DNA from: Taklimakanibacter deserti
Lineage (GTDB): Bacteria; Pseudomonadota; Alphaproteobacteria; Rhizobiales; Aestuariivirgaceae
Direction: 5' to 3'
Length of the DNA stretch: 64,000 bases
NCBI GenBank assembly: GCA_003574785.1
Contig: QORU01000008.1
Span: 186,001 to 250,000 of the forward strand
Below the pieces are notes generated by a model that was not told the DNA's origin, made no database searches, and saw only the letters and a list, made by a program, of their open reading frames with translations. Shown here one piece after another: positions 1-64,000 of the stretch. A program made the position numbers and the translations under genes. How positions within the stretch are numbered: position 1 is the stretch's first letter; the number at the start of each line of letters is the position of its first letter.

Positions 1-94
1 TGCTGCGCCAGGTTCTGAGCCTCACCCAAAGCTTCACTTCTTCAGGTGTCATGCGTTTACGAAGGGAGCGAGCGAAAGCAATACTGTCGACCAT
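1..94 (-). CDS. DUF559 domain protein, N-terminal fragment (runs off the left edge)
   Basis: The reverse strand from an ATG at 94 reads MVDSIAFARSLRKRMTPEEV, then KLWVRLRTWRS, up to the window edge (31 codons). 'ARxLRxxMTPxExxLWxxLR' is the usual opening of DUF559 proteins, small cytosolic proteins related in fold to very-short-patch-repair-type endonucleases and common as solitary genes in Hyphomicrobiales. Only the N-terminus is visible, so the catalytic region cannot be judged. The function of most DUF559 proteins is unknown. The gene lies downstream of the ABC ATPase gene on the same strand, with a hairpin repeat between them. Confidence 0.7.
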   Translation of the reverse strand, partial: MVDSIAFARSLRKRMTPEEVKLWVRLRTWRS

Positions 95-147
95 GTGCAC
101 CCCGGCTACGCAAGGGACGCTACTTAAGAAAAGACGCTCTGCAAAGA

Positions 148-193
148 CCCCACCCCGCCCTTCGGGCGTGCCCTCCCCGCAAGCGGGGAGGGA
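148..193. repeat. Two-hairpin GC-rich intergenic repeat, copy 1
   Basis: CCCCACCCCGCCCTTCGGGC is followed by CCCTCCCCGCAAGCGGGGAGGG. That gives two short adjacent stem-loops, one with a TTCG-type loop and one with a CAAG-like loop. The same layout recurs at 4935-4994, 5073-5132 and 43810-43857. It sits just after the stop of the ABC ATPase gene and could also act as its transcript end. Confidence 0.65.
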
Positions 194-201
194 GAAACGA
201 C

Positions 202-1251
202 TTAAAGCCGACTCCCGCTCTCCCCGTCAAACAGGAACACCCGGTCCTTGCCGAAGCGGAAGGCGATCGGCGTGTCGACCTCTTGCCGGAAGACGCGCGG
301 ACCCTTGGCGACGACGAGCTGCTCGCCGGCCCAGGCCGTGACCAGGGTCACATCGCCGGTCGGCTCCAGCGAATAGAGCTTGGATTTGAGATGGCCGTCC
401 TGGCCGGGGACGATCTCCATGTCTTCGGGCCTGACACCCAGGACGACATTGGCCCTCGTCCCTTGCCCGCAGCCTTTGACCCGCGTGTCGGGACCGACGA
501 AATCGCCATTCTCGAGCGCGCCCGGGATGAGGTTCATGGGCGGCGAGCCGATGAAGCCCGCGACGAAGAGATGGTTGGGGTTGTTATAGACCTCGTCCGG
601 CGTGCCGAGCTGCTGGATCTTGCCCTTGTTCATGACCGCGATGCGGTCGGCGAGCGTCATCGCCTCGATCTGGTCATGTGTCACATAGATGGTCGTGGTC
701 TCGAGCTCCCGCTGGATGTGCTTGAGCTGGGCCCGCATGGTGAGGCGCAATTTGGCGTCGAGATTGGAGAGCGGCTCGTCCATGAGGAAGACTTGCGGCT
801 GGCGCACGATGGCGCGCGCGAGTGCGGCGCGCTGGCGCTGTCCGCCGGACAGGGCCCTGGGCTTGCGGTCGAGATAATCGCCGAGCTCCACCATTTGCGC
901 CGCCTGGCGCACCAGCCGGTCATGGTCGGCCGAAGGGATGCCGCGCATCTTCAGGGGAAAGCGGATGTTGTCGTAGATCGACATGTTCGGATAGAGCGCA
1001 TAGCTCTGGAACACCATGGCGACGTCGCGGTCGCGGGCGTCGACCTCGTTGACGACCTCGCCGTCGATGGTGATCTCGCCTGCCGTCGGGTCCTCGAGGC
1101 CGGCGATCATCCGCATGGTCGTGGTCTTGCCGCAGCCCGAGGGGCCGAGGAAGACCATGAATTCCTTATCCCTGATATCGAGATCGATGTCGTCGACGCC
1201 GACGAAGCTCCCCCAGGACTTCGATATGCCGCGCAGTTTGATTTCAGCCAT
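202..1251 (-). CDS. ABC transporter ATP-binding protein, UgpC/MalK type
   Basis: This 349-residue protein is a carbohydrate-uptake (CUT1) type ATPase, the cytoplasmic energising subunit of a sugar or glycerol-phosphate importer. Walker A GPSGCGKTT lies at residues 37-45, the LSGGQRQR signature near 133, Walker B VFLMDEP near 152, and the TTIYVTHDQIEAM switch-His segment after it. A C-terminal regulatory OB/TOBE half follows (GVRPEDMEI). Length is normal for the MalK/UgpC family. No permease or solute-binding protein gene is present in the window, so this is an orphan ATPase here. It is divergent from the DRL/E1/E2/kinase operon, which suggests import of that operon's substrate, but this rests on position alone. 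Confidence 0.9.
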   Translation of the reverse strand: MAEIKLRGISKSWGSFVGVDDIDLDIRDKEFMVFLGPSGCGKTTTMRMIAGLEDPTAGEITIDGEVVNEVDARDRDVAMVFQSYALYPNMSIYDNIRFPLKMRGIPSADHDRLVRQAAQMVELGDYLDRKPRALSGGQRQRAALARAIVRQPQVFLMDEPLSNLDAKLRLTMRAQLKHIQRELETTTIYVTHDQIEAMTLADRIAVMNKGKIQQLGTPDEVYNNPNHLFVAGFIGSPPMNLIPGALENGDFVGPDTRVKGCGQGTRANVVLGVRPEDMEIVPGQDGHLKSKLYSLEPTGDVTLVTAWAGEQLVVAKGPRVFRQEVDTPIAFRFGKDRVFLFDGESGSRL

Positions 1252-1457
1252 GGCGCCCTTGCATCTGTCCCCGCGTCTCCCATCCGCATTTTGTTGTTCT
1301 CAAGTCTCGACCGCAAACACTATAGCGTCGAGCTGAGAATGCAACACTTTCAAATATGAGAGACAATTGTACCATTTCGTTGAGATAACAAAATTGGACT
1401 CCGAGGGCGGAAAACCCTTCAAATCCTGAGACAGGGCGGCCAAAATCCTATTACATA

Positions 1458-1501
1458 TTGACAATCGAGAGCATAAAAGTATCTATTTTGTTAGAGCAAA
1501 A
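1458..1501 (+). promoter_or_regulatory. Candidate promoter and operator of the DRL operon
   Basis: TTGACA at 1458-1463 is a perfect -35 box. A -10-like TATCTATTTT starts at 1480, after a 16-base spacer. The inverted repeat TTTTG-TTAGAG-CAAAA (1486-1501) overlaps the expected start of transcription and could bind a repressor. The surrounding 1330-1510 stretch is much richer in A+T than its neighbours and also holds ACAATTGT near 1368. No regulator gene is adjacent. Confidence 0.5.
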
Positions 1502-1523
1502 CGATAGTCCCATGGGAGGCAGA

Positions 1524-2870
1524 ATGGCCGTCGCAGCCCGTCAAAAGTCCGTCAGCTTTTCGGGCTCGCTGGCATCGGATCTGGCACGCCATTTCGCGGC
1601 CGAAGGCCGTCCGATCCGGATCGGCCTCATCGGCTCGGGCGAGATGGGGACCGATATCGTCACCCAATGCGACCAGATGGCGGGCATCACCGTTGCTGCC
1701 ATTGCCGAGATCAATATCGCCGCCGCGGAGCGCGCCCTCGCCATCGCCGGCAGGCCCGCCGAAAGCTATGCGGTCACGGGCGGCAAGGCCCAGTTCGACG
1801 AAGCCCTGCGCCAGGGCCGCACCGCCATCACCGAAGACGCGCTCACTCTGTGCACCAATGACGAGATCGACGTCGTCATCGACGCGACCGGCCGTCCCGC
1901 GGTCGGGGCCGAGATCGGCCTCGTCGCCATGGAGCATGGCAAGCATCTGGTGATGATGAATGTCGAGGCCGACGTCACCATCGGCGCCTATTTGCAGCGC
2001 GAGGCGAAGCGCCTTGGCGTCGTCTATACGCTGGGCGCCGGCGATGAGCCGAGCTCCTGCATGGAGCTCATCAATTTCGTGCAGAGCCTCGGCTATCCGA
2101 TCATCGCCGCCGGCAAGGGCAAGAACAACCCGCTCAATATCGAAGCGACTCCCGACGCCTATCTGGATGAGGCCAAACGGCGCAACATGAATCCGCGCAT
2201 GCTGGTCGAGTTCGTCGACGGCTCGAAGACCATGGTCGAGATGGCGGCGATCGCCAATGCGACAGGCCTCGTGCCGGATTGTCCCGGCATGCACGGGCCG
2301 CAGGCGACCTTGCCCGAGCTCGAGAAGGTGCTGGTGCCCAAGCAAGACGGCGGCGTGCTGTCGCGCAAGGGCGTGGTCGATTATTCGATCGGCAAGGGCG
2401 TGGCGCCTGGCGTCTTCGTCATTGCCGAGATGGCGCATCCGCGCGTGCGTGAGCGCATGCATGACCTGAAGCTGGGCGCGGGGCCTTATTACACTTTCTA
2501 CCGCCCCTATCATCTGACCAGCCTCGAAGTGCCGCTCTCTTGCGCGAGGGCCGTTCTCTATGGCACCGCCGACATGCAGCCGCTCGACCGGCCCTCGGCC
2601 GAGGTCTGCGCGGTGGCCAAGAAGGACCTGAAGCCTGGCGACAGGCTCGACGCCATCGGCGAATATGCCTACCGCGCCTGGATCATGACTTATGACGGCG
2701 CCAAGGCGGCGGGGGCCGTCCCTTGCGGCCTCCTCGAGCAAGGCACGGTGGCGAGGCCCATCGCCAAGGGCGATTTGCTCACCCATGACAATGTGAAGGT
2801 CGATCAGGGATCGCGCATCGTGGCGCTGCGCCGCCGCCAGGACGACATGCTCGTGCGAGGGGCGGCATGA
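1524..2870 (+). CDS. drl: DXP-reductoisomerase-like (DRL) / COG4091 NAD(P)-dependent oxidoreductase with SAF domain
   Basis: This 448-residue cytosolic protein has a Rossmann motif IGLIGSGEMG at residues 33-42, a homoserine-dehydrogenase-like middle (NVEADVTIG, LGAGDEPSSCMELI, GKGKNNPLN, DGSKTMVEMAAIANATGLVP) and a C-terminal SAF-like region (AVAKKDLKPGDRLDAIG). From memory it resembles the Brucella abortus DRL enzyme, which converts DXP to MEP with NADPH, along its whole length. Family members next to catabolic genes have no proven role. The start at 1524 is chosen because GGGAGG (1514-1519) precedes it at good spacing and the more upstream in-frame start lies inside the -35 box. Its stop overlaps the E1 alpha start (ATGA), so the two are translationally coupled. 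Confidence 0.8.
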   Translation: MAVAARQKSVSFSGSLASDLARHFAAEGRPIRIGLIGSGEMGTDIVTQCDQMAGITVAAIAEINIAAAERALAIAGRPAESYAVTGGKAQFDEALRQGRTAITEDALTLCTNDEIDVVIDATGRPAVGAEIGLVAMEHGKHLVMMNVEADVTIGAYLQREAKRLGVVYTLGAGDEPSSCMELINFVQSLGYPIIAAGKGKNNPLNIEATPDAYLDEAKRRNMNPRMLVEFVDGSKTMVEMAAIANATGLVPDCPGMHGPQATLPELEKVLVPKQDGGVLSRKGVVDYSIGKGVAPGVFVIAEMAHPRVRERMHDLKLGAGPYYTFYRPYHLTSLEVPLSCARAVLYGTADMQPLDRPSAEVCAVAKKDLKPGDRLDAIGEYAYRAWIMTYDGAKAAGAVPCGLLEQGTVARPIAKGDLLTHDNVKVDQGSRIVALRRRQDDMLVRGAA

Positions 2871-3889
2871 ACAAGGCCGTCAGAGAGACCGCGCCCGCGT
2901 CCAACCTGCGCGACTTCTATCGCCATTTCGATGCCGCTTCTCTGCGCGAGGCGCTCAGGCGCATGTATCTGATCCGCCGTTTCGAGGAAGGTGCGGAGGA
3001 CGCTTACACGCGCGGCCTCATCCACGGCACGATGCATCTCTCGATCGGCCAGGAGGCGAGCGCGGTCGGCGCCTGCATGGATCTGCGCAAGTCGGACTAC
3101 ATCACCTCGACCCATCGCGGCCATGGCCATTGCATCGCCAAGGGCGCCGATCCGAAGCTGATGTTCGCCGAGTTCTTCGGCAAGGAAGAAGGCTATTGCC
3201 GCGGCCGCGGCGGCTCCATGCATATTGCCGATGTCGAAAGCGGCAATCTCGGCGCCAATGGCATTGTCGGCGGCGGGCTGCCGATCGCCGTCGGCGCGGC
3301 GCTGGCCATCAGGAAGCAGAAGCGCGACGATGTGGCCCTGTGCTTCTTCGGCGACGGCGCCTCGAACGAAGGCGCCTTCCATGAGGCGCTCAACATGGCG
3401 GCGATCTGGAAATTGCCGGTGCTGTTCATTTGCGAGAACAACAAATACGGCATGTCGGTGTCGACCGAGCGCTCCATGGCGGTCGAGCATGTCGCCGACC
3501 GCGCTTCCGCCTATAAGATGCCGGGCGAGATCGTCGACGGCAACTGCATCGAGGATGTTTCGGAAGCCGTCATGCGCGCGACCGCACGCGCCCGGGCCGG
3601 CGAGGGGCCGAGCCTTATCGAAACCAAGACCTATCGCATCCGTGGCCATTCCAAGAGCGACCGCAACCGCTATCGCACCAAGGAAGAGATCGAGGAGTGG
3701 ATGGCGCGCGACCCGATCGGCCATTTCGAGACCAATCTCGAAGCTTTCGGCATACTGGGCAAGGATGAGGTCACGGCCATTCGCACGGGCGCCGAAGCCG
3801 AGATCGCCCGGGCCATCGAATTCGCCAAGGGCGGCACCGATCCTTCGCCTTCCGAGCTCACCCGCGACGTCTATACGGTCGGGGGCTGA
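2867..3889 (+). CDS. Thiamine-diphosphate-dependent dehydrogenase E1 alpha (acetoin/pyruvate dehydrogenase type)
   Basis: This 340-residue alpha subunit belongs to an alpha2beta2 E1 of a 2-oxoacid or acyloin dehydrogenase complex. The ThDP/Mg signature is visible: GDGASNEG at 162-169 with ENN about 28 residues later. THRGHGH and GRGGSMHI (about 82-120) are typical of the family, as is the phosphorylation-loop-like [11 protein letters not shown]1 alpha with E1 beta decarboxylates a 2-oxoacid or cleaves an acyloin and passes the acyl group to lipoyl-E2. Sequence alone does not separate pyruvate from acetoin-type substrates. Coupling to the DRL gene and to a sugar kinase argues against housekeeping pyruvate dehydrogenase. 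Confidence 0.9.
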
Positions 3890-3891
3890 TC

Positions 3892-4884
3892 ATGGCTTTG
3901 CGCGAATTGAGCTATGCGGAAGCCGTCCGCGAGGCGCTCGCCCAGGCGATGGAGGCCGATGAACGCGTCTTCCTCATGGGCGAGGATATCGGCGTCTATG
4001 GCGGCGCCTTTCAGGTGACGGGCGATCTCGTCCATCGTTTTGGCGAGGACCGGGTGATGGACACGCCGATCGCCGAGCTGGGGGCTGCCGGTGTCGCCGT
4101 CGGCGCAGCCCTTGCCGGCTGCCGGCCGGTCTTCGAGTTCCAGTTTTCCGATTTCGCCACCTTGGCGATGGAGCAGATCGTCAACCAGGCGGCAAAAATC
4201 CGCTTCATGCTGGGCGGCAAGGTGTCGGTGCCTCTGGTCATGCGCTTCCCGGCGGGGTCCGGCACGGGTGCCGCCGCCCAGCACAGCCAGTCGCTCGATG
4301 CCTGGTTCGCGCATGTGCCGGGCCTAAAGGTGGTGCAGCCTTCGACGCCGCATGACGCCAAGGGCCTGTTGCTCTCGGCGATCGATGATCCCGATCCGGT
4401 GATGGTGTTCGAGCACAAGCTTCTCTACAAGATGAAGGGCGATGTGCCGGAGGATGCCTATCGCGTGCCGATCGGCAAGGCGGCGGTCAGGCGTGAAGGC
4501 CGCCATGTCACGCTGGTCGCGACCGCGATCATGGTGCATCGCGCGCTGGAGGCGGCTGAAACCCTGGCGCAAGACGGCATCGAGGCGGAAGTCATCGACC
4601 TGCGCACCTTGCGCCCGCTCGACACCGAGACGATCATCGCCAGCGTCAAGAAGACGAGCCGGCTCGCTTGCATCTATGAAGGCGTCAAGACGCTGGGCAT
4701 CGGCGCCGAGATCAGCGCCATGATCGCCGAGAGCGAGGCCTTCGACTATCTCGACGCGCCGATCCTGCGTCTGGGCGGCGCCGAGGCGCCGATCCCCTAT
4801 AATCCGGTGCTCGAGAAGGCGGCCGTGCCTCAGACCGACGGCATTGTCAGCGCCGTGCGCCACCTCGTGACCGGCCGGGTCTGA
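3892..4884 (+). CDS. Thiamine-diphosphate-dependent dehydrogenase E1 beta (acetoin/pyruvate dehydrogenase type)
   Basis: This 330-residue transketolase-like beta subunit is the partner of the preceding E1 alpha; the gap between them is 2 bases. [17 protein letters not shown] near the N-terminus, [18 protein letters not shown], and the C-terminal transketolase domain with [16 protein letters not shown] are all in the expected order. Length is normal. Unlike mitochondrial-type PDH beta subunits of many alphaproteobacteria, it carries no fused lipoyl domain; that domain is supplied by the separate E2 gene downstream. A 278-base gap filled with hairpin repeats separates it from E2. Confidence 0.9.
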
Positions 4885-4934
4885 TCGGATGCGAGACATC
4901 ACGCGTGAGTTTCGCCCGTCACCCCTTTCGCGAA

Positions 4935-5132
4935 CTCTCCCTCCGCCACGCGAAGCGTGGGGAGGGTGTCGCGCGTCAGCGCGACGGGTGGGGTCTCTCC
5001 GTAAGGGAGATTTCTCAAGCAAGACATTTGCAAGCTATGCAATCCAATCGTTGAGCACCTCCCGGCGGAGCGACCCCCACCCGGCGCTCTGCGCCACCCT
5101 CCCCCACGCCTTGCGGCGCGTGGGAGGGAGAG
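4935..5132. repeat. Inverted pair of two-hairpin GC-rich repeats between E1 beta and E2
   Basis: Copy A (4935-4994) holds CCTCCGCCACGCGAAGCGTG and GTCGCGCGTCAGCGCGAC, ending in GGGTGGGG. Copy B (5073-5132) is the same design in reverse orientation: CCCCCACCCGGCGCTCTGCG, then CACCCTCCCCCACGCC and GGCGCGTGGGAGGGAG. About 78 bases of less structured DNA lie between them. The pair looks like a REP doublet or MITE-like element. The 278-base space between E1 beta and E2 contains nothing else apart from a short stretch before the E2 start. Confidence 0.7.
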
Positions 5133-5162
5133 ATGCGGCTTTGACGGCATGTGTGGTGGGCC

Positions 5163-6404
5163 ATGCCGCTTGAGGTCATCCTGCCGCGTGTCGATATGGA
5201 CATGGCCACGGGCAAGATCAGCAAGTGGTATGTCAAGGAAGGCGAGAAGGTCGCCAAGGGCGCGCCGATCTTCGAGATCGAGACTGACAAGGCGGCGATG
5301 GAAGTGGAATCGCCCGGCGACGGCGTGATCCATAACATCACTGCGACGGAGGGGATCGACATCCCGGTCGGAACGCCGGTCGCTTTCATCTATGGCGAAG
5401 GCGAAGCCGTTGCGGCGCCTGCTATCGTTAAACCTGCAGCCGCGCCACCCGTCCGACAGGCGGAGCCGGTTCCGACAGCGCAGCCGCCGCTCGCGCCGCA
5501 AGTCGAAGAGAGAACCGGTCTGCCGCGCGCCACGCCTCTGGCGCGTCGCCTCGCGCGCGAGCGCGGACTCCAGCTGCCCGCGATCCCCGGCAGCGGCCCG
5601 AGAGGCCGCATCCAGGCCGAAGATGTGCGGAACTTCCATTCCACGCCAGCGCCACCCGAGCGACCGCCGGCGCCCGACGTTGCAGGCCTCTATCAGCCCG
5701 GAAGCTACGACATCGAGCCTCTGTCGGGCATGCGCCGCATCATTGCCGACAGGCTCGTCCAGTCGAAGCAGACGGTGCCGCATTTCTACCTCACCCTCAC
5801 TTGCGATCTGACCCGGCTTCTCGAAGACCGAAAGCTGCTCAATGAGCGCGCACCAGTCGGGCCCGACAAGCAGCCTTTGTGGAAGCTCTCGATCAATGAT
5901 TTCGTCATCAAGGCCCTGGCGCTGGCGCTCCAGCGCGTGCCCAATGCCAATGTCACCTGGACGGAGCAGGGCATTCTCAAGCATCGCGCATCGGATGTCG
6001 GCGTTGCCGTCGCGGTGGAAGGCGGTCTCTACACGCCGGTGATCCGCTCGGCCGAGCAGAAATCGCTCTCGCTTCTATCGATCGAGATGAAGGACCTGGC
6101 GGCCAAGGCGCGCGCCCGCCGTCTCCAGCCTGCCGACTATCAGGGCGGCACGACCGCCGTCTCCAATCTCGGCATGTTTGGCATCGAAGAGTTCGCGGCC
6201 ATCATCAACCCGCCGCAGGCGACGATCCTCGCCGCCGGCGCCGGCATCGAGCGGCCGGCCGCCGTCAAGGGCGAGATCGTGCTGAGGACAGAAATGACCT
6301 GCACGCTGTCTTGCGATCACCGCGCCGTCGATGGCGCGCTGGGAGCCGAACTCCTGGCGGCATTCAGGTTGTTCATCGAGGAGCCGGCACTTATGCTGGC
6401 CTAA
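5163..6404 (+). CDS. Dihydrolipoamide acyltransferase E2 (2-oxoacid/acetoin dehydrogenase complex)
   Basis: This 413-residue E2 has one N-terminal lipoyl domain ([15 protein letters not shown], lipoyl lysine about residue 43), a Pro/Ala linker, a peripheral-subunit-binding domain ([15 protein letters not shown] with GPRGRI, about 119-148) and a C-terminal acyltransferase domain with catalytic DHRAVDG near 385. The product is an acyl-CoA. The ATG at 5163 gives the canonical [14 protein letters not shown] opening; a GTG 12 bases upstream is possible but less likely. No E3 (lipoamide dehydrogenase) gene follows, so the complex must borrow one. The gene is in line with E1 alpha/beta and followed after 18 bases by a PfkB kinase. 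Confidence 0.9.
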
Positions 6405-6422
6405 ACACCTCAGGGAAGCAGC

Positions 6423-7385
6423 ATGAGATACGACTATTCATCGATCGGCTTCTACACGTTCGACTGCCTGGGCTGGCCATTCACCTCGGTGCCGGAAGGC
6501 GGCGGCACGCATTTCATCGACGAGCTGACGCTCGCGGTCTCGGGCGCCGCCGGCACGGCCGCGATCGCTGCCGCCAAGATGGGGCTCAAGGTCCTGGCGG
6601 TCGGCGGCGTCGGCCCCGATCTCATGGGCGACTGGGTGCTCCAGCGCCTGAACAGCTTTTCCGTCGATACCTCCGCCATGCAGCGCATCGAAGGGTCGCG
6701 GACCTCGTCCTCGATCGTGACGACGCGCGCCGACGGCACGCGCCCGGCGCTTCATATGAAGGGCGCGACCGGCGATTTCTTCGTCGACGATACGTTGCTC
6801 AAGCAGGTGATCGATGCGCGCGTCGTGCATATTGGCGGCATAGGCCTCACCGAGAGGATGGACAAGGGCCGCAATGCCGAATTGATGCGCGCCGCCAAGC
6901 AGCAGGGCGCCACGACGACGCTCGATGTCTTCGCGAGTTCCAAGGCCGATCTGCCGGCCGTGGCGCAAGTTCTGCCGCATGTCGATTACTTCATGCCCTC
7001 GATCGAGGAAGCGAGTGCGCTCACCGGCTTCACCGGCCTTGCCGACAACGCGAAATACTTCATCGATCACGGTGTCGGCGCTTGCGTGTTCACCCGCGGC
7101 GCCGACGGCGCCTATTACCACGACGCCAAGGGCATGCGTTTCGAGGTGCCGGCCTTCGACATCGAGGTCAAATGCACCTGCGGCTGCGGCGATGCCTTCA
7201 ATGCCGGCTTCGCCGTCGCTTACTGCCAAGGCTTCGATCCGGAAACCACGGTGCGCTTCGCGCAGGCCACCTCGGCGCTCAACGCCACCGGCCTCGGCTC
7301 GCAAGCGGGCGTCAAATCCTTCGAGCACACGCTCGATTTCATGAAGCACACCCCGACCCGCGCCAAGGCGGGCGTGGCGGCTTAG
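6423..7385 (+). CDS. PfkB-family (ribokinase-like) sugar kinase
   Basis: This 320-residue cytosolic kinase has the PfkB glycine-rich N-terminal signature (SGAAGTAAIAAAKMGLKV, then GGVGPDLMGDWV) and a C-terminal signature CGCGDAFNAGF, where the usual GAGD has become GCGD while the catalytic Asp is kept. The family phosphorylates sugars, nucleosides and related polyols with ATP; substrate cannot be read from sequence. GGGAAGCAGC just before the start is a usable ribosome site. Last gene of the DRL-E1-E2 operon, so a sugar or polyol entering that pathway is the likely substrate. Convergent with copA across a hairpin repeat. Confidence 0.85.
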   Translation: MRYDYSSIGFYTFDCLGWPFTSVPEGGGTHFIDELTLAVSGAAGTAAIAAAKMGLKVLAVGGVGPDLMGDWVLQRLNSFSVDTSAMQRIEGSRTSSSIVTTRADGTRPALHMKGATGDFFVDDTLLKQVIDARVVHIGGIGLTERMDKGRNAELMRAAKQQGATTTLDVFASSKADLPAVAQVLPHVDYFMPSIEEASALTGFTGLADNAKYFIDHGVGACVFTRGADGAYYHDAKGMRFEVPAFDIEVKCTCGCGDAFNAGFAVAYCQGFDPETTVRFAQATSALNATGLGSQAGVKSFEHTLDFMKHTPTRAKAGVAA

Positions 7386-7389
7386 AGCC

Positions 7390-7434
7390 ACCCCTCACGC
7401 TGAGGTGCCCGGCGCAGCCGGGCCTCGAAGCGTC
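7390..7434. repeat. Double hairpin between convergent pfkB-type kinase and copA
   Basis: CCTCACGCTGAGG is followed directly by GCCCGGC-GCA-GCCGGGC (7407-7423) and then CTCGAAGCG. Short 'TGAGGTGCCCGGCGCAGCCG' type repeats are frequent between genes in Hyphomicrobiales. It lies between two convergent genes and may end transcription from either side, although there is no run of T. Confidence 0.5.
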
Positions 7435-7464
7435 CATCAGGATAGGGCTAGTCCGCATAGATAC

Positions 7465-9876
7465 TTACAACCTCATCACCCGCAGCCGCAGCGCATTGCC
7501 GATCACACTCACCGACGACAGCGCCATGGCGGCCGCCGCGATCACCGGTGACAGCAATAGGCCCAAGGCCGGATAGAGCACGCCCGCCGCGACCGGGACG
7601 CCCGCCGCATTGTAGATGAAAGCGAAGAGCAGGTTCTGGCGGATATTGCGCATCGTCGCCTGGCTGAGCTGGCGCGCATGGGCGATGCCCATGAGATCGC
7701 CCTTGAGCAAGGTGACGCCGGCGCTTTCGATGGCGACGTCGGTGCCCTTGCCCATGGCGATGCCGATATCGGCGGCGGCAAGTGCGGGCGCATCATTGAC
7801 GCCGTCGCCCGCCATGGCGACGACCAAGCCTTCGCTTTGCAGGCGCTTGACGACCTTTGCCTTTTGGTCGGGCAGGATGTCGGCCTCGATCTCGCTGATG
7901 CCGAGCTTCTGCGCCACCGCTTGCGCCGTGGTGCGATTGTCGCCGGTCAGCATGACGATGCGCAAGCCGGCCTCCCGCAAGGTCTTGAGCGCCTCCGGTG
8001 TCGTCGCCTTGACCGGATCGGCAATGGCGATGAGGCCTGCGGCCTTGCGATCGATGCCCGCGAAGATGACCGTGGCGCCTTCTTGGCGCAGAGCGTCGGC
8101 TTGATTCGCGAGAGATGCCGCATCGATCCCTTCCGAGGTGAGGAAGTTGGCATTGCCGAGCACGACCTTCTTGCCGTCGACCGTGCCCTTGGCGCCCTTG
8201 CCGGTGGGCGAGTCGAAATCCGAAACCTTCGGCAGCGTGAGCTTCTTCTCTTCCGCCGCGGCGACGATGGCAGCTCCCAGCGGATGTTCGGAAGCGCGCT
8301 CGACACCGGCCGCGAGCCGCAAAAGCTCGCTCTCATTCATGCCCGCCGCCGCCACGATGCGCGTGACTTTGGGCTTGCCTTCGGTGAGCGTTCCGGTCTT
8401 GTCGAAGATGAGCACTTGCGCCTTCTCCAGCCGTTCCAGCGCCTCGGCATTCTTGATCAATATGCCGTTCTCGGCACCCTTGCCGACGCCGACCATGATC
8501 GACATGGGTGTCGCGAGGCCGAGCGCGCAGGGGCAGGCGATGATGAGGACCGAAACGGCGGCGAGCAGGGCAAAGGAGAAACGCGGCTCCGGGCCCATCA
8601 GCATCCAGGCCGCGAAAGCGATCACTGCAATGGCGATGACGAGCGGCACGAACCATCCGGAGACCTGGTCGGCGAGCCGTTGGATGGGTGCGCGCGAGCG
8701 CTGCGCCTCCGCCACCATCTGCACGATGCGCGCCAGCATCGTCTCGCGCCCGACCTTGACGGCCCTTATGGTGAGAGCGCCGCTCTGGTTGAGCGTGCCG
8801 CCCGTCACCTGGGCGCCGACCGCCTTTGTGACCGGCATGGACTCGCCGGTGATCATCGATTCATCGACCGATGAGCGTCCGTCGATGACCTCGCCATCGA
8901 CCGGCACCTTCTCACCCGGCCGCACGCGCAGGGTGTCGCCCGCCTGGACGAGATCGAGCGCCACTTCCTCTTCGCTGCCATCGGAACTCAGGCGGCGCGC
9001 CGTCTTGGGTGCCAAGCCGAGTAGCGCCTTGATCGCGCCCGAGGTTTGGTCGCGCGCCTTGAGCTCGAGCACTTGTCCCAAGAGGACGAGCACGGTGATG
9101 ACGGCGGCGGCCTCGAAATAGACCGGCATGCTGCCGTCATGGTTGCGCAAAGATTCGGGGAACACGGCAGGGAACGCCGCGGCGATCACGCTATAGGTCC
9201 AGGCGACGCCGGTGCCCATGGCGATGAGAGTGAACATATTGAGCTGCCGCGTGACGAGCGAGCGCCAGCCGCGCTCGAAGAAGGGCAGGCCCGCCCACAG
9301 GACGACCGGTGTCGCGAAGGCGAGCTGCAGCCAGTTGGACAGGTTCTGCGGGACGGCATGCATGAGCGCCGGGAAGAAATGCGTGCCCATTTCAAGGATG
9401 ACGACCGGAACGGTGAGGACGAGGCCGATCCAGAAGCGCCGCTTCATGTCGGCGAGCTCGGGATTAGGCCCGCTGTCGGCGGTGGCGATCTCGGGCTCGA
9501 GCGCCATGCCGCAGATCGGGCAGGAGCCGGGGCCGACCTGGCGGATCTCCGGATGCATCGGGCAGGTATAGATGGCGGCGGGATCGGCCGGGGCCTCGGC
9601 CTTTTGTGGCGCCAGATAACGTTCGGGGTCAGCTTCGAATTTCGTCTTGCAGCCGGCCGAGCAGAAATAGAAGGCTTCGCCGTGATGGGTCGTCTTGTGC
9701 TTGGCCGTCTCCGGATTGACGTTCATCCCGCAGACCGGGTCCTTCACCGTATGGGCCGCCGCGCTTGCCGGCGCTTTGTGGCCCGAACAGCATGAATGCG
9801 CTGACCCATGCTGCGCGTGCTCATGATGAGCGTGGCCGTGATGGGTGTGGGCGCCGTGGTCTTCTTTCTTGGTCAC
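7465..9876 (-). CDS. copA: Copper-translocating P-type ATPase (P1B), with YHS and heavy-metal-binding N-terminus
   Basis: This 803-residue inner-membrane Cu(I) exporter has a His-rich leader (residues 4-30, [15 protein letters not shown]), a YHS domain ([20 protein letters not shown], about 45-90), and an HMBD-type zinc-ribbon-like region (YTCPMHPEI...[10 protein letters not shown], about 103-130). The membrane CPC motif ([13 protein letters not shown], about 447), phosphorylation site DKTGT (about 490) and hinge GDGVNDAPA (about 690) are intact. No CxxC ferredoxin-like HMA domain is present. Divergent from csoR, sharing two copper-repressor operators, which fits copper-induced expression. 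Confidence 0.95.
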
Positions 9877-9893
9877 GATGGGCTCCGGTATAG

Positions 9894-9944
9894 ATACCCC
9901 ACTAGGGTATATTCAGGCTTGCTCTATATACCCCCATAGGGTAT
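9894..9944. promoter_or_regulatory. Two CsoR operators in the copA-csoR divergent region
   Basis: Two copies of ATACCC-N5-GGGTAT lie at 9894-9910 (spacer CACTA) and 9928-9944 (spacer CCATA), 34 bases apart, about three helical turns. This is the known CsoR-type operator consensus. The second copy ends where the upstream candidate start codon of csoR begins, so repressor binding would block both promoters and the csoR start. The whole copA-csoR gap is only about 70 bases. Confidence 0.85.
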
Positions 9945-10229
9945 ATGGCAAGCATGAAAACCGAAACCAAGCAATCCTGTTTGAAGCGGCTGGGACGGAT
10001 CGAAGGTCAGGTGCGCGGTGTCGCGCGCATGGTCGAGGACGACCGCTACTGCATCGACGTGATGACCCAGATCTCGGCCATTCGCGCAGCGCTCAAGCGG
10101 GTCGAGGAAGAGGTGCTCAAGGATCACGTCGCCCATTGCGTCGAGCATGCGATCGTGTCGGGCAAGAAGGACGAGCAACGCAAGAAGATCGCCGAGCTGA
10201 TGGATGTTCTGGGAAGGCTGCAGAATTGA
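9945..10229 (+). CDS. csoR: Copper-sensing transcriptional repressor, CsoR/FrmR/RcnR family
   Basis: This 94-residue all-helical DNA-binding repressor keeps the Cu(I) ligand pattern of CsoR: Cys in DDRYCIDV and His-x3-Cys in DHVAHCVEH, together with the conserved RLGRIEGQVRGV helix. It is expected to dissociate from its operators when it binds Cu(I), releasing copA and itself. The ATG at 9945 directly abuts an operator; an ATG at 9954 is an alternative, and neither has a strong ribosome site. The stop overlaps a TTG that opens the next, interrupted reading frame. Confidence 0.9.
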   Translation: MASMKTETKQSCLKRLGRIEGQVRGVARMVEDDRYCIDVMTQISAIRAALKRVEEEVLKDHVAHCVEHAIVSGKKDEQRKKIAELMDVLGRLQN

Positions 10230-10798
10230 CCTTGGCGCCGGGGGATATCGAGCTTCTTGTGACGACGGCTCGCGAAAGCTACGTCCGACAGTTTATTGCC
10301 TTTGCAAAGAACCAGCAAAGCAAGTGCCACCGAGGCGCAGCAGAGGTGAAAATGGAGATCGGAGGCACGTCCGGCTTTTTTGAAGATCTCTGTTGTGCGG
10401 ACTTCGTCATGAACGACGATCAGGTGCGTGTGGTCGAGCTTGCCCCCGATGACGAACTTTCTTTCGATCCGGTAGAGGGCAAGTACGGTTCTGTATCGCT
10501 TCGGGTTCGCAACCTACAATGGGACGACGTAGTTCTTCGTCACGACCTGGGCGAGTTGCCACACGCTCAGTTGAAGCGCTGGTTCGAACGCTGATTTGAT
10601 CTCGATGACAGCCGATACGAGGAGAGCGCCGAGATATTGCGCATTGTGCACTCGCTTCTCGTCGAGCCCGGCCTGCTCAGCATCGATTTCGGTACCGCGG
10701 AGCCGGCAGCATTCTGGGAAATTCTTGATTTGCTCAAGAACGCCGGTGCTTCGTCGATCGATATCAGTTGCTCCCGCGCCAAGACCGAACTGAACTAG
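10226..10798 (+). pseudogene. Unknown gene interrupted by an in-frame TGA
   Basis: A frame beginning with TTG at 10226 (overlapping the csoR stop; GTG at 10259 is an alternative) reads 123 codons to a TGA at 10592-10594. It then continues in the same frame, without other stops, to TAG at 10796-10798. The second part (FDLDDSRYEESAEILRIVHS, then a segment with SIDFGTAEPAAFWEILDLL) has protein-like composition and no start codon of its own at the break. The two halves together (about 190 codons) look like one gene carrying a nonsense mutation. I do not recognise the family. Alternatives are two independent short genes or TGA readthrough; no selenocysteine hairpin was recognised. Confidence 0.55.
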
Positions 10799-11029
10799 GG
10801 GAAATCCAAGCCGGGTAGAGGAGCACGACTGCTGCGGTTGACATCCTGACGTCGCGCGTCTTGACATCGTGGTCGCAAGCGTGAGAGTTGGGAAATATCA
10901 GAATGGAGAAAGTGAGCCCGTCACCGGACGCGGTTGCCCATCGAAAAGGCGGGCAATTCCCTGCTCCGGGCGCTCTTGGAAAGCTAAATCTTTGATATTG
11001 CTGGGACCGGCAATTTTTCTTCGAAAATT

Positions 11030-11069
11030 CCCTGATAATCCCTGTTAATCCCTGATATTCGCTGTTCTC
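11030..11069. repeat. 10-bp tandem repeat, CCCTGWTAAT type
   Basis: CCCTGATAAT, CCCTGTTAAT and CCCTGATATT, then a decayed CGCTGTTCTC, follow each other head to tail with exactly 10-base periodicity. They lie just beyond the 3' end of the MocR gene. Similar 'ATCCCTGTTAATCCCTG' stretches occur in other rhizobial genomes. The 286-base gap 10799-11084 holds no gene I can support. Confidence 0.6.
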
Positions 11070-11084
11070 CCCGACGGGGGATCC

Positions 11085-12476
11085 TCAGGCCATGGTGTGG
11101 CAATCTTCGACCGGGCACTTGTCGATCAGCACCCGCAGTTTCTCGAACGCATCGCGCACCGCCTCTTGCGACGGCGCCGGTCCGAAACAGGCGCGGATGG
11201 CATTCTGCTGCACCGAAGGGTCCATGGCGAAGGCCGTGCCCGGCGTCACCTTGATGCCGGCGGAAAGGGCGGCCGCGGCGAAATCGCTCGGCCGCCAGTA
11301 GCGCGGCAGCGTGATCCAGGCGAACATCGAGCCCGGCTGGCAGCTGACCGGCACGCCTTTCAGATGCTCGAGCGCCGCCTGGCGGCGCAGAGCCAGCTCC
11401 TTGCGGATGGCATTGAGCGCGCGGTCGGCGACGCCGGTCTCGACCCAGCGGCGCGAGAGCTCGGCCGAAAGTCCATTCGGCCTTCCGCCGATGATCATCT
11501 GCTGCCGGTTGAGCGCCTCGGTGGCGCCGGGCGGCGGCGCCAGGAAGGCCATGCGCAGGCCCGGCGCCGTCGTCTTCGACAGGCTGGTGATGTAATACGT
11601 GCGCTCCGGCGCCAGCGACTGGATGGTGACCGGCGGATCATCGGCGAGGAGCCGGAAGACGTCGTCTTCGATGATGGTGAGGTCATAGCGCCGGGCGATC
11701 TCGGCGATGGCGTGCCGGCGCTCTTCGGAAAGCGTGACCGTCGTCGGATTCTGCAGCGTCGGCACGAGATAGACGAGGCGCGCTTCGCCGCGCTTGGCGA
11801 AATGCTCGAGCGAATCGGGTGTGATGCCTTCCGCGTCGTTCTGCAAAGTGCGCATCTGCAGGCCGAATTGCCGCGTGATCGGCTGCATGGTCGGATAGGT
11901 CAGGGGTTCGATGAGGATCCGCTCGCCGGGCGTCGTGATCGTCGAGAAGATGGAAATGAGCGAAGCCTGGGCGCCGGCGCTCACCACCACCTGGTCGGGG
12001 GTGACATCGATGTCACACTTCTTAAGCCATTGGGCGCCCGCCTCGCGATGCGGCGCGAAGCCTTGGGCGGACGGATAGTCGAGGAGATCGGCCCAGCCCG
12101 GATCACGGGCGATGTCGCGCAAGGCGGCTTCGAAATCGGCTGACTGCGCGACGCGCGGCGGTGCTGACATCTGCATGTCGAGGAGTCCGGGCTCGACACC
12201 GCTCGAGATGCTTTGGGCGGCGGCGTAATTGGGCCGCGGATCGCGCAGATAGCTGCCGCGGCCGACTTCGCCGGAAAGCAGTCCGCGTTTCGAGGCTTCC
12301 TGATAGGCGCGGGTGACGGTGCCAATGGTGACACCGAGCTTCCAGGCGAGCTCGCGCTGCGGTGGCAATCGATCCCCGGCCTTGAGCTTTCCGAGTGTCA
12401 GATCTGCGGCGATCGCATCGGCGATCGCGACATAACGGGGCTTGTCGGAGGCGAGAGTAGGGATCCAATTTGTCAT
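11085..12476 (-). CDS. MocR-type regulator: GntR winged helix fused to class I aminotransferase domain
   Basis: The 463-residue protein has an N-terminal GntR winged helix (about residues 12-75: GDRLPPQRELAWKLGVTIGT) followed by an aminotransferase-like domain with the PLP-lysine region YITSLSKTTAPGLRMAF and the SAGAQASL and DDVFRLLADDP motifs. MocR proteins are PLP-binding transcription factors, usually controlling a neighbouring gene. Start at 12476 (MTNWIPTLASDKP) is preferred over one 60 bases upstream because that extension is not family-like. Here the divergent neighbour is a DUF1127 gene. The start codon lies inside a TTGTCA-TGG-TGACAA palindrome, pointing to autoregulation. Confidence 0.9.
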   Translation of the reverse strand: MTNWIPTLASDKPRYVAIADAIAADLTLGKLKAGDRLPPQRELAWKLGVTIGTVTRAYQEASKRGLLSGEVGRGSYLRDPRPNYAAAQSISSGVEPGLLDMQMSAPPRVAQSADFEAALRDIARDPGWADLLDYPSAQGFAPHREAGAQWLKKCDIDVTPDQVVVSAGAQASLISIFSTITTPGERILIEPLTYPTMQPITRQFGLQMRTLQNDAEGITPDSLEHFAKRGEARLVYLVPTLQNPTTVTLSEERRHAIAEIARRYDLTIIEDDVFRLLADDPPVTIQSLAPERTYYITSLSKTTAPGLRMAFLAPPPGATEALNRQQMIIGGRPNGLSAELSRRWVETGVADRALNAIRKELALRRQAALEHLKGVPVSCQPGSMFAWITLPRYWRPSDFAAAALSAGIKVTPGTAFAMDPSVQQNAIRACFGPAPSQEAVRDAFEKLRVLIDKCPVEDCHTMA

Positions 12477-12598
12477 GGTGACAATATTCCATTTGACGGT
12501 GACAATGGGGACATTGTATAACAACAACCATTGCAATTGGCAAGTTAATTGTTACCAGATTGAGACAATGGATACAATTCCTTGTGACTGCAATTGTC
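12470..12598. promoter_or_regulatory. Cluster of ATTGT/ACAAT half-sites between mocR-type gene and DUF1127 gene
   Basis: The perfect inverted repeat TTGTCA-TGG-TGACAA (12470-12484) covers the MocR start codon. ACAAT-N6-ATTGT follows at 12502-12517, and further ACAAT or ATTGT half-sites run to CAATTGTCAG at about 12591-12600. The region is far richer in A+T than the flanking genes. Repeated half-sites of one sequence are typical of MocR binding regions, although the actual site is not proven. Confidence 0.5.
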
Positions 12599-12683
12599 AG
12601 CAGGAATGACACTGCTGACACAATCGGGTCGACCCCCGTCGTATCCTTTTGACTGTCCGAAACCCGTTCGATTGAGGTGTGCC

Positions 12684-12938
12684 ATGCGCGATTATATCCT
12701 GACCCAGGCTGCAAGCGTCGATAGAACCTTCACGTTTCCCGCCCTGAACCGGATCGTAGCGAATTGGCGCAAGCGCCGGCAGCTGCGCCAGCTCGAGCAA
12801 CTCGACGATCATGTCCTCATGGATATCGGCCTGACGCGCGACGAGCTGATCCGCGTGCAGCGATCCCCACTGGGCGTCGATCCCCTGACCGAATTGCTCG
12901 GGGCCAAGCCTGCGACCCGTGGCCTGCGCCACAAGTAA
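12684..12938 (+). CDS. Small DUF1127 protein
   Basis: The 84-residue basic protein carries the DUF1127 helix-turn core (IVANWRKRRQLRQLEQLDDH, then VLMDIGLTRDELIRV, residues about 28-62). DUF1127 proteins are small cytosolic proteins of alphaproteobacteria, some linked to RNA handling and to phosphate or carbon metabolism. Those studied are about 47 residues (YjiS-like); this one has longer ends. It begins MRDYILTQ, nearly identical to MRDYVLSR of the second DUF1127 protein at 30147, so the two are paralogs. Like that one it is divergent from a DNA-binding regulator and followed by a strong terminator. Confidence 0.85.
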   Translation: MRDYILTQAASVDRTFTFPALNRIVANWRKRRQLRQLEQLDDHVLMDIGLTRDELIRVQRSPLGVDPLTELLGAKPATRGLRHK

Positions 12939-13060
12939 GTTTCTGAGCTTCTCGTCCTCCCCCTGCGCGGTCTACCCCACCGCGTGACCTGCAGCCTGGC
13001 CTCCCCGGTTTGAGCGAAGCCGGATCCGGAGGTCAGGCCGTTCTTCCCCAGACAAACTCA

Positions 13061-13090
13061 TCCCGGAAGCTCATGTTTCCGGGATTTTTT
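13061..13090 (+). terminator. Intrinsic terminator after the DUF1127 gene
   Basis: Stem CCCGGAA (13062-13068) pairs with TTCCGGG (13077-13083) and is followed by six T residues. It lies inside the last codons of the convergent MarR gene, whose stop is at 13071, so the terminator and the end of that coding sequence share DNA. Confidence 0.75.
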
Positions 13091-13583
13091 GTCGATTTGC
13101 CGCTTCCGCTGAGTGCTGAGCAGACTGTATCAGCCGATCCCGCAGCAGCTGCACTTTCTGGTTAAGCTCGATCATCTGGGGCATCGTAAAACCGGAGCGG
13201 CGGAGCAATGTATCGGTCAGGCAGCCTGTCCTCGCATGAAGCTCCTTTCCCTTCGAGGTCAGGAAAACCTCGACAAGGCGCTCATCGTTCTTGCTTCGCC
13301 GCCGTGACAGAAATCCGGCCTTTTCCAAACGCTGGACGGCAGGGGTGATCGTGCTCGGTTCGAGGCCAAGGCGTTCTGCGATTCCCGATACGCTCAAGCC
13401 ATCCTGCTCCCACAGCGCGCTCAGCGCCAGATACTGCGTATAAGTGACCCCCAGGTCATCCAGCATGGGCTTATAGGCGCGATTGATCGCGATGGCCGCC
13501 GAATAGATCGAGAAGCAGACTTGGCTATCAAGCGGGAGCGTGGGTGGGTTTTCCGACATGGGAATATCTGTACTTTTTTGCAT
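13071..13583 (-). CDS. MarR-family transcriptional regulator
   Basis: The 170-residue protein has the MarR winged-helix core: YTQYLALSALWEQDGLSVSG, then IAERLGLEPSTITPAVQRLE and the wing SRRRSKNDERLVEVFLT. The OhrR-like N-terminus QVCFSIYSAA contains a Cys at the position of the OhrR peroxide-sensing Cys, so redox sensing is plausible but unproven. It is divergent from an alpha/beta hydrolase, and palindromic sites in the shared gap suggest that it represses both. The start could be 13583 (GAGGA directly upstream, unusually close) or 13559 (MSENPP). Confidence 0.85.
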   Translation of the reverse strand: MQKSTDIPMSENPPTLPLDSQVCFSIYSAAIAINRAYKPMLDDLGVTYTQYLALSALWEQDGLSVSGIAERLGLEPSTITPAVQRLEKAGFLSRRRSKNDERLVEVFLTSKGKELHARTGCLTDTLLRRSGFTMPQMIELNQKVQLLRDRLIQSAQHSAEAANRQKIPET

Positions 13584-13668
13584 TCCTCGGAGTATCTTAT
13601 CACAAAAATCATTATTGCGATAAAAACTTCTGGACAGGCGTCATGACATGCAGTAGAAATTAGATATC

Positions 13669-13685
13669 GCGATAATGATTATCGC
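13669..13685. promoter_or_regulatory. MarR operator candidate, perfect 17-bp palindrome
   Basis: GCGATAAT-G-ATTATCGC is a perfect palindrome 20 bases before the hydrolase start. A related half-site, ATTATTGCGATAA, lies at about 13610-13624 near the MarR start, and TATCGCGATA overlaps the left end of the palindrome. Repetition of ATTATCGC on both sides of the gap fits one repressor acting on both promoters. Confidence 0.7.
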
Positions 13686-13705
13686 AAAAAGAGAGGAACT
13701 ACCAA

Positions 13706-14389
13706 ATGACCAAGAACATCGTCCTCGTCCATGGCGGCTTCGTTGACGGCTCGGGTTGGAAGGGCGTCTACGATATCCTCAAAAACAAGGGCTACAATGT
13801 TGCGATCGTACAGAACCCGACCATCTCGCTCGCTGACGATGTCGCGGTGACCAGGCGCGCCATCGCCCAGCTGGGCGGGCCTGTCGTACTTGTGGGCCAT
13901 TCCTATGGCGGGGTCGTCGTGAGTGAAGCGGGTACCGACGAGAATGTAAGATCCCTCGTCTACATCGCGGCATTTGCGCCGGACAAAGGCGAGTCGGTCT
14001 CGACCCTGATCGCCAATCCCCCGGCTGGCGCCCCGGTTCCGCCGATCCTGCCGCCGGTGGACGGCTTCTTGTTCCTCGACAAGAGCAAGTTCGCCGCGTC
14101 CTTCGCCGCCGACGTCGATGGCGAAACGGCCGCTTTGATGGCCGACTCTCAGGTGCCGTGGGGAGTTGAGGCGCTTGCAGGCGCCGTCAGCGAGCCGGCT
14201 TGGAAGAGCAAGCCCAGCTTCTATCTCGTGGCGTCCGATGATCGCATGATCCCGCCGCCAGCGCAGCGCAAGATGGCGGAACGTGCAAATGCGCAAGTGA
14301 TCGAAGTTCCCGGCAGCCACGCCATTTATGTCTCGAATCCGAAAGCGGTGGCTGACCTGATCGAGAAGGCAGCGGCGAGCACGAAGTGA
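13706..14389 (+). CDS. Alpha/beta hydrolase (esterase/EstC-like)
   Basis: The 227-residue cytosolic hydrolase has an oxyanion-hole segment VLVHGGFVDGSGW at residues 6-18, the nucleophile elbow GHSYGG (64-69, Ser66), an acid residue in ASDDRMIPPP (about 178) and a catalytic His in PGSHAIYVSNP (about 205). This is the salicylate-esterase/hydroxynitrile-lyase-like subgroup of small hydrolases often found beside MarR or TetR regulators. The natural substrate is unknown. AGAGAGGAA before the start is a good ribosome site. Likely induced when the divergent MarR protein is inactivated. Confidence 0.85.
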   Translation: MTKNIVLVHGGFVDGSGWKGVYDILKNKGYNVAIVQNPTISLADDVAVTRRAIAQLGGPVVLVGHSYGGVVVSEAGTDENVRSLVYIAAFAPDKGESVSTLIANPPAGAPVPPILPPVDGFLFLDKSKFAASFAADVDGETAALMADSQVPWGVEALAGAVSEPAWKSKPSFYLVASDDRMIPPPAQRKMAERANAQVIEVPGSHAIYVSNPKAVADLIEKAAASTK

Positions 14390-14485
14390 TCCGTCGAATG
14401 GAAGTCGGAGCATTGGCCGGGACAACCGATTATGTCCCGGCCCAAACCTTGATGAGTCAAACGCGATGAAGCTTCCGACGGTCCG

Positions 14486-15213
14486 TCAGTTGCCGAGGAA
14501 ATAGGTGATCGTCGTGACGACGCGCACGTTCTTGTCGATCTGCTTTTCCGGCCGGTCATTGGGGATGTCGACCGCGGCCTTCACTTCGATGATGCCCTGA
14601 TTGGCGGACTGGATGTCGCCGACCTTGGCGCCCGATTCTTGCGCGAACTTCTCCGCCGCCTCGCGCGCCCGCTTGGTCGCTTCCGTCAGCATCTCGCCCT
14701 TGAGGTCGGCGATCTTGGTGAAGACGAAGGAGGGGCCCGCATTGTAGGCATCGGAGGAGAAGACGACGCCCGATTTAAGGAGATCGCCCACCGCGCGCGA
14801 CGAATCGGCGAGCTTCTGCACATCGCTCGACTTCACCAGGATGTCCTCGGTCAGGACGAAGCGGGTGGTCTCGGGCGTCGCTTGCGCATTGTAGCCCGCC
14901 ATGCGGTCCTCGACCTGGATGTTCTGCACCCCATAGTCCGTATCGGCGAAGCCCCGGCCCTTGAGGAAGCTTTTCACCGCGTTTTCGCTGGTTTCGAGCG
15001 CCGAGCGGGCCGCTTCGAGCGTCGGACCCGTCGCCACGAACCGGATCGGCCAGAAGCCGAGATCGGCCTTGACGTCCCGCTCCGACAGGCCCTTGACGGT
15101 GAGGTCCGGAAGCCGAGCCGGCTTTTGACGAGGGATTCGCCGGCGAGAAAGCCGCCCGAAGCCACGCCGAGGCCGACCAGCCCGCCGGCGATAACCCTGG
15201 AAAATGCTGTCAT
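14486..15213 (-). pseudogene. SIMPL-domain (DUF541) periplasmic protein with a one-base frameshift
   Basis: The N-terminus from ATG 15213 reads MTAFSRVIAGGLVGLGVASG (signal anchor), then GFLAGESLVKSRLGFRT. At about 15103-15107 the frame shifts: the adjacent frame continues as LTVKGLSERDVKADLGFWPI and then RFVATGPTLEAARSALETSE to a normal SIMPL C-terminus ending VRVVTTITYFLGN. Reading CGGACC(C)CTCACC with one extra C would restore one 243-codon frame. SIMPL proteins are outer-membrane or periplasmic proteins of unclear function. Either a true loss-of-function deletion or a sequencing error; both halves otherwise look under coding constraint. Confidence 0.75.
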
Positions 15214-15346
15214 TTTTGCGGTGCTCCGGGATGAAGTGCGGCGGTCAGGGGTGCACATCTGGTATGTGCCAATTCCGCGCCCTGGCGCATTTCCTCGAAC
15301 CCCGCCTTTCTGCTAGTTTCCGCGCACCGTAACCGAGGAGCCTCTC

Positions 15347-16693
15347 ATGAACAAGCACGCGGGCGCCGCCCAGTGGGATCCGTCGCCGAACAATCTCGAA
15401 CCCTTCTGGATGGGTTTCACGCCGAACCGCGCGTTCAAGAAGAAGCCGCGCCTCATCGCTCGCGCCAAGGACATGCATTATTATGACATGACCGGCCGTC
15501 CGGTGCTCGATGCGACGGCGGGCCTGTGGTGCTCCAATGCCGGTCACTGCCGCGACCCGATCGTCGCGGCGATCCAGAAGCAGGCGGCCGAGCTCGATTT
15601 CGCCCCGACCTTCCAGTTCGGTCACCCCAAGGTGTTCGAGCTGTCCTCGCGCCTCGCCAATCTGGCGCCCGGCGATCTCAACTATGCCTTCTTCTGCAAT
15701 TCGGGATCGGAAGCGGCCGACACCGCGCTCAAGATCGCGCTTGCCTATCACCGCGCCAAGGGCGAAGCCTCGCGCACCCGTCTGATCGGCCGCGAGCGCG
15801 GCTATCATGGCGTGAATTTCGGCGGCATCAGCGTCGGCGGCATGGTCGCCAACCGCAAGTTCTTCGGTACCATGCTTGCCGGTGTCGACCATCTGTCGCA
15901 CACCTATAACCGCGCCGAGCAGGCATATAGCCGTGGCGAGCCGAAATGGGGCGGCCATCTCGCCGATGAGCTCGAAAGGCTGGTGGCGCTGCATGATGCC
16001 TCGACCATCGCCGCGGTCATCGTCGAGCCGATGGCGGGCTCGACCGGTGTCCTGGCGCCGCCGCAAGGCTATCTCAAGAAGCTGCGGCAGATCTGCGACA
16101 AATACGGCATCCTTCTCATTTTCGATGAAGTGATCACCGGCTTCGGCCGCTTGGGCTATCCCTTCGCCGCCGAGCGCTTCGGCGTCATCCCCGACCTGCT
16201 CACTTTCGCCAAGGGCGTCACTTCGGGCGCGATCCCGATGGGCGGCGTGATGGCGCGCCAGCATATCTATGATGCCTTCATGAACGGCCCCGACCATGTG
16301 ATCGAGCTGTTCCATGGCTATACCTATTCGGGCCATCCCATTGCCGCCGCGGCAGGCGTAGCGACCCTCGAGACCTACAAGGAAGAGGGCCTGTTCGAGC
16401 GCGCGCTCAAGCTCGAGGACAAGTGGGCCGACGCCGCCATGTCGCTCAAGGGCAAGCCGCATGTCACCGACATCCGCACCATCGGCCTGGTCGCGGGCAT
16501 CGATCTCGAGCCGATTCCGGGTTCACCCGGCAAGCGCGCCTATGATGCGATGGAGAAGGGCTTCCATGATCACGGCATCATGCTGCGCATCACCGGCGAC
16601 ACGATCGCCCTCTCGCCGCCCTTGATCATCAAGGAAGAGCAGATCGCGGAGATCTTCGAGGACAAGCTGCCCAAGGTCCTCGCCGCCATCTGA
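15347..16693 (+). CDS. Class III aminotransferase, omega-amino acid/beta-alanine--pyruvate type
   Basis: The 448-residue PLP enzyme has CNSGSEAADTALKIA (phosphate-binding loop), RGYHGVNFGGISVGG, the PLP-Asp in LLIFDEVITGFGR and the Schiff-base lysine in LTFAKGVTSGAIPMGG (about residue 288). The N-terminal FWMGFTPNRAFKKKPRLI is characteristic of omega-amino acid:pyruvate aminotransferases (EC 2.6.1.18 group), which transfer the terminal amino group of beta-alanine, putrescine-like or aromatic amines to pyruvate. GAGGAGCC precedes the start. It stands alone between a leftward gene and a terminator, so context does not refine the amino donor. Confidence 0.85.
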   Translation: MNKHAGAAQWDPSPNNLEPFWMGFTPNRAFKKKPRLIARAKDMHYYDMTGRPVLDATAGLWCSNAGHCRDPIVAAIQKQAAELDFAPTFQFGHPKVFELSSRLANLAPGDLNYAFFCNSGSEAADTALKIALAYHRAKGEASRTRLIGRERGYHGVNFGGISVGGMVANRKFFGTMLAGVDHLSHTYNRAEQAYSRGEPKWGGHLADELERLVALHDASTIAAVIVEPMAGSTGVLAPPQGYLKKLRQICDKYGILLIFDEVITGFGRLGYPFAAERFGVIPDLLTFAKGVTSGAIPMGGVMARQHIYDAFMNGPDHVIELFHGYTYSGHPIAAAAGVATLETYKEEGLFERALKLEDKWADAAMSLKGKPHVTDIRTIGLVAGIDLEPIPGSPGKRAYDAMEKGFHDHGIMLRITGDTIALSPPLIIKEEQIAEIFEDKLPKVLAAI

Positions 16694-16708
16694 TACTAGA
16701 AATAAAAA

Positions 16709-16750
16709 GAGCGCCGGCATTCCGATTCCGTTGGAATGTCCGGCGTTCTT
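16709..16750 (+). terminator. Intrinsic terminator after the aminotransferase gene
   Basis: GAGCGCCGGCATTCC pairs with GGAATGTCCGGCGTTC across a 9-base loop, with one bulged T, and is followed by a T-rich stretch (TTGGCTTTT). The AAATAAAAAG before the stem would give a T-run on the other strand, but no gene on that strand needs it. Confidence 0.65.
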
Positions 16751-16820
16751 GGCTTTTCCGTCAATCGACTTTGGCTTGGTTGTGTTAGTCTCGGGTCAGA
16801 GTGATTCGCGAGACGGGCAT

Positions 16821-18011
16821 ATGAAGCAGCCAACGCTGCCCCTGGGTGTCGCGGCCATCCTGGCCGTCGCGATCAGTGTCGCAGCCGGTGCCGGCGTGAT
16901 AGCCTCGGGCCAGCGCCTGGAGATCGCACTCGCCATTGCCGCCTTCCTCCTTGCCGGTTCGCATCTGGTGATCTCTCTTTATCGCGACCTCTATTATCGC
17001 CGGAAATTCTCCGGCATCGGCGAAATGCACAAGCGTTCGCGCAAGCTCGCCGAGCAGCTGTCGGAACTCGCCGGCAGGCTCGACATTCTCGAAGATGAGC
17101 GCGCCGCGCCGCCGCAACCACCGCCGCCGCCAAAGCCAGAGACGGCCGACTTCAGCCGTGAATTCGAGGAATTGCGCCGCTCGATCAAAGAGCTTGCCGA
17201 TGAATATGGCAAGGCATCAGGACCTCCGGAGCCGCGCCGCGAGCCCGACCTGTGGTCGACTGCGGCGCCCGAGGAGAAGCCTGTCGCCGTCGAGCATCAG
17301 CTTGAATTTTTCCTCGAGCCGATCGTGGCGCTGGGTGAGGATGTGACCGCGCATTATCGTGCCTCCCTGGTGCTCGAAGGCAACGGCCGGCGCGTCACTT
17401 TCGAGGAGCTGACGAAGCAGGCCGCGACCAACGGGTTGCGCCCCGATCTCGACGGTCACGCGGTGAGCCGGGCGCTGGCCGTCGGCAGCAGGCTGACCGC
17501 GAAGCGGCCGGGCACGGCGATCTTCGTGCCCATCGGGCCTGAGACCCTCGCCTCGCAAGCGGCGCTCGCGGCGATCGAATGGCAGATCGGCCGGGCGGGC
17601 CGCAACGCCATGAGCCTGGTCTTCGAGATCGATCATACCGCCATGGCGGCCTTGAGCCCGCGCGGCATCGAAGGCATGGCGCGGCTCGCCCGCAACGGCG
17701 CCGGCATGGCGCTGGCCAGGGCCCATGGCATGGGCATCGATCTCGCCGCCTTGCGTGATCTGCATTTCCGCTTCATCACCTTCAGCGCCGCGGCGCTGCC
17801 GACCGACCGCCACGCTGTTCCGGCCTGGGCCGAGACGGCCCGTCTTGCCGGCGAATACGGCTTCACCATCGGCGTCCAGGGCCTCTTCTATGAAGAGCAG
17901 ATCTATGTCGCGACCCGCTGGGCCTCGCTCGGCAGCGGGCCGGTCTTCGCGCCGCCGCGCCGGGTCAAGGGCGAAGCCATCCCCGTCACGCAGATTCGTT
18001 CGGCTGCCTGA
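16821..18011 (+). CDS. Membrane-anchored protein with a degenerate EAL domain
   Basis: The 396-residue protein has two N-terminal membrane segments (residues about 5-30 and 36-58), a coiled coil (HKRSRKLAEQLSELAGRLDI and FSREFEELRRSIKELADEYG) around a Pro-rich stretch, and a C-terminal EAL-like domain from about residue 155. The motif that should read EAL is RAS (EPIVALGEDVTAHYRASLVL) and the usual DDFGTG and KLD metal ligands are absent. It therefore probably binds or senses without hydrolysing cyclic-di-GMP. ATG 16821 is chosen because the segment upstream overlaps the terminator. Six bases from the next gene. Confidence 0.75.
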   Translation: MKQPTLPLGVAAILAVAISVAAGAGVIASGQRLEIALAIAAFLLAGSHLVISLYRDLYYRRKFSGIGEMHKRSRKLAEQLSELAGRLDILEDERAAPPQPPPPPKPETADFSREFEELRRSIKELADEYGKASGPPEPRREPDLWSTAAPEEKPVAVEHQLEFFLEPIVALGEDVTAHYRASLVLEGNGRRVTFEELTKQAATNGLRPDLDGHAVSRALAVGSRLTAKRPGTAIFVPIGPETLASQAALAAIEWQIGRAGRNAMSLVFEIDHTAMAALSPRGIEGMARLARNGAGMALARAHGMGIDLAALRDLHFRFITFSAAALPTDRHAVPAWAETARLAGEYGFTIGVQGLFYEEQIYVATRWASLGSGPVFAPPRRVKGEAIPVTQIRSAA

Positions 18012-18016
18012 TCACC

Positions 18017-18844
18017 ATGCAGGACCTGTCGGCGCGTTATCCGGTCTGGCTATGCGACATCTGGGGTGTCGTCCACAATGGCGTTGCGCATTTTCCAAAG
18101 GCGGTCGAGGCCTTGCGGCGCCATCGCGGCAATGGCGGCCTCGTGGTGCTGCTCACCAATGCGCCGCGCAGTGCCGCGAAAGTGGCGGGACATCTCGCCC
18201 ATCTCGGCGTGACGAACGAACATTATGATCTGATCGTCACCTCGGGCGACGTTACGCATGAGCTGATGAAGCCCTATGACGGGCATCGTATCTATTATCT
18301 GGGCCCCGAGCGCGACCTCGGCGTCCTCGATGACCTCAAGATCGTGAAGTCCTCGCCCGACGAGGCCGAAGTGATCCTGTGCGTCGGGCTCGTGCATGAC
18401 GACACCGAGACGCCTCAGGACTATGCCGAGCTCCTGGCGCGGATGGCCCGGCGGCGGCTGCCGATGATATGCGCCAATCCGGACAAGGTGGTGCGGCGCG
18501 GCAACAAGCTCATTTATTGCGCCGGCGCCCTGGCCGAGCTTTATGCGTCCATGGGCGGCGAGGTCACCATGGCCGGCAAGCCCTACCGGCCGATTTACGA
18601 GCTGGCGCGAGCGCGTGTCGAAGAGAGGCGCGGGACGACGCCCGACACGCACATTCTCGCCATTGGCGATGGGCCCGAGACCGACATCAAGGGGGCCGCC
18701 GATTATGGTCTCGATGTGGTGCTGATCACCGCGGGCGGCATCTCGGAGGAGGGCGCAGATCCGGCCGAACTGGAGGCCGAGATCCGTAAAATCGTGCCTG
18801 GGGCCCGCATCATCCGCACGCTCCCGGATCTGAACTGGGCCTGA
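18017..18844 (+). CDS. HAD-superfamily class IIA hydrolase (TIGR01459 type)
   Basis: The 275-residue cytosolic protein has motif I as LCDIWGVVHNGV, the class IIA form typical of this alphaproteobacterial subfamily, motif II TNAPRS, the substrate-recognition segment CANPDKVVRRGNKLIYCAGA, and the C-terminal metal-binding motif AIGDGPETDIKGAADYGLD. Related proteins (NagD and pyridoxal phosphatase type) are phosphatases of small metabolites; no substrate is established for this subfamily. Directly follows the degenerate EAL gene, so the two are probably co-transcribed. Confidence 0.85.
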   Translation: MQDLSARYPVWLCDIWGVVHNGVAHFPKAVEALRRHRGNGGLVVLLTNAPRSAAKVAGHLAHLGVTNEHYDLIVTSGDVTHELMKPYDGHRIYYLGPERDLGVLDDLKIVKSSPDEAEVILCVGLVHDDTETPQDYAELLARMARRRLPMICANPDKVVRRGNKLIYCAGALAELYASMGGEVTMAGKPYRPIYELARARVEERRGTTPDTHILAIGDGPETDIKGAADYGLDVVLITAGGISEEGADPAELEAEIRKIVPGARIIRTLPDLNWA

Positions 18845-18969
18845 TTTCACATAAAAATCATGGTCTTAGTCCTGGCTGTGACAAGACAGCCCTGCGACTT
18901 TGGAAGAACTTTCCTTGTGCGCCGCAATATGATTAGTTAGCAAACGCAAAATCATTGAGGAGCGTGGCG

Positions 18970-19395
18970 ATGCCCAACGCCCACTATTGCATCGAGGATC
19001 TCGTGGTCGGCATGGAGGCCGCGCATGAGCGCGTGGTGACCGGCAGCGATATCGAGACCTTTGCCGAGCTTTCGGGTGACAACAATCCGGTGCATCTCGA
19101 TGCCGATTTTGCCGCCAAGTCGCCGTTCAAGGCGCGCATCGCCCATGGCATGCTGACCGCGAGCTTCATCTCGACGGTCCTCGGCACCAAGCTGCCGGGC
19201 TATGGCTGCATCTATCTTTCCCAGACCTTGCGCTTCAAGGCGCCGGTGAAGATCGGCGACACGGTGAAGGCGCTTGCCCGCATCACCTCGCTCGATCGCG
19301 ACAAGCGCCGTGCCGCTCTCGACTGCTCCGTTTCGGTCGGCGACAAGGTGGTCCTGGAAGGCGAGGCCCTTGTCCTCGTGCCCTCGCGCGGATAG
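18970..19395 (+). CDS. MaoC-like (R)-specific enoyl-CoA hydratase
   Basis: The 141-residue hot-dog-fold protein carries the hydratase motif ELSGDNNPVHLDADFA, with the catalytic Asp and His, followed by ARIAHGMLTASFISTVLGTK. Such enzymes hydrate trans-2-enoyl-CoA to (R)-3-hydroxyacyl-CoA and can feed polyhydroxyalkanoate synthesis or beta-oxidation. The start at 18970 is chosen because GAGGAG (18957-18962) precedes it; a TTG 15 bases upstream would overlap that site. Followed after 11 bases by ribF, with no obvious metabolic connection. Confidence 0.85.
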   Translation: MPNAHYCIEDLVVGMEAAHERVVTGSDIETFAELSGDNNPVHLDADFAAKSPFKARIAHGMLTASFISTVLGTKLPGYGCIYLSQTLRFKAPVKIGDTVKALARITSLDRDKRRAALDCSVSVGDKVVLEGEALVLVPSRG

Positions 19396-19406
19396 ACCGA
19401 CGCTGC

Positions 19407-20417
19407 ATGGACAGGATTATTGTTGAAGCCGGCGCGCCGTTGCCCGCGGCGCTGCGCGGCGCGGTTATCGCTATCGGCAATTTCGACGGCATTCACCGTG
19501 GGCACCAGCAATTGCTGGCCGAGGCCAGGAGCGAGGCAGAGCGCCGCAACACCCATTGGGGCCTCGTCACCTTCGAGCCGCATCCGCGTACGTTCTTCCG
19601 GCCCGCCGAACCCGCCTTCCGGCTGACGCCGCTGCCGCTGAAGGCGCGCCTCGTCGGCGCTCTCGGCGCCAGCTTCACCGCCGTTTTGGCCTTCGATGCG
19701 CGGCTGGCGGCGATGACGCCTGAGGATTTCGTGCGCCAGGAGCTCAGCGAACGCCTCGGCGTATCGCATGTCGTCACCGGCTATGACTTCCATTTCGGCC
19801 ACGGCCGCAAGGGCACGCCCGAAACGATGCGTGAGCTCGGACGGCAATTGGGCTTCGGCGTCACCGTCATCGACCAGGTGACCGACGACAACGGCTTCGC
19901 GCCGTTCTCCTCGAGCGCCATTCGCGATTCCCTGCGCCACGGCCATGTGAGCGAGGCCGCCCGACAGCTGGGCTATTGGTGGACGGTCGAGGGCGAGGTC
20001 GTGCAAGGCGACCAGCGTGGCCGCACCATCGGCTTTCCGACCCTCAATATCGTGCTGCCCGACGGATCGGAGCCCTTCCAGGGCATCTATGCGGTGAGAG
20101 TGCGCGATGCCGCCAAGCCCGGCGCGCCACATTGGCGGGGGGCGGGCTATTTCGGGCGCAGGCCCACTTTCGCCAGCGAGAAGACCTTTCTCGAAGTCTA
20201 TCTCATGGGCTTCAAGGGCGATCTCTACGGCAAGACGATGCTGGTCGAGTTCATCGATATGATCCGTCCCGACCGGCGTTTCGATACGATCGATGATTTG
20301 GTGGCGCAGATGAACCTCGATTGCGCCGAGGCGGAAAAGCGTCTGGCGGCGGTCGAGACGCACGATCCCTTGTCCGCTTTCCCGCTGGCCCAGGCACAGA
20401 AGGCGGGAACGCTGTAG
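19407..20417 (+). CDS. ribF: Bifunctional riboflavin kinase / FAD synthetase
   Basis: The 336-residue cytosolic enzyme makes FMN and FAD. The N-terminal nucleotidyltransferase domain has IGNFDGIHRGHQQLL (about 23-37), GYDFHFGHGRKG and FSSSAIRDSLRHGHV. The C-terminal riboflavin kinase domain has GEVVQGDQRGRTIGFPTLNI and a YFGRRPTF segment. Length is typical. Co-directional with the MaoC gene; a short hairpin follows its stop. Confidence 0.95.
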   Translation: MDRIIVEAGAPLPAALRGAVIAIGNFDGIHRGHQQLLAEARSEAERRNTHWGLVTFEPHPRTFFRPAEPAFRLTPLPLKARLVGALGASFTAVLAFDARLAAMTPEDFVRQELSERLGVSHVVTGYDFHFGHGRKGTPETMRELGRQLGFGVTVIDQVTDDNGFAPFSSSAIRDSLRHGHVSEAARQLGYWWTVEGEVVQGDQRGRTIGFPTLNIVLPDGSEPFQGIYAVRVRDAAKPGAPHWRGAGYFGRRPTFASEKTFLEVYLMGFKGDLYGKTMLVEFIDMIRPDRRFDTIDDLVAQMNLDCAEAEKRLAAVETHDPLSAFPLAQAQKAGTL

Positions 20418-20425
20418 GGCTTATC

Positions 20426-20450
20426 CCCTCTCCCCCGTTGGGGGCGAGGG
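20426..20450 (+). terminator. GC-rich hairpin between convergent ribF and LysR gene
   Basis: CCCTC-T-CCCCC pairs with GGGGG-C-GAGGG across a GTT loop, followed by TAATTTC. Either a weak terminator serving both convergent genes or a decayed member of the CCCTCCCC/GGGGAGGG hairpin family; the T-run is poor. Confidence 0.45.
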
Positions 20451-20455
20451 TAATT

Positions 20456-21364
20456 TCAAGGAAACCTCACATGCCGGGTGAGATAGTCGAGGAAGGCGCG
20501 CACGCGCGCCGGCAGATGTCCGCCCTGTCCGACGAACACCGCATGCATCGTCTCGATGTCGCGCGGATTGTATTTCTCGAGCACCGGCACCAGGCGTCCG
20601 GCCTCGATGTCGGGCGTAATATGGAAGCTCGACAGCCGCGCGAGGCCGAGGCCGGCAAGCGCCACCTGGCGCAAGGCCTCGCCGTCGCTCACCAGCGCAT
20701 TGCCGTCGAGCACCAGGGTCTGGCTGGCGCCGTTCTCATCGATGAAAGGCCAGCCCTCGATATGGCGGGCGAAGCAGAAGCCGAGCAGGTTGTGGCGCTC
20801 GAGATCGGCGAGCGTTTGGGGCTCGCCATGCTGCTTGAGATAATCGGGCGAGGCGACGATGATCAGCCGGCTTTCGCCGAGCTTGCGCGCCACGAGGCGC
20901 GATTCGCGCAACGGGCCGGTGCGGATGGCGACATCGGCCTGCTCCTCGAAGAGGTCGACCACCCGGTCGGTGAGGACGACATCGACCTTGACCTGCGGAT
21001 ATTCGGCGAGGAAGCCCGGCAGCAACGGCAAGAGGTAGTGATAGCCGAAAGGAACATTGCTGTTGACCTTGAGCCTGCCCTGCGGTGCCGCACCCGACGC
21101 CGCTTCGCGCTCGGCCGTCGCCATGTCTTCCAGGATGCGAAGCCCGCGATCATAGAAGGCAGCCCCTTCGGCGGTGAGCTGGAGCTTGCGGGTCGAACGG
21201 TTGATGAGCCTCGCACCCAGGCGGTTCTCGAGCCGCGCCACGAGCTTGCTCACCGCCGAGGGCGTCATGTTGAAGGCGCGGGCGGCGGCGGAAAAACCGC
21301 CGAGGTCAACGACCCGGACGAAGACCTCGATCTCGCCGGAGCGGTTGAAGTCGAGCCGGGTCAC
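20456..21364 (-). CDS. LysR-family transcriptional regulator
   Basis: The 302-residue protein has an N-terminal helix-turn-helix (FVRVVDLGGFSAAARAFNMT, then PSAVSKLVARLENRLGARL) and a C-terminal periplasmic-binding-protein-like effector domain. It belongs to the AaeR/DsdC-like group that often controls transport or detoxification genes. Unusually for a LysR gene it is the last member of a leftward run, and its start overlaps the stop of the flavin-binding-like gene by 4 bases, so it is probably translated with it. Its targets are not evident. Confidence 0.9.
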   Translation of the reverse strand: MTRLDFNRSGEIEVFVRVVDLGGFSAAARAFNMTPSAVSKLVARLENRLGARLINRSTRKLQLTAEGAAFYDRGLRILEDMATAEREAASGAAPQGRLKVNSNVPFGYHYLLPLLPGFLAEYPQVKVDVVLTDRVVDLFEEQADVAIRTGPLRESRLVARKLGESRLIIVASPDYLKQHGEPQTLADLERHNLLGFCFARHIEGWPFIDENGASQTLVLDGNALVSDGEALRQVALAGLGLARLSSFHITPDIEAGRLVPVLEKYNPRDIETMHAVFVGQGGHLPARVRAFLDYLTRHVRFP

Positions 21365-21930
21365 GACACCAGTTCTTCCTCATCGAGGAGGCCGGTCGGA
21401 AGCCCGTCCATGCTGGTGAGGTTCTTCTCCCGCCAATAGGCGCGAAGCCCGTCCTCGCCCTTGGCCTCTGCCCAGCGGTCGAGATTGCACCGCTCGCCCT
21501 GATAGTCGAAGAGCGGCACGCCATAGCCGCAGGACGTCTGCACCAGGTCGATATCAAGGCGGATGATCTGGCGGGCGCCCAGCGGCTCCTCGCCGCCGTA
21601 ATGCGTATCGAGCAAAGCGAGATATTCAGCGCTGCCGCGGCGGATCATGCGGCCATTGCCATAGAGTCTGAGAATGACCGGCGGCCCTTCGAAGGCGCAG
21701 AACATGAGGGTGAGCCTGCCATCGACGAGGAGATGCGCCGCCGTCTCATTGCCGCTGCCGGTCTTGTCGAGATAGATGGCGGTCAAGTCGTCGACAAGGC
21801 GCAAGGCTTCGGTCGGGCGCGGCGAGATATTGACGCGGGTGCCTTCCGCCGCCGATGCGGTGAAGAAGATGCGCTGCCGCGCGATGAAGCTCTTGTGATT
21901 GTCCTCGATGCGGGCGAATTGCTTGGCCAT
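21361..21930 (-). CDS. Pyridoxamine 5'-phosphate oxidase-like (split-barrel FMN-binding) protein
   Basis: The 189-residue cytosolic protein opens with IARQRIFFTASAAEGTRVNI and has VYLD-like strand IYLDKTGSGNETAAHL and MFCAFEGPPVILRLYGNG, the flavin- or F420-binding split-barrel pattern. Such proteins are mostly uncharacterised reductases or oxidases. It follows the DUF4170 gene after 16 bases and overlaps the LysR gene, so it is in the ubiA-to-LysR run. Substrate and cofactor are not established. Confidence 0.8.
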   Translation of the reverse strand: MAKQFARIEDNHKSFIARQRIFFTASAAEGTRVNISPRPTEALRLVDDLTAIYLDKTGSGNETAAHLLVDGRLTLMFCAFEGPPVILRLYGNGRMIRRGSAEYLALLDTHYGGEEPLGARQIIRLDIDLVQTSCGYGVPLFDYQGERCNLDRWAEAKGEDGLRAYWREKNLTSMDGLPTGLLDEEELVS

Positions 21931-21946
21931 GAAGCGCTCTTGCAGG

Positions 21947-22207
21947 TCAGCGTTTCTTTTTCGTCACATCGGTCGAAGGATCGAGCAGACGGTGCAGGTG
22001 CACGATGAAATAGCGCATCTGGGCATTGTCGATCGTCTCGCGCGCTTTGGCGAGCCAGGCCTTCTCAGCCAACGCGAAATTCGGGTAGATGCCGACGATG
22101 TCGAGCTTGGCGACATCCTTGAAGGTGACACCGTCGAGGTCGGTGAGTTCGCCGCCGAAGACCAGATGGAGGAGCTGCTCCGGTTGTCTCTTGGGTGCCT
22201 TGCTCAT
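21947..22207 (-). CDS. DUF4170 protein
   Basis: The 86-residue protein has LLHLVFGGELTDLDGVTFKD, then the aromatic and charged core IVGIYPNFALAEKAWLAKAR and MRYFIVHLHRLLDP. This is the small DUF4170 family, restricted to alphaproteobacteria and usually next to an inositol-monophosphatase-like gene, as here. No function is known. Its start overlaps the cysQ-type stop by 4 bases, implying translational coupling. The C-terminus ends in a basic TKKKR. Confidence 0.8.
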   Translation of the reverse strand: MSKAPKRQPEQLLHLVFGGELTDLDGVTFKDVAKLDIVGIYPNFALAEKAWLAKARETIDNAQMRYFIVHLHRLLDPSTDVTKKKR

Positions 22208-22971
22208 GAGGTTGCGAGTTGCTCCAGAAGCGCCGCATGCAGCGCATGCGACGATGCCACGTAATCCGCCTGCCGCGTCTCGCGGCGGTTATAGGTAAAC
22301 ATCTTGCCGTTCAGTCCGGTGACGGTGCCGCCCGCTTCGTGCACCAGAAGGTCGCCGGCCGCAAGGTCCCAGTCGTGCTTAGGCGCCGTCGACAGCGCCG
22401 CATCGAGCTCGCCTTGGGCGACGCGGGCGAGCCGCATGGCGAGCGGCGTGCTGCCGGAGGCTACGGCCTCGACCGGCGCCTTGGACTGAAGCTGCTTGAG
22501 GGCCGAGGCATTGCCGAGGATGCGGGCGCCGGCAAGTCCGCGGCCATTCGTCAGGCGAAGCAGCTTGCCATTGAGGCTCGCGCCATGGCCGCGCCGGGCT
22601 TGATAGAGGTCATCGGTCATCGGCCTGTAGATGGCGGCGAGCACGGGCCGGCCGTCGGTGAGGAGGGCGGCCACCACGCACCATTCATCGCCTCCATGGG
22701 TGAAGGCACGCGTGCCGTCGATCGGATCGACGATCCAGACATGCCGGTGGGCGAGACGCGCTTCGCTGTCGGGCGTCTCCTCCGACAGCCAGCCATAATC
22801 GGGCCGCGCTTCATGGAGGCGGGCCTTGAGTACCTTGTCCACCGCGAGATCGGCCTCGGTCACGGGCGAGCCGTCGCTCTTCGTCCAGCCCTTCACCGAC
22901 TGTTGAAACAGCGAGCGGGCGAGAGCGCCCGCTTCACGCACGGCCGCCTCGAGAAGCTCAGCGTCCGCCAA
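22204..22971 (-). CDS. cysQ: 3'(2'),5'-bisphosphate nucleotidase / inositol monophosphatase family (CysQ-like)
   Basis: The 255-residue Mg-dependent phosphatase has SDGSPVTEADLAVD (lithium-sensitive fold start), WLSEETPDSEARL, the metal-binding motif WIVDPIDGTRAFTHGGDEW (about residues 80-98) and the second motif KHDWDLAAGDLLVHEAGG. The split WIVDPIDGTR and long ribose-recognition region fit CysQ, which removes 3'-phosphoadenosine 5'-phosphate; a sugar-phosphate substrate is also possible. Overlaps the pmbA stop by 14 bases and the DUF4170 start by 4. Confidence 0.85.
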   Translation of the reverse strand: MADAELLEAAVREAGALARSLFQQSVKGWTKSDGSPVTEADLAVDKVLKARLHEARPDYGWLSEETPDSEARLAHRHVWIVDPIDGTRAFTHGGDEWCVVAALLTDGRPVLAAIYRPMTDDLYQARRGHGASLNGKLLRLTNGRGLAGARILGNASALKQLQSKAPVEAVASGSTPLAMRLARVAQGELDAALSTAPKHDWDLAAGDLLVHEAGGTVTGLNGKMFTYNRRETRQADYVASSHALHAALLEQLATS

Positions 22972-24295
22972 GGGTCATTCCTTCGATCAGGCAGGAGGGC
23001 GCATTGATTGCGGTGCGGAAAGTGAGATCATTCGCCGGCACGAGCTTCGCGAATATGTCGGCGAGCTTGCCGGCCAGCGTCACCTCGCTCACCGGATAGG
23101 CGATCTCGCCATTCTCGATCCAGTATCCCGATGCCCCGCGGCTGTAATCGCCGGTCACGATATTGGGGCCATGGCCGATGAGCTCGGTGACATAGAAGCC
23201 TTCGCCGATCGCCTTCATCATGTCGGCAAGCGAGGCTTCACCCGGCTTCAGATGGACATTGGAGGACGAGGGGCCGGGCGGACCGGCGAGACCGCGCGCC
23301 GCATGTCCGGTCGTCTTGAGGCCGAGCTGGCGGGCCGAGCCCAGATCGAGGATCCAGCTCTTGAGCACGCCATCCTCGATGAGCGACAGCGGCCTGGTGG
23401 CGATGCCCTCCGCATCGAAGGGGCGCGAGGCGAGGCCGCGCGGCCGGCGCGGATCGTCGAGGATCTCGATACCCTTGGCGAAGAGCTGGGACCCGAGCCT
23501 GTCGCGCAGGAAGCTGGTGCCGCGCGCGATCGCCGATCCCATGATGGCGGAAAGGAAATGGCCGACGAGGCTCGCGGCAATCCGGTTGTCATAGATGACG
23601 GGAACGGCCTGCGACTTGACCTTGCGCGCGCCGAGGCGGCGCGCCGCGCGCAAGCCCGCCTCGTGCCCGATATCCTCCGCCTTGCGCAGATCTTCCAGGT
23701 GGATGACGGAGGAGTAATCGTAATCGCGCTCCATGAGGGTGCCTTCGCCGGCAATCGCCGTGGCGCTGAGCGAGACGCCGGTGCGGCGGTAGCTGCCGGC
23801 AAAGCCGTTGGAGGCGGCAAGGAGGATGGTGCGGTCCGAGGAGGAGGCGCCGGCCCCTCCCGACTTGCTCACCCCTTTGACCTTGAGCGCCGAGGCCTCG
23901 GCGGTGAGCGCCATGTCGCGCAAGCGGGTGGCGTCGGGCAATGCATCGCCCGCGATGTCGAGAGGCGCCCAATCCTTGGCGATCTCGTTTGCCGCGGCGA
24001 TGCCGGCATAGGGATCGGCCGGTGCCGCTTTCGCCATGGCGACCGCCTGCTCGGCGATGCGCTCGATGCCGGCCGCATCGATCTTGGATGTCGCGATGGC
24101 GGCGGAAGACTGGCCGACGAGGACCCTGAGGCCGATCTCGCAGGCTTCCGATTGCTCGAGATTTTCGATCGAACCCTCGCGCACGCCGATCTCGAGACTA
24201 TGTCCGTCGATGACCAGCGCATCGGCGGCGGTGGCGCCGAAGTGCTTGGCGCGCGAAAGGGCGGTCTCGGCAAGTTTGAGGAGGTCTTTGGTCAT
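22958..24295 (-). CDS. pmbA: TldD/PmbA-family metalloprotease, PmbA subunit
   Basis: The 445-residue protein is the TldE/PmbA half of the heterodimeric TldD-TldE protease, which unfolds and degrades unstructured peptides and processes some ribosomally made peptides. Regions ATAADALVIDGHSLEIGVRE, SAAIATSKID, and the C-terminal GLAGPPGPSSSNVHLKPGE, IGHGPNIVTGDYSRGASGYW are as in the family. PmbA lacks the HExxxH zinc site, which lies in TldD (36232-37644 here). Co-transcribed with ubiA (4-base gap) and cysQ. Confidence 0.9.
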   Translation of the reverse strand: MTKDLLKLAETALSRAKHFGATAADALVIDGHSLEIGVREGSIENLEQSEACEIGLRVLVGQSSAAIATSKIDAAGIERIAEQAVAMAKAAPADPYAGIAAANEIAKDWAPLDIAGDALPDATRLRDMALTAEASALKVKGVSKSGGAGASSSDRTILLAASNGFAGSYRRTGVSLSATAIAGEGTLMERDYDYSSVIHLEDLRKAEDIGHEAGLRAARRLGARKVKSQAVPVIYDNRIAASLVGHFLSAIMGSAIARGTSFLRDRLGSQLFAKGIEILDDPRRPRGLASRPFDAEGIATRPLSLIEDGVLKSWILDLGSARQLGLKTTGHAARGLAGPPGPSSSNVHLKPGEASLADMMKAIGEGFYVTELIGHGPNIVTGDYSRGASGYWIENGEIAYPVSEVTLAGKLADIFAKLVPANDLTFRTAINAPSCLIEGMTLGGR

Positions 24296-24299
24296 GGGA

Positions 24300-25220
24300 T
24301 CAGCGTGTCAGTGTGTCGAGGAGAAGGCCAAGGAGGATCAGGAGTCCGAATTCGCGATTGGACCGGAACAGCTTGAGGCAGCGTTGCGGGTCGTTGATGT
24401 CGAGGCGTGAAATCTGCCACGCCGCATGGAGGGCGGCCGCGGCCACCCCCATATGGGCGAGAAGCCGCGCCTGCGCAAGCCAGAGGCTCGCCTCGATGAG
24501 GAGGAGGGCGAGGACGAAGAAGCCGCCGATCCACCACGCCGAGGCCGCGCCGAATTTGAGCGCCGTCGATTTGACCCCGATCAGCACGTCGTCTTCCTTG
24601 TCCTGATGGGCGTAGATCGTGTCATAGGCGAGCGTCCAGGAGATGCCGCCGAGATAGAGAAGGACGGCCGTTGAGGCGAGGCCGTCATGGATGGCGCTCC
24701 AGCTGACGAGCGCGCCCCAATTGAAGGCAAGTCCCAGAAAGACCTGCGGCCAATAGGTGAAGCGCTTCATGAAGGGATAGATGGCGACGATGACGAGCGA
24801 TGCCGCGCCGATGACGACCGTCGTCCAGTTGAACTGGAGCAGGATGAGAAGGCCCATGAGGCATTGCAGAGCGAGGAAGATGAAGGCCCCTCTGACGCTC
24901 ACCTGGCCCGAGGGAATGGGCCGCGAGCGGGTGCGCGCCACCTTGGCGTCGAAATCCCGGTCGGCAATGTCGTTGAGGGTGCAGCCGGCGCCCCGCATGA
25001 TGATGGCGCCCAAAAGGAAGAGCAGCCCATACCAGAGATTGGGTACGCCCCCTTGGCCCGCGATCTGCGCCAGCGTCAGGCCCCACCAGCAGGGCAGGAG
25101 CAGGAGCCACCAGCCGATCGGCCGGTCGAGCCGCATGAGCCTTGCATAGGGCCGCAGGGCCTCCGGCATGAACCGGTCGACCCAATTGTCGGCAGGGGCA
25201 TCGGCGACATGATCGATCAT
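24300..25220 (-). CDS. ubiA: 4-hydroxybenzoate polyprenyltransferase
   Basis: The 306-residue integral membrane protein has about eight membrane segments. The two Asp-rich motifs are present: NDIADRDFDAKVARTRSRPI (first, about 83-100) and DTIYAHQDKEDD (second). It attaches the polyprenyl tail to 4-hydroxybenzoate in ubiquinone synthesis at the inner membrane. ATG 25220 gives the family-typical N-terminus; the open frame extends much further upstream through the opposite-strand rsmE but is not coding there. First gene of a six-gene leftward run, divergent from rsmE. Confidence 0.95.
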   Translation of the reverse strand: MIDHVADAPADNWVDRFMPEALRPYARLMRLDRPIGWWLLLLPCWWGLTLAQIAGQGGVPNLWYGLLFLLGAIIMRGAGCTLNDIADRDFDAKVARTRSRPIPSGQVSVRGAFIFLALQCLMGLLILLQFNWTTVVIGAASLVIVAIYPFMKRFTYWPQVFLGLAFNWGALVSWSAIHDGLASTAVLLYLGGISWTLAYDTIYAHQDKEDDVLIGVKSTALKFGAASAWWIGGFFVLALLLIEASLWLAQARLLAHMGVAAAALHAAWQISRLDINDPQRCLKLFRSNREFGLLILLGLLLDTLTR

Positions 25221-25301
25221 GGGGCGTCTGTTAGCCCGACATGGCAGGACTGGCAAATGGGGCCATTGCGCGCGCCCCAGGGAGAAGGTTACGAGGAAGA
25301 A

Positions 25302-26030
25302 ATGCGCGATACGCCCCGCCTCTATGTCGCCCGAAAGCTTGCCGAGCGCGCCGAGCATGCGCTGGAGCAGGACCAGGCGCATTATGTCCGCGACGTCATG
25401 CGGCTCAAGCCGGGCGATCCCTTGCGCCTCTTCAACGAGGGGGATGGCGAGTGGCTCGGCTTCTTGACCCAGGCAACACGCAAGACGGTGACCTTGCGCA
25501 TCGAGAAGAAGCTCGCCGAGGTCGCGCCGCCGCCCGACATCGATTTCGTCTTCGCGCCCTTGAAGCATGCCCGCCTCGATTATCTGGTGCAGAAGGCGAC
25601 CGAGCTGGGCGCCCGCCGCCTGCGCCCCGTCATCACGCAGCGCACCATTGTCGGGCGCGTCAATCTCGAGCGCATGCGCGCCAATGCGGTCGAGGCCGCC
25701 GAGCAATGCAATCTCGTCTTCGTGCCGGAGGTGGCGGAACCCTTGAAGCTCGACCGTCTTCTGACGGGTTGGGAGGAGGGGCGGGCCTTGATCCATTGCG
25801 ATGAGGGGGCGGAAGGCCAGGACACGCTCGCCGTCCTGAAAGGACTGCGGCTGCCGGCCGCCCTGCTGGTCGGTCCCGAGGGCGGCTTCACGCCCGAGGA
25901 GCGGGCGGCGCTCAGGCGGCTCCCCTTCGTGACAGCGATCTCCTTGGGCCCCCGGATCATGCGGGCGGATACGGCCGGCACGGCGGCATTGGCCCTCGTC
26001 CAGGCCACGCTGGGCGACTGGCAGCCATGA
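25302..26030 (+). CDS. rsmE: 16S rRNA (uracil-1498-N3)-methyltransferase
   Basis: The 242-residue SPOUT methyltransferase has an N-terminal PUA-like domain (HYVRDVMRLKPGDPLRLF) and the knot region with ALLVGPEGGFTPEERAAL and ISLGPRIMRADTAGTAALAL. It methylates U1498 of 16S rRNA using S-adenosylmethionine. Start 25302 has GAGGAAGAA just upstream (25293-25301). It is followed after 77 bases by gshA on the same strand, an arrangement common in Hyphomicrobiales. Confidence 0.95.
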   Translation: MRDTPRLYVARKLAERAEHALEQDQAHYVRDVMRLKPGDPLRLFNEGDGEWLGFLTQATRKTVTLRIEKKLAEVAPPPDIDFVFAPLKHARLDYLVQKATELGARRLRPVITQRTIVGRVNLERMRANAVEAAEQCNLVFVPEVAEPLKLDRLLTGWEEGRALIHCDEGAEGQDTLAVLKGLRLPAALLVGPEGGFTPEERAALRRLPFVTAISLGPRIMRADTAGTAALALVQATLGDWQP

Positions 26031-26107
26031 GCTTCCATCACAATCTTTGACTTGCCGTAAGCGAGGCCCCCGCCTAAATCGCCTTCTGGCAACAAAGGTA
26101 TTTGATC

Positions 26108-27490
26108 TTGAGCGTACCCACACCCGACACGCCTGAGGCGCGCGCGCCCATCACCAGCAAGCGCCAATTGATCGACTATATCGCCGCGGGCGAGAAGCCC
26201 GAGAGCCAATGGCGGATCGGCACCGAGCACGAGAAATTCCCGTTCCTGACCGATAGTTTGGCGCCGGTGCCCTATGACGGCCCGCGCTCGATCAAGGCGC
26301 TTCTCGATGGCCTCAAGGGCCGCTTCGGCTGGACCGGCCTCTATGAGGGCTCGAACATCATCGGCCTCACCGATCCCCATGGCATGGGCTCGATCTCGCT
26401 CGAGCCCGGCGGCCAGTTCGAATTGTCGGGGGCGCCGCTGGCGACGGTGCATGAGACCTGCGATGAGGTTCACAATCATCTGGCCCAGGTGCGCGAGATC
26501 GGCGACAGTCTGGGGATCGGATTCCTCGGGCTCGGCGCCTCGCCTTTGTGGACCCGCGCCGAAACGCCGGTCATGCCCAAGGGCCGCTACAACATCATGG
26601 CGCCCTATATGGACAAGAAGGGCAAGCATGGCCGCGACATGATGTTCCGCACCTCGACGGTGCAGGTCAATCTCGACTTCTCCTCCGAAGCCGACATGGT
26701 GAAGAAGCTCAAGGTGTCGCTGGCGCTGCAGCCGGTGGCGACGGCGCTCTTCGCCAATTCTCCGTTCACGGAGGGAAAGCCCAACGGCTATAAGAGCTTC
26801 CGCTCCGCCGTCTGGCTCGACACCGATCCCGACCGCTCCGGCATGCTGCCTTTCGCCTTCGAACAGGGCATGGGCTATGAGCGCTATGTCGACTATGCGC
26901 TCGATGTGCCGATGTATTTCGTCTACCGCGACGGTCATTATCACAATGTTGCGGGCGAGAGCTTCCGCGCTTTTCTCGAAGGCAAGCTGCTGCAACTGCC
27001 GGGCGAGCGGCCGACGCTGCATGACTGGTCGGATCATCTGACGACGATCTTCCCCGAAGTGCGGCTCAAGAAGTTCCTGGAGATGCGCGGCGCCGATACC
27101 GGTCCGTGGCGCACGCTCTGCGCCCTTCCGGCTTTGTGGGTCGGCATTCTCTATCATCAGGCTTCTCTCGATGGCGCCTGGGAGCTGGTCAAGGACTGGT
27201 CGGCCGAGGACCGGCAGAAATTGCGTGAGGCGGTACCGCGCGAGGCGCTGCAGGCAAAGGTGAAGGGCCGCCTGGTGCAGGATGTGGCGAAGGACATGCT
27301 GGATTTGTCGCGCAAGGGCCTCGGCGAGCGCCGCATCGTCGGCTGCAAGGGCAAGACCGAGACGCGTTTCCTCGATGAGCTCGACGGCATCGCCGCATCG
27401 GGTCGCACCCGCGCCGATGAGTTGCTGCAGCTCTATGACACGCGCTGGAACCACGACGTCAGGCCGGTGTTCCGCGATTTCGCCTACTGA
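26108..27490 (+). CDS. gshA: Glutamate--cysteine ligase, plant/alphaproteobacterial type
   Basis: The 460-residue enzyme makes gamma-glutamylcysteine, the first step to glutathione. The GCS2-type core is visible: QWRIGTEHEKFPF, the Gly-rich LEPGGQFELSGAPL, MFRTSTVQVNLDFSSEADM and a Cys-bearing C-terminal half. No ATG is available near the N-terminus. TTG 26108 is preferred since AAAGG lies 9 bases before it; TTG 26102 would be only 3 bases away. Possibly co-transcribed with rsmE upstream and the small membrane protein downstream. Confidence 0.9.
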   Translation: MSVPTPDTPEARAPITSKRQLIDYIAAGEKPESQWRIGTEHEKFPFLTDSLAPVPYDGPRSIKALLDGLKGRFGWTGLYEGSNIIGLTDPHGMGSISLEPGGQFELSGAPLATVHETCDEVHNHLAQVREIGDSLGIGFLGLGASPLWTRAETPVMPKGRYNIMAPYMDKKGKHGRDMMFRTSTVQVNLDFSSEADMVKKLKVSLALQPVATALFANSPFTEGKPNGYKSFRSAVWLDTDPDRSGMLPFAFEQGMGYERYVDYALDVPMYFVYRDGHYHNVAGESFRAFLEGKLLQLPGERPTLHDWSDHLTTIFPEVRLKKFLEMRGADTGPWRTLCALPALWVGILYHQASLDGAWELVKDWSAEDRQKLREAVPREALQAKVKGRLVQDVAKDMLDLSRKGLGERRIVGCKGKTETRFLDELDGIAASGRTRADELLQLYDTRWNHDVRPVFRDFAY

Positions 27491-27506
27491 GGCTTGCGGG
27501 GGCAGC

Positions 27507-28019
27507 ATGGAAACAGCGGCTGCACGGGATGAGGGAACGGAACAAACGCCGGAAGCGAGGCCGACCGAGGGTCCGAGGGGTATCGGCGGCTGGCTCATCC
27601 TGCCGATCATTCACTTGGTTGGCAGTATCATATTCACCGGCATCAATCTTTGGCCCGTACTGCAGAACAAGGGCAGCTTCATCGACATCGCCCTCAATCC
27701 GACCTATCGCTGGATGCTGCTCCCGGCGCTCATCTCGACGGCCGGAGGCCTGGCCATCCTCGCTCTGGCGGGCTCAGCACTCGTCATGCTTTACCTGAAG
27801 CGGCGTATCTTCAAGGTGCTGATGATCTGTTTCTACGTGCTGGTCCTCGTGGCGACGGCCTTCGAGACGAGCCTGGTCTTCGCCTTCGAGGAATTCGGAG
27901 AGACGCTTGCGGATCAACAGGAGATGGTCAAGGAGCTTGTCCGGAGCATTGTCGCCGCGGCGATTTGGATTCCTTACTTCCTGGTCTCGAAGCGGGTGAA
28001 GGCTACATTCATCGAATAG
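27507..28019 (+). CDS. DUF2569-like membrane protein
   Basis: The 170-residue protein has a polar N-terminus (about 25 residues), then GIGGWLILPIIHLVGSIIFT, the GGWL entry typical of DUF2569, and four membrane segments (about 27-48, 70-95, 102-125 and 143-165), with a short acidic loop EEFGETLADQQEM between the third and fourth. No function is known for the family. It starts 16 bases after gshA with a GGGGGCAGC ribosome site and ends next to the convergent nitronate monooxygenase stop. Confidence 0.7.
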   Translation: METAAARDEGTEQTPEARPTEGPRGIGGWLILPIIHLVGSIIFTGINLWPVLQNKGSFIDIALNPTYRWMLLPALISTAGGLAILALAGSALVMLYLKRRIFKVLMICFYVLVLVATAFETSLVFAFEEFGETLADQQEMVKELVRSIVAAAIWIPYFLVSKRVKATFIE

Positions 28020-29009
28020 TTACCCGATCTCTGCTCCCGCTCGCGTTTTAAGCAGTGCTTCGGCATCCCCGGCAATCGAGCGCACGATGTCGCCCGCGGG
28101 CTTGATGTCATGGATGAGGTCGAGACCTTCGCCGGCGAAGACGACGGTCTTACTGGTGTCGCCGGCCTTGGCCGCCGCCCAATAGGCTTCCGTTTCGCGG
28201 GTGAGATTCTGCTCGAGCTCCAACTCGCGCCCATGCCATTGGCGGCTGAAGTCATTGACGATGGCGCGGCCTGAATAGCCTTCCGGCCAATCGAGCTCGC
28301 GCACGATGTCGAAGACGCGGGTGCGCAGCGTGTCGTCGCTACGCGCGGTGGTGAGGAGCTGTTTCGCCTTGTCGCTGCCGAGCGCCTCGGGCGTCGCCCA
28401 GAAACGCGTGCCGACGAGAATGCCGGATGCGCCGAGCATCAGCGCCGCCGCGAGGCCGCGGCCGTCCGACAAGCCGCCCGCCGCGACCACCGGTACCTTG
28501 CCGGCAATGTCGACGATGGCCGGTGTCAGCGTCAGGGTCGTGCGTCCCGATTTGCCATGGCCGCCCGCTTCGGTGCCTTGCGCCACGATGATGTCGGCGC
28601 CGGCATCGAGGGCGCGCTTGGCGCCGTCGAGATCCTGCACCTGGCAGAGAAGCGTGACGCCCGCCGCCTTGATCCGCGGCGCGAAGCGTGTCTCATCGCC
28701 GAAGGCGAGGCCGAAGACTTTTGGCGCATGCTCCAGCGCCTGGTCGAAAAGCTCGGGGAAGCGTTCGAGCGACCAGGTGATGTAGCCGACCCCGATCCGG
28801 GCGTTGCCTGAGGCGCGGAACTGGTCGTCCATCCAGGCCTTGCCGCCATAGCCGGCTTTCGGATCGCCATAGCCGCCGCCGATCATGCCGAAGCCGCCGG
28901 CCTGGCTCACCGCCGCCGCCAGCTTGCCGCCGGCGACGCCGCCCATAGGGGCGAGGATGATCGGATGGGTGATGCCGAGGAGGCGGGTCAGCGCCGTGGT
29001 GATGGCCAT
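28020..29009 (-). CDS. Nitronate monooxygenase family flavoprotein
   Basis: The 329-residue TIM-barrel FMN protein has the N-terminal PIILAPMGGVAGGKLAAAVS, GFGMIGGGYGD, the FMN-phosphate-binding AQGTEAGGHGKSGRTTLTLT with the catalytic His, and VVAAGGLSDGRGLAAALMLG. Such enzymes oxidise alkyl nitronates to carbonyls; some members are NADH:quinone reductases or enoyl reductases. No linked genes indicate which. Its stop is directly adjacent to the stop of the DUF2569-like gene on the other strand. Confidence 0.85.
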   Translation of the reverse strand: MAITTALTRLLGITHPIILAPMGGVAGGKLAAAVSQAGGFGMIGGGYGDPKAGYGGKAWMDDQFRASGNARIGVGYITWSLERFPELFDQALEHAPKVFGLAFGDETRFAPRIKAAGVTLLCQVQDLDGAKRALDAGADIIVAQGTEAGGHGKSGRTTLTLTPAIVDIAGKVPVVAAGGLSDGRGLAAALMLGASGILVGTRFWATPEALGSDKAKQLLTTARSDDTLRTRVFDIVRELDWPEGYSGRAIVNDFSRQWHGRELELEQNLTRETEAYWAAAKAGDTSKTVVFAGEGLDLIHDIKPAGDIVRSIAGDAEALLKTRAGAEIG

Positions 29010-29098
29010 GATGTGAGGATCTCGCGCAATTGAGGACGCATGATTATGGACGCAAGCCGGCGCTAAGCGTCATGCAACTTTGCGAGGGAGACCATGCC

Positions 29099-29980
29099 TT
29101 ATTCGGCGGCCATCAGCGGACGCGGAATGTTGGAGATGCTCTCCGAAATATGCCGGCTCAAGGCTTCGGCGGCCGAGCTGCGCCGGCCCGGACGGTGCAC
29201 GATGCCGAGCCGGAACGATCCCAGTTTCGGGAAGCCGTCCTTCTCGGTGAGAATGCGCATGCCGGGACGCACGCAGATTTCGGGCACCGAGCCGACCGCG
29301 AGTCCGGCCAGCACCGCGGCATTCACCGCGTTGGAATTGGGCGAGGAATAGGCGATGCGGTATTTGCGGCCTTCGCGCTCGAGCGCATTGATCGTAAGCG
29401 TGCGCCATTCGCAGCCGGTGTGGGAAATAGCGATCGGCACCGTGTCGAGCAGATGCACGCTGTGGCGCATCGAGGTGACCCAGACGAGCTGCTCGGTGCG
29501 CACGATCTCATCGACGATGACCTCGGAGCAGGCGGTGACGATGGCGAGGTCGAGCTCGCCATGGCGCGCGCGCTCGACCAACTGCTGGCTCAGCGCGCAG
29601 TCGACATTGACCGTCACCAGGGGATGGGTGCGCGAGAAGCGGGCGAGGAATTCGGGGAGGAAGCGGTCGGCATAGTCGTCGGGCGTGCCGAAGCGCAAGG
29701 TGCCGGTGAGCTCGGGCTTGGTGAAGGCCGAGACCGCCTCGTCATTGAGCTTCACGATGCGGCGGGCATATTCGATGAGCCGGTCGCCGTCCGAAGTAAA
29801 GCGGCTCTGGCGCCCGTCGCGCACGAAGAGCGGCCGGCCGACCAGCTCCTCGAGCCGCTTCATCTGCATGGAGACAGCCGACTGGGTCTTGTTCACCTCG
29901 TCCGCGGCGCGGGTGAAATTGCCGGTATCGGCAATCGCCAGGAATGTTTTCAAGAGATCGACATCGAGATTGGGGATCAT
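29099..29980 (-). CDS. LysR-family transcriptional regulator (LrhA-like)
   Basis: The 293-residue protein has the winged-helix domain FLAIADTGNFTRAADEVNKT, then QSAVSMQMKRLEELVGRPLF, and a LysR effector domain. The start LDVDLLKTFLAIADTGNFTR and the VPIAISHTGCEWR segment are characteristic of a group in Hyphomicrobiales usually found divergent from a small DUF1127 gene, as here (start 30147). The 166-base shared gap is A+T-rich around 30000-30060 and contains TTGATGGATAATATAAGACA, a likely binding region. Confidence 0.9.
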   Translation of the reverse strand: MIPNLDVDLLKTFLAIADTGNFTRAADEVNKTQSAVSMQMKRLEELVGRPLFVRDGRQSRFTSDGDRLIEYARRIVKLNDEAVSAFTKPELTGTLRFGTPDDYADRFLPEFLARFSRTHPLVTVNVDCALSQQLVERARHGELDLAIVTACSEVIVDEIVRTEQLVWVTSMRHSVHLLDTVPIAISHTGCEWRTLTINALEREGRKYRIAYSSPNSNAVNAAVLAGLAVGSVPEICVRPGMRILTEKDGFPKLGSFRLGIVHRPGRRSSAAEALSRHISESISNIPRPLMAAE

Positions 29981-30146
29981 GGCCGCTCTTCCATCAAGAC
30001 TGTTGATGGATAATATAAGACATATTCGTTGGATTTATCAATGGTGAGGGCGCATATTTTGATCATCCAAAGAGACAGCTCGATCCGCTTTCGGGTGGCG
30101 GGCACCGCAAGGAGAATGGTCTTCTTGCGGCATGGAGGATCGTGTC

Positions 30147-30419
30147 ATGAGAGACTATGTCCTGAGCCGCGCGATTTTCGACGACAGAATTGGCAACCGG
30201 TCGCTGTTTTCCAGGCTTCTCCACAATTGGAAGGCCCGCCGGGAAGTGGCCCAGCTTGCCGGATTTGACGATTTCATGCTGGCCGATATCGGTGTCAGCC
30301 GGGCCGATGTGGAATGGGCGTCGCACCTGCCCTTGACCACGGACGCGACCGAGGCCCTGGAAGAGAAGCTCACACTCCGCCAGCGCCATGCGCCGCTGAA
30401 GCGCACTGGCGCTTATTGA
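30147..30419 (+). CDS. Small DUF1127 protein (paralog of the one at 12684)
   Basis: The 90-residue protein starts MRDYVLSRAIFDDRIGNRSL and carries the DUF1127 core LLHNWKARREVAQLAGFDDF, then MLADIGVSRADVEWASHLPL. GGAGGA seven bases upstream (30135-30140) sets the start at 30147 rather than at an earlier ATG at 30132. It is divergent from a LysR gene and followed by a perfect 15-bp terminator hairpin. Expected to be a small cytosolic regulatory protein; its target is unknown. Confidence 0.85.
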   Translation: MRDYVLSRAIFDDRIGNRSLFSRLLHNWKARREVAQLAGFDDFMLADIGVSRADVEWASHLPLTTDATEALEEKLTLRQRHAPLKRTGAY

Positions 30420-30484
30420 CCTGAATTTGCTTCCCGCGTGATCGGACGGTAGCCGCCGCCCCATTTTCCCGATCATGCCCAAGG

Positions 30485-30529
30485 CAGGCGGCCTTGCGAA
30501 TCCTCCCCTGTCGCAAGGCCGCCTGTTTT
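30485..30529 (+). terminator. Strong intrinsic terminator after the DUF1127 gene
   Basis: CAGGCGGCCTTGCGA (30485-30499) pairs perfectly over 15 bases with TCGCAAGGCCGCCTG (30511-30525) across an 11-base loop and is followed by TTTTC. It lies 66 bases after the DUF1127 stop; nothing else in 30420-30549 looks coding. Confidence 0.85.
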
Positions 30530-30549
30530 CGTTGGCGCCCCACAGTTTA

Positions 30550-30577
30550 TTGACTATCTCCCGAAAGCCCCTAAATT
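30550..30577 (+). promoter_or_regulatory. Candidate promoter of the toxin-antitoxin pair
   Basis: TTGACT (30550-30555) and TAAATT (30572-30577) are separated by 16 bases and lie 28 bases before the antitoxin start. TTAGCTAA just after is a short palindrome that could serve antitoxin autoregulation. No clear ribosome site precedes the ATG at 30605. Confidence 0.45.
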
Positions 30578-30604
30578 AGCTAAAACAGGTGGTTGGCAAT
30601 TTAG

Positions 30605-30856
30605 ATGCGCAAATACACTTTAACGGACCTTGGCAACAAATCGGGTGAGGTGACGGAGGCTGCATTTCGGGGCCCGGTTGACATCACGAGCCGTGGCAAA
30701 CGGAAATTCGTGATTCTGACGGCCGAAGATTATGACCGGCTAACACGGCAGCGTCCGAAACAACGCGTTGTCCATGTCGACGAACTCGCCGAAGACGAAG
30801 CTGACGATTACATAGCTGGCCTAAGCGCTCCCGTCAAAGATCCCGCAGATGATTGA
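30605..30856 (+). CDS. Phd/YefM-type antitoxin
   Basis: The 83-residue protein shows the Phd/YefM layout: N-terminal DNA-binding half (LTDLGNKSGEVTEAAFRGPV, then DITSRGKRKFVILTAEDYDRL) and an acidic flexible C-terminus (ELAEDEADDYIAGLSAPVKD) that would wrap the toxin. Such antitoxins repress their own operon and neutralise a partner toxin in the cytosol. The gene overlaps the next reading frame by 8 bases, a typical antitoxin-toxin arrangement. Confidence 0.75.
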   Translation: MRKYTLTDLGNKSGEVTEAAFRGPVDITSRGKRKFVILTAEDYDRLTRQRPKQRVVHVDELAEDEADDYIAGLSAPVKDPADD

Positions 30857-31256
30857 GGCGAAAACCGGCCTCGTTATCCGCTATTCTTATCTGTGGGCCA
30901 GAGAACACGACCGCGGCGAAGAGTCGGGTCGAAAGGACCGACCCGTCTGTGTGCAGATAATCGTCTTGCGTCGTAGCGGAAAAGAGGCGGTCCTGCTCTT
31001 CCCGATCACGAGTCACGAGCCGCATGCAAGTACACAGGCTTTGCTCCTTCCGGAAACGGAAGCGCGCCGAGCAGGGCTGCGCAGTCCTTCCTGGATCATT
31101 GTCGATGAATGGAACGAAGAAGAAGATCTGCAGAACTCAGTCAGTGTCGCAGATCCAAAGCCGCTTGGCTCCTTCACGAGGACTTTCGTCCAACAAATCC
31201 GCGAAGCAGCGATCAAAGCCATCCGGACGCGCAGTTATCGGAGCATCCGGCGCTGA
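30849..31256 (+). CDS. Putative PemK/MazF-like toxin
   Basis: The 135-residue protein begins GLVIRYSYLWAREHDRGEES, then GRKDRPVCVQIIVLR and LLFPITSH, followed by PSWIIVDEWNEEE. The early R-Y-x-LW segment, the G(R)KxRP loop and the later PI(T)S(H) strand resemble the MazF/PemK fold, whose members cleave RNA. The similarity is partial, and catalytic residues cannot be assigned with certainty. Its coupling to a Phd-like gene supports a toxin role. It ends 33 bases from the convergent DUF937 gene. Confidence 0.6.
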   Translation: MIEAKTGLVIRYSYLWAREHDRGEESGRKDRPVCVQIIVLRRSGKEAVLLFPITSHEPHASTQALLLPETEARRAGLRSPSWIIVDEWNEEEDLQNSVSVADPKPLGSFTRTFVQQIREAAIKAIRTRSYRSIRR

Positions 31257-31289
31257 GATCGCTGATTCTCGGATCGTACGTTCCGACCT

Positions 31290-32288
31290 TCAACGCCGCC
31301 GGGTCATCCGCTCGACCGAATTGAGCAGATCATCGGCCGCGTTGCCGCTCCTGGTGCCGCCCCCCAGCACGTCGTCGATGCGCTGGCGGCTGCGATCGGC
31401 GACATCGCGATTGACACCGCCGCCCTGGCCGCCGCCCATCATCTCGCGCAGCAGGTCCTCGAGGCTGACCGAGCCCGGCTGGGGCCGGGGCGCGTTGGTG
31501 GCACCGCCGCCGGCTTGTCCGCCGGAGCCGCGGCCGCCGCCAAGAATGTCGCCCAATATGTCCTCGAGGCCGCCCTGGCCGCCGCCTCTGGGTGCTGGGC
31601 CACCTTGGCCCTGCCGGCCGCCGCCCAGTATGTCACCCAATATGTCGCCGAGGCCGCCACCGCCCGAGCCCCCGCCAGGGGTCGGCGCGCCGCCTTGGGG
31701 AGCAGTTTGTTTGCCGCCGCCGAGGATGTCGCCCAATATGTCGCCAAGGCCGCCACCGCCCGAGCCGCCGCCAGGGGTTGGCGCGCCCGCTGGACCGCTT
31801 TGCGGCGCGGTCTGTTTGCCGCCGCCGAGGATGTCGCCCAATATGTCGCCGAGGCCGCCACCGCCCGGACCGCCGGCCGACCCGCCTTGCGGGGCGCGCG
31901 CCGCTCCGCCGCCGCCCATCTTCTTGGCGAGCTGGCCCATGATGATGGCGGCGATGACCGGCAGCATCTTCTTCAGAACCGCCGAGCCTACCCCCGAAAG
32001 GTCGGCCGCCTGGTTGGCGACGCCGCGGCTCACATCCTTCGATCCGAAGACATGGCCCAATATGGCATTGCCGTCATCGGCGACCTGGTCGTACTCGAGC
32101 GATCGAGGATCATCGGCATAGCGGCCGTGATTGCCGCCCTGGAGCGCCTTGAGCAGGCCCTCGAGCCCGTTGTCGGTCTGGTTGTTGCGCCGGATGCCGG
32201 CGGCGACGACGGGTGCGAGCTGCTCGAAAGCGGCGCGCGTCTGTGCTTCATTGAGGCCGAATTGCCGGCCGAGTTCCGCGTAATCCAT
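31290..32288 (-). CDS. DUF937 protein with four GD(I)LG repeats
   Basis: The 332-residue protein has an N-terminal DUF937 region (FEQLAPVVAAGIRRN, LEGLLKALQGGNHGRYADDP, ILGHVFGSKDVSRGVANQAA, MLPVIAAIIMGQLAKKMGGG, residues 1-126) and a Gly-rich tail holding four copies of LG(E)DILGDILGGG at about 146, 181, 213 and 241. It ends with SLEDLLREMMGGG and a DRSRQRIDDVL segment. DUF937 proteins (YidB-like) are of unknown function. Start 32288 has GGAGG six bases upstream. Last gene of the leftward HAD-MATE-DUF937 run. Confidence 0.8.
   Translation of the reverse strand: MDYAELGRQFGLNEAQTRAAFEQLAPVVAAGIRRNNQTDNGLEGLLKALQGGNHGRYADDPRSLEYDQVADDGNAILGHVFGSKDVSRGVANQAADLSGVGSAVLKKMLPVIAAIIMGQLAKKMGGGGAARAPQGGSAGGPGGGGLGDILGDILGGGKQTAPQSGPAGAPTPGGGSGGGGLGDILGDILGGGKQTAPQGGAPTPGGGSGGGGLGDILGDILGGGRQGQGGPAPRGGGQGGLEDILGDILGGGRGSGGQAGGGATNAPRPQPGSVSLEDLLREMMGGGQGGGVNRDVADRSRQRIDDVLGGGTRSGNAADDLLNSVERMTRRR
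31533..31853. repeat. Imperfect coding tandem repeat in the DUF937 gene
   Basis: Four units of about 28-35 codons encode LGDILGDILGGGK/R followed by a Gly/Pro/Gln linker (QTAPQ..APTPGGGSGGGG). In DNA the units share (on the + strand) GTCGCCCAATATGTC cores, some identical over long stretches, so the array can expand or contract by slippage. Confidence 0.75.
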
Positions 32289-32320
32289 CTTGTGCCTCCA
32301 CTTACAGTTAACGCCCTTGT

Positions 32321-32971
32321 TCAACTAACGCCGAGCAGCTCGCCGAAGATCTGCTCGAGCGACGGTGTCGTGCTCCGCCGTCTTTTCGTTCGCTTGCGGC
32401 CGGTGCCGAAATAGCTGGAAGTGCTGCGCCGGCGCCGCCGATTCGGCATGATCTGGCGTGTAGCACCTTGCACCGCACCCTTTATGACAGCCTCCACGAT
32501 GGTCGAAATAATGCCGCCTTGCTCTTCTCCCCCGCCCGCGGCCTGTTGCGCCCCGACGAGGCCGAGAGGCTGGTTGTAGCTGCGCGCCAGGGCGGCGAGG
32601 ACGGCGCTCGCCCCGATGGCGGCGAGCCGCTGCGTCGGGGTGTCGTCGGGCCGGATGGCGAGCGCCTTTTGCGCCGCCGCGGCCGATCCATAGATATCTG
32701 CGAGCACCGCCGTGCCGTCGCTCACGAGCTCGGGGTCGTCCATCAGGCTTTCATCGTCGAGGAAGGCATCGCCGTTACCGTCCTCGATGAGGTCGAGAAG
32801 GCCTTCGAAGGCTTGCGGCTCCCCGGCGCGCTTGCGCAACTGCAGCACGATGGCGGGCGCCAGCACGCTCAGGCTGCGCTCGGCGGTCGCCGCATCGACG
32901 CCCGCCGAGCGCCCGGCATTGGCGAAGAACTCGCCGTTCTGGGCGCTGCGCAGAATGTCCATCACCGCCAT
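32321..32971 (-). CDS. Second DUF937 protein
   Basis: The 216-residue protein starts MAVMDILRSAQNGEFFANAG and has VDAATAERSLSVLAPAIVLQ, LEGLLDLIEDGNGD-like and LADIYGSAAAAQKALAIRPD segments, the DUF937 pattern. The C-terminus is strongly basic (NRRRRRSTSS, GRKRTKRRRS), suggesting contact with nucleic acid or acidic surfaces. The start lies one base from the MATE stop; 32962 is an alternative start. Same family as the next gene downstream, so this is a tandem pair that has diverged. Function unknown. Confidence 0.75.
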   Translation of the reverse strand: MAVMDILRSAQNGEFFANAGRSAGVDAATAERSLSVLAPAIVLQLRKRAGEPQAFEGLLDLIEDGNGDAFLDDESLMDDPELVSDGTAVLADIYGSAAAAQKALAIRPDDTPTQRLAAIGASAVLAALARSYNQPLGLVGAQQAAGGGEEQGGIISTIVEAVIKGAVQGATRQIMPNRRRRRSTSSYFGTGRKRTKRRRSTTPSLEQIFGELLGVS

Positions 32972-32972
32972 C

Positions 32973-34319
32973 TCAGGCCGCCTGCTGTTCGACTTTGGCC
33001 ACGATCCTATAGGCCCAGGCAACGGAGGCAACACCGAAGATGACCGAGCCCAGCGCCATGCCCGCCATGACGCCTTCCGGCCCCGCAATATGGGCGCCAT
33101 AGATGGCGAAGGGGATGGTGCCGAGCGTGGCCTTGCCCCAGTTGAACAGCGTCGAGATATTGGGGTGGCCGAGATTGTTGAAGGCGGCCGAGGAGACGAA
33201 TTGCGCGCCGGCGAAGGCCCAGCTCCCGGCGATGAAGCTGCAGAAGAACAGGACGAGATCGGTCGTGCGGCCGGTGGCGCTGAACAGCGCCGCGATCTCG
33301 TGGCGAAAAAGGAACAAGAGAAGCGACGTCATGAGTGTGTAGAGGGTGGCGAAGATGAGGCCGTCGGTCAGCGTGCGGCGTACCCGGCCATAGGCGCCGG
33401 CGCCGAAATTCTGGCCGATGATCGGGCCGACCGAGCCCGACAGCGAGAAGATGATGCCGAAGGCGACCGGCACGATGCGCCCGACGATGGCGGCTGCGGC
33501 GACGACCTCATTGCCGAACTGGGCGACGGCGCGGGTCGCATAAGCGTTGGCGAAGGGCATGGCGAGCTGAGTGAGCATGGCGGGGGCGGCGATCTCGGTG
33601 ATCTCGCGCATGTCGGCCCTGAGCCTGGCCCAGCTCGGGGGCGCGAAGAATCCGTGCACGCGCTGGACGCCGTGGAAGCCGATGGCGAGCGAGCCGAGAT
33701 CGGCAAGCACGCCCGCCAGGGCGGCGCCCTGGATGCCCCAGCCCAGGCCGAAGATGAAGATGGGATCGAGTATGGCGATGATGATGGCGACGATCAGCGT
33801 CACATACATGGCCCGCCTCGCATCGCCCAAGCCCCGCAAGGCGAAGGAGCAGGCGACGGCGCCGGCAAGCAGCACGAAGCCGGGCGAGGCGATCCAGATG
33901 AACTGCTTGGCGAGGTGAAGCGCCTCGCCCTGGGCGCCGAGAAGCCGCAACAGCCAATCCGAGGTCAGGGCGATGATGAGCGAATAGATAGCCGACAGGA
34001 TGCACGAATACATGAAGCAGCTGGTGGCGAATTCGCGCGCCCGCTCCGGTCTTCTGGCGCCCAGGTTGCGGGCGACGAGGACCGAGGTCGCGATGCCGGT
34101 GCCGATGCATAAAGAGAGATTGGTGAAGACGATGGTGCCGGCATAGCCGATCGCCGCGGTGATCTCGGTCTTGCCGAGAAGGCTCAGATAGAAGAGGTCG
34201 GCCAGATCGACGAGGAACATCGACATGAGGCCGATCGCGCCGGTGAAGGTCATGACCACGACATGACGCATGGTCGAGCCCTCAACGAAGCGGGCTTCGC
34301 GCGTTGGTGCTGAATTCAT
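32973..34319 (-). CDS. MATE-family efflux transporter
   Basis: The 448-residue inner-membrane protein has about 12 predicted membrane segments in two halves, starting MTFTGAIGLMSMFLVDLADL and with GTGIATSVLVARNLGARRPE (first half) and GPIIGQNFGAGAYGRVRRTL (second half), the repeated family signature. MATE proteins export cationic compounds or drugs in exchange for Na+ or H+. Overlaps the HAD gene stop by 4 bases; two DUF937 genes follow directly. Confidence 0.9.
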   Translation of the reverse strand: MNSAPTREARFVEGSTMRHVVVMTFTGAIGLMSMFLVDLADLFYLSLLGKTEITAAIGYAGTIVFTNLSLCIGTGIATSVLVARNLGARRPERAREFATSCFMYSCILSAIYSLIIALTSDWLLRLLGAQGEALHLAKQFIWIASPGFVLLAGAVACSFALRGLGDARRAMYVTLIVAIIIAILDPIFIFGLGWGIQGAALAGVLADLGSLAIGFHGVQRVHGFFAPPSWARLRADMREITEIAAPAMLTQLAMPFANAYATRAVAQFGNEVVAAAAIVGRIVPVAFGIIFSLSGSVGPIIGQNFGAGAYGRVRRTLTDGLIFATLYTLMTSLLLFLFRHEIAALFSATGRTTDLVLFFCSFIAGSWAFAGAQFVSSAAFNNLGHPNISTLFNWGKATLGTIPFAIYGAHIAGPEGVMAGMALGSVIFGVASVAWAYRIVAKVEQQAA

Positions 34320-34933
34320 GAGGGGATCAGTTGCCGTTCGAGGATTTCCCGGCGCAGTTGCGCTTCCGATACGAAATGGTGAGTCTCGAGCCCGGCGATA
34401 CGGGCGCCGTCGACATTGGACTTCTTGTCGTCGGTGAACCAGGCCTGGGCGGGCTCGAGGCCGAGACGGGCGATGAGTCGCCGGTAGCTTTCAGGGTCGG
34501 GCTTCTTGGTCCGGAACTCGTAGGAGAAGTAGCAGGCCTCGCCGAATATCGCCGCCGCGTCGGGGAAGACCTCACCAAGTCCTTCTTTCATGAGCGGTCC
34601 GTTGTTGGTGAACAGCGCCACGCGTCCATGCGCGGCCACTTCGCGGATGAGGCCGAGCATGCCGGGCCAGGGGGCGATCGCGGCGCGCCGGGCTTCGATC
34701 CATTGCGCGCGGTCGATCGGGTGGCCGAGACGCCGGCTGAATTCGGCGAGATATTCCTCGGCCGTCGGGTACTGTCCGGCGTCTGCGGCATCCTCGAAAC
34801 CCGAATCCCACAGCGCGGCGCGGATGTCGCGCGGCATCTTGCCGGAAATCCGCGACAGGACTCTGAGCCTCTTGCCGAGGTCATAGCGGCAGAGGACGTC
34901 GTCGAGGTCGAATATGGCGATTTCAATGGCCAT
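34316..34933 (-). CDS. HAD-superfamily hydrolase (haloacid dehalogenase-like phosphatase)
   Basis: The 205-residue cytosolic protein has motif I IAIFDLDDVLCRYD (DxDxV pattern, nucleophile Asp about residue 9), a helical cap with DSGFEDAADAG, motif II LFTNNGP, motif III KKPDPESYRRLI and motif IV FTDDKKSNVDGARIAG. This is the YihX-like subgroup, phosphatases of sugar phosphates. ATG 34933 gives the family-like N-terminus; the reading frame upstream is not conserved-looking. First gene of the leftward run, divergent from the class V aminotransferase. Confidence 0.85.
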   Translation of the reverse strand: MAIEIAIFDLDDVLCRYDLGKRLRVLSRISGKMPRDIRAALWDSGFEDAADAGQYPTAEEYLAEFSRRLGHPIDRAQWIEARRAAIAPWPGMLGLIREVAAHGRVALFTNNGPLMKEGLGEVFPDAAAIFGEACYFSYEFRTKKPDPESYRRLIARLGLEPAQAWFTDDKKSNVDGARIAGLETHHFVSEAQLRREILERQLIPS

Positions 34934-35051
34934 GCTGGCGGCCGTCCAAGCTGATTCTGGTCCTGCCGTGAATGCTCCTACGCCGTCATTTTGACAAGTC
35001 ATTGGCCGCTCGCTAGTTCGAACGCCTCCAATCCCGGGAAGAAAGCAAATC

Positions 35052-36230
35052 ATGGATCTGAAGAAGATCAGGGCTGATACACCCGCCGTGGCGCGGCGCG
35101 CTTATCTGCACAATGCCGGGGCGGCGCTGATGCCGCGCCCGGTGGTCGCGGCGATCAAGGATCACATCGACCTCGAGGCGGAAATCGGCGGCTATGCCGC
35201 CGCAGGGCGCGAAAGCGCACGCTGCGAGGCCGTCTATGATTCCGTAGCGCGCCTCCTCAATGCGGCGCCTGAAGAGATAGCGCTGGTCGAGAATGCGACC
35301 GTCGCCTGGCAAATGGCCTTCTATTCGCTCGACTTCGCGCAAGGCGACCGCATCCTGACCGCCGAAGCCGAATATGCCGCCAATTACGTGGCTTTCCTGC
35401 AAATGGCGAAACGCAAAGGCGTGGTGATCGACGTCGTGCCGAGCGATGCGACGGGCGAACTCGACCTGGAAGCGCTCGAGCGCATGATCGACGCCCGTGT
35501 CAAGCTCATCGCGATGACCTGGGTCCCGACCAATGGCGGCCTCACCAATCCCGCCGCCGCCATCGGACGCATCGCCAGGGCGCATGGCATTCTCTACCTG
35601 CTCGATGCCTGCCAGGCGCTCGGCCAGATGCCGGCCGATGTCGAAGCGCTCGGTTGCGACATGCTCTCGGGGACGGGACGCAAATTCCTGCGCGGTCCGC
35701 GCGGCACCGGCTTCCTCTATGTGCGCAAGAGCCTGCTCGGGAGGCTCGAGCCGCCGATGATCGACCACTATGCGGCACCATGGGTCGCCCGCGACCGCTA
35801 TGAGCTTCGCCCCGATGCGCGCCGCTTCGAGAATTGGGAGAACAACTACGCCGCGCGCCTCGGCCTCGGCGCGGCGATCGATTATGCGCTGGCCCTGGGC
35901 CTCGGCGAGATCGAAAAGCGCTGCCAAGGGCTCTCGGCCCGTTTGCGGGCCGGGCTCGAGGCCATCGATGGCTTAAGTGTGCTCGATCTCGGGCGCAGCC
36001 CCTCTGCCATTGTGAGCTTCACCATCGATGGCATCGACGCCCGCGAGGTGGTGAGGAAGGCCGCCGAGGCGGGGATCACTATTGGCGCCTCCGATCCGGC
36101 CAGCACGCGGATCGACGCCGAGAACCGCCGTCTGTCCGCCATCGTCCGTGCTTCCCCGCATTATTACAACACCGAGCAGGAGGTCGACCGGCTGGTCGAA
36201 CTTAGTATGAAGCTGAGGAAGAGCGTTTAG
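35052..36230 (+). CDS. Class V aminotransferase (cysteine desulfurase / isopenicillin N epimerase-like)
   Basis: The 392-residue PLP protein has YLHNAGAALMPRPVVAAIKD at the N-terminus, ALVENATVAWQMAFYSLDF, the PLP-Asp region LYLLDACQALGQMPADVEAL and the Schiff-base lysine in LSGTGRKFLRGPRGTGFLYV. It belongs to the class V family that includes Sufs/CsdA desulfurases and epimerases. The Cys loop typical of desulfurases is not evident, so an aminotransferase or lyase acting on another amino acid is equally likely. Its stop is one base from the convergent tldD stop. Confidence 0.8.
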   Translation: MDLKKIRADTPAVARRAYLHNAGAALMPRPVVAAIKDHIDLEAEIGGYAAAGRESARCEAVYDSVARLLNAAPEEIALVENATVAWQMAFYSLDFAQGDRILTAEAEYAANYVAFLQMAKRKGVVIDVVPSDATGELDLEALERMIDARVKLIAMTWVPTNGGLTNPAAAIGRIARAHGILYLLDACQALGQMPADVEALGCDMLSGTGRKFLRGPRGTGFLYVRKSLLGRLEPPMIDHYAAPWVARDRYELRPDARRFENWENNYAARLGLGAAIDYALALGLGEIEKRCQGLSARLRAGLEAIDGLSVLDLGRSPSAIVSFTIDGIDAREVVRKAAEAGITIGASDPASTRIDAENRRLSAIVRASPHYYNTEQEVDRLVELSMKLRKSV

Positions 36231-36231
36231 T

Positions 36232-37644
36232 TCAGGCGGCCGTGCCGCCGACGGTGATCTGGTCGAGCCTGAGGCTCGGCTGGCCGACGCAGACCGGCAC
36301 ACCCTGGCCCTGCTTGCCGCAGGTGCCGATGCCGGGATCGAGCGCCATATCGTTGCCGACCATGGAGATGCGCTTCAGCGCATCCGCACCATTGCCGATG
36401 ATCGTCGCACCCTTGACCGGCATGGTGGGGCGGCCGTTCTCGATGAGATAGGCCTCGGTGCAGGAGAACACGAATTTGCCCGAGGTGATGTCGACCTGGC
36501 CGCCGCCGAAGGACTTGGCGTAGAGGCCGCGTTTCACCGAGGCCAGGATCTCATCCGGATGCTTGTCGCCGTTGAGCATGTAGGTGTTCGTCATGCGCGG
36601 CATGGGGGAATGGGCGAAAGACTGACGGCGGCCATTGCCGGTAGGCTTCATGCCCATGAGCCTCGCATTGAGCCGGTCCTGCATGTAGCCGACGAGGATG
36701 CCGTCCTCGATCAGCGTCGTCGAGGAGGAGGGCGTTCCTTCATCATCGATCGCCAGCGACCCGCGCGCGCCGAGCACCGTCCCGTCATCGACGACGGTGA
36801 TGCCGGGTGCGGCGATCCGCTCGCCCATCAAGCCGGAAAAGGCGCTGGTCCTCTTGCGGTTGAAATCGCCTTCCAGGCCATGGCCGATGGCCTCATGGAG
36901 CAGGATGCCGGGCCAGCCGGGGCCGAGCACCACATCCATCTCGCCCGCGGGTGCCGGCCTTGCTTCGAGACCGACCAGCGACTGGCGCACCGCCTCCCTG
37001 ACGGCGTCCTGCCATTTCTGCTCGCTGAGATAATCGCCATAGAGGCCGCGCCCGCCGAAACCGTAGGTGCCGCTGGCGCGCTCACTTCCGTCCGATGCCA
37101 TCACCGTCACCGAGAAGCGCACCAGGGGCCGGCTGTCGCGATAGGCCTCAGCCCCGGCGCGCAGGATCTCGATCTCCTGCCAGTCGCCGGAAAGCGAGAT
37201 CGTCACTTGCTGGATGCGCGGGTCGAGCTTGCGGGCGAAATCGTCGACCCGCTGCAACAACGCCACCTTGTCGGCGAAGGCGAAATGGTCGGAAGGGTTC
37301 TGCGCCACATAGAGCTGGCGGTTGGTGCGCGACGGTGCCGCCCAGATGCCGGAGGAGGAGCCCGAAATGATGGTGCGGCAGATGTCGCTCGCCCGCTTCA
37401 TGGCGGCGGCCGAGACCTCTGTCGAATGCGAATAGCCCTGCGTCTCGCCGCTGACCACGCGCAGGCCGAAGCCTTGCGCCTCATCGAAGCTCGCCGATTT
37501 GAGCCGGCCGTCGTCGAACACCGCCTGCTCGGTGAGGCGTTGCTCGACGAAGAGCTCGCCGTCATCGGCGCCCTGAAGTGCCGAATCGAGGATATGCGCG
37601 GCTTCGCTCCGCGAGACTTGAGCTTTTTCGAGGAGCGAGATCAT
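36232..37644 (-). CDS. tldD: Metalloprotease TldD
   Basis: The 470-residue zinc-protease subunit of TldD-TldE carries the HExxxH site in GILLHEAIGHGLEGDFNRKR, followed by PGITVVDDGTVLGARGSLAI, GTPSSSTTLIEDGILVGYMQ, and the C-terminal GGQVDITSGKFVFSCTEAY. It degrades unfolded peptides with PmbA (22958-24295 in this window) and in some bacteria matures ribosomally made peptides. ATG 37644 gives the family-typical start (MISLLEKAQVSRSEAAHILD). Thirteen bases after ialB, so probably co-transcribed with it. Confidence 0.95.
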   Translation of the reverse strand: MISLLEKAQVSRSEAAHILDSALQGADDGELFVEQRLTEQAVFDDGRLKSASFDEAQGFGLRVVSGETQGYSHSTEVSAAAMKRASDICRTIISGSSSGIWAAPSRTNRQLYVAQNPSDHFAFADKVALLQRVDDFARKLDPRIQQVTISLSGDWQEIEILRAGAEAYRDSRPLVRFSVTVMASDGSERASGTYGFGGRGLYGDYLSEQKWQDAVREAVRQSLVGLEARPAPAGEMDVVLGPGWPGILLHEAIGHGLEGDFNRKRTSAFSGLMGERIAAPGITVVDDGTVLGARGSLAIDDEGTPSSSTTLIEDGILVGYMQDRLNARLMGMKPTGNGRRQSFAHSPMPRMTNTYMLNGDKHPDEILASVKRGLYAKSFGGGQVDITSGKFVFSCTEAYLIENGRPTMPVKGATIIGNGADALKRISMVGNDMALDPGIGTCGKQGQGVPVCVGQPSLRLDQITVGGTAA

Positions 37645-37657
37645 ATGGGGAGTTCGT

Positions 37658-38311
37658 TCAGAGCTTGCCGAGGGCCGTAAAGGCGGCGGCAAAGCCGTTG
37701 AGCGAGATCTTGATCGGCATGCCGAGGCCCGGCGCCTCATAGATGATGAAATTCGCGGCCGTGCCTTTCCTGAACTTGTCGAGCGTCTGGTTGCCGGCCT
37801 CGCCGAAGGCCACGCAGATCTGCGGCAGGCAGCGCATGAAGGGGATGCGGCCGACCGCGCCACCGTCGACTTCGAGCGCGACACCTGTAGGCAGATAGAC
37901 GCCGATCGGGGCAAGGATGCGCATCATCGTGACGTCCTTGCCATTCTGCTTGCCGCGCACGAAGACGGTGGTGAGGCCGAGCTTGGCGTTCTTGTCGCTG
38001 CGCGCCGACTGCACCATGGCGCATTGCTTCTCGATCTGCGCCTGTCCTTCCGCATTGGCCTTGCCGGGTGCCGACTCGCACTGGATCTTCCAGTCGCCAT
38101 GGGTGGCGATGACCTCAGGCGCCGGTCCCTGCTGCGTGCGGGGGCCGGGCTGGCCTTGCTGACCCTGCTTGTTCTGGGCCTGCGGATTGCGCGGGCCGAA
38201 ATTGTTCTTCTGCGGCGCCTGGGCATCCTGGGCCAGTGCCGGGGTGACGGCCAGGAGGGTGGCCACCGTCAAAGCGGCCCAACGCAGCGATTGTTTGGAA
38301 AAGATTGGCAC
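37658..38311 (-). CDS. Invasion-associated locus B (IalB) family protein
   Basis: The 217-residue exported protein has a signal peptide (SLRWAALTVATLLAVTPALA), a Gln/Pro/Asn-rich linker (residues about 28-65) and the IalB domain (THGDWKIQCES, KQCAMVQSARSDKN, GVYLPTGVALEVDGG, PFMRCLPQICVAFGEA, with four Cys). First described as an invasion factor in Bartonella, but common in harmless Hyphomicrobiales. GTG 38311 is used as start because GAGGA lies eight bases before it and it opens the signal peptide. The 273-base gap to coxB holds promoters only. Confidence 0.85.
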   Translation of the reverse strand: MPIFSKQSLRWAALTVATLLAVTPALAQDAQAPQKNNFGPRNPQAQNKQGQQGQPGPRTQQGPAPEVIATHGDWKIQCESAPGKANAEGQAQIEKQCAMVQSARSDKNAKLGLTTVFVRGKQNGKDVTMMRILAPIGVYLPTGVALEVDGGAVGRIPFMRCLPQICVAFGEAGNQTLDKFRKGTAANFIIYEAPGLGMPIKISLNGFAAAFTALGKL

Positions 38312-38584
38312 GGGGCTATCCTCGTATGTCTCGATTCGCGGGGCGGCTCTTAGCGCTCTCCAGGCTCTTAGACAATCATGAAAGTACCGCCGGCGCGCGT
38401 TTGTTCGCAAAAAATGAGGCGGAATTCCGGTTGCGGTAAAGGCCTTGAGCGCAATGACGTTTTGCCGCGCCCGGCTTGGTTGCGGCGGCTTGGCGAATGT
38501 GGTTCACAATTGGTTCCGGATCGCTGAAAGGCAGGTCTTCGCTTGGTGTTGGGCGAAGCAATAAGACATAGGAAAGAGGCGGGA

Positions 38585-41162
<2,578 letters not shown>

Positions 41163-41212
41163 TTTGAGGCGAGGCCGCCATCGAGGCGGCTTCGCTCTAT
41201 TGAAAGACGAGC

Positions 41213-42163
41213 ATGAGCGACATTCACGCCGATATCTCCGACCGCAGCGCCGCCGCCTTGGGCGGTGAGGGTTCGGTCGGTGATTACTGGACCTTGCTCA
41301 AGCCCAGGGTAATGTCGCTCGTCATCTTCACGGCCCTTTCGGGGCTCGTCGCCGCGTCGAGCGACATCCATCCTTGGCTCGCTCTGGTGGCGCTGCTCGC
41401 GATTGCGGTTGGCGCCGGCGCCTCGGGCGCGCTCAACATGTGGTATGACGCCGATATCGACGCCTTGATGGCGCGCACCGCCAACCGGCCGGTGCCGCGC
41501 GGCGCCATTCTGCCGGGCGAAGCCTTGGGCTTCGGCCTCGCTCTGGCGGTCGGCTCGGTCGTGGTTCTGGGCCTCCTCGTCAATATCGTGGCGGCAGCGC
41601 TTCTCGCCTTCACCATCTTCTTCTATGTCGTGATCTACACGATGTGGCTCAAGCGCTCGACACCGCAGAACATCGTCATCGGCGGGGCCGCCGGCGCCTT
41701 TCCGCCGATGATCGGCTGGGCCGCGGCGACGGGCTCGATCACGCTCGCCTCGATCGCGCTCTTCCTCATCATCTTCATCTGGACGCCGCCGCATTTCTGG
41801 GCCCTGGCGCTGTTCCGCGAGAACGACTATGCGCGCGCCAATGTGCCGATGCTGCCCAATGTCGCCGGCGCCAGCGAGACCCGCAGGCAGATCCTGCTCT
41901 ATAGCCTCATCCTGGTGCCCGTCACGTTCCTGCCGTCTCTCCTCGGCACCACGGGGCTGCTCTACACGATCGTGACGGCGCTCCTGGGCGCAGCGTTCCT
42001 CTGGCATGCGGTCGACGTGTACCGCTTGCGCGAGGGCGAAGCGGCGCGTCGCGCCTGCCGGCGGCTCTTCGGTTTCTCCATCCTTTATCTCTTCGCCATC
42101 TTTGCGCTCATCATCGCCGAGCGCATTCTGGGTGTGGCGCCTTTCGCGCCGGTGATCGGATGA
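41213..42163 (+). CDS. ctaB: Protoheme IX farnesyltransferase (haem O synthase)
   Basis: The 316-residue UbiA-superfamily membrane enzyme attaches a farnesyl group to haem b for the oxidase. [20 protein letters not shown], the first Asp-rich motif [20 protein letters not shown], and the second region [20 protein letters not shown] are as expected; nine membrane segments. Its stop overlaps the next small gene by 4 bases (ATGA). Confidence 0.95.
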
Positions 42164-42321
42164 GCCACGTGATGGACCAGAAACCGTTTTCGCCCGAGGA
42201 CATGCGCCGCCGCCGCAAGCGATCCATCGCTCTGGCGCTGGTGCTCCTCGGTCTCGTGGTTCTGTTCTTCGTGACCACCATCGTCAGGCTGGGCGGTGAT
42301 GTCGCCACGAGGTCGTTCTGA
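42160..42321 (+). CDS. coxF: CoxF-like small membrane protein
   Basis: This 53-residue protein begins [20 protein letters not shown], followed by one membrane segment ([20 protein letters not shown], residues about 22-41) and [13 protein letters not shown] small single-span protein at this position between ctaB and ctaG is standard in Hyphomicrobiales cytochrome oxidase operons and is called CoxF; its role in assembly or stability is not settled. Positive N-terminal residues point to an inside N-terminus. The gene overlaps ctaB by 4 bases and lies one base from ctaG. Confidence 0.85.
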
Positions 42322-42322
42322 C

Positions 42323-42925
42323 ATGCCGCGCCTTCCCGTCACCCCCAATTCGGCCAAAAACCGCAAAGTCGCATTCGTTTCGGCGGCGGTGGTCGCCGGC
42401 ATGATCGGCCTTGCCTATGCCTCCGTGCCGCTCTACCGCATGTTCTGCCAGGTCACCGGCTTCGGCGGCACCACCCAGCGCGCCGAGGCGGCGCCGGAAA
42501 AGACCATCGACCGCCGCATGACCATCCTCTTCGACGCCAACACGGCGGGAAGCCTGCCCTGGACCTTCGAGCCGGTGCAGCGCTCGCTCGAGGTCAAGGT
42601 CGGCGAGGAGAATTTCGCCTATTACCGCGCCACCAACAAATCCACCCATGCCGTCACCGGCAGCGCCGTCTTCAATGTGACGCCGGACACCGCCGGCGCC
42701 TATTTCAACAAGATCCAGTGCTTCTGCTTCACCGAGCAGACGCTGAAGGCGGGCGAGAGCGTCGAGATGCCGGTGTCCTTCTTCGTCGATCCGGCGATCG
42801 CGGAGGATCACGGCCTCGACAAGGTGACCACCATCACGCTGTCTTACACCTTCTATCCGGCCGGCGAGCCCGACACTTTGTCGTCGGCCGAGAAAAAACC
42901 TTCGACTGAAACCAATCTGAACTGA
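42323..42925 (+). CDS. ctaG: Cytochrome c oxidase assembly protein CtaG/Cox11
   Basis: The 200-residue protein has one N-terminal membrane anchor ([20 protein letters not shown]) and a periplasmic immunoglobulin-like domain with the copper-binding motif [10 protein letters not shown]. It delivers Cu(I) to the CuB site of subunit I. Cys in [12 protein letters not shown] next to the membrane is also conserved in the family. Start at 42323 follows coxF by one base. Confidence 0.95.
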
Positions 42926-42945
42926 CCGACCGAGGAGCAGGGGCT

Positions 42946-43797
42946 ATGGCCGACGCACACGCAAAGAACCACGACTACCATCTGGTCGATCCAAGCCCAT
43001 GGCCGGCGGTCGGCGCCGCCGGCGCCTTCATTCTCGCTGTCGGCGCGATCATGTGGATGCACGGATCCAACCCCGCCATAGCGCTCATCGGCCTTGCGGG
43101 CGTCCTCTACACCATGTTCATGTGGTGGCGCGATGTGATCAAGGAGAGCCACAAGGGCGACCACACCGATGTCGTGTCGCTGCATCTGCGCTACGGCATG
43201 CTGCTCTTCATCGCCTCCGAGGTCATGTTCTTCGTAGCCTGGTTCTGGGCCTTCTTCGATGCGAGCCTGTTCGCGGGTGATGCTATGCAGCCGTCGCGCT
43301 TCGATGCCACGGCCGGCGTGTGGCCGCCCAAGGGCATCGATGTGTTCGATCCCTGGCACCTGCCGCTCGTCAACACCCTCATCCTTCTGACCTCGGGCAC
43401 GACCGTCACCTGGGCCCACCACGCGCTCCTGAACAACGATCGCAAGGGACTGAGATGGGGCCTCGCCCTCACTGTCGGGCTCGGTCTCCTGTTCACCGCC
43501 GTCCAGGCCTATGAATATGCCCATGCCGCTTTCGCCTTCAATCGCGACAATGGCGGCAACATCTATGGCTCGACCTTCTTCATGGCGACGGGCTTCCATG
43601 GCTTCCACGTGATCGTCGGAACCATCTTCCTGATCGTCTGTCTGTTGCGCGCCCTGCAGGGCCATTTCCGTCCTGAGAAGCATTTCGGCTTCGAGGCGGC
43701 GGCCTGGTATTGGCACTTCGTCGACGTCGTCTGGCTGTTCCTCTTCGCCTGCATCTATGTGTGGGGCTCGGCCGGCGTGCAGTTCGTCGAGCATTGA
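42946..43797 (+). CDS. coxC: Cytochrome c oxidase subunit III
   Basis: The 283-residue membrane protein with seven segments starts [20 protein letters not shown]. Characteristic stretches are [60 protein letters not shown] and the C-terminal [20 protein letters not shown]. It stabilises subunit I and supports proton uptake. GAGGAGCAGGGG precedes the start; 20 bases after ctaG. Confidence 0.97.
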
Positions 43798-43809
43798 TTG
43801 TCGCGTATT

Positions 43810-43857
43810 TCCCTCCCCATTGTGGGGAGGGACGGCCCGTAGGGCCGGGGTGGGGGT
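43810..43857. repeat. Two-hairpin GC-rich intergenic repeat after coxC
   Basis: CCCTCCCCATTGTGGGGAGG-G is followed by CGGCCCGTAGGGCCG and GGTGGGGG. Same design as 148-193, 4935-4994 and 5073-5132. It separates coxC from the DUF983 gene inside the oxidase operon; the GTG start of the latter lies 8 bases beyond. Confidence 0.7.
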
Positions 43858-43864
43858 AAGCATT

Positions 43865-44239
43865 GTGACCGAGCCCTATTATCCCGATCTTTCGCCGATC
43901 AAGACCGGCATTGCCGGCAGATGCCCGCGCTGCGGCCGCGGCCGGCTGTTCCAGGGCTATCTCGCGGTGGCGCCGAAGTGCAATGCCTGCGGGCTCTCCT
44001 TCGACTTCGCCGATGCCGGTGACGGGGCCGCCTGGTTCGTGATGCTGTTCACCTGCTTCGTCGGCGTTGGGGCGATCCTCGGCATCGAGGTTGCCTATTC
44101 ACCGCCCTACTGGGCGCATGCGCTCATCGCCATTCCGCTCATCATCCTCATGCCTCTGATCCTGCTGCGCCCGGCGAAGGGCATGCTTCTGTGCCAGCAG
44201 TGGAAGACCAAGGCCGAGGAAGCCCGGCTCCGGCATTGA
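43865..44239 (+). CDS. DUF983 protein
   Basis: The 124-residue protein has an N-terminal zinc-ribbon-like pair, GRCPRCGRGRLFQGYL and CNACGLSFDFADAGDGAAWF, and two membrane segments (about 55-77 and 82-102). DUF983 proteins are a regular member of alphaproteobacterial cytochrome oxidase operons; function unproven, perhaps metal or cofactor handling. The start is a GTG (43865) immediately after a hairpin repeat, and the stop overlaps the SURF1 start by one base. Confidence 0.85.
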   Translation: MTEPYYPDLSPIKTGIAGRCPRCGRGRLFQGYLAVAPKCNACGLSFDFADAGDGAAWFVMLFTCFVGVGAILGIEVAYSPPYWAHALIAIPLIILMPLILLRPAKGMLLCQQWKTKAEEARLRH

Positions 44240-44961
44240 TGACGGGCAGGGTTTGGCAAATCGTCATCGCGACCGTCCTCGGCGTTGCCGTCCTCATTGG
44301 GCTCGGCGCATGGCAGTTGCAGCGGCTGCAATGGAAGGAGGCGCTCGTCGCCGAGCGCGACGCCAGGCTCGATGCCGCACCGGTGTCGCTCGATCAGGCG
44401 CTCAAGGATTTCGATGCCGACCGCTCCGTCGAGTTCCTGAAGGTCGCGGCATCAGGCGCCTTCCAGCACAAGGCCGAGCTCTTCATGCTCGCGACCGAAG
44501 GCGGCGTGCCGGGCTTTCAGGTGGTGACGCCTTTCGTGAGCACCGACGGCGTCATCGTCCTCATCGATCGCGGCTTCATCCCGGAGCCCCTGAAGGACCC
44601 GGCCAAGCGCCCCGAAAGCCAGCCGCAAGGCGAGGTCAGCGTCGTGGGCGTCCTGCGCCGGCATGTCAAAAGCCGCGGTCCGTTCACGCCCGACAACGAT
44701 CCCGAGGCCAATATCTGGTACTGGTGGGACATACCGGCGATGCTGGCTCATGCCAGTGTCGCGCCCGACGCCCGCGTGGCGCCTTTCGCGCTGCATCTGC
44801 CGCCGGGCGAGGGGCCTAAGACCTTGCCGACGCCGGTCGCCGTCGATGAGGGGCTGACCAACAACCATCTGCAATATGCGCTTACCTGGTTCGCCTTGGC
44901 GGGCCTGCTCATCGTCATGTCGGGGCTCCTGATCCGCCAGACGCTGCGCAAGCGTGATTGA
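44239..44961 (+). CDS. SURF1-family cytochrome oxidase assembly protein
   Basis: The 240-residue protein has an N-terminal membrane segment (IVIATVLGVAVLIGLGAWQL), a large periplasmic domain and a C-terminal segment (ALTWFALAGLLIVMSGLLI). SURF1 signatures GAWQLQRLQWKEAL, LIDRGFIPEPLKDP, NIWYWWDIPAM and the NNHLQYALTWF terminus are present. It helps insert haem a into subunit I. Coupled to the DUF983 gene by a TGATG junction. Confidence 0.9.
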   Translation: MTGRVWQIVIATVLGVAVLIGLGAWQLQRLQWKEALVAERDARLDAAPVSLDQALKDFDADRSVEFLKVAASGAFQHKAELFMLATEGGVPGFQVVTPFVSTDGVIVLIDRGFIPEPLKDPAKRPESQPQGEVSVVGVLRRHVKSRGPFTPDNDPEANIWYWWDIPAMLAHASVAPDARVAPFALHLPPGEGPKTLPTPVAVDEGLTNNHLQYALTWFALAGLLIVMSGLLIRQTLRKRD

Positions 44962-45016
44962 ATTACGGACTCTCTCCACCTAAGGTGCCCCGCCCTCAGA
45001 TAAGGATTTCCTGGCC

Positions 45017-46408
45017 TTGCGTTATGTTTCCACTCGTGGCGAAGCCCCAGAGCTCGATTTCGAGGACGTGCTGCTCACCGGCCTTGCCCGTGACGGCGGG
45101 CTCTATGTGCCCGCCCAATGGCCGAAATTCTCCCAAGCCGAGCTCGCTTCGCTCAGCGGCAAGCCTTACGCCGATGTCGCCTTCGCGGTGATCGCGAAGT
45201 TCACCGGCGAGAAGGTGCCGCTTGCCGAGCTCAAGGCGATGATCGCCGATGCCTATCTGGGCTTCGGCCATCCGGCGGTGACGCCGCTCAAGCAGCTCGA
45301 TGCCGACCAGTGGCTGCTCGAGCTCTTCCATGGCCCCACCCTTGCCTTCAAGGACGTGGCGATGCAGTTCCTGGCGCGGGTGATGGACTGGGCCCTGGCG
45401 CGCCGCAAGCTCAGCGCCACCATTGTCGGCGCCACCTCGGGCGACACGGGTGGTGCTGCCATCGAAGCCTTCAAGGCGAGCCGCCATGCCTCGATCTTCA
45501 TCCTGCATCCGGAAGGCAAGGTCAGCGAGGTGCAGCGCCGTCAGATGACGACGGTGCTGTCGCCTTCCGTCCACAATATTGCCTTGCGCGGGACCTTCGA
45601 CGACTGCCAGGCCATCCTGAAGGCGCTGTTCAACGATCATCAGTTTCGCGATTCGGTCACCCTTGCCGGCGTGAATTCGATCAACTGGGCGCGCATCGTG
45701 GCGCAGGTCGTCTATTACGTGACCTCGGCTCTCGCTCTGGGCGCGCCCGGCCGGCCGGTGAATTTCACGGTTCCGACCGGGAACTTCGGTGACATCTTCG
45801 CCGGGCTGGTGGCGAAGCGCATGGGTGCGCCCGTTGGCCGCCTTATCATCGCGACGAATGAGAACGACATTCTCGACCGGGCCCTGAAGGGCGGTCGCTA
45901 CGAGGTCAAAGGCGTCAAGCCAAGCACCAGCCCCTCGATGGATATCCAGGTATCGAGCAATTTCGAGCGCCTGCTGTTCGAGGCCTATGGCCGGGACGCA
46001 GGGGCGATCCGCCGCCTGATGGCGAGCCTCGGGCAGTCGGGTGCCTTTACCATCGAAACCGGTCCCTTGAGCTCCATCCGGGCGGAATTCGCCTCGGGCA
46101 GCGCCGATATGGCCGAGACGGCGAAGGTCATTGCCGCGACCCTTAAGGAAACCGGCGAGCTGCTCGATCCGCACACGGCCGTGGGCTATGGGGTGGCGCG
46201 CAAGGAACAGGGCCATAGCGGTCCCATGGTGACTTTGGCGACCGCCCATCCGGCCAAATTCCCCGATGCGGTCGAGAGGGCCTCAGGCCTAAGACCGGGC
46301 TTGCCGCCGCGCCTTGCACCCCTCATGATGGCCGAGGAGCGGATGAGTGTCCTGGCCAATGACCCGCAAGAGGTCAAAGCCTTCATCCTGGAACGGGTTG
46401 GGTCCTAG
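45017..46408 (+). CDS. thrC: Threonine synthase
   Basis: The 463-residue PLP enzyme makes threonine from O-phosphohomoserine. Start MRYVSTRGEAPELDFEDVLL, the PLP-lysine motif GPTLAFKDVAMQFL, the phosphate-binding SGDTGGAAIEAF and TVPTGNFGDIFAG are standard. It starts with TTG; AAGGA lies 10 bases before it. Its place behind the cytochrome oxidase genes is conserved in Hyphomicrobiales. Confidence 0.95.
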   Translation: MRYVSTRGEAPELDFEDVLLTGLARDGGLYVPAQWPKFSQAELASLSGKPYADVAFAVIAKFTGEKVPLAELKAMIADAYLGFGHPAVTPLKQLDADQWLLELFHGPTLAFKDVAMQFLARVMDWALARRKLSATIVGATSGDTGGAAIEAFKASRHASIFILHPEGKVSEVQRRQMTTVLSPSVHNIALRGTFDDCQAILKALFNDHQFRDSVTLAGVNSINWARIVAQVVYYVTSALALGAPGRPVNFTVPTGNFGDIFAGLVAKRMGAPVGRLIIATNENDILDRALKGGRYEVKGVKPSTSPSMDIQVSSNFERLLFEAYGRDAGAIRRLMASLGQSGAFTIETGPLSSIRAEFASGSADMAETAKVIAATLKETGELLDPHTAVGYGVARKEQGHSGPMVTLATAHPAKFPDAVERASGLRPGLPPRLAPLMMAEERMSVLANDPQEVKAFILERVGS

Positions 46409-46419
46409 CTTGGTGTGGC

Positions 46420-47679
46420 ATGAGCGTTGAAATTTCGCGTCTGGATAACGGTCTGCATGTCGTAACGCACAGCATGCCGCATCTCGAGACGGTGGCGCTC
46501 GGCATATGGGTCAAGGCGGGCTCGCGCGATGAGTTGCCGGAGGAGAACGGTATCGCTCATTTCCTCGAGCATATGGCCTTCAAGGGCACCAAAAGGCGCA
46601 CCGCCCAGGCCATTGCCGAGGAGATCGAATCCGCCGGCGGCGAGATCAACGCCTCGACCGGCATGGAAACCACCACCTATTATGCCCGCGTCCTCAAGAA
46701 CGACTGGCCGCAGGCGCTCGACATCCTGGCCGACATCCTGACCGAGTCGGTCTTCGATGCCGACGAGCTCGAGCGCGAGCGCCATGTCATCCTGCAGGAG
46801 ATCGCCGCCGCCGGCGACACGCCGGATGACTTGGTCTTCGACCTGGCCCAGAGTGCCGCCTTCGGCTCGCATCCGCTGGGCCGTCCCATTCTCGGCGTCC
46901 ACGACCTGATCGCCAGCGTCACGCGCGATGAGATCCTGGCCTGGCGCAACCGCAACTACTGGGCGTCCCGCATGGTGGTGGCCGCCGCCGGCAATATCGA
47001 GCATGGCGCCTTGCGCCGCGAGGCCGAGAAATTGCTGGGGAATTTAAGCTCGGGGGCACCTCCGGGGCGCAACCGGCCGGATTTCGTCTCGCATACGGAA
47101 CTGGCACAGAAGCCGCTCGACCAGACCCATATGGTCCTGTCCTTCTCGGCCCCCGGCTACCGCAATCCCGAGATCTACCGGCTCCAGGTGCTGTCGAGCC
47201 TGTTGGGCGGCGGCATGTCCTCGCGCCTGTTCCAGGAGGTGCGCGAGAAGCGCGGCCTCTGCTACAGCGTCTTTTCCTTCGCTTCGGCCTATGAGGATGC
47301 CGGCCAGTTCGGCGTCTATGCCGCGACCTCGCCCGACGACACCCCCGAGCTCGTCGATGTGACCGCCGAGGTGATGCTGTCGACGGCCAGGAACGTCACC
47401 GAGGTCGAGGTGGCGCGCGCCAAGGCGCAGCTCAAGGCGAGCCTGGTGATGAGCCTCGAGAGCGCCACCGGCCGGGCCGACCAGATCGCCCGCCAGTACC
47501 TGGCTTTCGGCGAAGTGCCGGCCATGGAGACGCTGGTCGCCAAGATCGACGCGGTGACGGCCGATCACGTGGCGGGCCTGGCCTCGACCCTGTTCCGCGG
47601 CCAGTCGCCCGCCTTGAGCGCGGTCGGGCAGCTTTCCACCCTGACGCCCTATGCCAAGATCAAGGCCCAGTTCACCTGA
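46420..47679 (+). CDS. M16-family zinc peptidase (processing-peptidase-like)
   Basis: The 419-residue protein has the inverted zinc motif HFLEH in IAHFLEHMAFKGTKRRTAQA with the distal Glu in the following ~76 residues (ERERHVILQEIAAAGDTP). C-terminal half includes SRLFQEVREKRGLCYSVFSF. Related to the beta subunit of mitochondrial processing peptidase, itself of alphaproteobacterial descent. Substrate in bacteria is unknown. Eleven bases after thrC and one base overlap with the next gene. Confidence 0.9.
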   Translation: MSVEISRLDNGLHVVTHSMPHLETVALGIWVKAGSRDELPEENGIAHFLEHMAFKGTKRRTAQAIAEEIESAGGEINASTGMETTTYYARVLKNDWPQALDILADILTESVFDADELERERHVILQEIAAAGDTPDDLVFDLAQSAAFGSHPLGRPILGVHDLIASVTRDEILAWRNRNYWASRMVVAAAGNIEHGALRREAEKLLGNLSSGAPPGRNRPDFVSHTELAQKPLDQTHMVLSFSAPGYRNPEIYRLQVLSSLLGGGMSSRLFQEVREKRGLCYSVFSFASAYEDAGQFGVYAATSPDDTPELVDVTAEVMLSTARNVTEVEVARAKAQLKASLVMSLESATGRADQIARQYLAFGEVPAMETLVAKIDAVTADHVAGLASTLFRGQSPALSAVGQLSTLTPYAKIKAQFT

Positions 47680-48260
47680 TGGTTTTCCTCAGAAGCCCAT
47701 TTGCGCGTGATCTGCCGCCCATCCTGATGCAAGGCGGCATAGAGTTGCGTGTGCCGGAAATGGGCGATTATGAGAGCTGGGCGGCGCTGCGCCTCGAGAG
47801 TCGCGCTTTCCTGACCCCCTGGGAACCGTCCTGGCCGCAGGACGACCTCACCCGCACCGCCTTCCGCGGCCGGGTGAAGCGCTATATCCGCGATATCGAG
47901 GGCGACATCGCCTATCCCTTCTTCGTCTTCCGCGCCGAGGACGATGCCCTGATGGGCGCCATCACCCTGTCCAATATCCGCCGCGGCGTCGCCCAGACCG
48001 GATCGGTCGGCTATTGGATCGGCGTTCCCTTTGCGCGCCAGGGCCACATGACGTCGGCGCTCAACGCCCTCGTTCCCTTCGCCTTCGGCCATTTGCACCT
48101 GCACCGGCTGGAGGCGGCCTGCATCCCCGTCAACCAGGCGTCGATCAGACTACTGACGAAATGCGGATTCAGGCAGGAAGGCCTTGCCCGCAAATACCTC
48201 AAGATCAACGGCCGCTGGGAAGACCACCTGCTTTTCTCCCGCTTGGCCGACGATAGATAA
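47679..48260 (+). CDS. GNAT acetyltransferase, RimJ/RimL type
   Basis: The 193-residue cytosolic protein has the GNAT pattern: acceptor-binding AALRLESRAFLTPWEP, FFVFRAEDDALMGAITLSNI, the CoA-binding SVGYWIGVPFARQGHMTSAL and HRLEAACIPVNQASIRLLTK with the conserved C-terminal CGFRQEGLARKYLKINGRW. The family acetylates ribosomal-protein N-termini (RimJ) or other amines. Overlaps the M16 stop (TGATG). Last gene in the string that began at coxB. Confidence 0.9.
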   Translation: MVFLRSPFARDLPPILMQGGIELRVPEMGDYESWAALRLESRAFLTPWEPSWPQDDLTRTAFRGRVKRYIRDIEGDIAYPFFVFRAEDDALMGAITLSNIRRGVAQTGSVGYWIGVPFARQGHMTSALNALVPFAFGHLHLHRLEAACIPVNQASIRLLTKCGFRQEGLARKYLKINGRWEDHLLFSRLADDR

Positions 48261-48413
48261 AGCCGGCCAAATTTGCCATTATCCGGCCTTCGGAGGTATC
48301 AAGGAATTGATTCGTATTGGAGCATGAGCTGATAAGATCCCTGCTCGGACAAAAGGATGAAGCGCGGTGGCAGTAGCGTTAGACCATCGCGCATTAGCTG
48401 AGGCCGGCTGAGA

Positions 48414-51400
48414 ATGGCGCTGCTGCGCATATCCATCGCATTCTTTCTCCTGCTGCTCTTGTCCCTTTCCGCCGCGGCGCAGGACAAGACGGTGGATACG
48501 GCTTTTGACGGTCCGAGCGTCGACCTTCTGCCCCATTTGCTCTCGGTCGATACCGACAAGCCGGTGGTGACGATCAGGACCGCCGACGACGCGACCGGCC
48601 TCCTGATGGAACTTCCAGCCAAGGGCAGCGAGCCCGTCCATCGCTGGGTTGTGGCGACACTGACCAACAGCGGGACCGAAGCGCGCGATGTCGTTGTCGC
48701 CACCCCGCATCAGGGCTTCGCCGGATCTGGCATTCTGTGGCCAAAGCCCATCGGATCGCGCATCCAGAACGTCGTCGCGGCCGGCCAGGCCACCATTGCG
48801 CCCATGCGGGTCATCAATTCCGACGCCTTCGCGCTGCGCATCGAGCCCAAGGGCCGGGTGACGGTGGCCATGGAGCTGACCCGCACCGGCCTCGACGAGA
48901 TCGAAGTGTGGCAACGCAACGCCTTCGATGCCAAGGCGGAGCAGAACGGCTTTTATCGCGGCGTCCTCCTCGGCATCGCCATGCTTCTCGGCGTCATCGC
49001 GCTTTCGCTCTATGCGGTGCGCACCATAGCGGTCTTTCCCTTCGCCTCGGTCTTCATCTGGTCGGCCATTGCCTTCATCGCGCTCGAATCCGGATACCTG
49101 CCGCAGATCAACGACCTGTTGCCGAAGGAATACGAGCTCGGCCCCGAGATCCGCGCAGTGATCGAAGGCCTCATGGTGGTCGGCCTCATTCTGTGCCTCG
49201 TCGCTTTCGCCGACCTGCGCCGCAGGCGCCCCGTCGCCTGGAACATCCTTTTGCTCGCCGCCGGGCTTCTGCTGGCCTTGCCCGTCTATGGCTGGTTCGA
49301 GCCGGCCTATGCTTCGGGCATCGCTCGCATCGCCTTTGCCGTCGTCGCGGCGCTGGGTTGCGTCGTCATCTTCGCCATGTGGCGCGAGGGTGCGGCGCGG
49401 GCGCGCGTCTCCTTGCTGTCCTGGGTCATGATCGTGGCCTGGACCGTCCTTGCTGCTGTCGCCGCTTTGACGCCCGCCGCCGACAGCATGGTCAAGCCGT
49501 TTCTCTCGGCGGGCCTCGTGCTCGTCATCCTCACCATGAGCTTCGCTCTCGCTCAATTCGCCTTCGCGCAGGGGTTCCTGGCCCAGCGTTTCTTTGCCGA
49601 AGACGCGCGCCGGGCTTTGGCGCTGGCGGCCTCGCAGCAATGCGTCTGGGACTGGCAGGTCGAGGAGAACAATCTGCATGTCGGCGAGGATATCGAGAAG
49701 ATCCTGGGGCTGCGCCGCGGCAGCCTGAAGAACAACACACCGGAAGCTTGGCTCGATCTCGTCCATCCGGCCGACCGCAGCGCCTATCTGGCGGCGGTGG
49801 AAGAGGCGGAGCGCCGCGGCCATGGCAGCTTCTCGCAGGAATTCCGCTTGCGCCGCGGCGACGGGACGTTCCGCTGGTTCCTGCTGCGCGCCCGCGCCAT
49901 TCCAGGCGCCCAGCAACGCGCCGCGCGCTGCATCGGCACGCTCTCCGACATCACCGCGACGCGCCGCGCCCAGGACCAGTTGCTGAGCGATGCGGTGCAC
50001 GACCGCGTCACCGGCCTGCCCAACCGGGCGCTGCTCGTCGACCGCATCGAGCGCGAGATCAGCGCCGCGGGACGTACACCGGTGAACAATCTTTATCTCA
50101 TGCTGATCGATCTCGACCGCTTCAAGGCGGTGAATGACGGTCTCGGTCATGAGACGGGCGATGGTCTCCTCAAGATCGTCGGCCGCAGGCTCGCGGCCAT
50201 CGCCAGCGAGTATGATACCGTGGCGCGCATGCCGGGCGATCAGTTCGCCATCCTCTTCCACGGCGACAAGCCTAAACGCGATATCCTGCCGTTCACCGAC
50301 AAGGTGCGCGCGACGGTCTCGAAGCCGGTGAACATGCGTCCGCAGGAGATATTCCTCACCGCCAGCGTCGGCGTTTCGGCTCTGCGCGAAGGCAGCCTGA
50401 CCGCCGAAGGGCTGGTCAAGGATGCCGCCGTCGCGCTCTACGAAGCGAAACGGCGCGGCAAGGACACGGTCGAGTTCTTCCGCGAGGCGATGCGCGATGA
50501 CCGCACCGAGCTCGTGGTGCTGGAGGCGGAGCTGCGCCGGGCCATCGAGCGCAACGAGATCGAGGTGCTCTATCAGCCGATCGCGCGTCTCGCCGACATG
50601 GAGCTTGCGGGCTTCGAGGCGCTGGTGCGCTGGCGCCACAAGAGCCTGGGCCTTCTCGGGCCTGAAACCTTCATCGGTCTCGCCGAAACCACCGGGATCA
50701 TCAAGGATATCGGCCATCACGTGCTCAACGAAGCCGGCCGCCAGCTCGGTATCTGGCAGCGCGCCTTCCGTCCGCATGATCCGCTATTCGTCGCCGTCAA
50801 CGTGTCGTCGAGCCAATTCCTCGCCGCCGATCTCATCGACGACGTGAAGGCGCTTCTCACGCGTGAAGGACTGGTGCGCGATACACTGAAGCTCGAGGTC
50901 ACCGAATCGATCGTGATGGAGAATCCAGAGCTGGTGAGCCAGATCCTCGAACGGCTGAGGCAGATGGGCATCGGCGTCGCCTGCGACGATTTCGGCACCG
51001 GCTATTCCTCGCTCTCCAATCTGCGCCGCATGCCGTTCGACACGCTCAAGGTGGACCGCAGCTTCATCGAGGCGGATGCCGATGACGCCAAGGCGTCGCT
51101 CATTCTGGAATCGATCATCCTGCTCGCCCATGACCTGGGCCTGACCGTCGTCGCTGAAGGCATCCAGTCGCAGGACGATGTCGACCGGCTCGGCGCCCTC
51201 GCTTGCGATTTCGGCCAGGGCTATTTCATCGGCGAGCCGATGACGGCGAAGCAGGTCGTCGATGTCCTGTCGGGCGTGCCGTTGAGTGCCGCAAAGCACA
51301 AGACGACGATCGACTCGCTGTGGGAGCGCATGGCGGGAACGTCGAACGTGCGCGTGCCGGAACCGTTGCGTGATGCGAAGCCCGCGCCGCCGGCGCAAAG

Positions 51401-52022
51401 AAAAGCCGAGCCGCCGAAGGCGCCGCCCCCGGAAGCGAAGCCGAAGGCTGAGCCGGCGAAGGCTGAGCCTGTAAAGCAGGCAGCGCCCGAGCCGGCCGCG
51501 GGCAAGCCGCCGGAGCCGCCGCCGGCCGAGGAGCACCGGCCGCCCGAGGTCGCGCCGCCGCCACCCCCGCCTGAAACCAAGCTGATCAAGCCCGGCAAGC
51601 CGCCGATCGTGCTGTTGCCGCCGCTGACACCGCCAGTTTTTGTGAAGCCGGGCGCCGGCGGGCAGAGGCCGGCAGCCGCGAGCCCGCCCAAGCCGGCAGC
51701 GGAGGCTCCGCCCCAAGCGGCGGCGCCCGAGCCCCAAGCCCAACGCGAAGAGGCGAACGATCTGGTCAAGTCGGAGCCCACCCACGCCGCCCCGCGGCCT
51801 TTGCCGGGCGGAGCGCCCATGGCGCCGCGTGCCTCGGCACGGGAGGAAGCGGAAGAAGAAGGCGAAGAGCTTGAATCGGCGGACGAACCGTCAGCCGACG
51901 AGAGCGAGCCTTCCGGTCAGAGCGCGGATGATGCCGCTGCACAGAAGGCCAAGGCCGCCCGCCTCGGCAAGAAGCTCAGGCGCAAGATGCAGGCCAAGGA
52001 CCAGCCGCCGGCAGAACCTTGA
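48414..52022 (+). CDS. Large membrane PAS-GGDEF-EAL signalling protein with Pro-rich C-terminal tail
   Basis: The 1202-residue protein has a signal peptide (IAFFLLLLLSLSAAA), a periplasmic sensor of the 7TMR-DISM type (to about 180), seven membrane segments (about 185-390), a PAS domain (ALAASQQCVWDWQVEENNLH to about 530), a GGDEF domain whose active-site motif is changed to MPGDQFAILF, and an EAL domain with intact motifs (FEALVRWRH, DDFGTGYSSL, KVDRSFI, VVAEGIQ). It is therefore expected to be a cyclic-di-GMP phosphodiesterase, not a cyclase. After about residue 960 a 240-residue Pro/Ala/Lys-rich, probably disordered tail ends in GKKLRRKMQAK. Confidence 0.85.
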   Translation: MALLRISIAFFLLLLLSLSAAAQDKTVDTAFDGPSVDLLPHLLSVDTDKPVVTIRTADDATGLLMELPAKGSEPVHRWVVATLTNSGTEARDVVVATPHQGFAGSGILWPKPIGSRIQNVVAAGQATIAPMRVINSDAFALRIEPKGRVTVAMELTRTGLDEIEVWQRNAFDAKAEQNGFYRGVLLGIAMLLGVIALSLYAVRTIAVFPFASVFIWSAIAFIALESGYLPQINDLLPKEYELGPEIRAVIEGLMVVGLILCLVAFADLRRRRPVAWNILLLAAGLLLALPVYGWFEPAYASGIARIAFAVVAALGCVVIFAMWREGAARARVSLLSWVMIVAWTVLAAVAALTPAADSMVKPFLSAGLVLVILTMSFALAQFAFAQGFLAQRFFAEDARRALALAASQQCVWDWQVEENNLHVGEDIEKILGLRRGSLKNNTPEAWLDLVHPADRSAYLAAVEEAERRGHGSFSQEFRLRRGDGTFRWFLLRARAIPGAQQRAARCIGTLSDITATRRAQDQLLSDAVHDRVTGLPNRALLVDRIEREISAAGRTPVNNLYLMLIDLDRFKAVNDGLGHETGDGLLKIVGRRLAAIASEYDTVARMPGDQFAILFHGDKPKRDILPFTDKVRATVSKPVNMRPQEIFLTASVGVSALREGSLTAEGLVKDAAVALYEAKRRGKDTVEFFREAMRDDRTELVVLEAELRRAIERNEIEVLYQPIARLADMELAGFEALVRWRHKSLGLLGPETFIGLAETTGIIKDIGHHVLNEAGRQLGIWQRAFRPHDPLFVAVNVSSSQFLAADLIDDVKALLTREGLVRDTLKLEVTESIVMENPELVSQILERLRQMGIGVACDDFGTGYSSLSNLRRMPFDTLKVDRSFIEADADDAKASLILESIILLAHDLGLTVVAEGIQSQDDVDRLGALACDFGQGYFIGEPMTAKQVVDVLSGVPLSAAKHKTTIDSLWERMAGTSNVRVPEPLRDAKPAPPAQRKAEPPKAPPPEAKPKAEPAKAEPVKQAAPEPAAGKPPEPPPAEEHRPPEVAPPPPPPETKLIKPGKPPIVLLPPLTPPVFVKPGAGGQRPAAASPPKPAAEAPPQAAAPEPQAQREEANDLVKSEPTHAAPRPLPGGAPMAPRASAREEAEEEGEELESADEPSADESEPSGQSADDAAAQKAKAARLGKKLRRKMQAKDQPPAEP

Positions 52023-52051
52023 AAGGTGAGGTGAGCTGCTGCGCGCGGCGA

Positions 52052-52639
52052 TCACGCATGCCCGGCTTCCGACGACAGCATCGCCGGATCGACGCCGATC
52101 TTGTGCAGCGCATTGAGATATTTGCTGTCGAGATCGTTGCTGAACAGCAGGTCTTCATCCGCCATGCAGCTCAGCCAGCCATTGCGCTGGATCTCGTCCT
52201 CGAGCTGGCCCGGCGCCCAGCCGGCATAGCCGAGCGCCAAGAGCGAGCGCCTGGGGCCCTGGCCGCCGGCAATGGCGCGCAATATGTCGAGCGTCGCCGT
52301 CAGCGCCACCCGCTCATCGATCGGCAGCGAGGTGTCGGCGGAGAAATAGTCCGATGTGTGCAGCACGAAACCGCGCCCCGGCTCCACCGGGCCACCGAAC
52401 TGGACCAGCATGGACTGGACGTCGTCCGGCAGCTTGATCCGGTTTTCCTGCGGCAGGATGTCGAGCCGTTCCAGGAGCTCGCTGAAGGAGATCATCGGCG
52501 CGCGCTTGTTGACGATGATGCCCATGGCGCCATTGTCGGAATGGGCACACATGAAGATGACCGATCTGTCGAAACGGGGGTCGCTCATGCCGGGCATCGC
52601 GATCAGCATCTGACCATCGAGAAAGGATGATCTTTTCAT
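52052..52639 (-). CDS. YqgE/AlgH family protein
   Basis: The 195-residue cytosolic protein shows the family pattern: [78 protein letters not shown] and [15 protein letters not shown]. Its function is not established; AlgH has been linked to alginate control and stress in pseudomonads. Convergent with the EAL gene, divergent from the DsbD-alpha-like gene. Confidence 0.9.
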
Positions 52640-52785
52640 GGAACTCCACCCTTTGCTGCTGGCCCATAAGTTAGTGCGATTTGGCGCCGGCGCAAAGCGG
52701 TCAATCTGACATTAAGTTGATTGCCTTATTCGTTAAGTTGATTTGGCCGGGAGACGAGCCGCCGTCTATGGAACAGATTGTGACC

Positions 52786-53586
52786 ATGCCGTTCATGAAG
52801 CGACGCGCGCTGATTTTGGCCGCTCTTGGCCTGCCGGCCTTCACGCTGGTGGGGCGCGCGGGAGCCGGACCGCATTACTCGGCAAGGCTCATCGGCGGCG
52901 AGCGGGCCGGGAGCACTTGGCGCGCCGGTCTCGACATCACGCTCGCCAAGGGCTGGAAGACCTATTGGCGCATGCCGGGCGATGCCGGCGTTCCGCCGCA
53001 ATTCGACTGGTCGCGCTCGCGCAATGTCAAATCGGTGACGGTGCTGTGGCCGGCGCCCACGCGCTTCGCGGACAAAGGCGGTGAGACCGTCGGCTACAAG
53101 GATCGCGTGGTCTTCCCGGTGGATGTGGTCGCCGAGGATCCGGGACAGCCGATCGATCTGGCGCTCGATGCCTTTCTTGGCGTCTGCGAGATCATCTGCA
53201 TCCCGGTGAAGCTCGAAATGTCGCTGGTCCAGTCCGAGCCGACACCGGCCGATGCGAGCCTCATTGCCGCTTTCGCCGCCCGCGTGCCGCAGAAGGCCGA
53301 CGCTGAGGCGCCTTTCCATGTCGCGAGCGCCGCGCTCGTCGAGACGGATGGCAAATTCGATCTCGCCCTCCGCCTCGTAGGCCAGGGCTTCGACAAGGAT
53401 CTCGACATCTTTGTCGAAGGCAGCGATTTCGCCTATTTCCGGAGCCCCAGGCCGGCGGGCGAGGAAGGGCTGGTCCAATTGCGCATTGACGGCCTCAAGG
53501 ACGCCCAAAAGCTCAAGGGCCGCCAGCTGAGCTTGACCATGACGGCAGGCGATATTCGCCTTGAACAGGATGTCGTGGTCGACTAA
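52786..53586 (+). CDS. Periplasmic DsbD-alpha-like domain protein
   Basis: The 266-residue protein starts MPFMKRRALILAALGLPAFT, a signal peptide with a twin Arg, and then has the DsbD N-terminal-type domain: GWKTYWRMPGDAGVPPQFDW, RFADKGGETVGYKDRVVFPV and DAFLGVCEIICIPVKLEMSL, which holds the redox Cys pair as C-x3-C (CEIIC). Related proteins accept electrons across the membrane for thiol reduction or cytochrome c maturation; the membrane partner is not in the window. Possible start codons are 52768, 52786 and 52795. GGAACAG before 52786 favours that one weakly. Confidence 0.75.
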   Translation: MPFMKRRALILAALGLPAFTLVGRAGAGPHYSARLIGGERAGSTWRAGLDITLAKGWKTYWRMPGDAGVPPQFDWSRSRNVKSVTVLWPAPTRFADKGGETVGYKDRVVFPVDVVAEDPGQPIDLALDAFLGVCEIICIPVKLEMSLVQSEPTPADASLIAAFAARVPQKADAEAPFHVASAALVETDGKFDLALRLVGQGFDKDLDIFVEGSDFAYFRSPRPAGEEGLVQLRIDGLKDAQKLKGRQLSLTMTAGDIRLEQDVVVD

Positions 53587-53625
53587 GCCTCCTCCCCTCA
53601 GAGAATGAATGTGTGAGGAGCAATC

Positions 53626-54105
53626 ATGATCAAGGTTGGCGATCGTCTGCCCGAGGCCGAATTCATCACCATGACCGCCGACGGCACGCAGAGATTCACC
53701 ACCGGCACGGTGTTCGCCGGCCGCAAGGTGGTGCTCTTCGCGGTACCAGGCGCCTTCACGCCGACCTGCAGCATGAATCATCTGCCGGGTTTCGTGAAGG
53801 AGGTCGATGCCATCAAGGCCAGGGGTGTGGACACGATCGCTTGCACATCGGTGAACGACGTCCATGTCATGAATGCCTGGGCGCGCTCGTCGGGGGCCGA
53901 CGGCAAGATCCTCATGCTCGCCGACGGCAATGGCAGCTTCGCCAAGGCGGTCGGCCTCGAATTCGATCTCACCGCCAATCATATGGGCCACCGCTCGAAG
54001 CGCTATTCGATGATCGTCGAGGACGGCGTGGTGAAGGCGCTCAATGTCGAGGACAAGCCCGGCGTCAACGTCTCGGGCGCCGATACGGTGCTGAAGCAGC
54101 TTTAG
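53626..54105 (+). CDS. Peroxiredoxin, Prx5/glutaredoxin-dependent type
   Basis: The 159-residue antioxidant enzyme starts MIKVGDRLPEAEF and has the peroxidatic motif PGAFTPTCSMNHLPGF (Cys about residue 48) and the conserved HRSKRYSMIVEDGVVK segment of the Prx5 group. It reduces hydrogen peroxide and alkyl hydroperoxides with glutathione/glutaredoxin or thioredoxin. GAGGAG lies 10 bases before the start. Follows the DsbD-alpha-like gene by 39 bases and may share its transcript. A large hairpin element follows. Confidence 0.92.
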   Translation: MIKVGDRLPEAEFITMTADGTQRFTTGTVFAGRKVVLFAVPGAFTPTCSMNHLPGFVKEVDAIKARGVDTIACTSVNDVHVMNAWARSSGADGKILMLADGNGSFAKAVGLEFDLTANHMGHRSKRYSMIVEDGVVKALNVEDKPGVNVSGADTVLKQL

Positions 54106-54106
54106 C

Positions 54107-54197
54107 GCATGATCCGGAAAAGTGGATTCCGGTTTTCCGAAAAGATCATGCGCAAACAAGAGATAAAACGCGATGGCCGCTGAAGCCATCGCGTTTT
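54107..54197. repeat. Rhizobial-type palindromic intergenic element with two hairpins
   Basis: GCATGATC (54107-54114) pairs with GATCATGC (54144-54151) around GGAAAAGTGGATTCCGGTTT, forming a long imperfect hairpin. A second, perfect 13-bp stem follows: AAAACGCGATGGC (54165-54177) and GCCATCGCGTTTT (54185-54197), loop CGCTGAA. Elements reading 'GCATGATCCGGAAAAGTGG..CCGGTTTTCCGAAAAGATCATGC' are widely repeated in Hyphomicrobiales. The second stem, with As before and Ts after, can terminate both the peroxiredoxin and the convergent rnhA transcript. Confidence 0.8.
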
Positions 54198-54654
54198 AGG
54201 AAATCTTGGCGCCTTTCTTGAACGGCGCCATTCCCGCGCGCGCCAGCTCGTCGGCGCGCTCATTGTCGTCATGGCCGGCATGGCCTTTTACCCAATGCCA
54301 GGTCACCTGATGGCGGTGCAGCGCCTGGTCGAGGCGCTGCCATAGCTCGGCATTCTTGACCGGCTTCTTGTCGGACGTCTTCCAGCCATTGCGCTTCCAG
54401 CCATGGATCCATTTGCTGATGCCGTCGCGCAGATATTGCGAGTCGGTGTGGAGTTCGACGGCCGCCGGTCGGGTGAGCGCCTCGAGCGCCATGATCGCCG
54501 CCGTGAGCTCCATGCGGTTGTTGGTGGTGAGGGTCTCGCCGCCCTTGAGCTCCTTTTCATGCCCGCCATAGCGCAGTATGGCGCCCCAGCCGCCCGGTCC
54601 CGGATTGCCGGAACAGGCGCCGTCGGTATGGATGACGACTGCCGGCGCCGTCAT
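54196..54654 (-). CDS. rnhA: Ribonuclease HI
   Basis: The 152-residue enzyme removes RNA from RNA/DNA hybrids. The DEDD catalytic set is visible in [42 protein letters not shown] and [16 protein letters not shown]. Its start overlaps the ispH stop by 4 bases, a pairing commonly seen in alphaproteobacteria. The 3' end runs into the GCGTTTT arm of the hairpin element. Confidence 0.95.
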
Positions 54655-55613
54655 GCGGCGGGCTTCGCTTCGCGCAATTCCCGCGGCAGCTTGAAGGAGA
54701 CATTCTCTTCGCGCAGCACGACATTCTCGACCGTCACGTCGTAATGCGCGCGGAACGCATCGATGATCTCGTTGACCAGCACTTCTGGTGCCGAAGCGCC
54801 GGCGGTGAGGCCGATGGTCGAGAGGTTCTTGAGCCTCGACCAGTCGAGATCCTGCGCCCGCTGCACCAGCTCCGCCGACGGACAGCCGTTCTTGAGACCG
54901 ACCTCGACGAGGCGCTTCGAATTGGAGGAGTTGGGGGCCCCGACCACGAGCAGCAGGTCGAGCCGTTCGGCGATCGACTTTACCGCCTCCTGGCGGTTGG
55001 TGGTGGCGTAGCAGATGTCTTCCTTGTACGGCCCGCGGATTTCGGGGAAGCGCCGCTTCAGCGTATCGACGATCTCTTTCGTGTCGTCGACCGACAAGGT
55101 GGTCTGCGTGGCATAGGCGAGCTTCGCCGGATCGTGTGGTGAGAAGCTTTCCGCTTCCTTGACCGTCTCGATGAGGGTGATGGCGCCTTCCGGCAGCTGC
55201 CCCATCGTGCCGATGACCTCGGGGTGTCCCTTATGGCCGATGAGCACGATATCGAGGCCCTCATTGTGATGGCGCTGCGCCTCCATATGAACCTTGGTGA
55301 CGAGGGGGCAAGTGGCGTCGATCTGGAACAGCTGGCGCTGGCGAGCTGCCTGGGGCACCGCCTTGGGCACACCATGGGCAGAGAAGATCACCGGGCGGTC
55401 GCCATCCGGGATCTCGTCGAGCTCATCGACGAAGATGGCGCCTTTGGCCTTGAGATCGTCGACCACGAATTTGTTATGCACGATCTCGTGGCGCACATAG
55501 ACCGGCGCGCCATAGAGCTTGAGCGCCCGCTCGACGATGTCGATGGCCCGCACCACGCCGGCGCAGAAACCTCTGGGCGCGGCAAGGAGGATGGTCAGAG
55601 GGGGCTTGCTCAT
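54651..55613 (-). CDS. ispH: 4-hydroxy-3-methylbut-2-enyl diphosphate reductase
   Basis: The 320-residue iron-sulfur enzyme catalyses the last step of the MEP isoprenoid pathway. The three cluster Cys lie in [24 protein letters not shown] and [12 protein letters not shown] or nearby GCPSAEL; the [21 protein letters not shown] and [10 protein letters not shown] substrate-binding segments are intact. ATG 55613 gives the family-like start. It shows that the host makes isoprenoids by the MEP route, which matters for reading the DRL gene at 1524. Confidence 0.95.
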
Positions 55614-55674
55614 GGGGGCTAGATGGCGAAGGTGGTCAAGGCTTGTCAAGGTGGCACGGTGGCGGCCGGGAACC

Positions 55675-56463
55675 CTACCTGCCGCTTGTGCCGATGCTGC
55701 TCAGCATGTCGGTGCGGAAGGCGGCGTCGAGCTGCGACATAAATACCTCGGCGCAGCGCATGTGCTCCTCCATGATCTTGCGCACCGCGGCGGCATCGCC
55801 CTTGCGATAGGCCGCGACGAGGTCGAGATGGCTCTGCGCATTATGCTGGCCGAAGGCATCGCGCGCATCCTCGCCCTCGCGGCGGAATTCGACCAGGTCG
55901 CGCAGGACGCCGTTGATGAAGCCGCAGATGAAAGCGAGGAAGGGATTGTCGCAGCTCTCGCAGAGAATGTCGTGGAAATCGAGCTCGAGGCGACGGGCCG
56001 TGGCGCGATCGCCGTCGGCGCGCGCCTTCACGCAGGCCGCCACATTGGCCTCCATCCGCTGCAGCTGATCCGCGCTCAGCCTACCCGTCACATGCACGGC
56101 CAACGTCACCTCGACGCTACGGCGCACCTCATAGACCTGCTCGAAGCTCAGATCGAGGAAATGCAGATAGGTCCTGAGCTGCTGGATCGAGGAATCGACC
56201 GAGACCGCCTGGACCTCGGCGCCGCCATTGGGCCCGGTCTGCATTTTCACGAGCCCGTTGACCTCGAGCGCCGTGAGCGCCTCGCGCACCGTTCCCTTCG
56301 AGCAGTCATATTGCTCGACCAGCATGCGCTCATTGGGCAGCCTGTCGCCAGGCTTGAGCCGGTCGCGCGCGATCCGGTGCCTGAGGTCGTCGGCGATCAG
56401 ATTGGACAATTTCGGCCGCCGCAAAGGCAGGTGCGGGCGGCTCTTATCCTCGATGTCGCTCAT
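55675..56463 (-). CDS. GntR-family transcriptional regulator with FCD domain
   Basis: The 262-residue regulator has a winged helix ([20 protein letters not shown], then [18 protein letters not shown], about residues 40-80) and a C-terminal FCD ligand-binding domain ([38 protein letters not shown]) with the usual metal-binding Asp/His positions. FCD regulators typically respond to organic acids or amino-acid derivatives. It is divergent from a secreted P1 peptidase; a perfect 17-bp palindrome lies in the gap. Confidence 0.9.
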
Positions 56464-56530
56464 GATAGCGGCAGTGCCATTTGAATCAGAAAAACAGAAT
56501 AGACGAGCCCGGGATGTTGAAAAGCCGATC

Positions 56531-56547
56531 GGTTCACATTGTGAACC
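56531..56547. promoter_or_regulatory. GntR operator candidate, perfect 17-bp palindrome
   Basis: GGTTCACA-T-TGTGAACC is perfectly symmetrical and lies 68 bases from the GntR start and 26 bases before the -35 box of the P1 peptidase promoter. The arms (GGTTCACA) have the size expected for FadR-type GntR regulators. Only one copy was seen. Confidence 0.65.
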
Positions 56548-56572
56548 CTTTCAAGGTCAACTGACATTCCTT

Positions 56573-56617
56573 TTGACAGCGGTCGCTCAATTATCATATT
56601 TATACATATAAATATAA
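56573..56617 (+). promoter_or_regulatory. Promoter of the P1 peptidase gene with AT-rich palindrome
   Basis: TTGACA (56573-56578) is a perfect -35 box, followed at about 17 bases by ATATTTATACAT. The stretch ATTTAT-ACAT-ATAAAT (56598-56613) is a palindrome over the -10 region. The same ATTTAT-N4-ATAAAT occurs at 58342-58357 in front of the truncated DUF1989 gene. Between this and the gene, GAGGAGGAAGG is the ribosome site. Confidence 0.6.
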
Positions 56618-56686
56618 CAATCGGAAATGGTGAGGGTGCCGGCGTGATCCATCAGGGGGAGAAACGCTGTCTGAGGAGGAAGGCAA

Positions 56687-57910
56687 ATGACCAGACTGAT
56701 GAATACGGTCGCGATACTGGCCCTCGGCGCCGCTCTGGCGTTCGGCGCCGGCACCGCAATGGCGGCCGGCAAGGAGCGGGCGCGCGATCTCGGTGTTCCC
56801 TTCGTGGGCACGCCTGGACCCAATAATGCCATCACCGACGTGGCCGGCGTGGAGGTAGGCTATTCGACGATCATCGAGGGCGAAGGCAAGACCGAGGTCG
56901 GCAAGGGGCCGATACGCACCGGCGTCACGGCCATCCTGCCGCGCGGCAAGACCTTCGGGCCGACTTTTGCCGGCTGGTACACACATAACGGCAATGGCGA
57001 GATGACGGGCACGACCTGGATCGACGAGAGCGGCTTCCTCGAAGGCCCGGTCATGATCACCAACACCCACAGCGTCGGCGTGGTGCGCGATGCGGTGATC
57101 ACCTGGCAGGCCAAGCACGATCTCGTCGGTCCGACCGAGAACAATCTCTACTGGCTGTTGCCGGTGGTGGCCGAAACCTGGGACGGCATCCTCAATGACA
57201 TCAACGGCATGCATGTGAAGCCGGAGCATGTCTATCAGGCCCTCGACAGCGCGGCCTCCGGCCCCATCGCGGAAGGCAATGTCGGCGGCGGAACCGGCAT
57301 GAATCTCTTTCGCTTCAAGGGCGGCACCGGCACCGCTTCGCGCAAGCTTCCAGCCGACAATGGCGGCTACACGGTGGGCGTCCTGGTGCAGGGGAATTTC
57401 GGCCGGCGTGAGGATCTCATGATCGCGGGCGTCCCGGTCGGGACTGAGATTCAGGATCTGCTGCCGGACTATTCCTGGAACAGGAAGAAGACCGAGATCA
57501 AGGATGTCCTGTCCGATGCGGAGAAGGAACAGGGCTCGATCATCGTGGTGGTGGCGACCGATGCGCCGCTCTTGTCGCAGCAATTGCGGCGCCTGGCGAA
57601 GCGCGTGACGATCGGCATCGGCCGCGTCGGTGGCTTCGGCGGCAATGGCTCAGGCGATATCTTCGTCGCCTTCTCCACCGCCAATCCGCAAGCTTACAGC
57701 CGCGGCGGCAACACGAAGCTCGAGATGATGTCGAATGACGACATGGATCCCATCATCAAGGCGACGGCCTATGCCACCGAAGAGGCCATCATCAATGCGA
57801 TGGTCGCGGCCGAGACGATGAAGGGCCGTGACGACAATACGACCTTCGCCCTTCCGCATGACCGGGTGAAGGAACTCATGAAGAAGTACGGCCGCTCCAC
57901 CCAGCAGTAG
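56687..57910 (+). CDS. Secreted P1-family (S58) aminopeptidase/esterase, DmpA-like
   Basis: The 407-residue protein has a signal peptide (MNTVAILALGAALAFGAGTA, cleavage after AMA at about residue 27), then the P1 fold: LGVPFVGTPGPNNAITDVAG, VEVGYSTI, IRTGVTAILP, THSVGVVRDAV and the self-cleavage site with the nucleophile Ser in GGNGSGDIFVAF. Family members (DmpA, BapA) cleave N-terminal residues including D- or beta-amino acids and split autocatalytically. Location would be the periplasm. Divergent from GntR; terminator follows. Confidence 0.88.
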   Translation: MTRLMNTVAILALGAALAFGAGTAMAAGKERARDLGVPFVGTPGPNNAITDVAGVEVGYSTIIEGEGKTEVGKGPIRTGVTAILPRGKTFGPTFAGWYTHNGNGEMTGTTWIDESGFLEGPVMITNTHSVGVVRDAVITWQAKHDLVGPTENNLYWLLPVVAETWDGILNDINGMHVKPEHVYQALDSAASGPIAEGNVGGGTGMNLFRFKGGTGTASRKLPADNGGYTVGVLVQGNFGRREDLMIAGVPVGTEIQDLLPDYSWNRKKTEIKDVLSDAEKEQGSIIVVVATDAPLLSQQLRRLAKRVTIGIGRVGGFGGNGSGDIFVAFSTANPQAYSRGGNTKLEMMSNDDMDPIIKATAYATEEAIINAMVAAETMKGRDDNTTFALPHDRVKELMKKYGRSTQQ

Positions 57911-57924
57911 AACCGCTTCCTCCC

Positions 57925-57960
57925 AGGGCGTCGGGCACTTGGCCCGGCGCCCTGTTTTTT
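57925..57960 (+). terminator. Intrinsic terminator after the P1 peptidase gene
   Basis: AGGGCGTCGGGC (57925-57936) pairs with GCCCGGCGCCCT (57942-57953), one T-G wobble, followed by G and six T. It also lies directly beyond the stop of the truncated DUF1989 frame on the other strand. Confidence 0.85.
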
Positions 57961-57961
57961 C

Positions 57962-58324
57962 TCAAAGAAGCTCGACGACAAGTTCGCTGGGCTCGGCACC
58001 GTGAGCGTTGACCGCCCAGCCTTCGAGATTGAGATCGAAGGGGCAGCACGAGACGGCGCAGATGAGATCGATCAGCGCTTCGAACTCGATGAAGGCGCCG
58101 GCTTGCACCGGATTGTCGGGTGAGGAGAAGGAGCCGTCGGCGCCGACGACCGTCCTGGTGAAGAGATTGATCGGCTGCGGGATCACGTCGATATTGTAGC
58201 CCATGCGGCGCATGGCGACGCAGAGATTGTCGGCGCAGCTCGCATGGTTGCCCTTGTAGCCGAGCTGCTCGTAGTGCAATTGGTCGCAAGCTGCGATCAT
58301 CATGTCGTGCACGCCATGGGCGCG
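57962..58324 (-). pseudogene. DUF1989 (urea-carboxylase-associated family) gene lacking its 5' half
   Basis: The frame matches the C-terminal half of DUF1989 proteins: GVHDMMIAACDQLHYEQLGY, the Cys-containing GNHASCADNLCVAMRRMGYN, DVIPQPINLFTRTVVGADGS, GAFIEFEALIDLICAVSCCP and a normal C-terminus. Full-length relatives are about 200-280 residues with an N-terminal half containing a metal-binding Cys; here homology stops at about 58315, and an A+T-rich promoter-like sequence with a palindrome begins at once. Upstream in frame the codons look non-coding. It is most simply a deletion remnant; a translated C-terminal fragment from an internal ATG (58303 or 58300) is possible. Confidence 0.7.
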
Positions 58325-58341
58325 GTGCTGGCTAATTATTA

Positions 58342-58357
58342 TATTTATCCAGATAAA
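58342..58357. promoter_or_regulatory. AT-rich palindrome upstream of the DUF1989 remnant
   Basis: ATTTAT-CCAG-ATAAAT is the same ATTTAT-N4-ATAAAT design as at 56598-56613 before the P1 peptidase gene. It lies just upstream of where homology to DUF1989 ends. Possibly a shared operator of the GntR protein or of another regulator. Apart from this site and the riboswitch, 58325-58792 shows no gene. Confidence 0.5.
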
Positions 58358-58561
58358 TTGTATTCGCATATCGCACAGTCTAGCTGAAGATGAACCTGTT
58401 AACGACTGACTTGTGGAGAAACCCAGCACTGGCATTCGCGGCCGGGGGTTGAGAAATTCCTCTCCCGGTTGTCATGCGCCGGCGCCACGGCAGCCGTTCG
58501 TCAAGACCTCTTGCCTTTCTTCAGACCCGCAACTACCTTCGCGCCGTTCGTTGAGAACACA

Positions 58562-58745
58562 CGCGGGAGAGGCCGGTTCGATCCGGCGCCGAAGGAGCAA
58601 CCGCCCCGGAAACTCTCAGGCAAAAGGACCGCATGCGTTCGCCGACTCTGGAGAGCAGGGGACAACCCCTCACCGAAGGAGCCAAGCCCATGTGTCGGAG
58701 CGACATGGGCGAAATCTCTCAGGTTCTCTGACAGAGGGGGCAGGC
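58562..58745 (+). promoter_or_regulatory. Tandem glycine riboswitch upstream of gcvT
   Basis: Two consecutive aptamers have the standard glycine-riboswitch features. The first (about 58564-58645) has CGGGAGAGGCC, GCGCCGAAGGAGCAACC and ACTCTCAGGCAAAAGGACCG; the second (about 58650-58745) has TCTGGAGAGCAGGGG, CACCGAAGGAGCCAAGCCC and AATCTCTCAGGTTCTCTGACAGAG. They share the short linker between them and lie about 48 bases before gcvT. Glycine binding is expected to turn on the glycine-cleavage operon. No clear terminator follows the second aptamer, so control could be at translation. Confidence 0.95.
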
Positions 58746-58792
58746 TTGGCTGCGGCCGGGTCTTGCTCAATCTTGTCGGAACCGGGATTTGA

Positions 58793-59917
58793 ATGGCAAC
58801 GCTCACAGAAACGCTTCACCGCACCCCCCTCTATGATCTTCATGTAAAGCTGGGCGCCCGCATCGTGCCCTTCGCCGGCTTCGAGATGCCGGTGCAGTAT
58901 CCGACCGGCATCCTCACCGAGCACAATTGGACGAGAGGCTCGGCGGGGCTCTTCGATGTCTCCCACATGGGCCAGGCTTATGTGACGGGACCCGATCACG
59001 CGACGGTAGCCAAGGCCGTGGAAAGGCTGGTGCCGGGCGATGTTTTGGGCCTGGCGCCGCACCGCACCCGCTACACGCAATTCACCAATCCGCAAGGTGG
59101 CATCATCGATGATCTGATGATCACCCGCGACCTCGAGGATGGCCGCCTCTATATCGTCGTCAATGCGTCGCGCAAGGACGTCGACTATGCCTGGCTCCGG
59201 CAGCATCTGCCGAGGGAGGTCAAGCTCGAGCCCATCGAGGATCGCGCCCTTGTCGCCTTGCAGGGCCCCAAGGCCGCCGCCGTCCTGGCGCGCCATTCTC
59301 CGAAGGCCGCGAGCCTTGCCTTCATGAGCGCCGCCAATGACACATTCGACGGCATTCAATGCCATGTCGCACGGCTGGGCTATACCGGCGAGGACGGTTT
59401 CGAGATCTCGGTCGCCGCGAAGGATGCGCTGCCGTTGGTCGAGACCTTGCTGGCCGATCCAGACGTCAAGCCGATCGGGCTCGGCGCGCGTGATTCGCTG
59501 CGCCTCGAGGCGGGGCTCTGCCTCTATGGCCATGACATCGATGAGGAGACGAGCCCGGTCGAAGCCGATCTCGTCTGGTCGATCGGCAAGAGGCGGCGCG
59601 CCGAAGGCGGCTTCACAGGCGCCTCTCGCATCACCCGCGAGATCCGTGACGGAGCGAAGCGCAAGCGCGTCGGCATCAAGCCGGAAGGCCGCGCTCCCGC
59701 CCGCGAGGGTTCGGTCATTCTCAACGCGGAAGGCCGCGCCATCGGCATCGTGACCTCCGGCGGCTTCGGTCCGACGGTCAATGGTCCGGTCGCCATGGGC
59801 TATGTCGAGACGGCCTATGCGGCGCCGGGTACGAAGATCAGCCTCGTGGTGCGCGACAAGCCGATGCCGGCGGAGATCGCCGCGCTGCCGTTCACGCCGC
59901 ACAATTACAAACGCTAG
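58793..59917 (+). CDS. gcvT: Glycine cleavage system T protein (aminomethyltransferase)
   Basis: The 374-residue cytosolic protein transfers the methylene of glycine from the H protein to tetrahydrofolate, releasing ammonia. It has LYDLHVKLGARIVPFAGFEM, the SAGLFDVSHMGQ catalytic region, GYTGEDGFEISV and LGARDSLRLEAGLCLYGHD, all in family order. First gene of gcvTHP, controlled by the glycine riboswitch. Confidence 0.97.
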   Translation: MATLTETLHRTPLYDLHVKLGARIVPFAGFEMPVQYPTGILTEHNWTRGSAGLFDVSHMGQAYVTGPDHATVAKAVERLVPGDVLGLAPHRTRYTQFTNPQGGIIDDLMITRDLEDGRLYIVVNASRKDVDYAWLRQHLPREVKLEPIEDRALVALQGPKAAAVLARHSPKAASLAFMSAANDTFDGIQCHVARLGYTGEDGFEISVAAKDALPLVETLLADPDVKPIGLGARDSLRLEAGLCLYGHDIDEETSPVEADLVWSIGKRRRAEGGFTGASRITREIRDGAKRKRVGIKPEGRAPAREGSVILNAEGRAIGIVTSGGFGPTVNGPVAMGYVETAYAAPGTKISLVVRDKPMPAEIAALPFTPHNYKR

Positions 59918-59935
59918 TTTTCAGGGGAGTAATCG

Positions 59936-60307
59936 ATGAGCAAGCACTACACGAAAGAGCATGAGTGGATCAGCGTCGATGGCGACATCGCCACGATCGG
60001 CATCACCAATCACGCGCAGGAACAATTGGGCGACGTCGTCTTCGTCGAATTGCCGGCGATCGGCAAGGCCGTGACCAAGGGCGGCGATGCGGCCGTGGTC
60101 GAATCGGTCAAGGCCGCGAGCGAGGTCTATGCGCCGGTCACAGGCGAGGTCGTCGAAGTGAACAAACAGCTGGAAGGCGATCCGGCCCTCGTCAACCGCG
60201 AGGCGGAAGGTGCCGCCTGGTTCATGAAGGTCAGGCTCAAGGACAAGGGCGAGCTCGCCGATCTGATGGACAAGGCCGCCTACGATAAGTTCGTGGCGGA
60301 GCAATAG
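59936..60307 (+). CDS. gcvH: Glycine cleavage system H protein
   Basis: The 123-residue lipoyl carrier has [35 protein letters not shown] and the lipoylation site [20 protein letters not shown] (Lys about residue 62). It shuttles the aminomethyl group among P, T and L proteins. Starts 18 bases after gcvT with AGGGGAG ahead of it. Confidence 0.97.
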
Positions 60308-60318
60308 GAAACCAAACC

Positions 60319-63225
<2,907 letters not shown>

Positions 63226-63231
63226 ATTTCT

Positions 63232-63942
63232 CTAATGTCGAAGGCTCTCATGGATATTGTAGGCCAGTAGAGCAAGCACGACGGCGAGGCCCAGATAAAG
63301 GATGGTGTATTCCATCCGGACCGCCGTCGGCACGTCGCGATAGCGCCGGGCCTCGGGCGAGTTCGGGTCATAGCGCCAGGCGGCGAGAAGGCTCGGCGCG
63401 GCGAGGACGGCGATCAGGATCAACAACGGGCTCGGGAAATAGAAGAAGAGCGCGACGAGCAACGGCACGCCCAGGAACCAGATGCGCGGCGAGAGGATCT
63501 GCGTGATGCGCCCGCCATCGAGCGGCGACAGCGGTATCAGGTTGAACAGATTGATCATGAAGCCTGAATAGGCGAGCGCCATGAGGAGATCGCTCTCCTC
63601 TGCGCGGGCGAGGAAATAGACCGCGAAGGCGCCCAATGTGCCGATGAATGGCCCAGCATAAGCGACATAGGCTTCGGTCTCGGCATCGACGAGCCTGTCC
63701 TTGAGCGTGATCCAGGCGCCGAGGAAGGGGATGAACATCGGCAGGCCCACATCGAGGCCTCTTTGCCGGGCGGCGGCATAATGGCCGAGCTCATGCACCA
63801 GGATGAGGCCGACGAAGCCGGCAGCGAAAGGCAGGCCGTAGATCGTCGTATAGACCCAGATGGTGACGAGCATGCTGCCGACGGACAGCAGCACCTTGCC
63901 GAGCTTCAGCGACGCCAGAAAGAGGAGAAGGGCCTTGATCAA
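63232..63942 (-). CDS. M50-family site-2-protease-like membrane metalloprotease
   Basis: The 236-residue membrane protein has the zinc motif HELGH in GLILVHELGHYAAARQRGLD (about 49-53) and the second metal motif NLIPLSPLDGGRITQIL (about 148-165), with six to seven membrane segments. It resembles short, PDZ-free site-2 proteases of unknown substrate (not RseP-type). It starts with TTG at 63942, overlapping the stop of the upstream gene in TTGA, so the two are coupled. Confidence 0.88.
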   Translation of the reverse strand: MIKALLLFLASLKLGKVLLSVGSMLVTIWVYTTIYGLPFAAGFVGLILVHELGHYAAARQRGLDVGLPMFIPFLGAWITLKDRLVDAETEAYVAYAGPFIGTLGAFAVYFLARAEESDLLMALAYSGFMINLFNLIPLSPLDGGRITQILSPRIWFLGVPLLVALFFYFPSPLLILIAVLAAPSLLAAWRYDPNSPEARRYRDVPTAVRMEYTILYLGLAVVLALLAYNIHESLRH

Positions 63943-64000
63943 GCTTGTGGCGTCGTGTTCTTGCGCCGGAACAGCTTGAAGATGCCGCCGCCGGCGACTG
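63939..64000 (-). CDS. Unidentified gene, C-terminal fragment (runs off the right edge)
   Basis: Only the last ~20 codons are visible; they read VAGGGIFKLFRRKNTTPQA before a TGA at 63939-63941. The basic FKLFRRKN end gives no family clue. It overlaps the M50 start by 3 bases, which is why it is recorded. Confidence 0.5.
   Translation of the reverse strand, partial: VAGGGIFKLFRRKNTTPQA

What the first reader, a model, noticed from the sequence alone, without database searches (positions are those of the whole stretch)
1252..7385. Possible catabolic reversal of the first MEP-pathway steps: DRL + acetoin-dehydrogenase-type E1/E2 + PfkB kinase in one operon
Seen: a COG4091/DRL-like oxidoreductase overlaps E1 alpha by 4 bases, E1 beta and E2 follow, then a PfkB kinase; an ABC sugar-importer ATPase is divergent. 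Known: Brucella DRL interconverts DXP and MEP; acetoin dehydrogenases use ThDP to cleave CH3-CO-CHOH-CH3 into a two-carbon unit captured by lipoyl-E2 and an aldehyde. Inference: DXP is CH3-CO-CHOH-CHOH-CH2OP, an acyloin with the same head, so the complex could cleave it to acetyl-CoA plus glyceraldehyde 3-phosphate. The kinase would make MEP or DXP from methylerythritol or deoxyxylulose, and DRL would oxidise MEP to DXP. This would be an undescribed route for methyltetrols, which come from plants and isoprene oxidation.
Basis: partly seen in the sequence, partly recalled or inferred. Interest (0 to 1): 0.85.

Follow-up and report, generated by a model that had tools for sequence, protein, structure and literature searches.

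The report
Likely bacterial pathway for eating methylerythritol
A gene cluster shared by many soil and plant bacteria looks like an undescribed route for using a branched sugar alcohol, most likely methylerythritol, as food by running the first steps of isoprenoid building backwards; no enzyme test has been done.

Summary
The genes are as described. A DXR-II/DRL reductoisomerase overlaps E1alpha by 4 bases; E1beta, E2 and a PfkB kinase follow; an ABC-importer ATPase is divergent. Among the 80 DRL genes most like the window's, chosen without regard to context, 60 have this E1 subfamily nearby and 59 have E1alpha adjacent. Conversely, 22 of 27 such E1alpha genes, found in 26 of 297 genomes, have DRL within 1.5 kb. 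Uptake and phosphorylation come as interchangeable modules: ABC importer plus PfkB, glucitol-type PTS, or MFS plus FGGY kinase (one Bacillota plasmid). The glucitol-type PTS points to an imported polyol. Of 44 genomes, 13 have canonical dxr, and their single DRL is the E1-linked one. E1-linked DRLs carry an acidic NAD-type residue (66 of 66 rows); a second copy in Brucella haematophila and three Mesorhizobium carries basic NADPH-type motifs. The E1 forms its own subfamily. Best reading: methylerythritol -> MEP -> DXP -> acetyl-CoA + glyceraldehyde 3-phosphate. The catabolic module is well supported; substrate and E1 step are inferred. Against: the window's closest relatives lack canonical dxr, so their DRL may serve both directions. 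My searches of an open-access library found no description.

The parts
202..1251 (-). ABC importer ATPase (MalK/UgpC type); in L001 the rest of the importer and a SorC/DeoR-type regulator lie further upstream, outside the window (L001:2360-8235)
1252..1523 (.). divergent intergenic region, presumed promoters (inferred from arrangement; not scanned)
1524..2870 (+). DRL / DXR type II oxidoreductase, 448 aa; substrate-site residues of Brucella DRL kept; acidic NAD-type residue at the end of the second Rossmann strand
2867..3889 (+). E1 alpha of a ThDP-dependent dehydrogenase complex, its own subfamily
3892..4884 (+). E1 beta, with subfamily-specific Q84 and S86
4885..5162 (.). 278-base intergenic stretch rich in inverted repeats between E1 beta and E2; L002 has only 3 bases there
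5163..6404 (+). E2: lipoyl, E3-binding and acyltransferase domains
6423..7385 (+). PfkB-family kinase; proposed polyol kinase

Best explanation
The operon encodes a catabolic route for a branched polyol, most likely 2-C-methyl-D-erythritol. The ABC importer takes it up and PfkB phosphorylates it to MEP; elsewhere a glucitol-type PTS does both. [quoted passage not shown] The E1-E2 complex, with an E3, cleaves DXP as an acyloin: the acetyl unit passes through ThDP and lipoate to acetyl-CoA, and glyceraldehyde 3-phosphate is released. That last oxidation would pull the reversible DRL step towards DXP. Shown here: gene content, conserved linkage, module swapping, DRL clade and residues, a distinct E1 subfamily. 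Inferred: the substrate, the direction of DRL, and the E1 reaction.
For: Linkage: E1 nearby in 60 of 80 DRL loci, E1alpha adjacent in 59; reciprocally 22 of 27 E1alpha genes, in 26 of 297 genomes, have DRL within 1.5 kb. Modules: of 32 E1-linked loci with at least 9 kb on both sides, 19 carry a glucitol-type PTS, 9 carry PfkB (50% identity or more), none both, 4 neither. The PTS set usually includes its own HPr-EI. Priestia plasmid: E1-E2-E3, regulator, MFS, regulator, DRL, FGGY kinase. Canonical dxr: all 13 dxr-positive genomes hold one DRL, and it is the E1-linked one; one of them, the genome of L005, carries the window's ABC+PfkB form with DRL 81% identical. Substrate-site and clade residues K191, K193, T229, H250, R320 are kept in 100 of 100 fetched DRL rows and the window. 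M. loti and O. anthropi were reported to have additional functional DXR-II paralogues (PMC3847144, parts 1-4 of 8 and passages). G031, G033 and G036 have ispD, no dxr, no HMG-CoA reductase and only an E1-linked DRL, which suggests that it can make MEP. Cofactor: E/D at position 59 (of the 445-residue reading) in 66 of 66 E1-linked rows, then I/L in 65; SARR in a Brucella haematophila second copy and STRR in three Mesorhizobium second copies. Chemistry: purified PDH is reported to make 1-deoxyxylulose from pyruvate and glyceraldehyde, and aceE mutants to make DXP (PMC3424233, abstract and discussion).
Against: No growth or enzyme data. The window's nearest relatives (G001, G002, G004, G038-G042) have no canonical dxr, and their second DRL sits beside a class II aldolase gene (8 of 8), so neither copy is plainly biosynthetic. 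G031, G033 and G036 would have to make MEP with an NAD-type DRL. 13 of 16 P5CR-linked DRL rows (14 distinct) keep an acidic D at position 59 and differ only in the next residues, so the cofactor argument is not all-or-none. Of 46 loci with long flanks, 14 have no E1, one of them (L013) with ABC and PfkB genes beside DRL. 4 of 27 E1alpha genes have no DRL in the wider stretch fetched. The Listeria innocua and Enterococcus raffinosus DRL-PTS clusters have no E1 nearby. The glucitol PTS family does not name the polyol. Arginine R266 of the E1alpha loop is not kept in Priestia.
Confidence: 0.6

Rival explanations
1. Same logic, other substrate: the module degrades another branched or deoxy polyol, DRL being an oxidoisomerase or plain dehydrogenase on that polyol phosphate and E1 cleaving the resulting acyloin.
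For: The glucitol PTS and PfkB families do not fix the substrate. Related DRL clusters have other cleavage genes: class II aldolase, FSA-type aldolase plus transketolase.
Against: DRL substrate-site residues are unchanged from Brucella DRL, and 11 members of the DXR-II clade are reported to work as DXR in complementation (PMC3847144). Three genomes seem to depend on an E1-linked DRL for MEP. I saw no further enzyme conserved throughout the cluster, as expected if the DRL product is the E1 substrate.
Confidence: 0.25
2. DRL here is simply the organism's DXR for isoprenoid synthesis, placed by chance beside a spare pyruvate or acetoin dehydrogenase.
For: No canonical dxr in 8 of 8 genomes of the window's closest relatives.
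Against: Linkage recurs in 59 of 80 loci and in a second phylum. 13 genomes have dxr and still keep the linked DRL. The E1 is a separate subfamily, and 13 of 13 genomes searched hold further E1alpha paralogues. Transport and kinase modules are not expected for biosynthesis.
Confidence: 0.08
3. Salvage: the kinase or PTS makes MEP from environmental methylerythritol mainly to feed isoprenoid synthesis, and E1-E2 disposes of surplus DXP.
For: MEP is an isoprenoid intermediate; ispD was found in 11 of 11 genomes searched, most of which hold the operon.
Against: An importer, a sugar-sensing regulator and a full dehydrogenase complex (with E3 and lipA in S. meliloti Rm41) suit carbon use better; for salvage alone, DRL and E1-E2 are not needed (inference).
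Confidence: 0.07

Closest known systems
DXR type II (DRL), e.g. Brucella DRL, PDB 3UPL/3UPY
   Same: Same kind by sequence (577.6 bits over residues 13-440) and the same substrate-site residues
   Different: Acidic NAD-type residue where Brucella DRL has SARR; encoded with a ThDP dehydrogenase complex and a polyol uptake module
Acetoin dehydrogenase complex (AcoABC)
   Same: ThDP E1 plus lipoyl E2 proposed to cleave an acyloin; THRGHGH motif shared with non-PDH paralogues thought to be acetoin-type (label recalled)
   Different: At most 47% E1alpha identity to the 17 paralogue rows; PDH-like GHSxSD loop; Q84/S86 in E1beta where those paralogues have M and I or V
Pyruvate dehydrogenase E1/E2
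   Same: Domain layout; best solved-structure hits are human PDH E1
   Different: Below the NCBIfam PDH cut-offs for E1alpha and E2 (376.9 of 393.85; 403.4 of 445), though E1beta passes a PDH-beta subfamily model (411.2, cut-off 321); the position of human E1beta Phe85 is Ser
Glucitol/sorbitol PTS operon (srl/gut)
   Same: EIIA, EIIB, EIIC and GutM in the PTS form of the cluster
   Different: DRL and E1-E2 stand where a sorbitol 6-phosphate dehydrogenase would be (role of SrlD recalled)
D-apionate oxidoisomerase ApnO pathway (recalled, not looked up)
   Same: Catabolic oxidation with skeletal rearrangement of a branched sugar compound
   Different: Different substrate and cleavage step; not compared by sequence here

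Membership tests
DXR type II (DRL) | Match to DRL catalytic domain and close kinship to Brucella DRL | tested here: met
DXR type II (DRL) | Substrate-site residues K191, K193, T229 and clade residues H250, R320 | tested here: met
   positions from PMC3847144; V351, also named there, is Ser in the window
DXR type II (DRL) | Converts DXP to MEP | not testable with these tools
   indirect only: G031, G033, G036
DXR type II (DRL) | NADPH-type cofactor site as in Brucella DRL | tested here: not met
   AEIN instead of SARR; kinship stands, direction of use may differ
Pyruvate dehydrogenase E1 | NCBIfam equivalog cut-off for PDH E1 alpha | tested here: not met
   376.9 bits, cut-off 393.85
Acetoin dehydrogenase E1 | Groups with acetoin-type E1 proteins | tested here: not met
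   65 fetched rows have at least 64% identity to the window's E1alpha, 17 paralogue rows at most 47%; no proven acetoin dehydrogenase was in the set, the acetoin label of paralogues is recalled from the motif
Acetoin dehydrogenase E1 | Activity on acetoin | not testable with these tools
   no assay
PfkB kinase | Pfam PF00294 above cut-off | tested here: met
   139 bits, cut-off 25.8; no NCBIfam cut-off reached among the 22 models listed
Catabolic polyol cluster | Uptake, phosphorylation, sugar-sensing regulator and degradative enzymes together | tested here: met
   (in relatives; the window itself is cut off upstream)

The most novel reading that the evidence does not exclude
This is a widespread, undescribed pathway that degrades 2-C-methylerythritol, including isoprene-derived methyltetrols, through a new enzyme, a DXP-cleaving E1-E2 dehydrogenase. 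The alternative isoprenoid enzyme DXR-II began as its NAD-linked catabolic step and was recruited to isoprenoid synthesis after a switch to NADPH, which would explain its patchy spread and its presence beside canonical DXR.
Probability: 0.45. Interest if true: 0.87.

Novelty: new variant of a known kind. Interest (0 to 1): 0.78.

Why it matters
It would give a carbon-cycle sink for methylerythritol and methyltetrols, which have been measured in air masses from Amazonia (PMC11868990, title and abstract start in a search listing). It would add an enzyme reaction, oxidative cleavage of DXP to acetyl-CoA, and bear on a question left open in print: why DXR-II is scattered over bacteria, often beside ordinary DXR and even where the rest of the MEP pathway is missing (PMC3847144, parts read). 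It could also give engineers a way to feed methylerythritol into isoprenoid production (inference).

Tried and rejected
Housekeeping pyruvate dehydrogenase: rejected, because further E1alpha paralogues are present in 13 of 13 genomes searched and the operon E1 is a separate group. E1 loop arginines R266/R268 as a phosphate site: kept only as a hint, since Priestia has AKK there. Literature: ten searches. I saw only the listed rows: 5 of 5, 20 of 82, 20 of 45, 4 of 4, 15 of 1435, 15 of 721, 1 of 1, 12 of 116, 15 of 62 and 20 of 342. None listed is about catabolism of methylerythritol or this cluster; the library is open-access papers only, and Sangari 2010 was not held. The conserved neighbour of unknown function (c6) had no convincing Pfam match in 23 members (best E 0.041) and no PDB fold match with E at or below 0.001. 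Homologue searches gave only generic names.

Rows to know about: the E1beta 'operon' group used identity of 50% or more and so took in one PDH-like row (L150), which explains the lone M84/F86. The Priestia E1alpha is cut off by the stretch end and was not in the E1alpha set (53% identity over residues 128-336). The 101 DRL rows (the window and 100 fetched) include copies of the same gene (96 distinct).
Full report
WHAT IS THERE. The operon runs 1524-7385 on the plus strand: DRL, E1alpha (4-base overlap), E1beta (2 bases between), E2 (after 278 bases of inverted repeats) and a PfkB kinase; an ABC ATPase is divergent at 202-1251. The DRL protein matches the crystallised Brucella DRL over residues 13-440 with 577.6 bits. 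No whole genome is held for the window. The closest fetched relatives are Taklimakanibacter lacteus (L001, DRL 89% identical) and other Hyphomicrobiales. There the upstream part shows a SorC/DeoR-type regulator, a solute-binding protein and two permeases.

LINKAGE. Of these 80 loci, 60 have the same E1 subfamily (at least 60% identity) in the fetched stretch and 59 have E1alpha directly beside DRL. 46 loci have at least 9 kb on both sides, and 32 of them have E1. Of the 14 without, 10 lie beside a pyrroline-5-carboxylate-reductase-like gene (P5CR), one (L013) has ABC and PfkB genes and 3 have neither. In reverse, an E1alpha search of 297 genomes of the order gave 27 genes in 26 genomes; 22 have DRL within 1.5 kb. 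For the other five, a wider stretch showed DRL in one more (L194, with a glucitol-type PTS between) and none in four. Six of those 26 genomes had been seen before. On a FastTree tree of the DRL rows the E1-linked label needs 7 changes and the PTS-or-ABC label 2.

MODULES. In the 32 full-length E1-linked loci, 19 carry a glucitol/sorbitol-type PTS, 9 carry the PfkB kinase, none both, and 4 neither (L032, L035, L049, L052). The PTS set has EIIA, EIIB, EIIC, GutM and usually a fused HPr-EI. Named plasmid records agree: S. meliloti Rm41 carries ABC + sugar kinase + regulator + DRL + E1-E2-E3 + lipA; Pseudoroseomonas carries PTS + DRL + E1-E2; Priestia aryabhattai (Bacillota) carries E1-E2-E3 + MFS + DRL + FGGY kinase. 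Listeria innocua and Enterococcus raffinosus have DRL + PTS with no E1 nearby; in the Listeria record a tagatose-bisphosphate aldolase gene lies about 2.5 kb past the PTS genes. Ligilactobacillus salivarius has DRL + PTS + FSA-type aldolase + transketolase. That a PTS of a family which imports and phosphorylates polyols replaces importer plus kinase is the main reason to read the substrate as a polyol and its phosphate as the DRL substrate (inference).

BIOSYNTHETIC OR CATABOLIC. Canonical dxr was found over cut-off in 13 of 37 genomes and 0 of 9. In 44 of these 46 genomes DRL was counted: all 13 dxr-positive genomes have one DRL, and each is E1-linked. One of the 13, that of L005 (Rhodospirillaceae), has the window's ABC+PfkB form. 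Of the 31 without dxr, 23 have two or more DRL matches and 8 have one: G005, G019, G043 and G044 (MAGs), G028 (P5CR-linked copy only), and G031, G033, G036 (E1-linked copy only). The last three have ispD and no HMG-CoA reductase match, so their E1-linked DRL probably can make MEP, unless an assembly gap hides a dxr. HMG-CoA reductase was found in 2 of 11 genomes, G001 and G009. In seven genomes I saw an E1-linked copy and a second copy beside P5CR (G009, G012, G016, G017, G021, G022, G027); in G020 and G034 the second copy is beside neither. PMC3847144 (parts 1-4 of 8 and passages read) states that Mesorhizobium loti and Ochrobactrum anthropi have additional functional DXR-II paralogues; which paralogue is E1-linked in those strains was not checked.

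COFACTOR SITE. At the end of the second Rossmann strand, 66 of 66 E1-linked rows (window included) have E (53) or D (13), followed by I/L in 65. The second copy of Brucella haematophila has SARR, like the crystallised Brucella DRL, and three Mesorhizobium second copies have STRR. The other 13 of 16 P5CR-linked rows keep D but are followed by T or R. By the usual rule (recalled), an acidic residue here favours NAD(H) and basic ones NADP(H). This fits oxidation by the operon's DRL and reduction by stand-alone copies, but not without exceptions. PMC13001223 (passages) lists the DXR reaction as reversible.

THE E1. Among 83 E1alpha rows, 66 including the window have at least 64% identity to the window's; the 17 others have at most 47%. 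The operon type has THRGHGH, as in some paralogues thought to be acetoin-type (label recalled), but a PDH-like GHSKSD loop. Subfamily-specific positions include H53, T55 (F in 13 of 17 paralogues) and R266-N267-R268 in E1alpha, and Q84 and S86 in E1beta, where PDH-like rows have M and F and the others mostly M and I or V. In alignment to human PDH T55 falls two residues before the histidine recalled as active-site His63, and S86 at Phe85 of the chain. The Priestia E1beta keeps Q and S; its E1alpha loop reads SDAKK. A wider, more polar pocket is inferred. Precedent: purified PDH makes 1-deoxyxylulose, and aceE mutants make DXP (PMC3424233, abstract and discussion).

MECHANISM. Import and phosphorylation give MEP; DRL with NAD+ gives DXP; E1-ThDP attacks the DXP ketone and releases glyceraldehyde 3-phosphate; the acetyl unit goes to lipoyl-E2 and CoA; E3 re-oxidises lipoate. 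The products enter central metabolism with no further enzyme, which fits that I saw no other enzyme conserved throughout the cluster. An E3 gene matched in 6 of 60 E1-linked loci (many of them cut short), and none was found in the window with the same probe, so an E3 from elsewhere must serve.

NOVELTY. Database names are generic ('predicted homoserine dehydrogenase-like', 'pyruvate dehydrogenase E1', 'acetoin:DCPIP oxidoreductase'). Ten literature searches (only listed rows seen) gave no description of methylerythritol catabolism or of this cluster. The parts are known families; the pathway and the E1 reaction would be new.

Noticed in passing
L111-L118 (second DRL of the window's relatives): All 8 fetched second DRL copies have a class II aldolase gene just upstream of DRL, 7 of 8 an FGGY kinase nearby and 4 of 8 an aldehyde dehydrogenase. 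This looks like a second undescribed DRL-based sugar pathway.
   Followed up: partly
L001:1732-2352 (-); 28 of 60 E1-linked loci: A protein of about 205-215 aa ('c6') recurs in both the ABC and PTS forms of the cluster; no convincing Pfam match, confident mostly helical model (mean pLDDT 85.4), no PDB fold match.
   Followed up: yes
L161:13877-16539: In Ligilactobacillus salivarius DRL and the glucitol-type PTS are followed by an FSA-type aldolase and a transketolase, possibly replacing E1-E2 as the cleavage step.
   Followed up: no
window 4885-5162: 278 bases rich in inverted repeats inside the operon; an 87-base similar stretch lies elsewhere in L001 (1621-1707), while L002 has only 3 bases at this place.
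   Followed up: partly
L001:7399-8235 and L048:2191-2883: Two further conserved proteins without Pfam match accompany mostly the ABC form.
   Followed up: no
L195:720-9846: E1-E2 with glucitol-type PTS and c6 but no DRL within the fetched stretch.
   Followed up: no
window 7465-9876 (-): Long ORF resembling a heavy-metal P-type ATPase directly downstream; judged by eye from the translation, unrelated to the finding.
   Followed up: no
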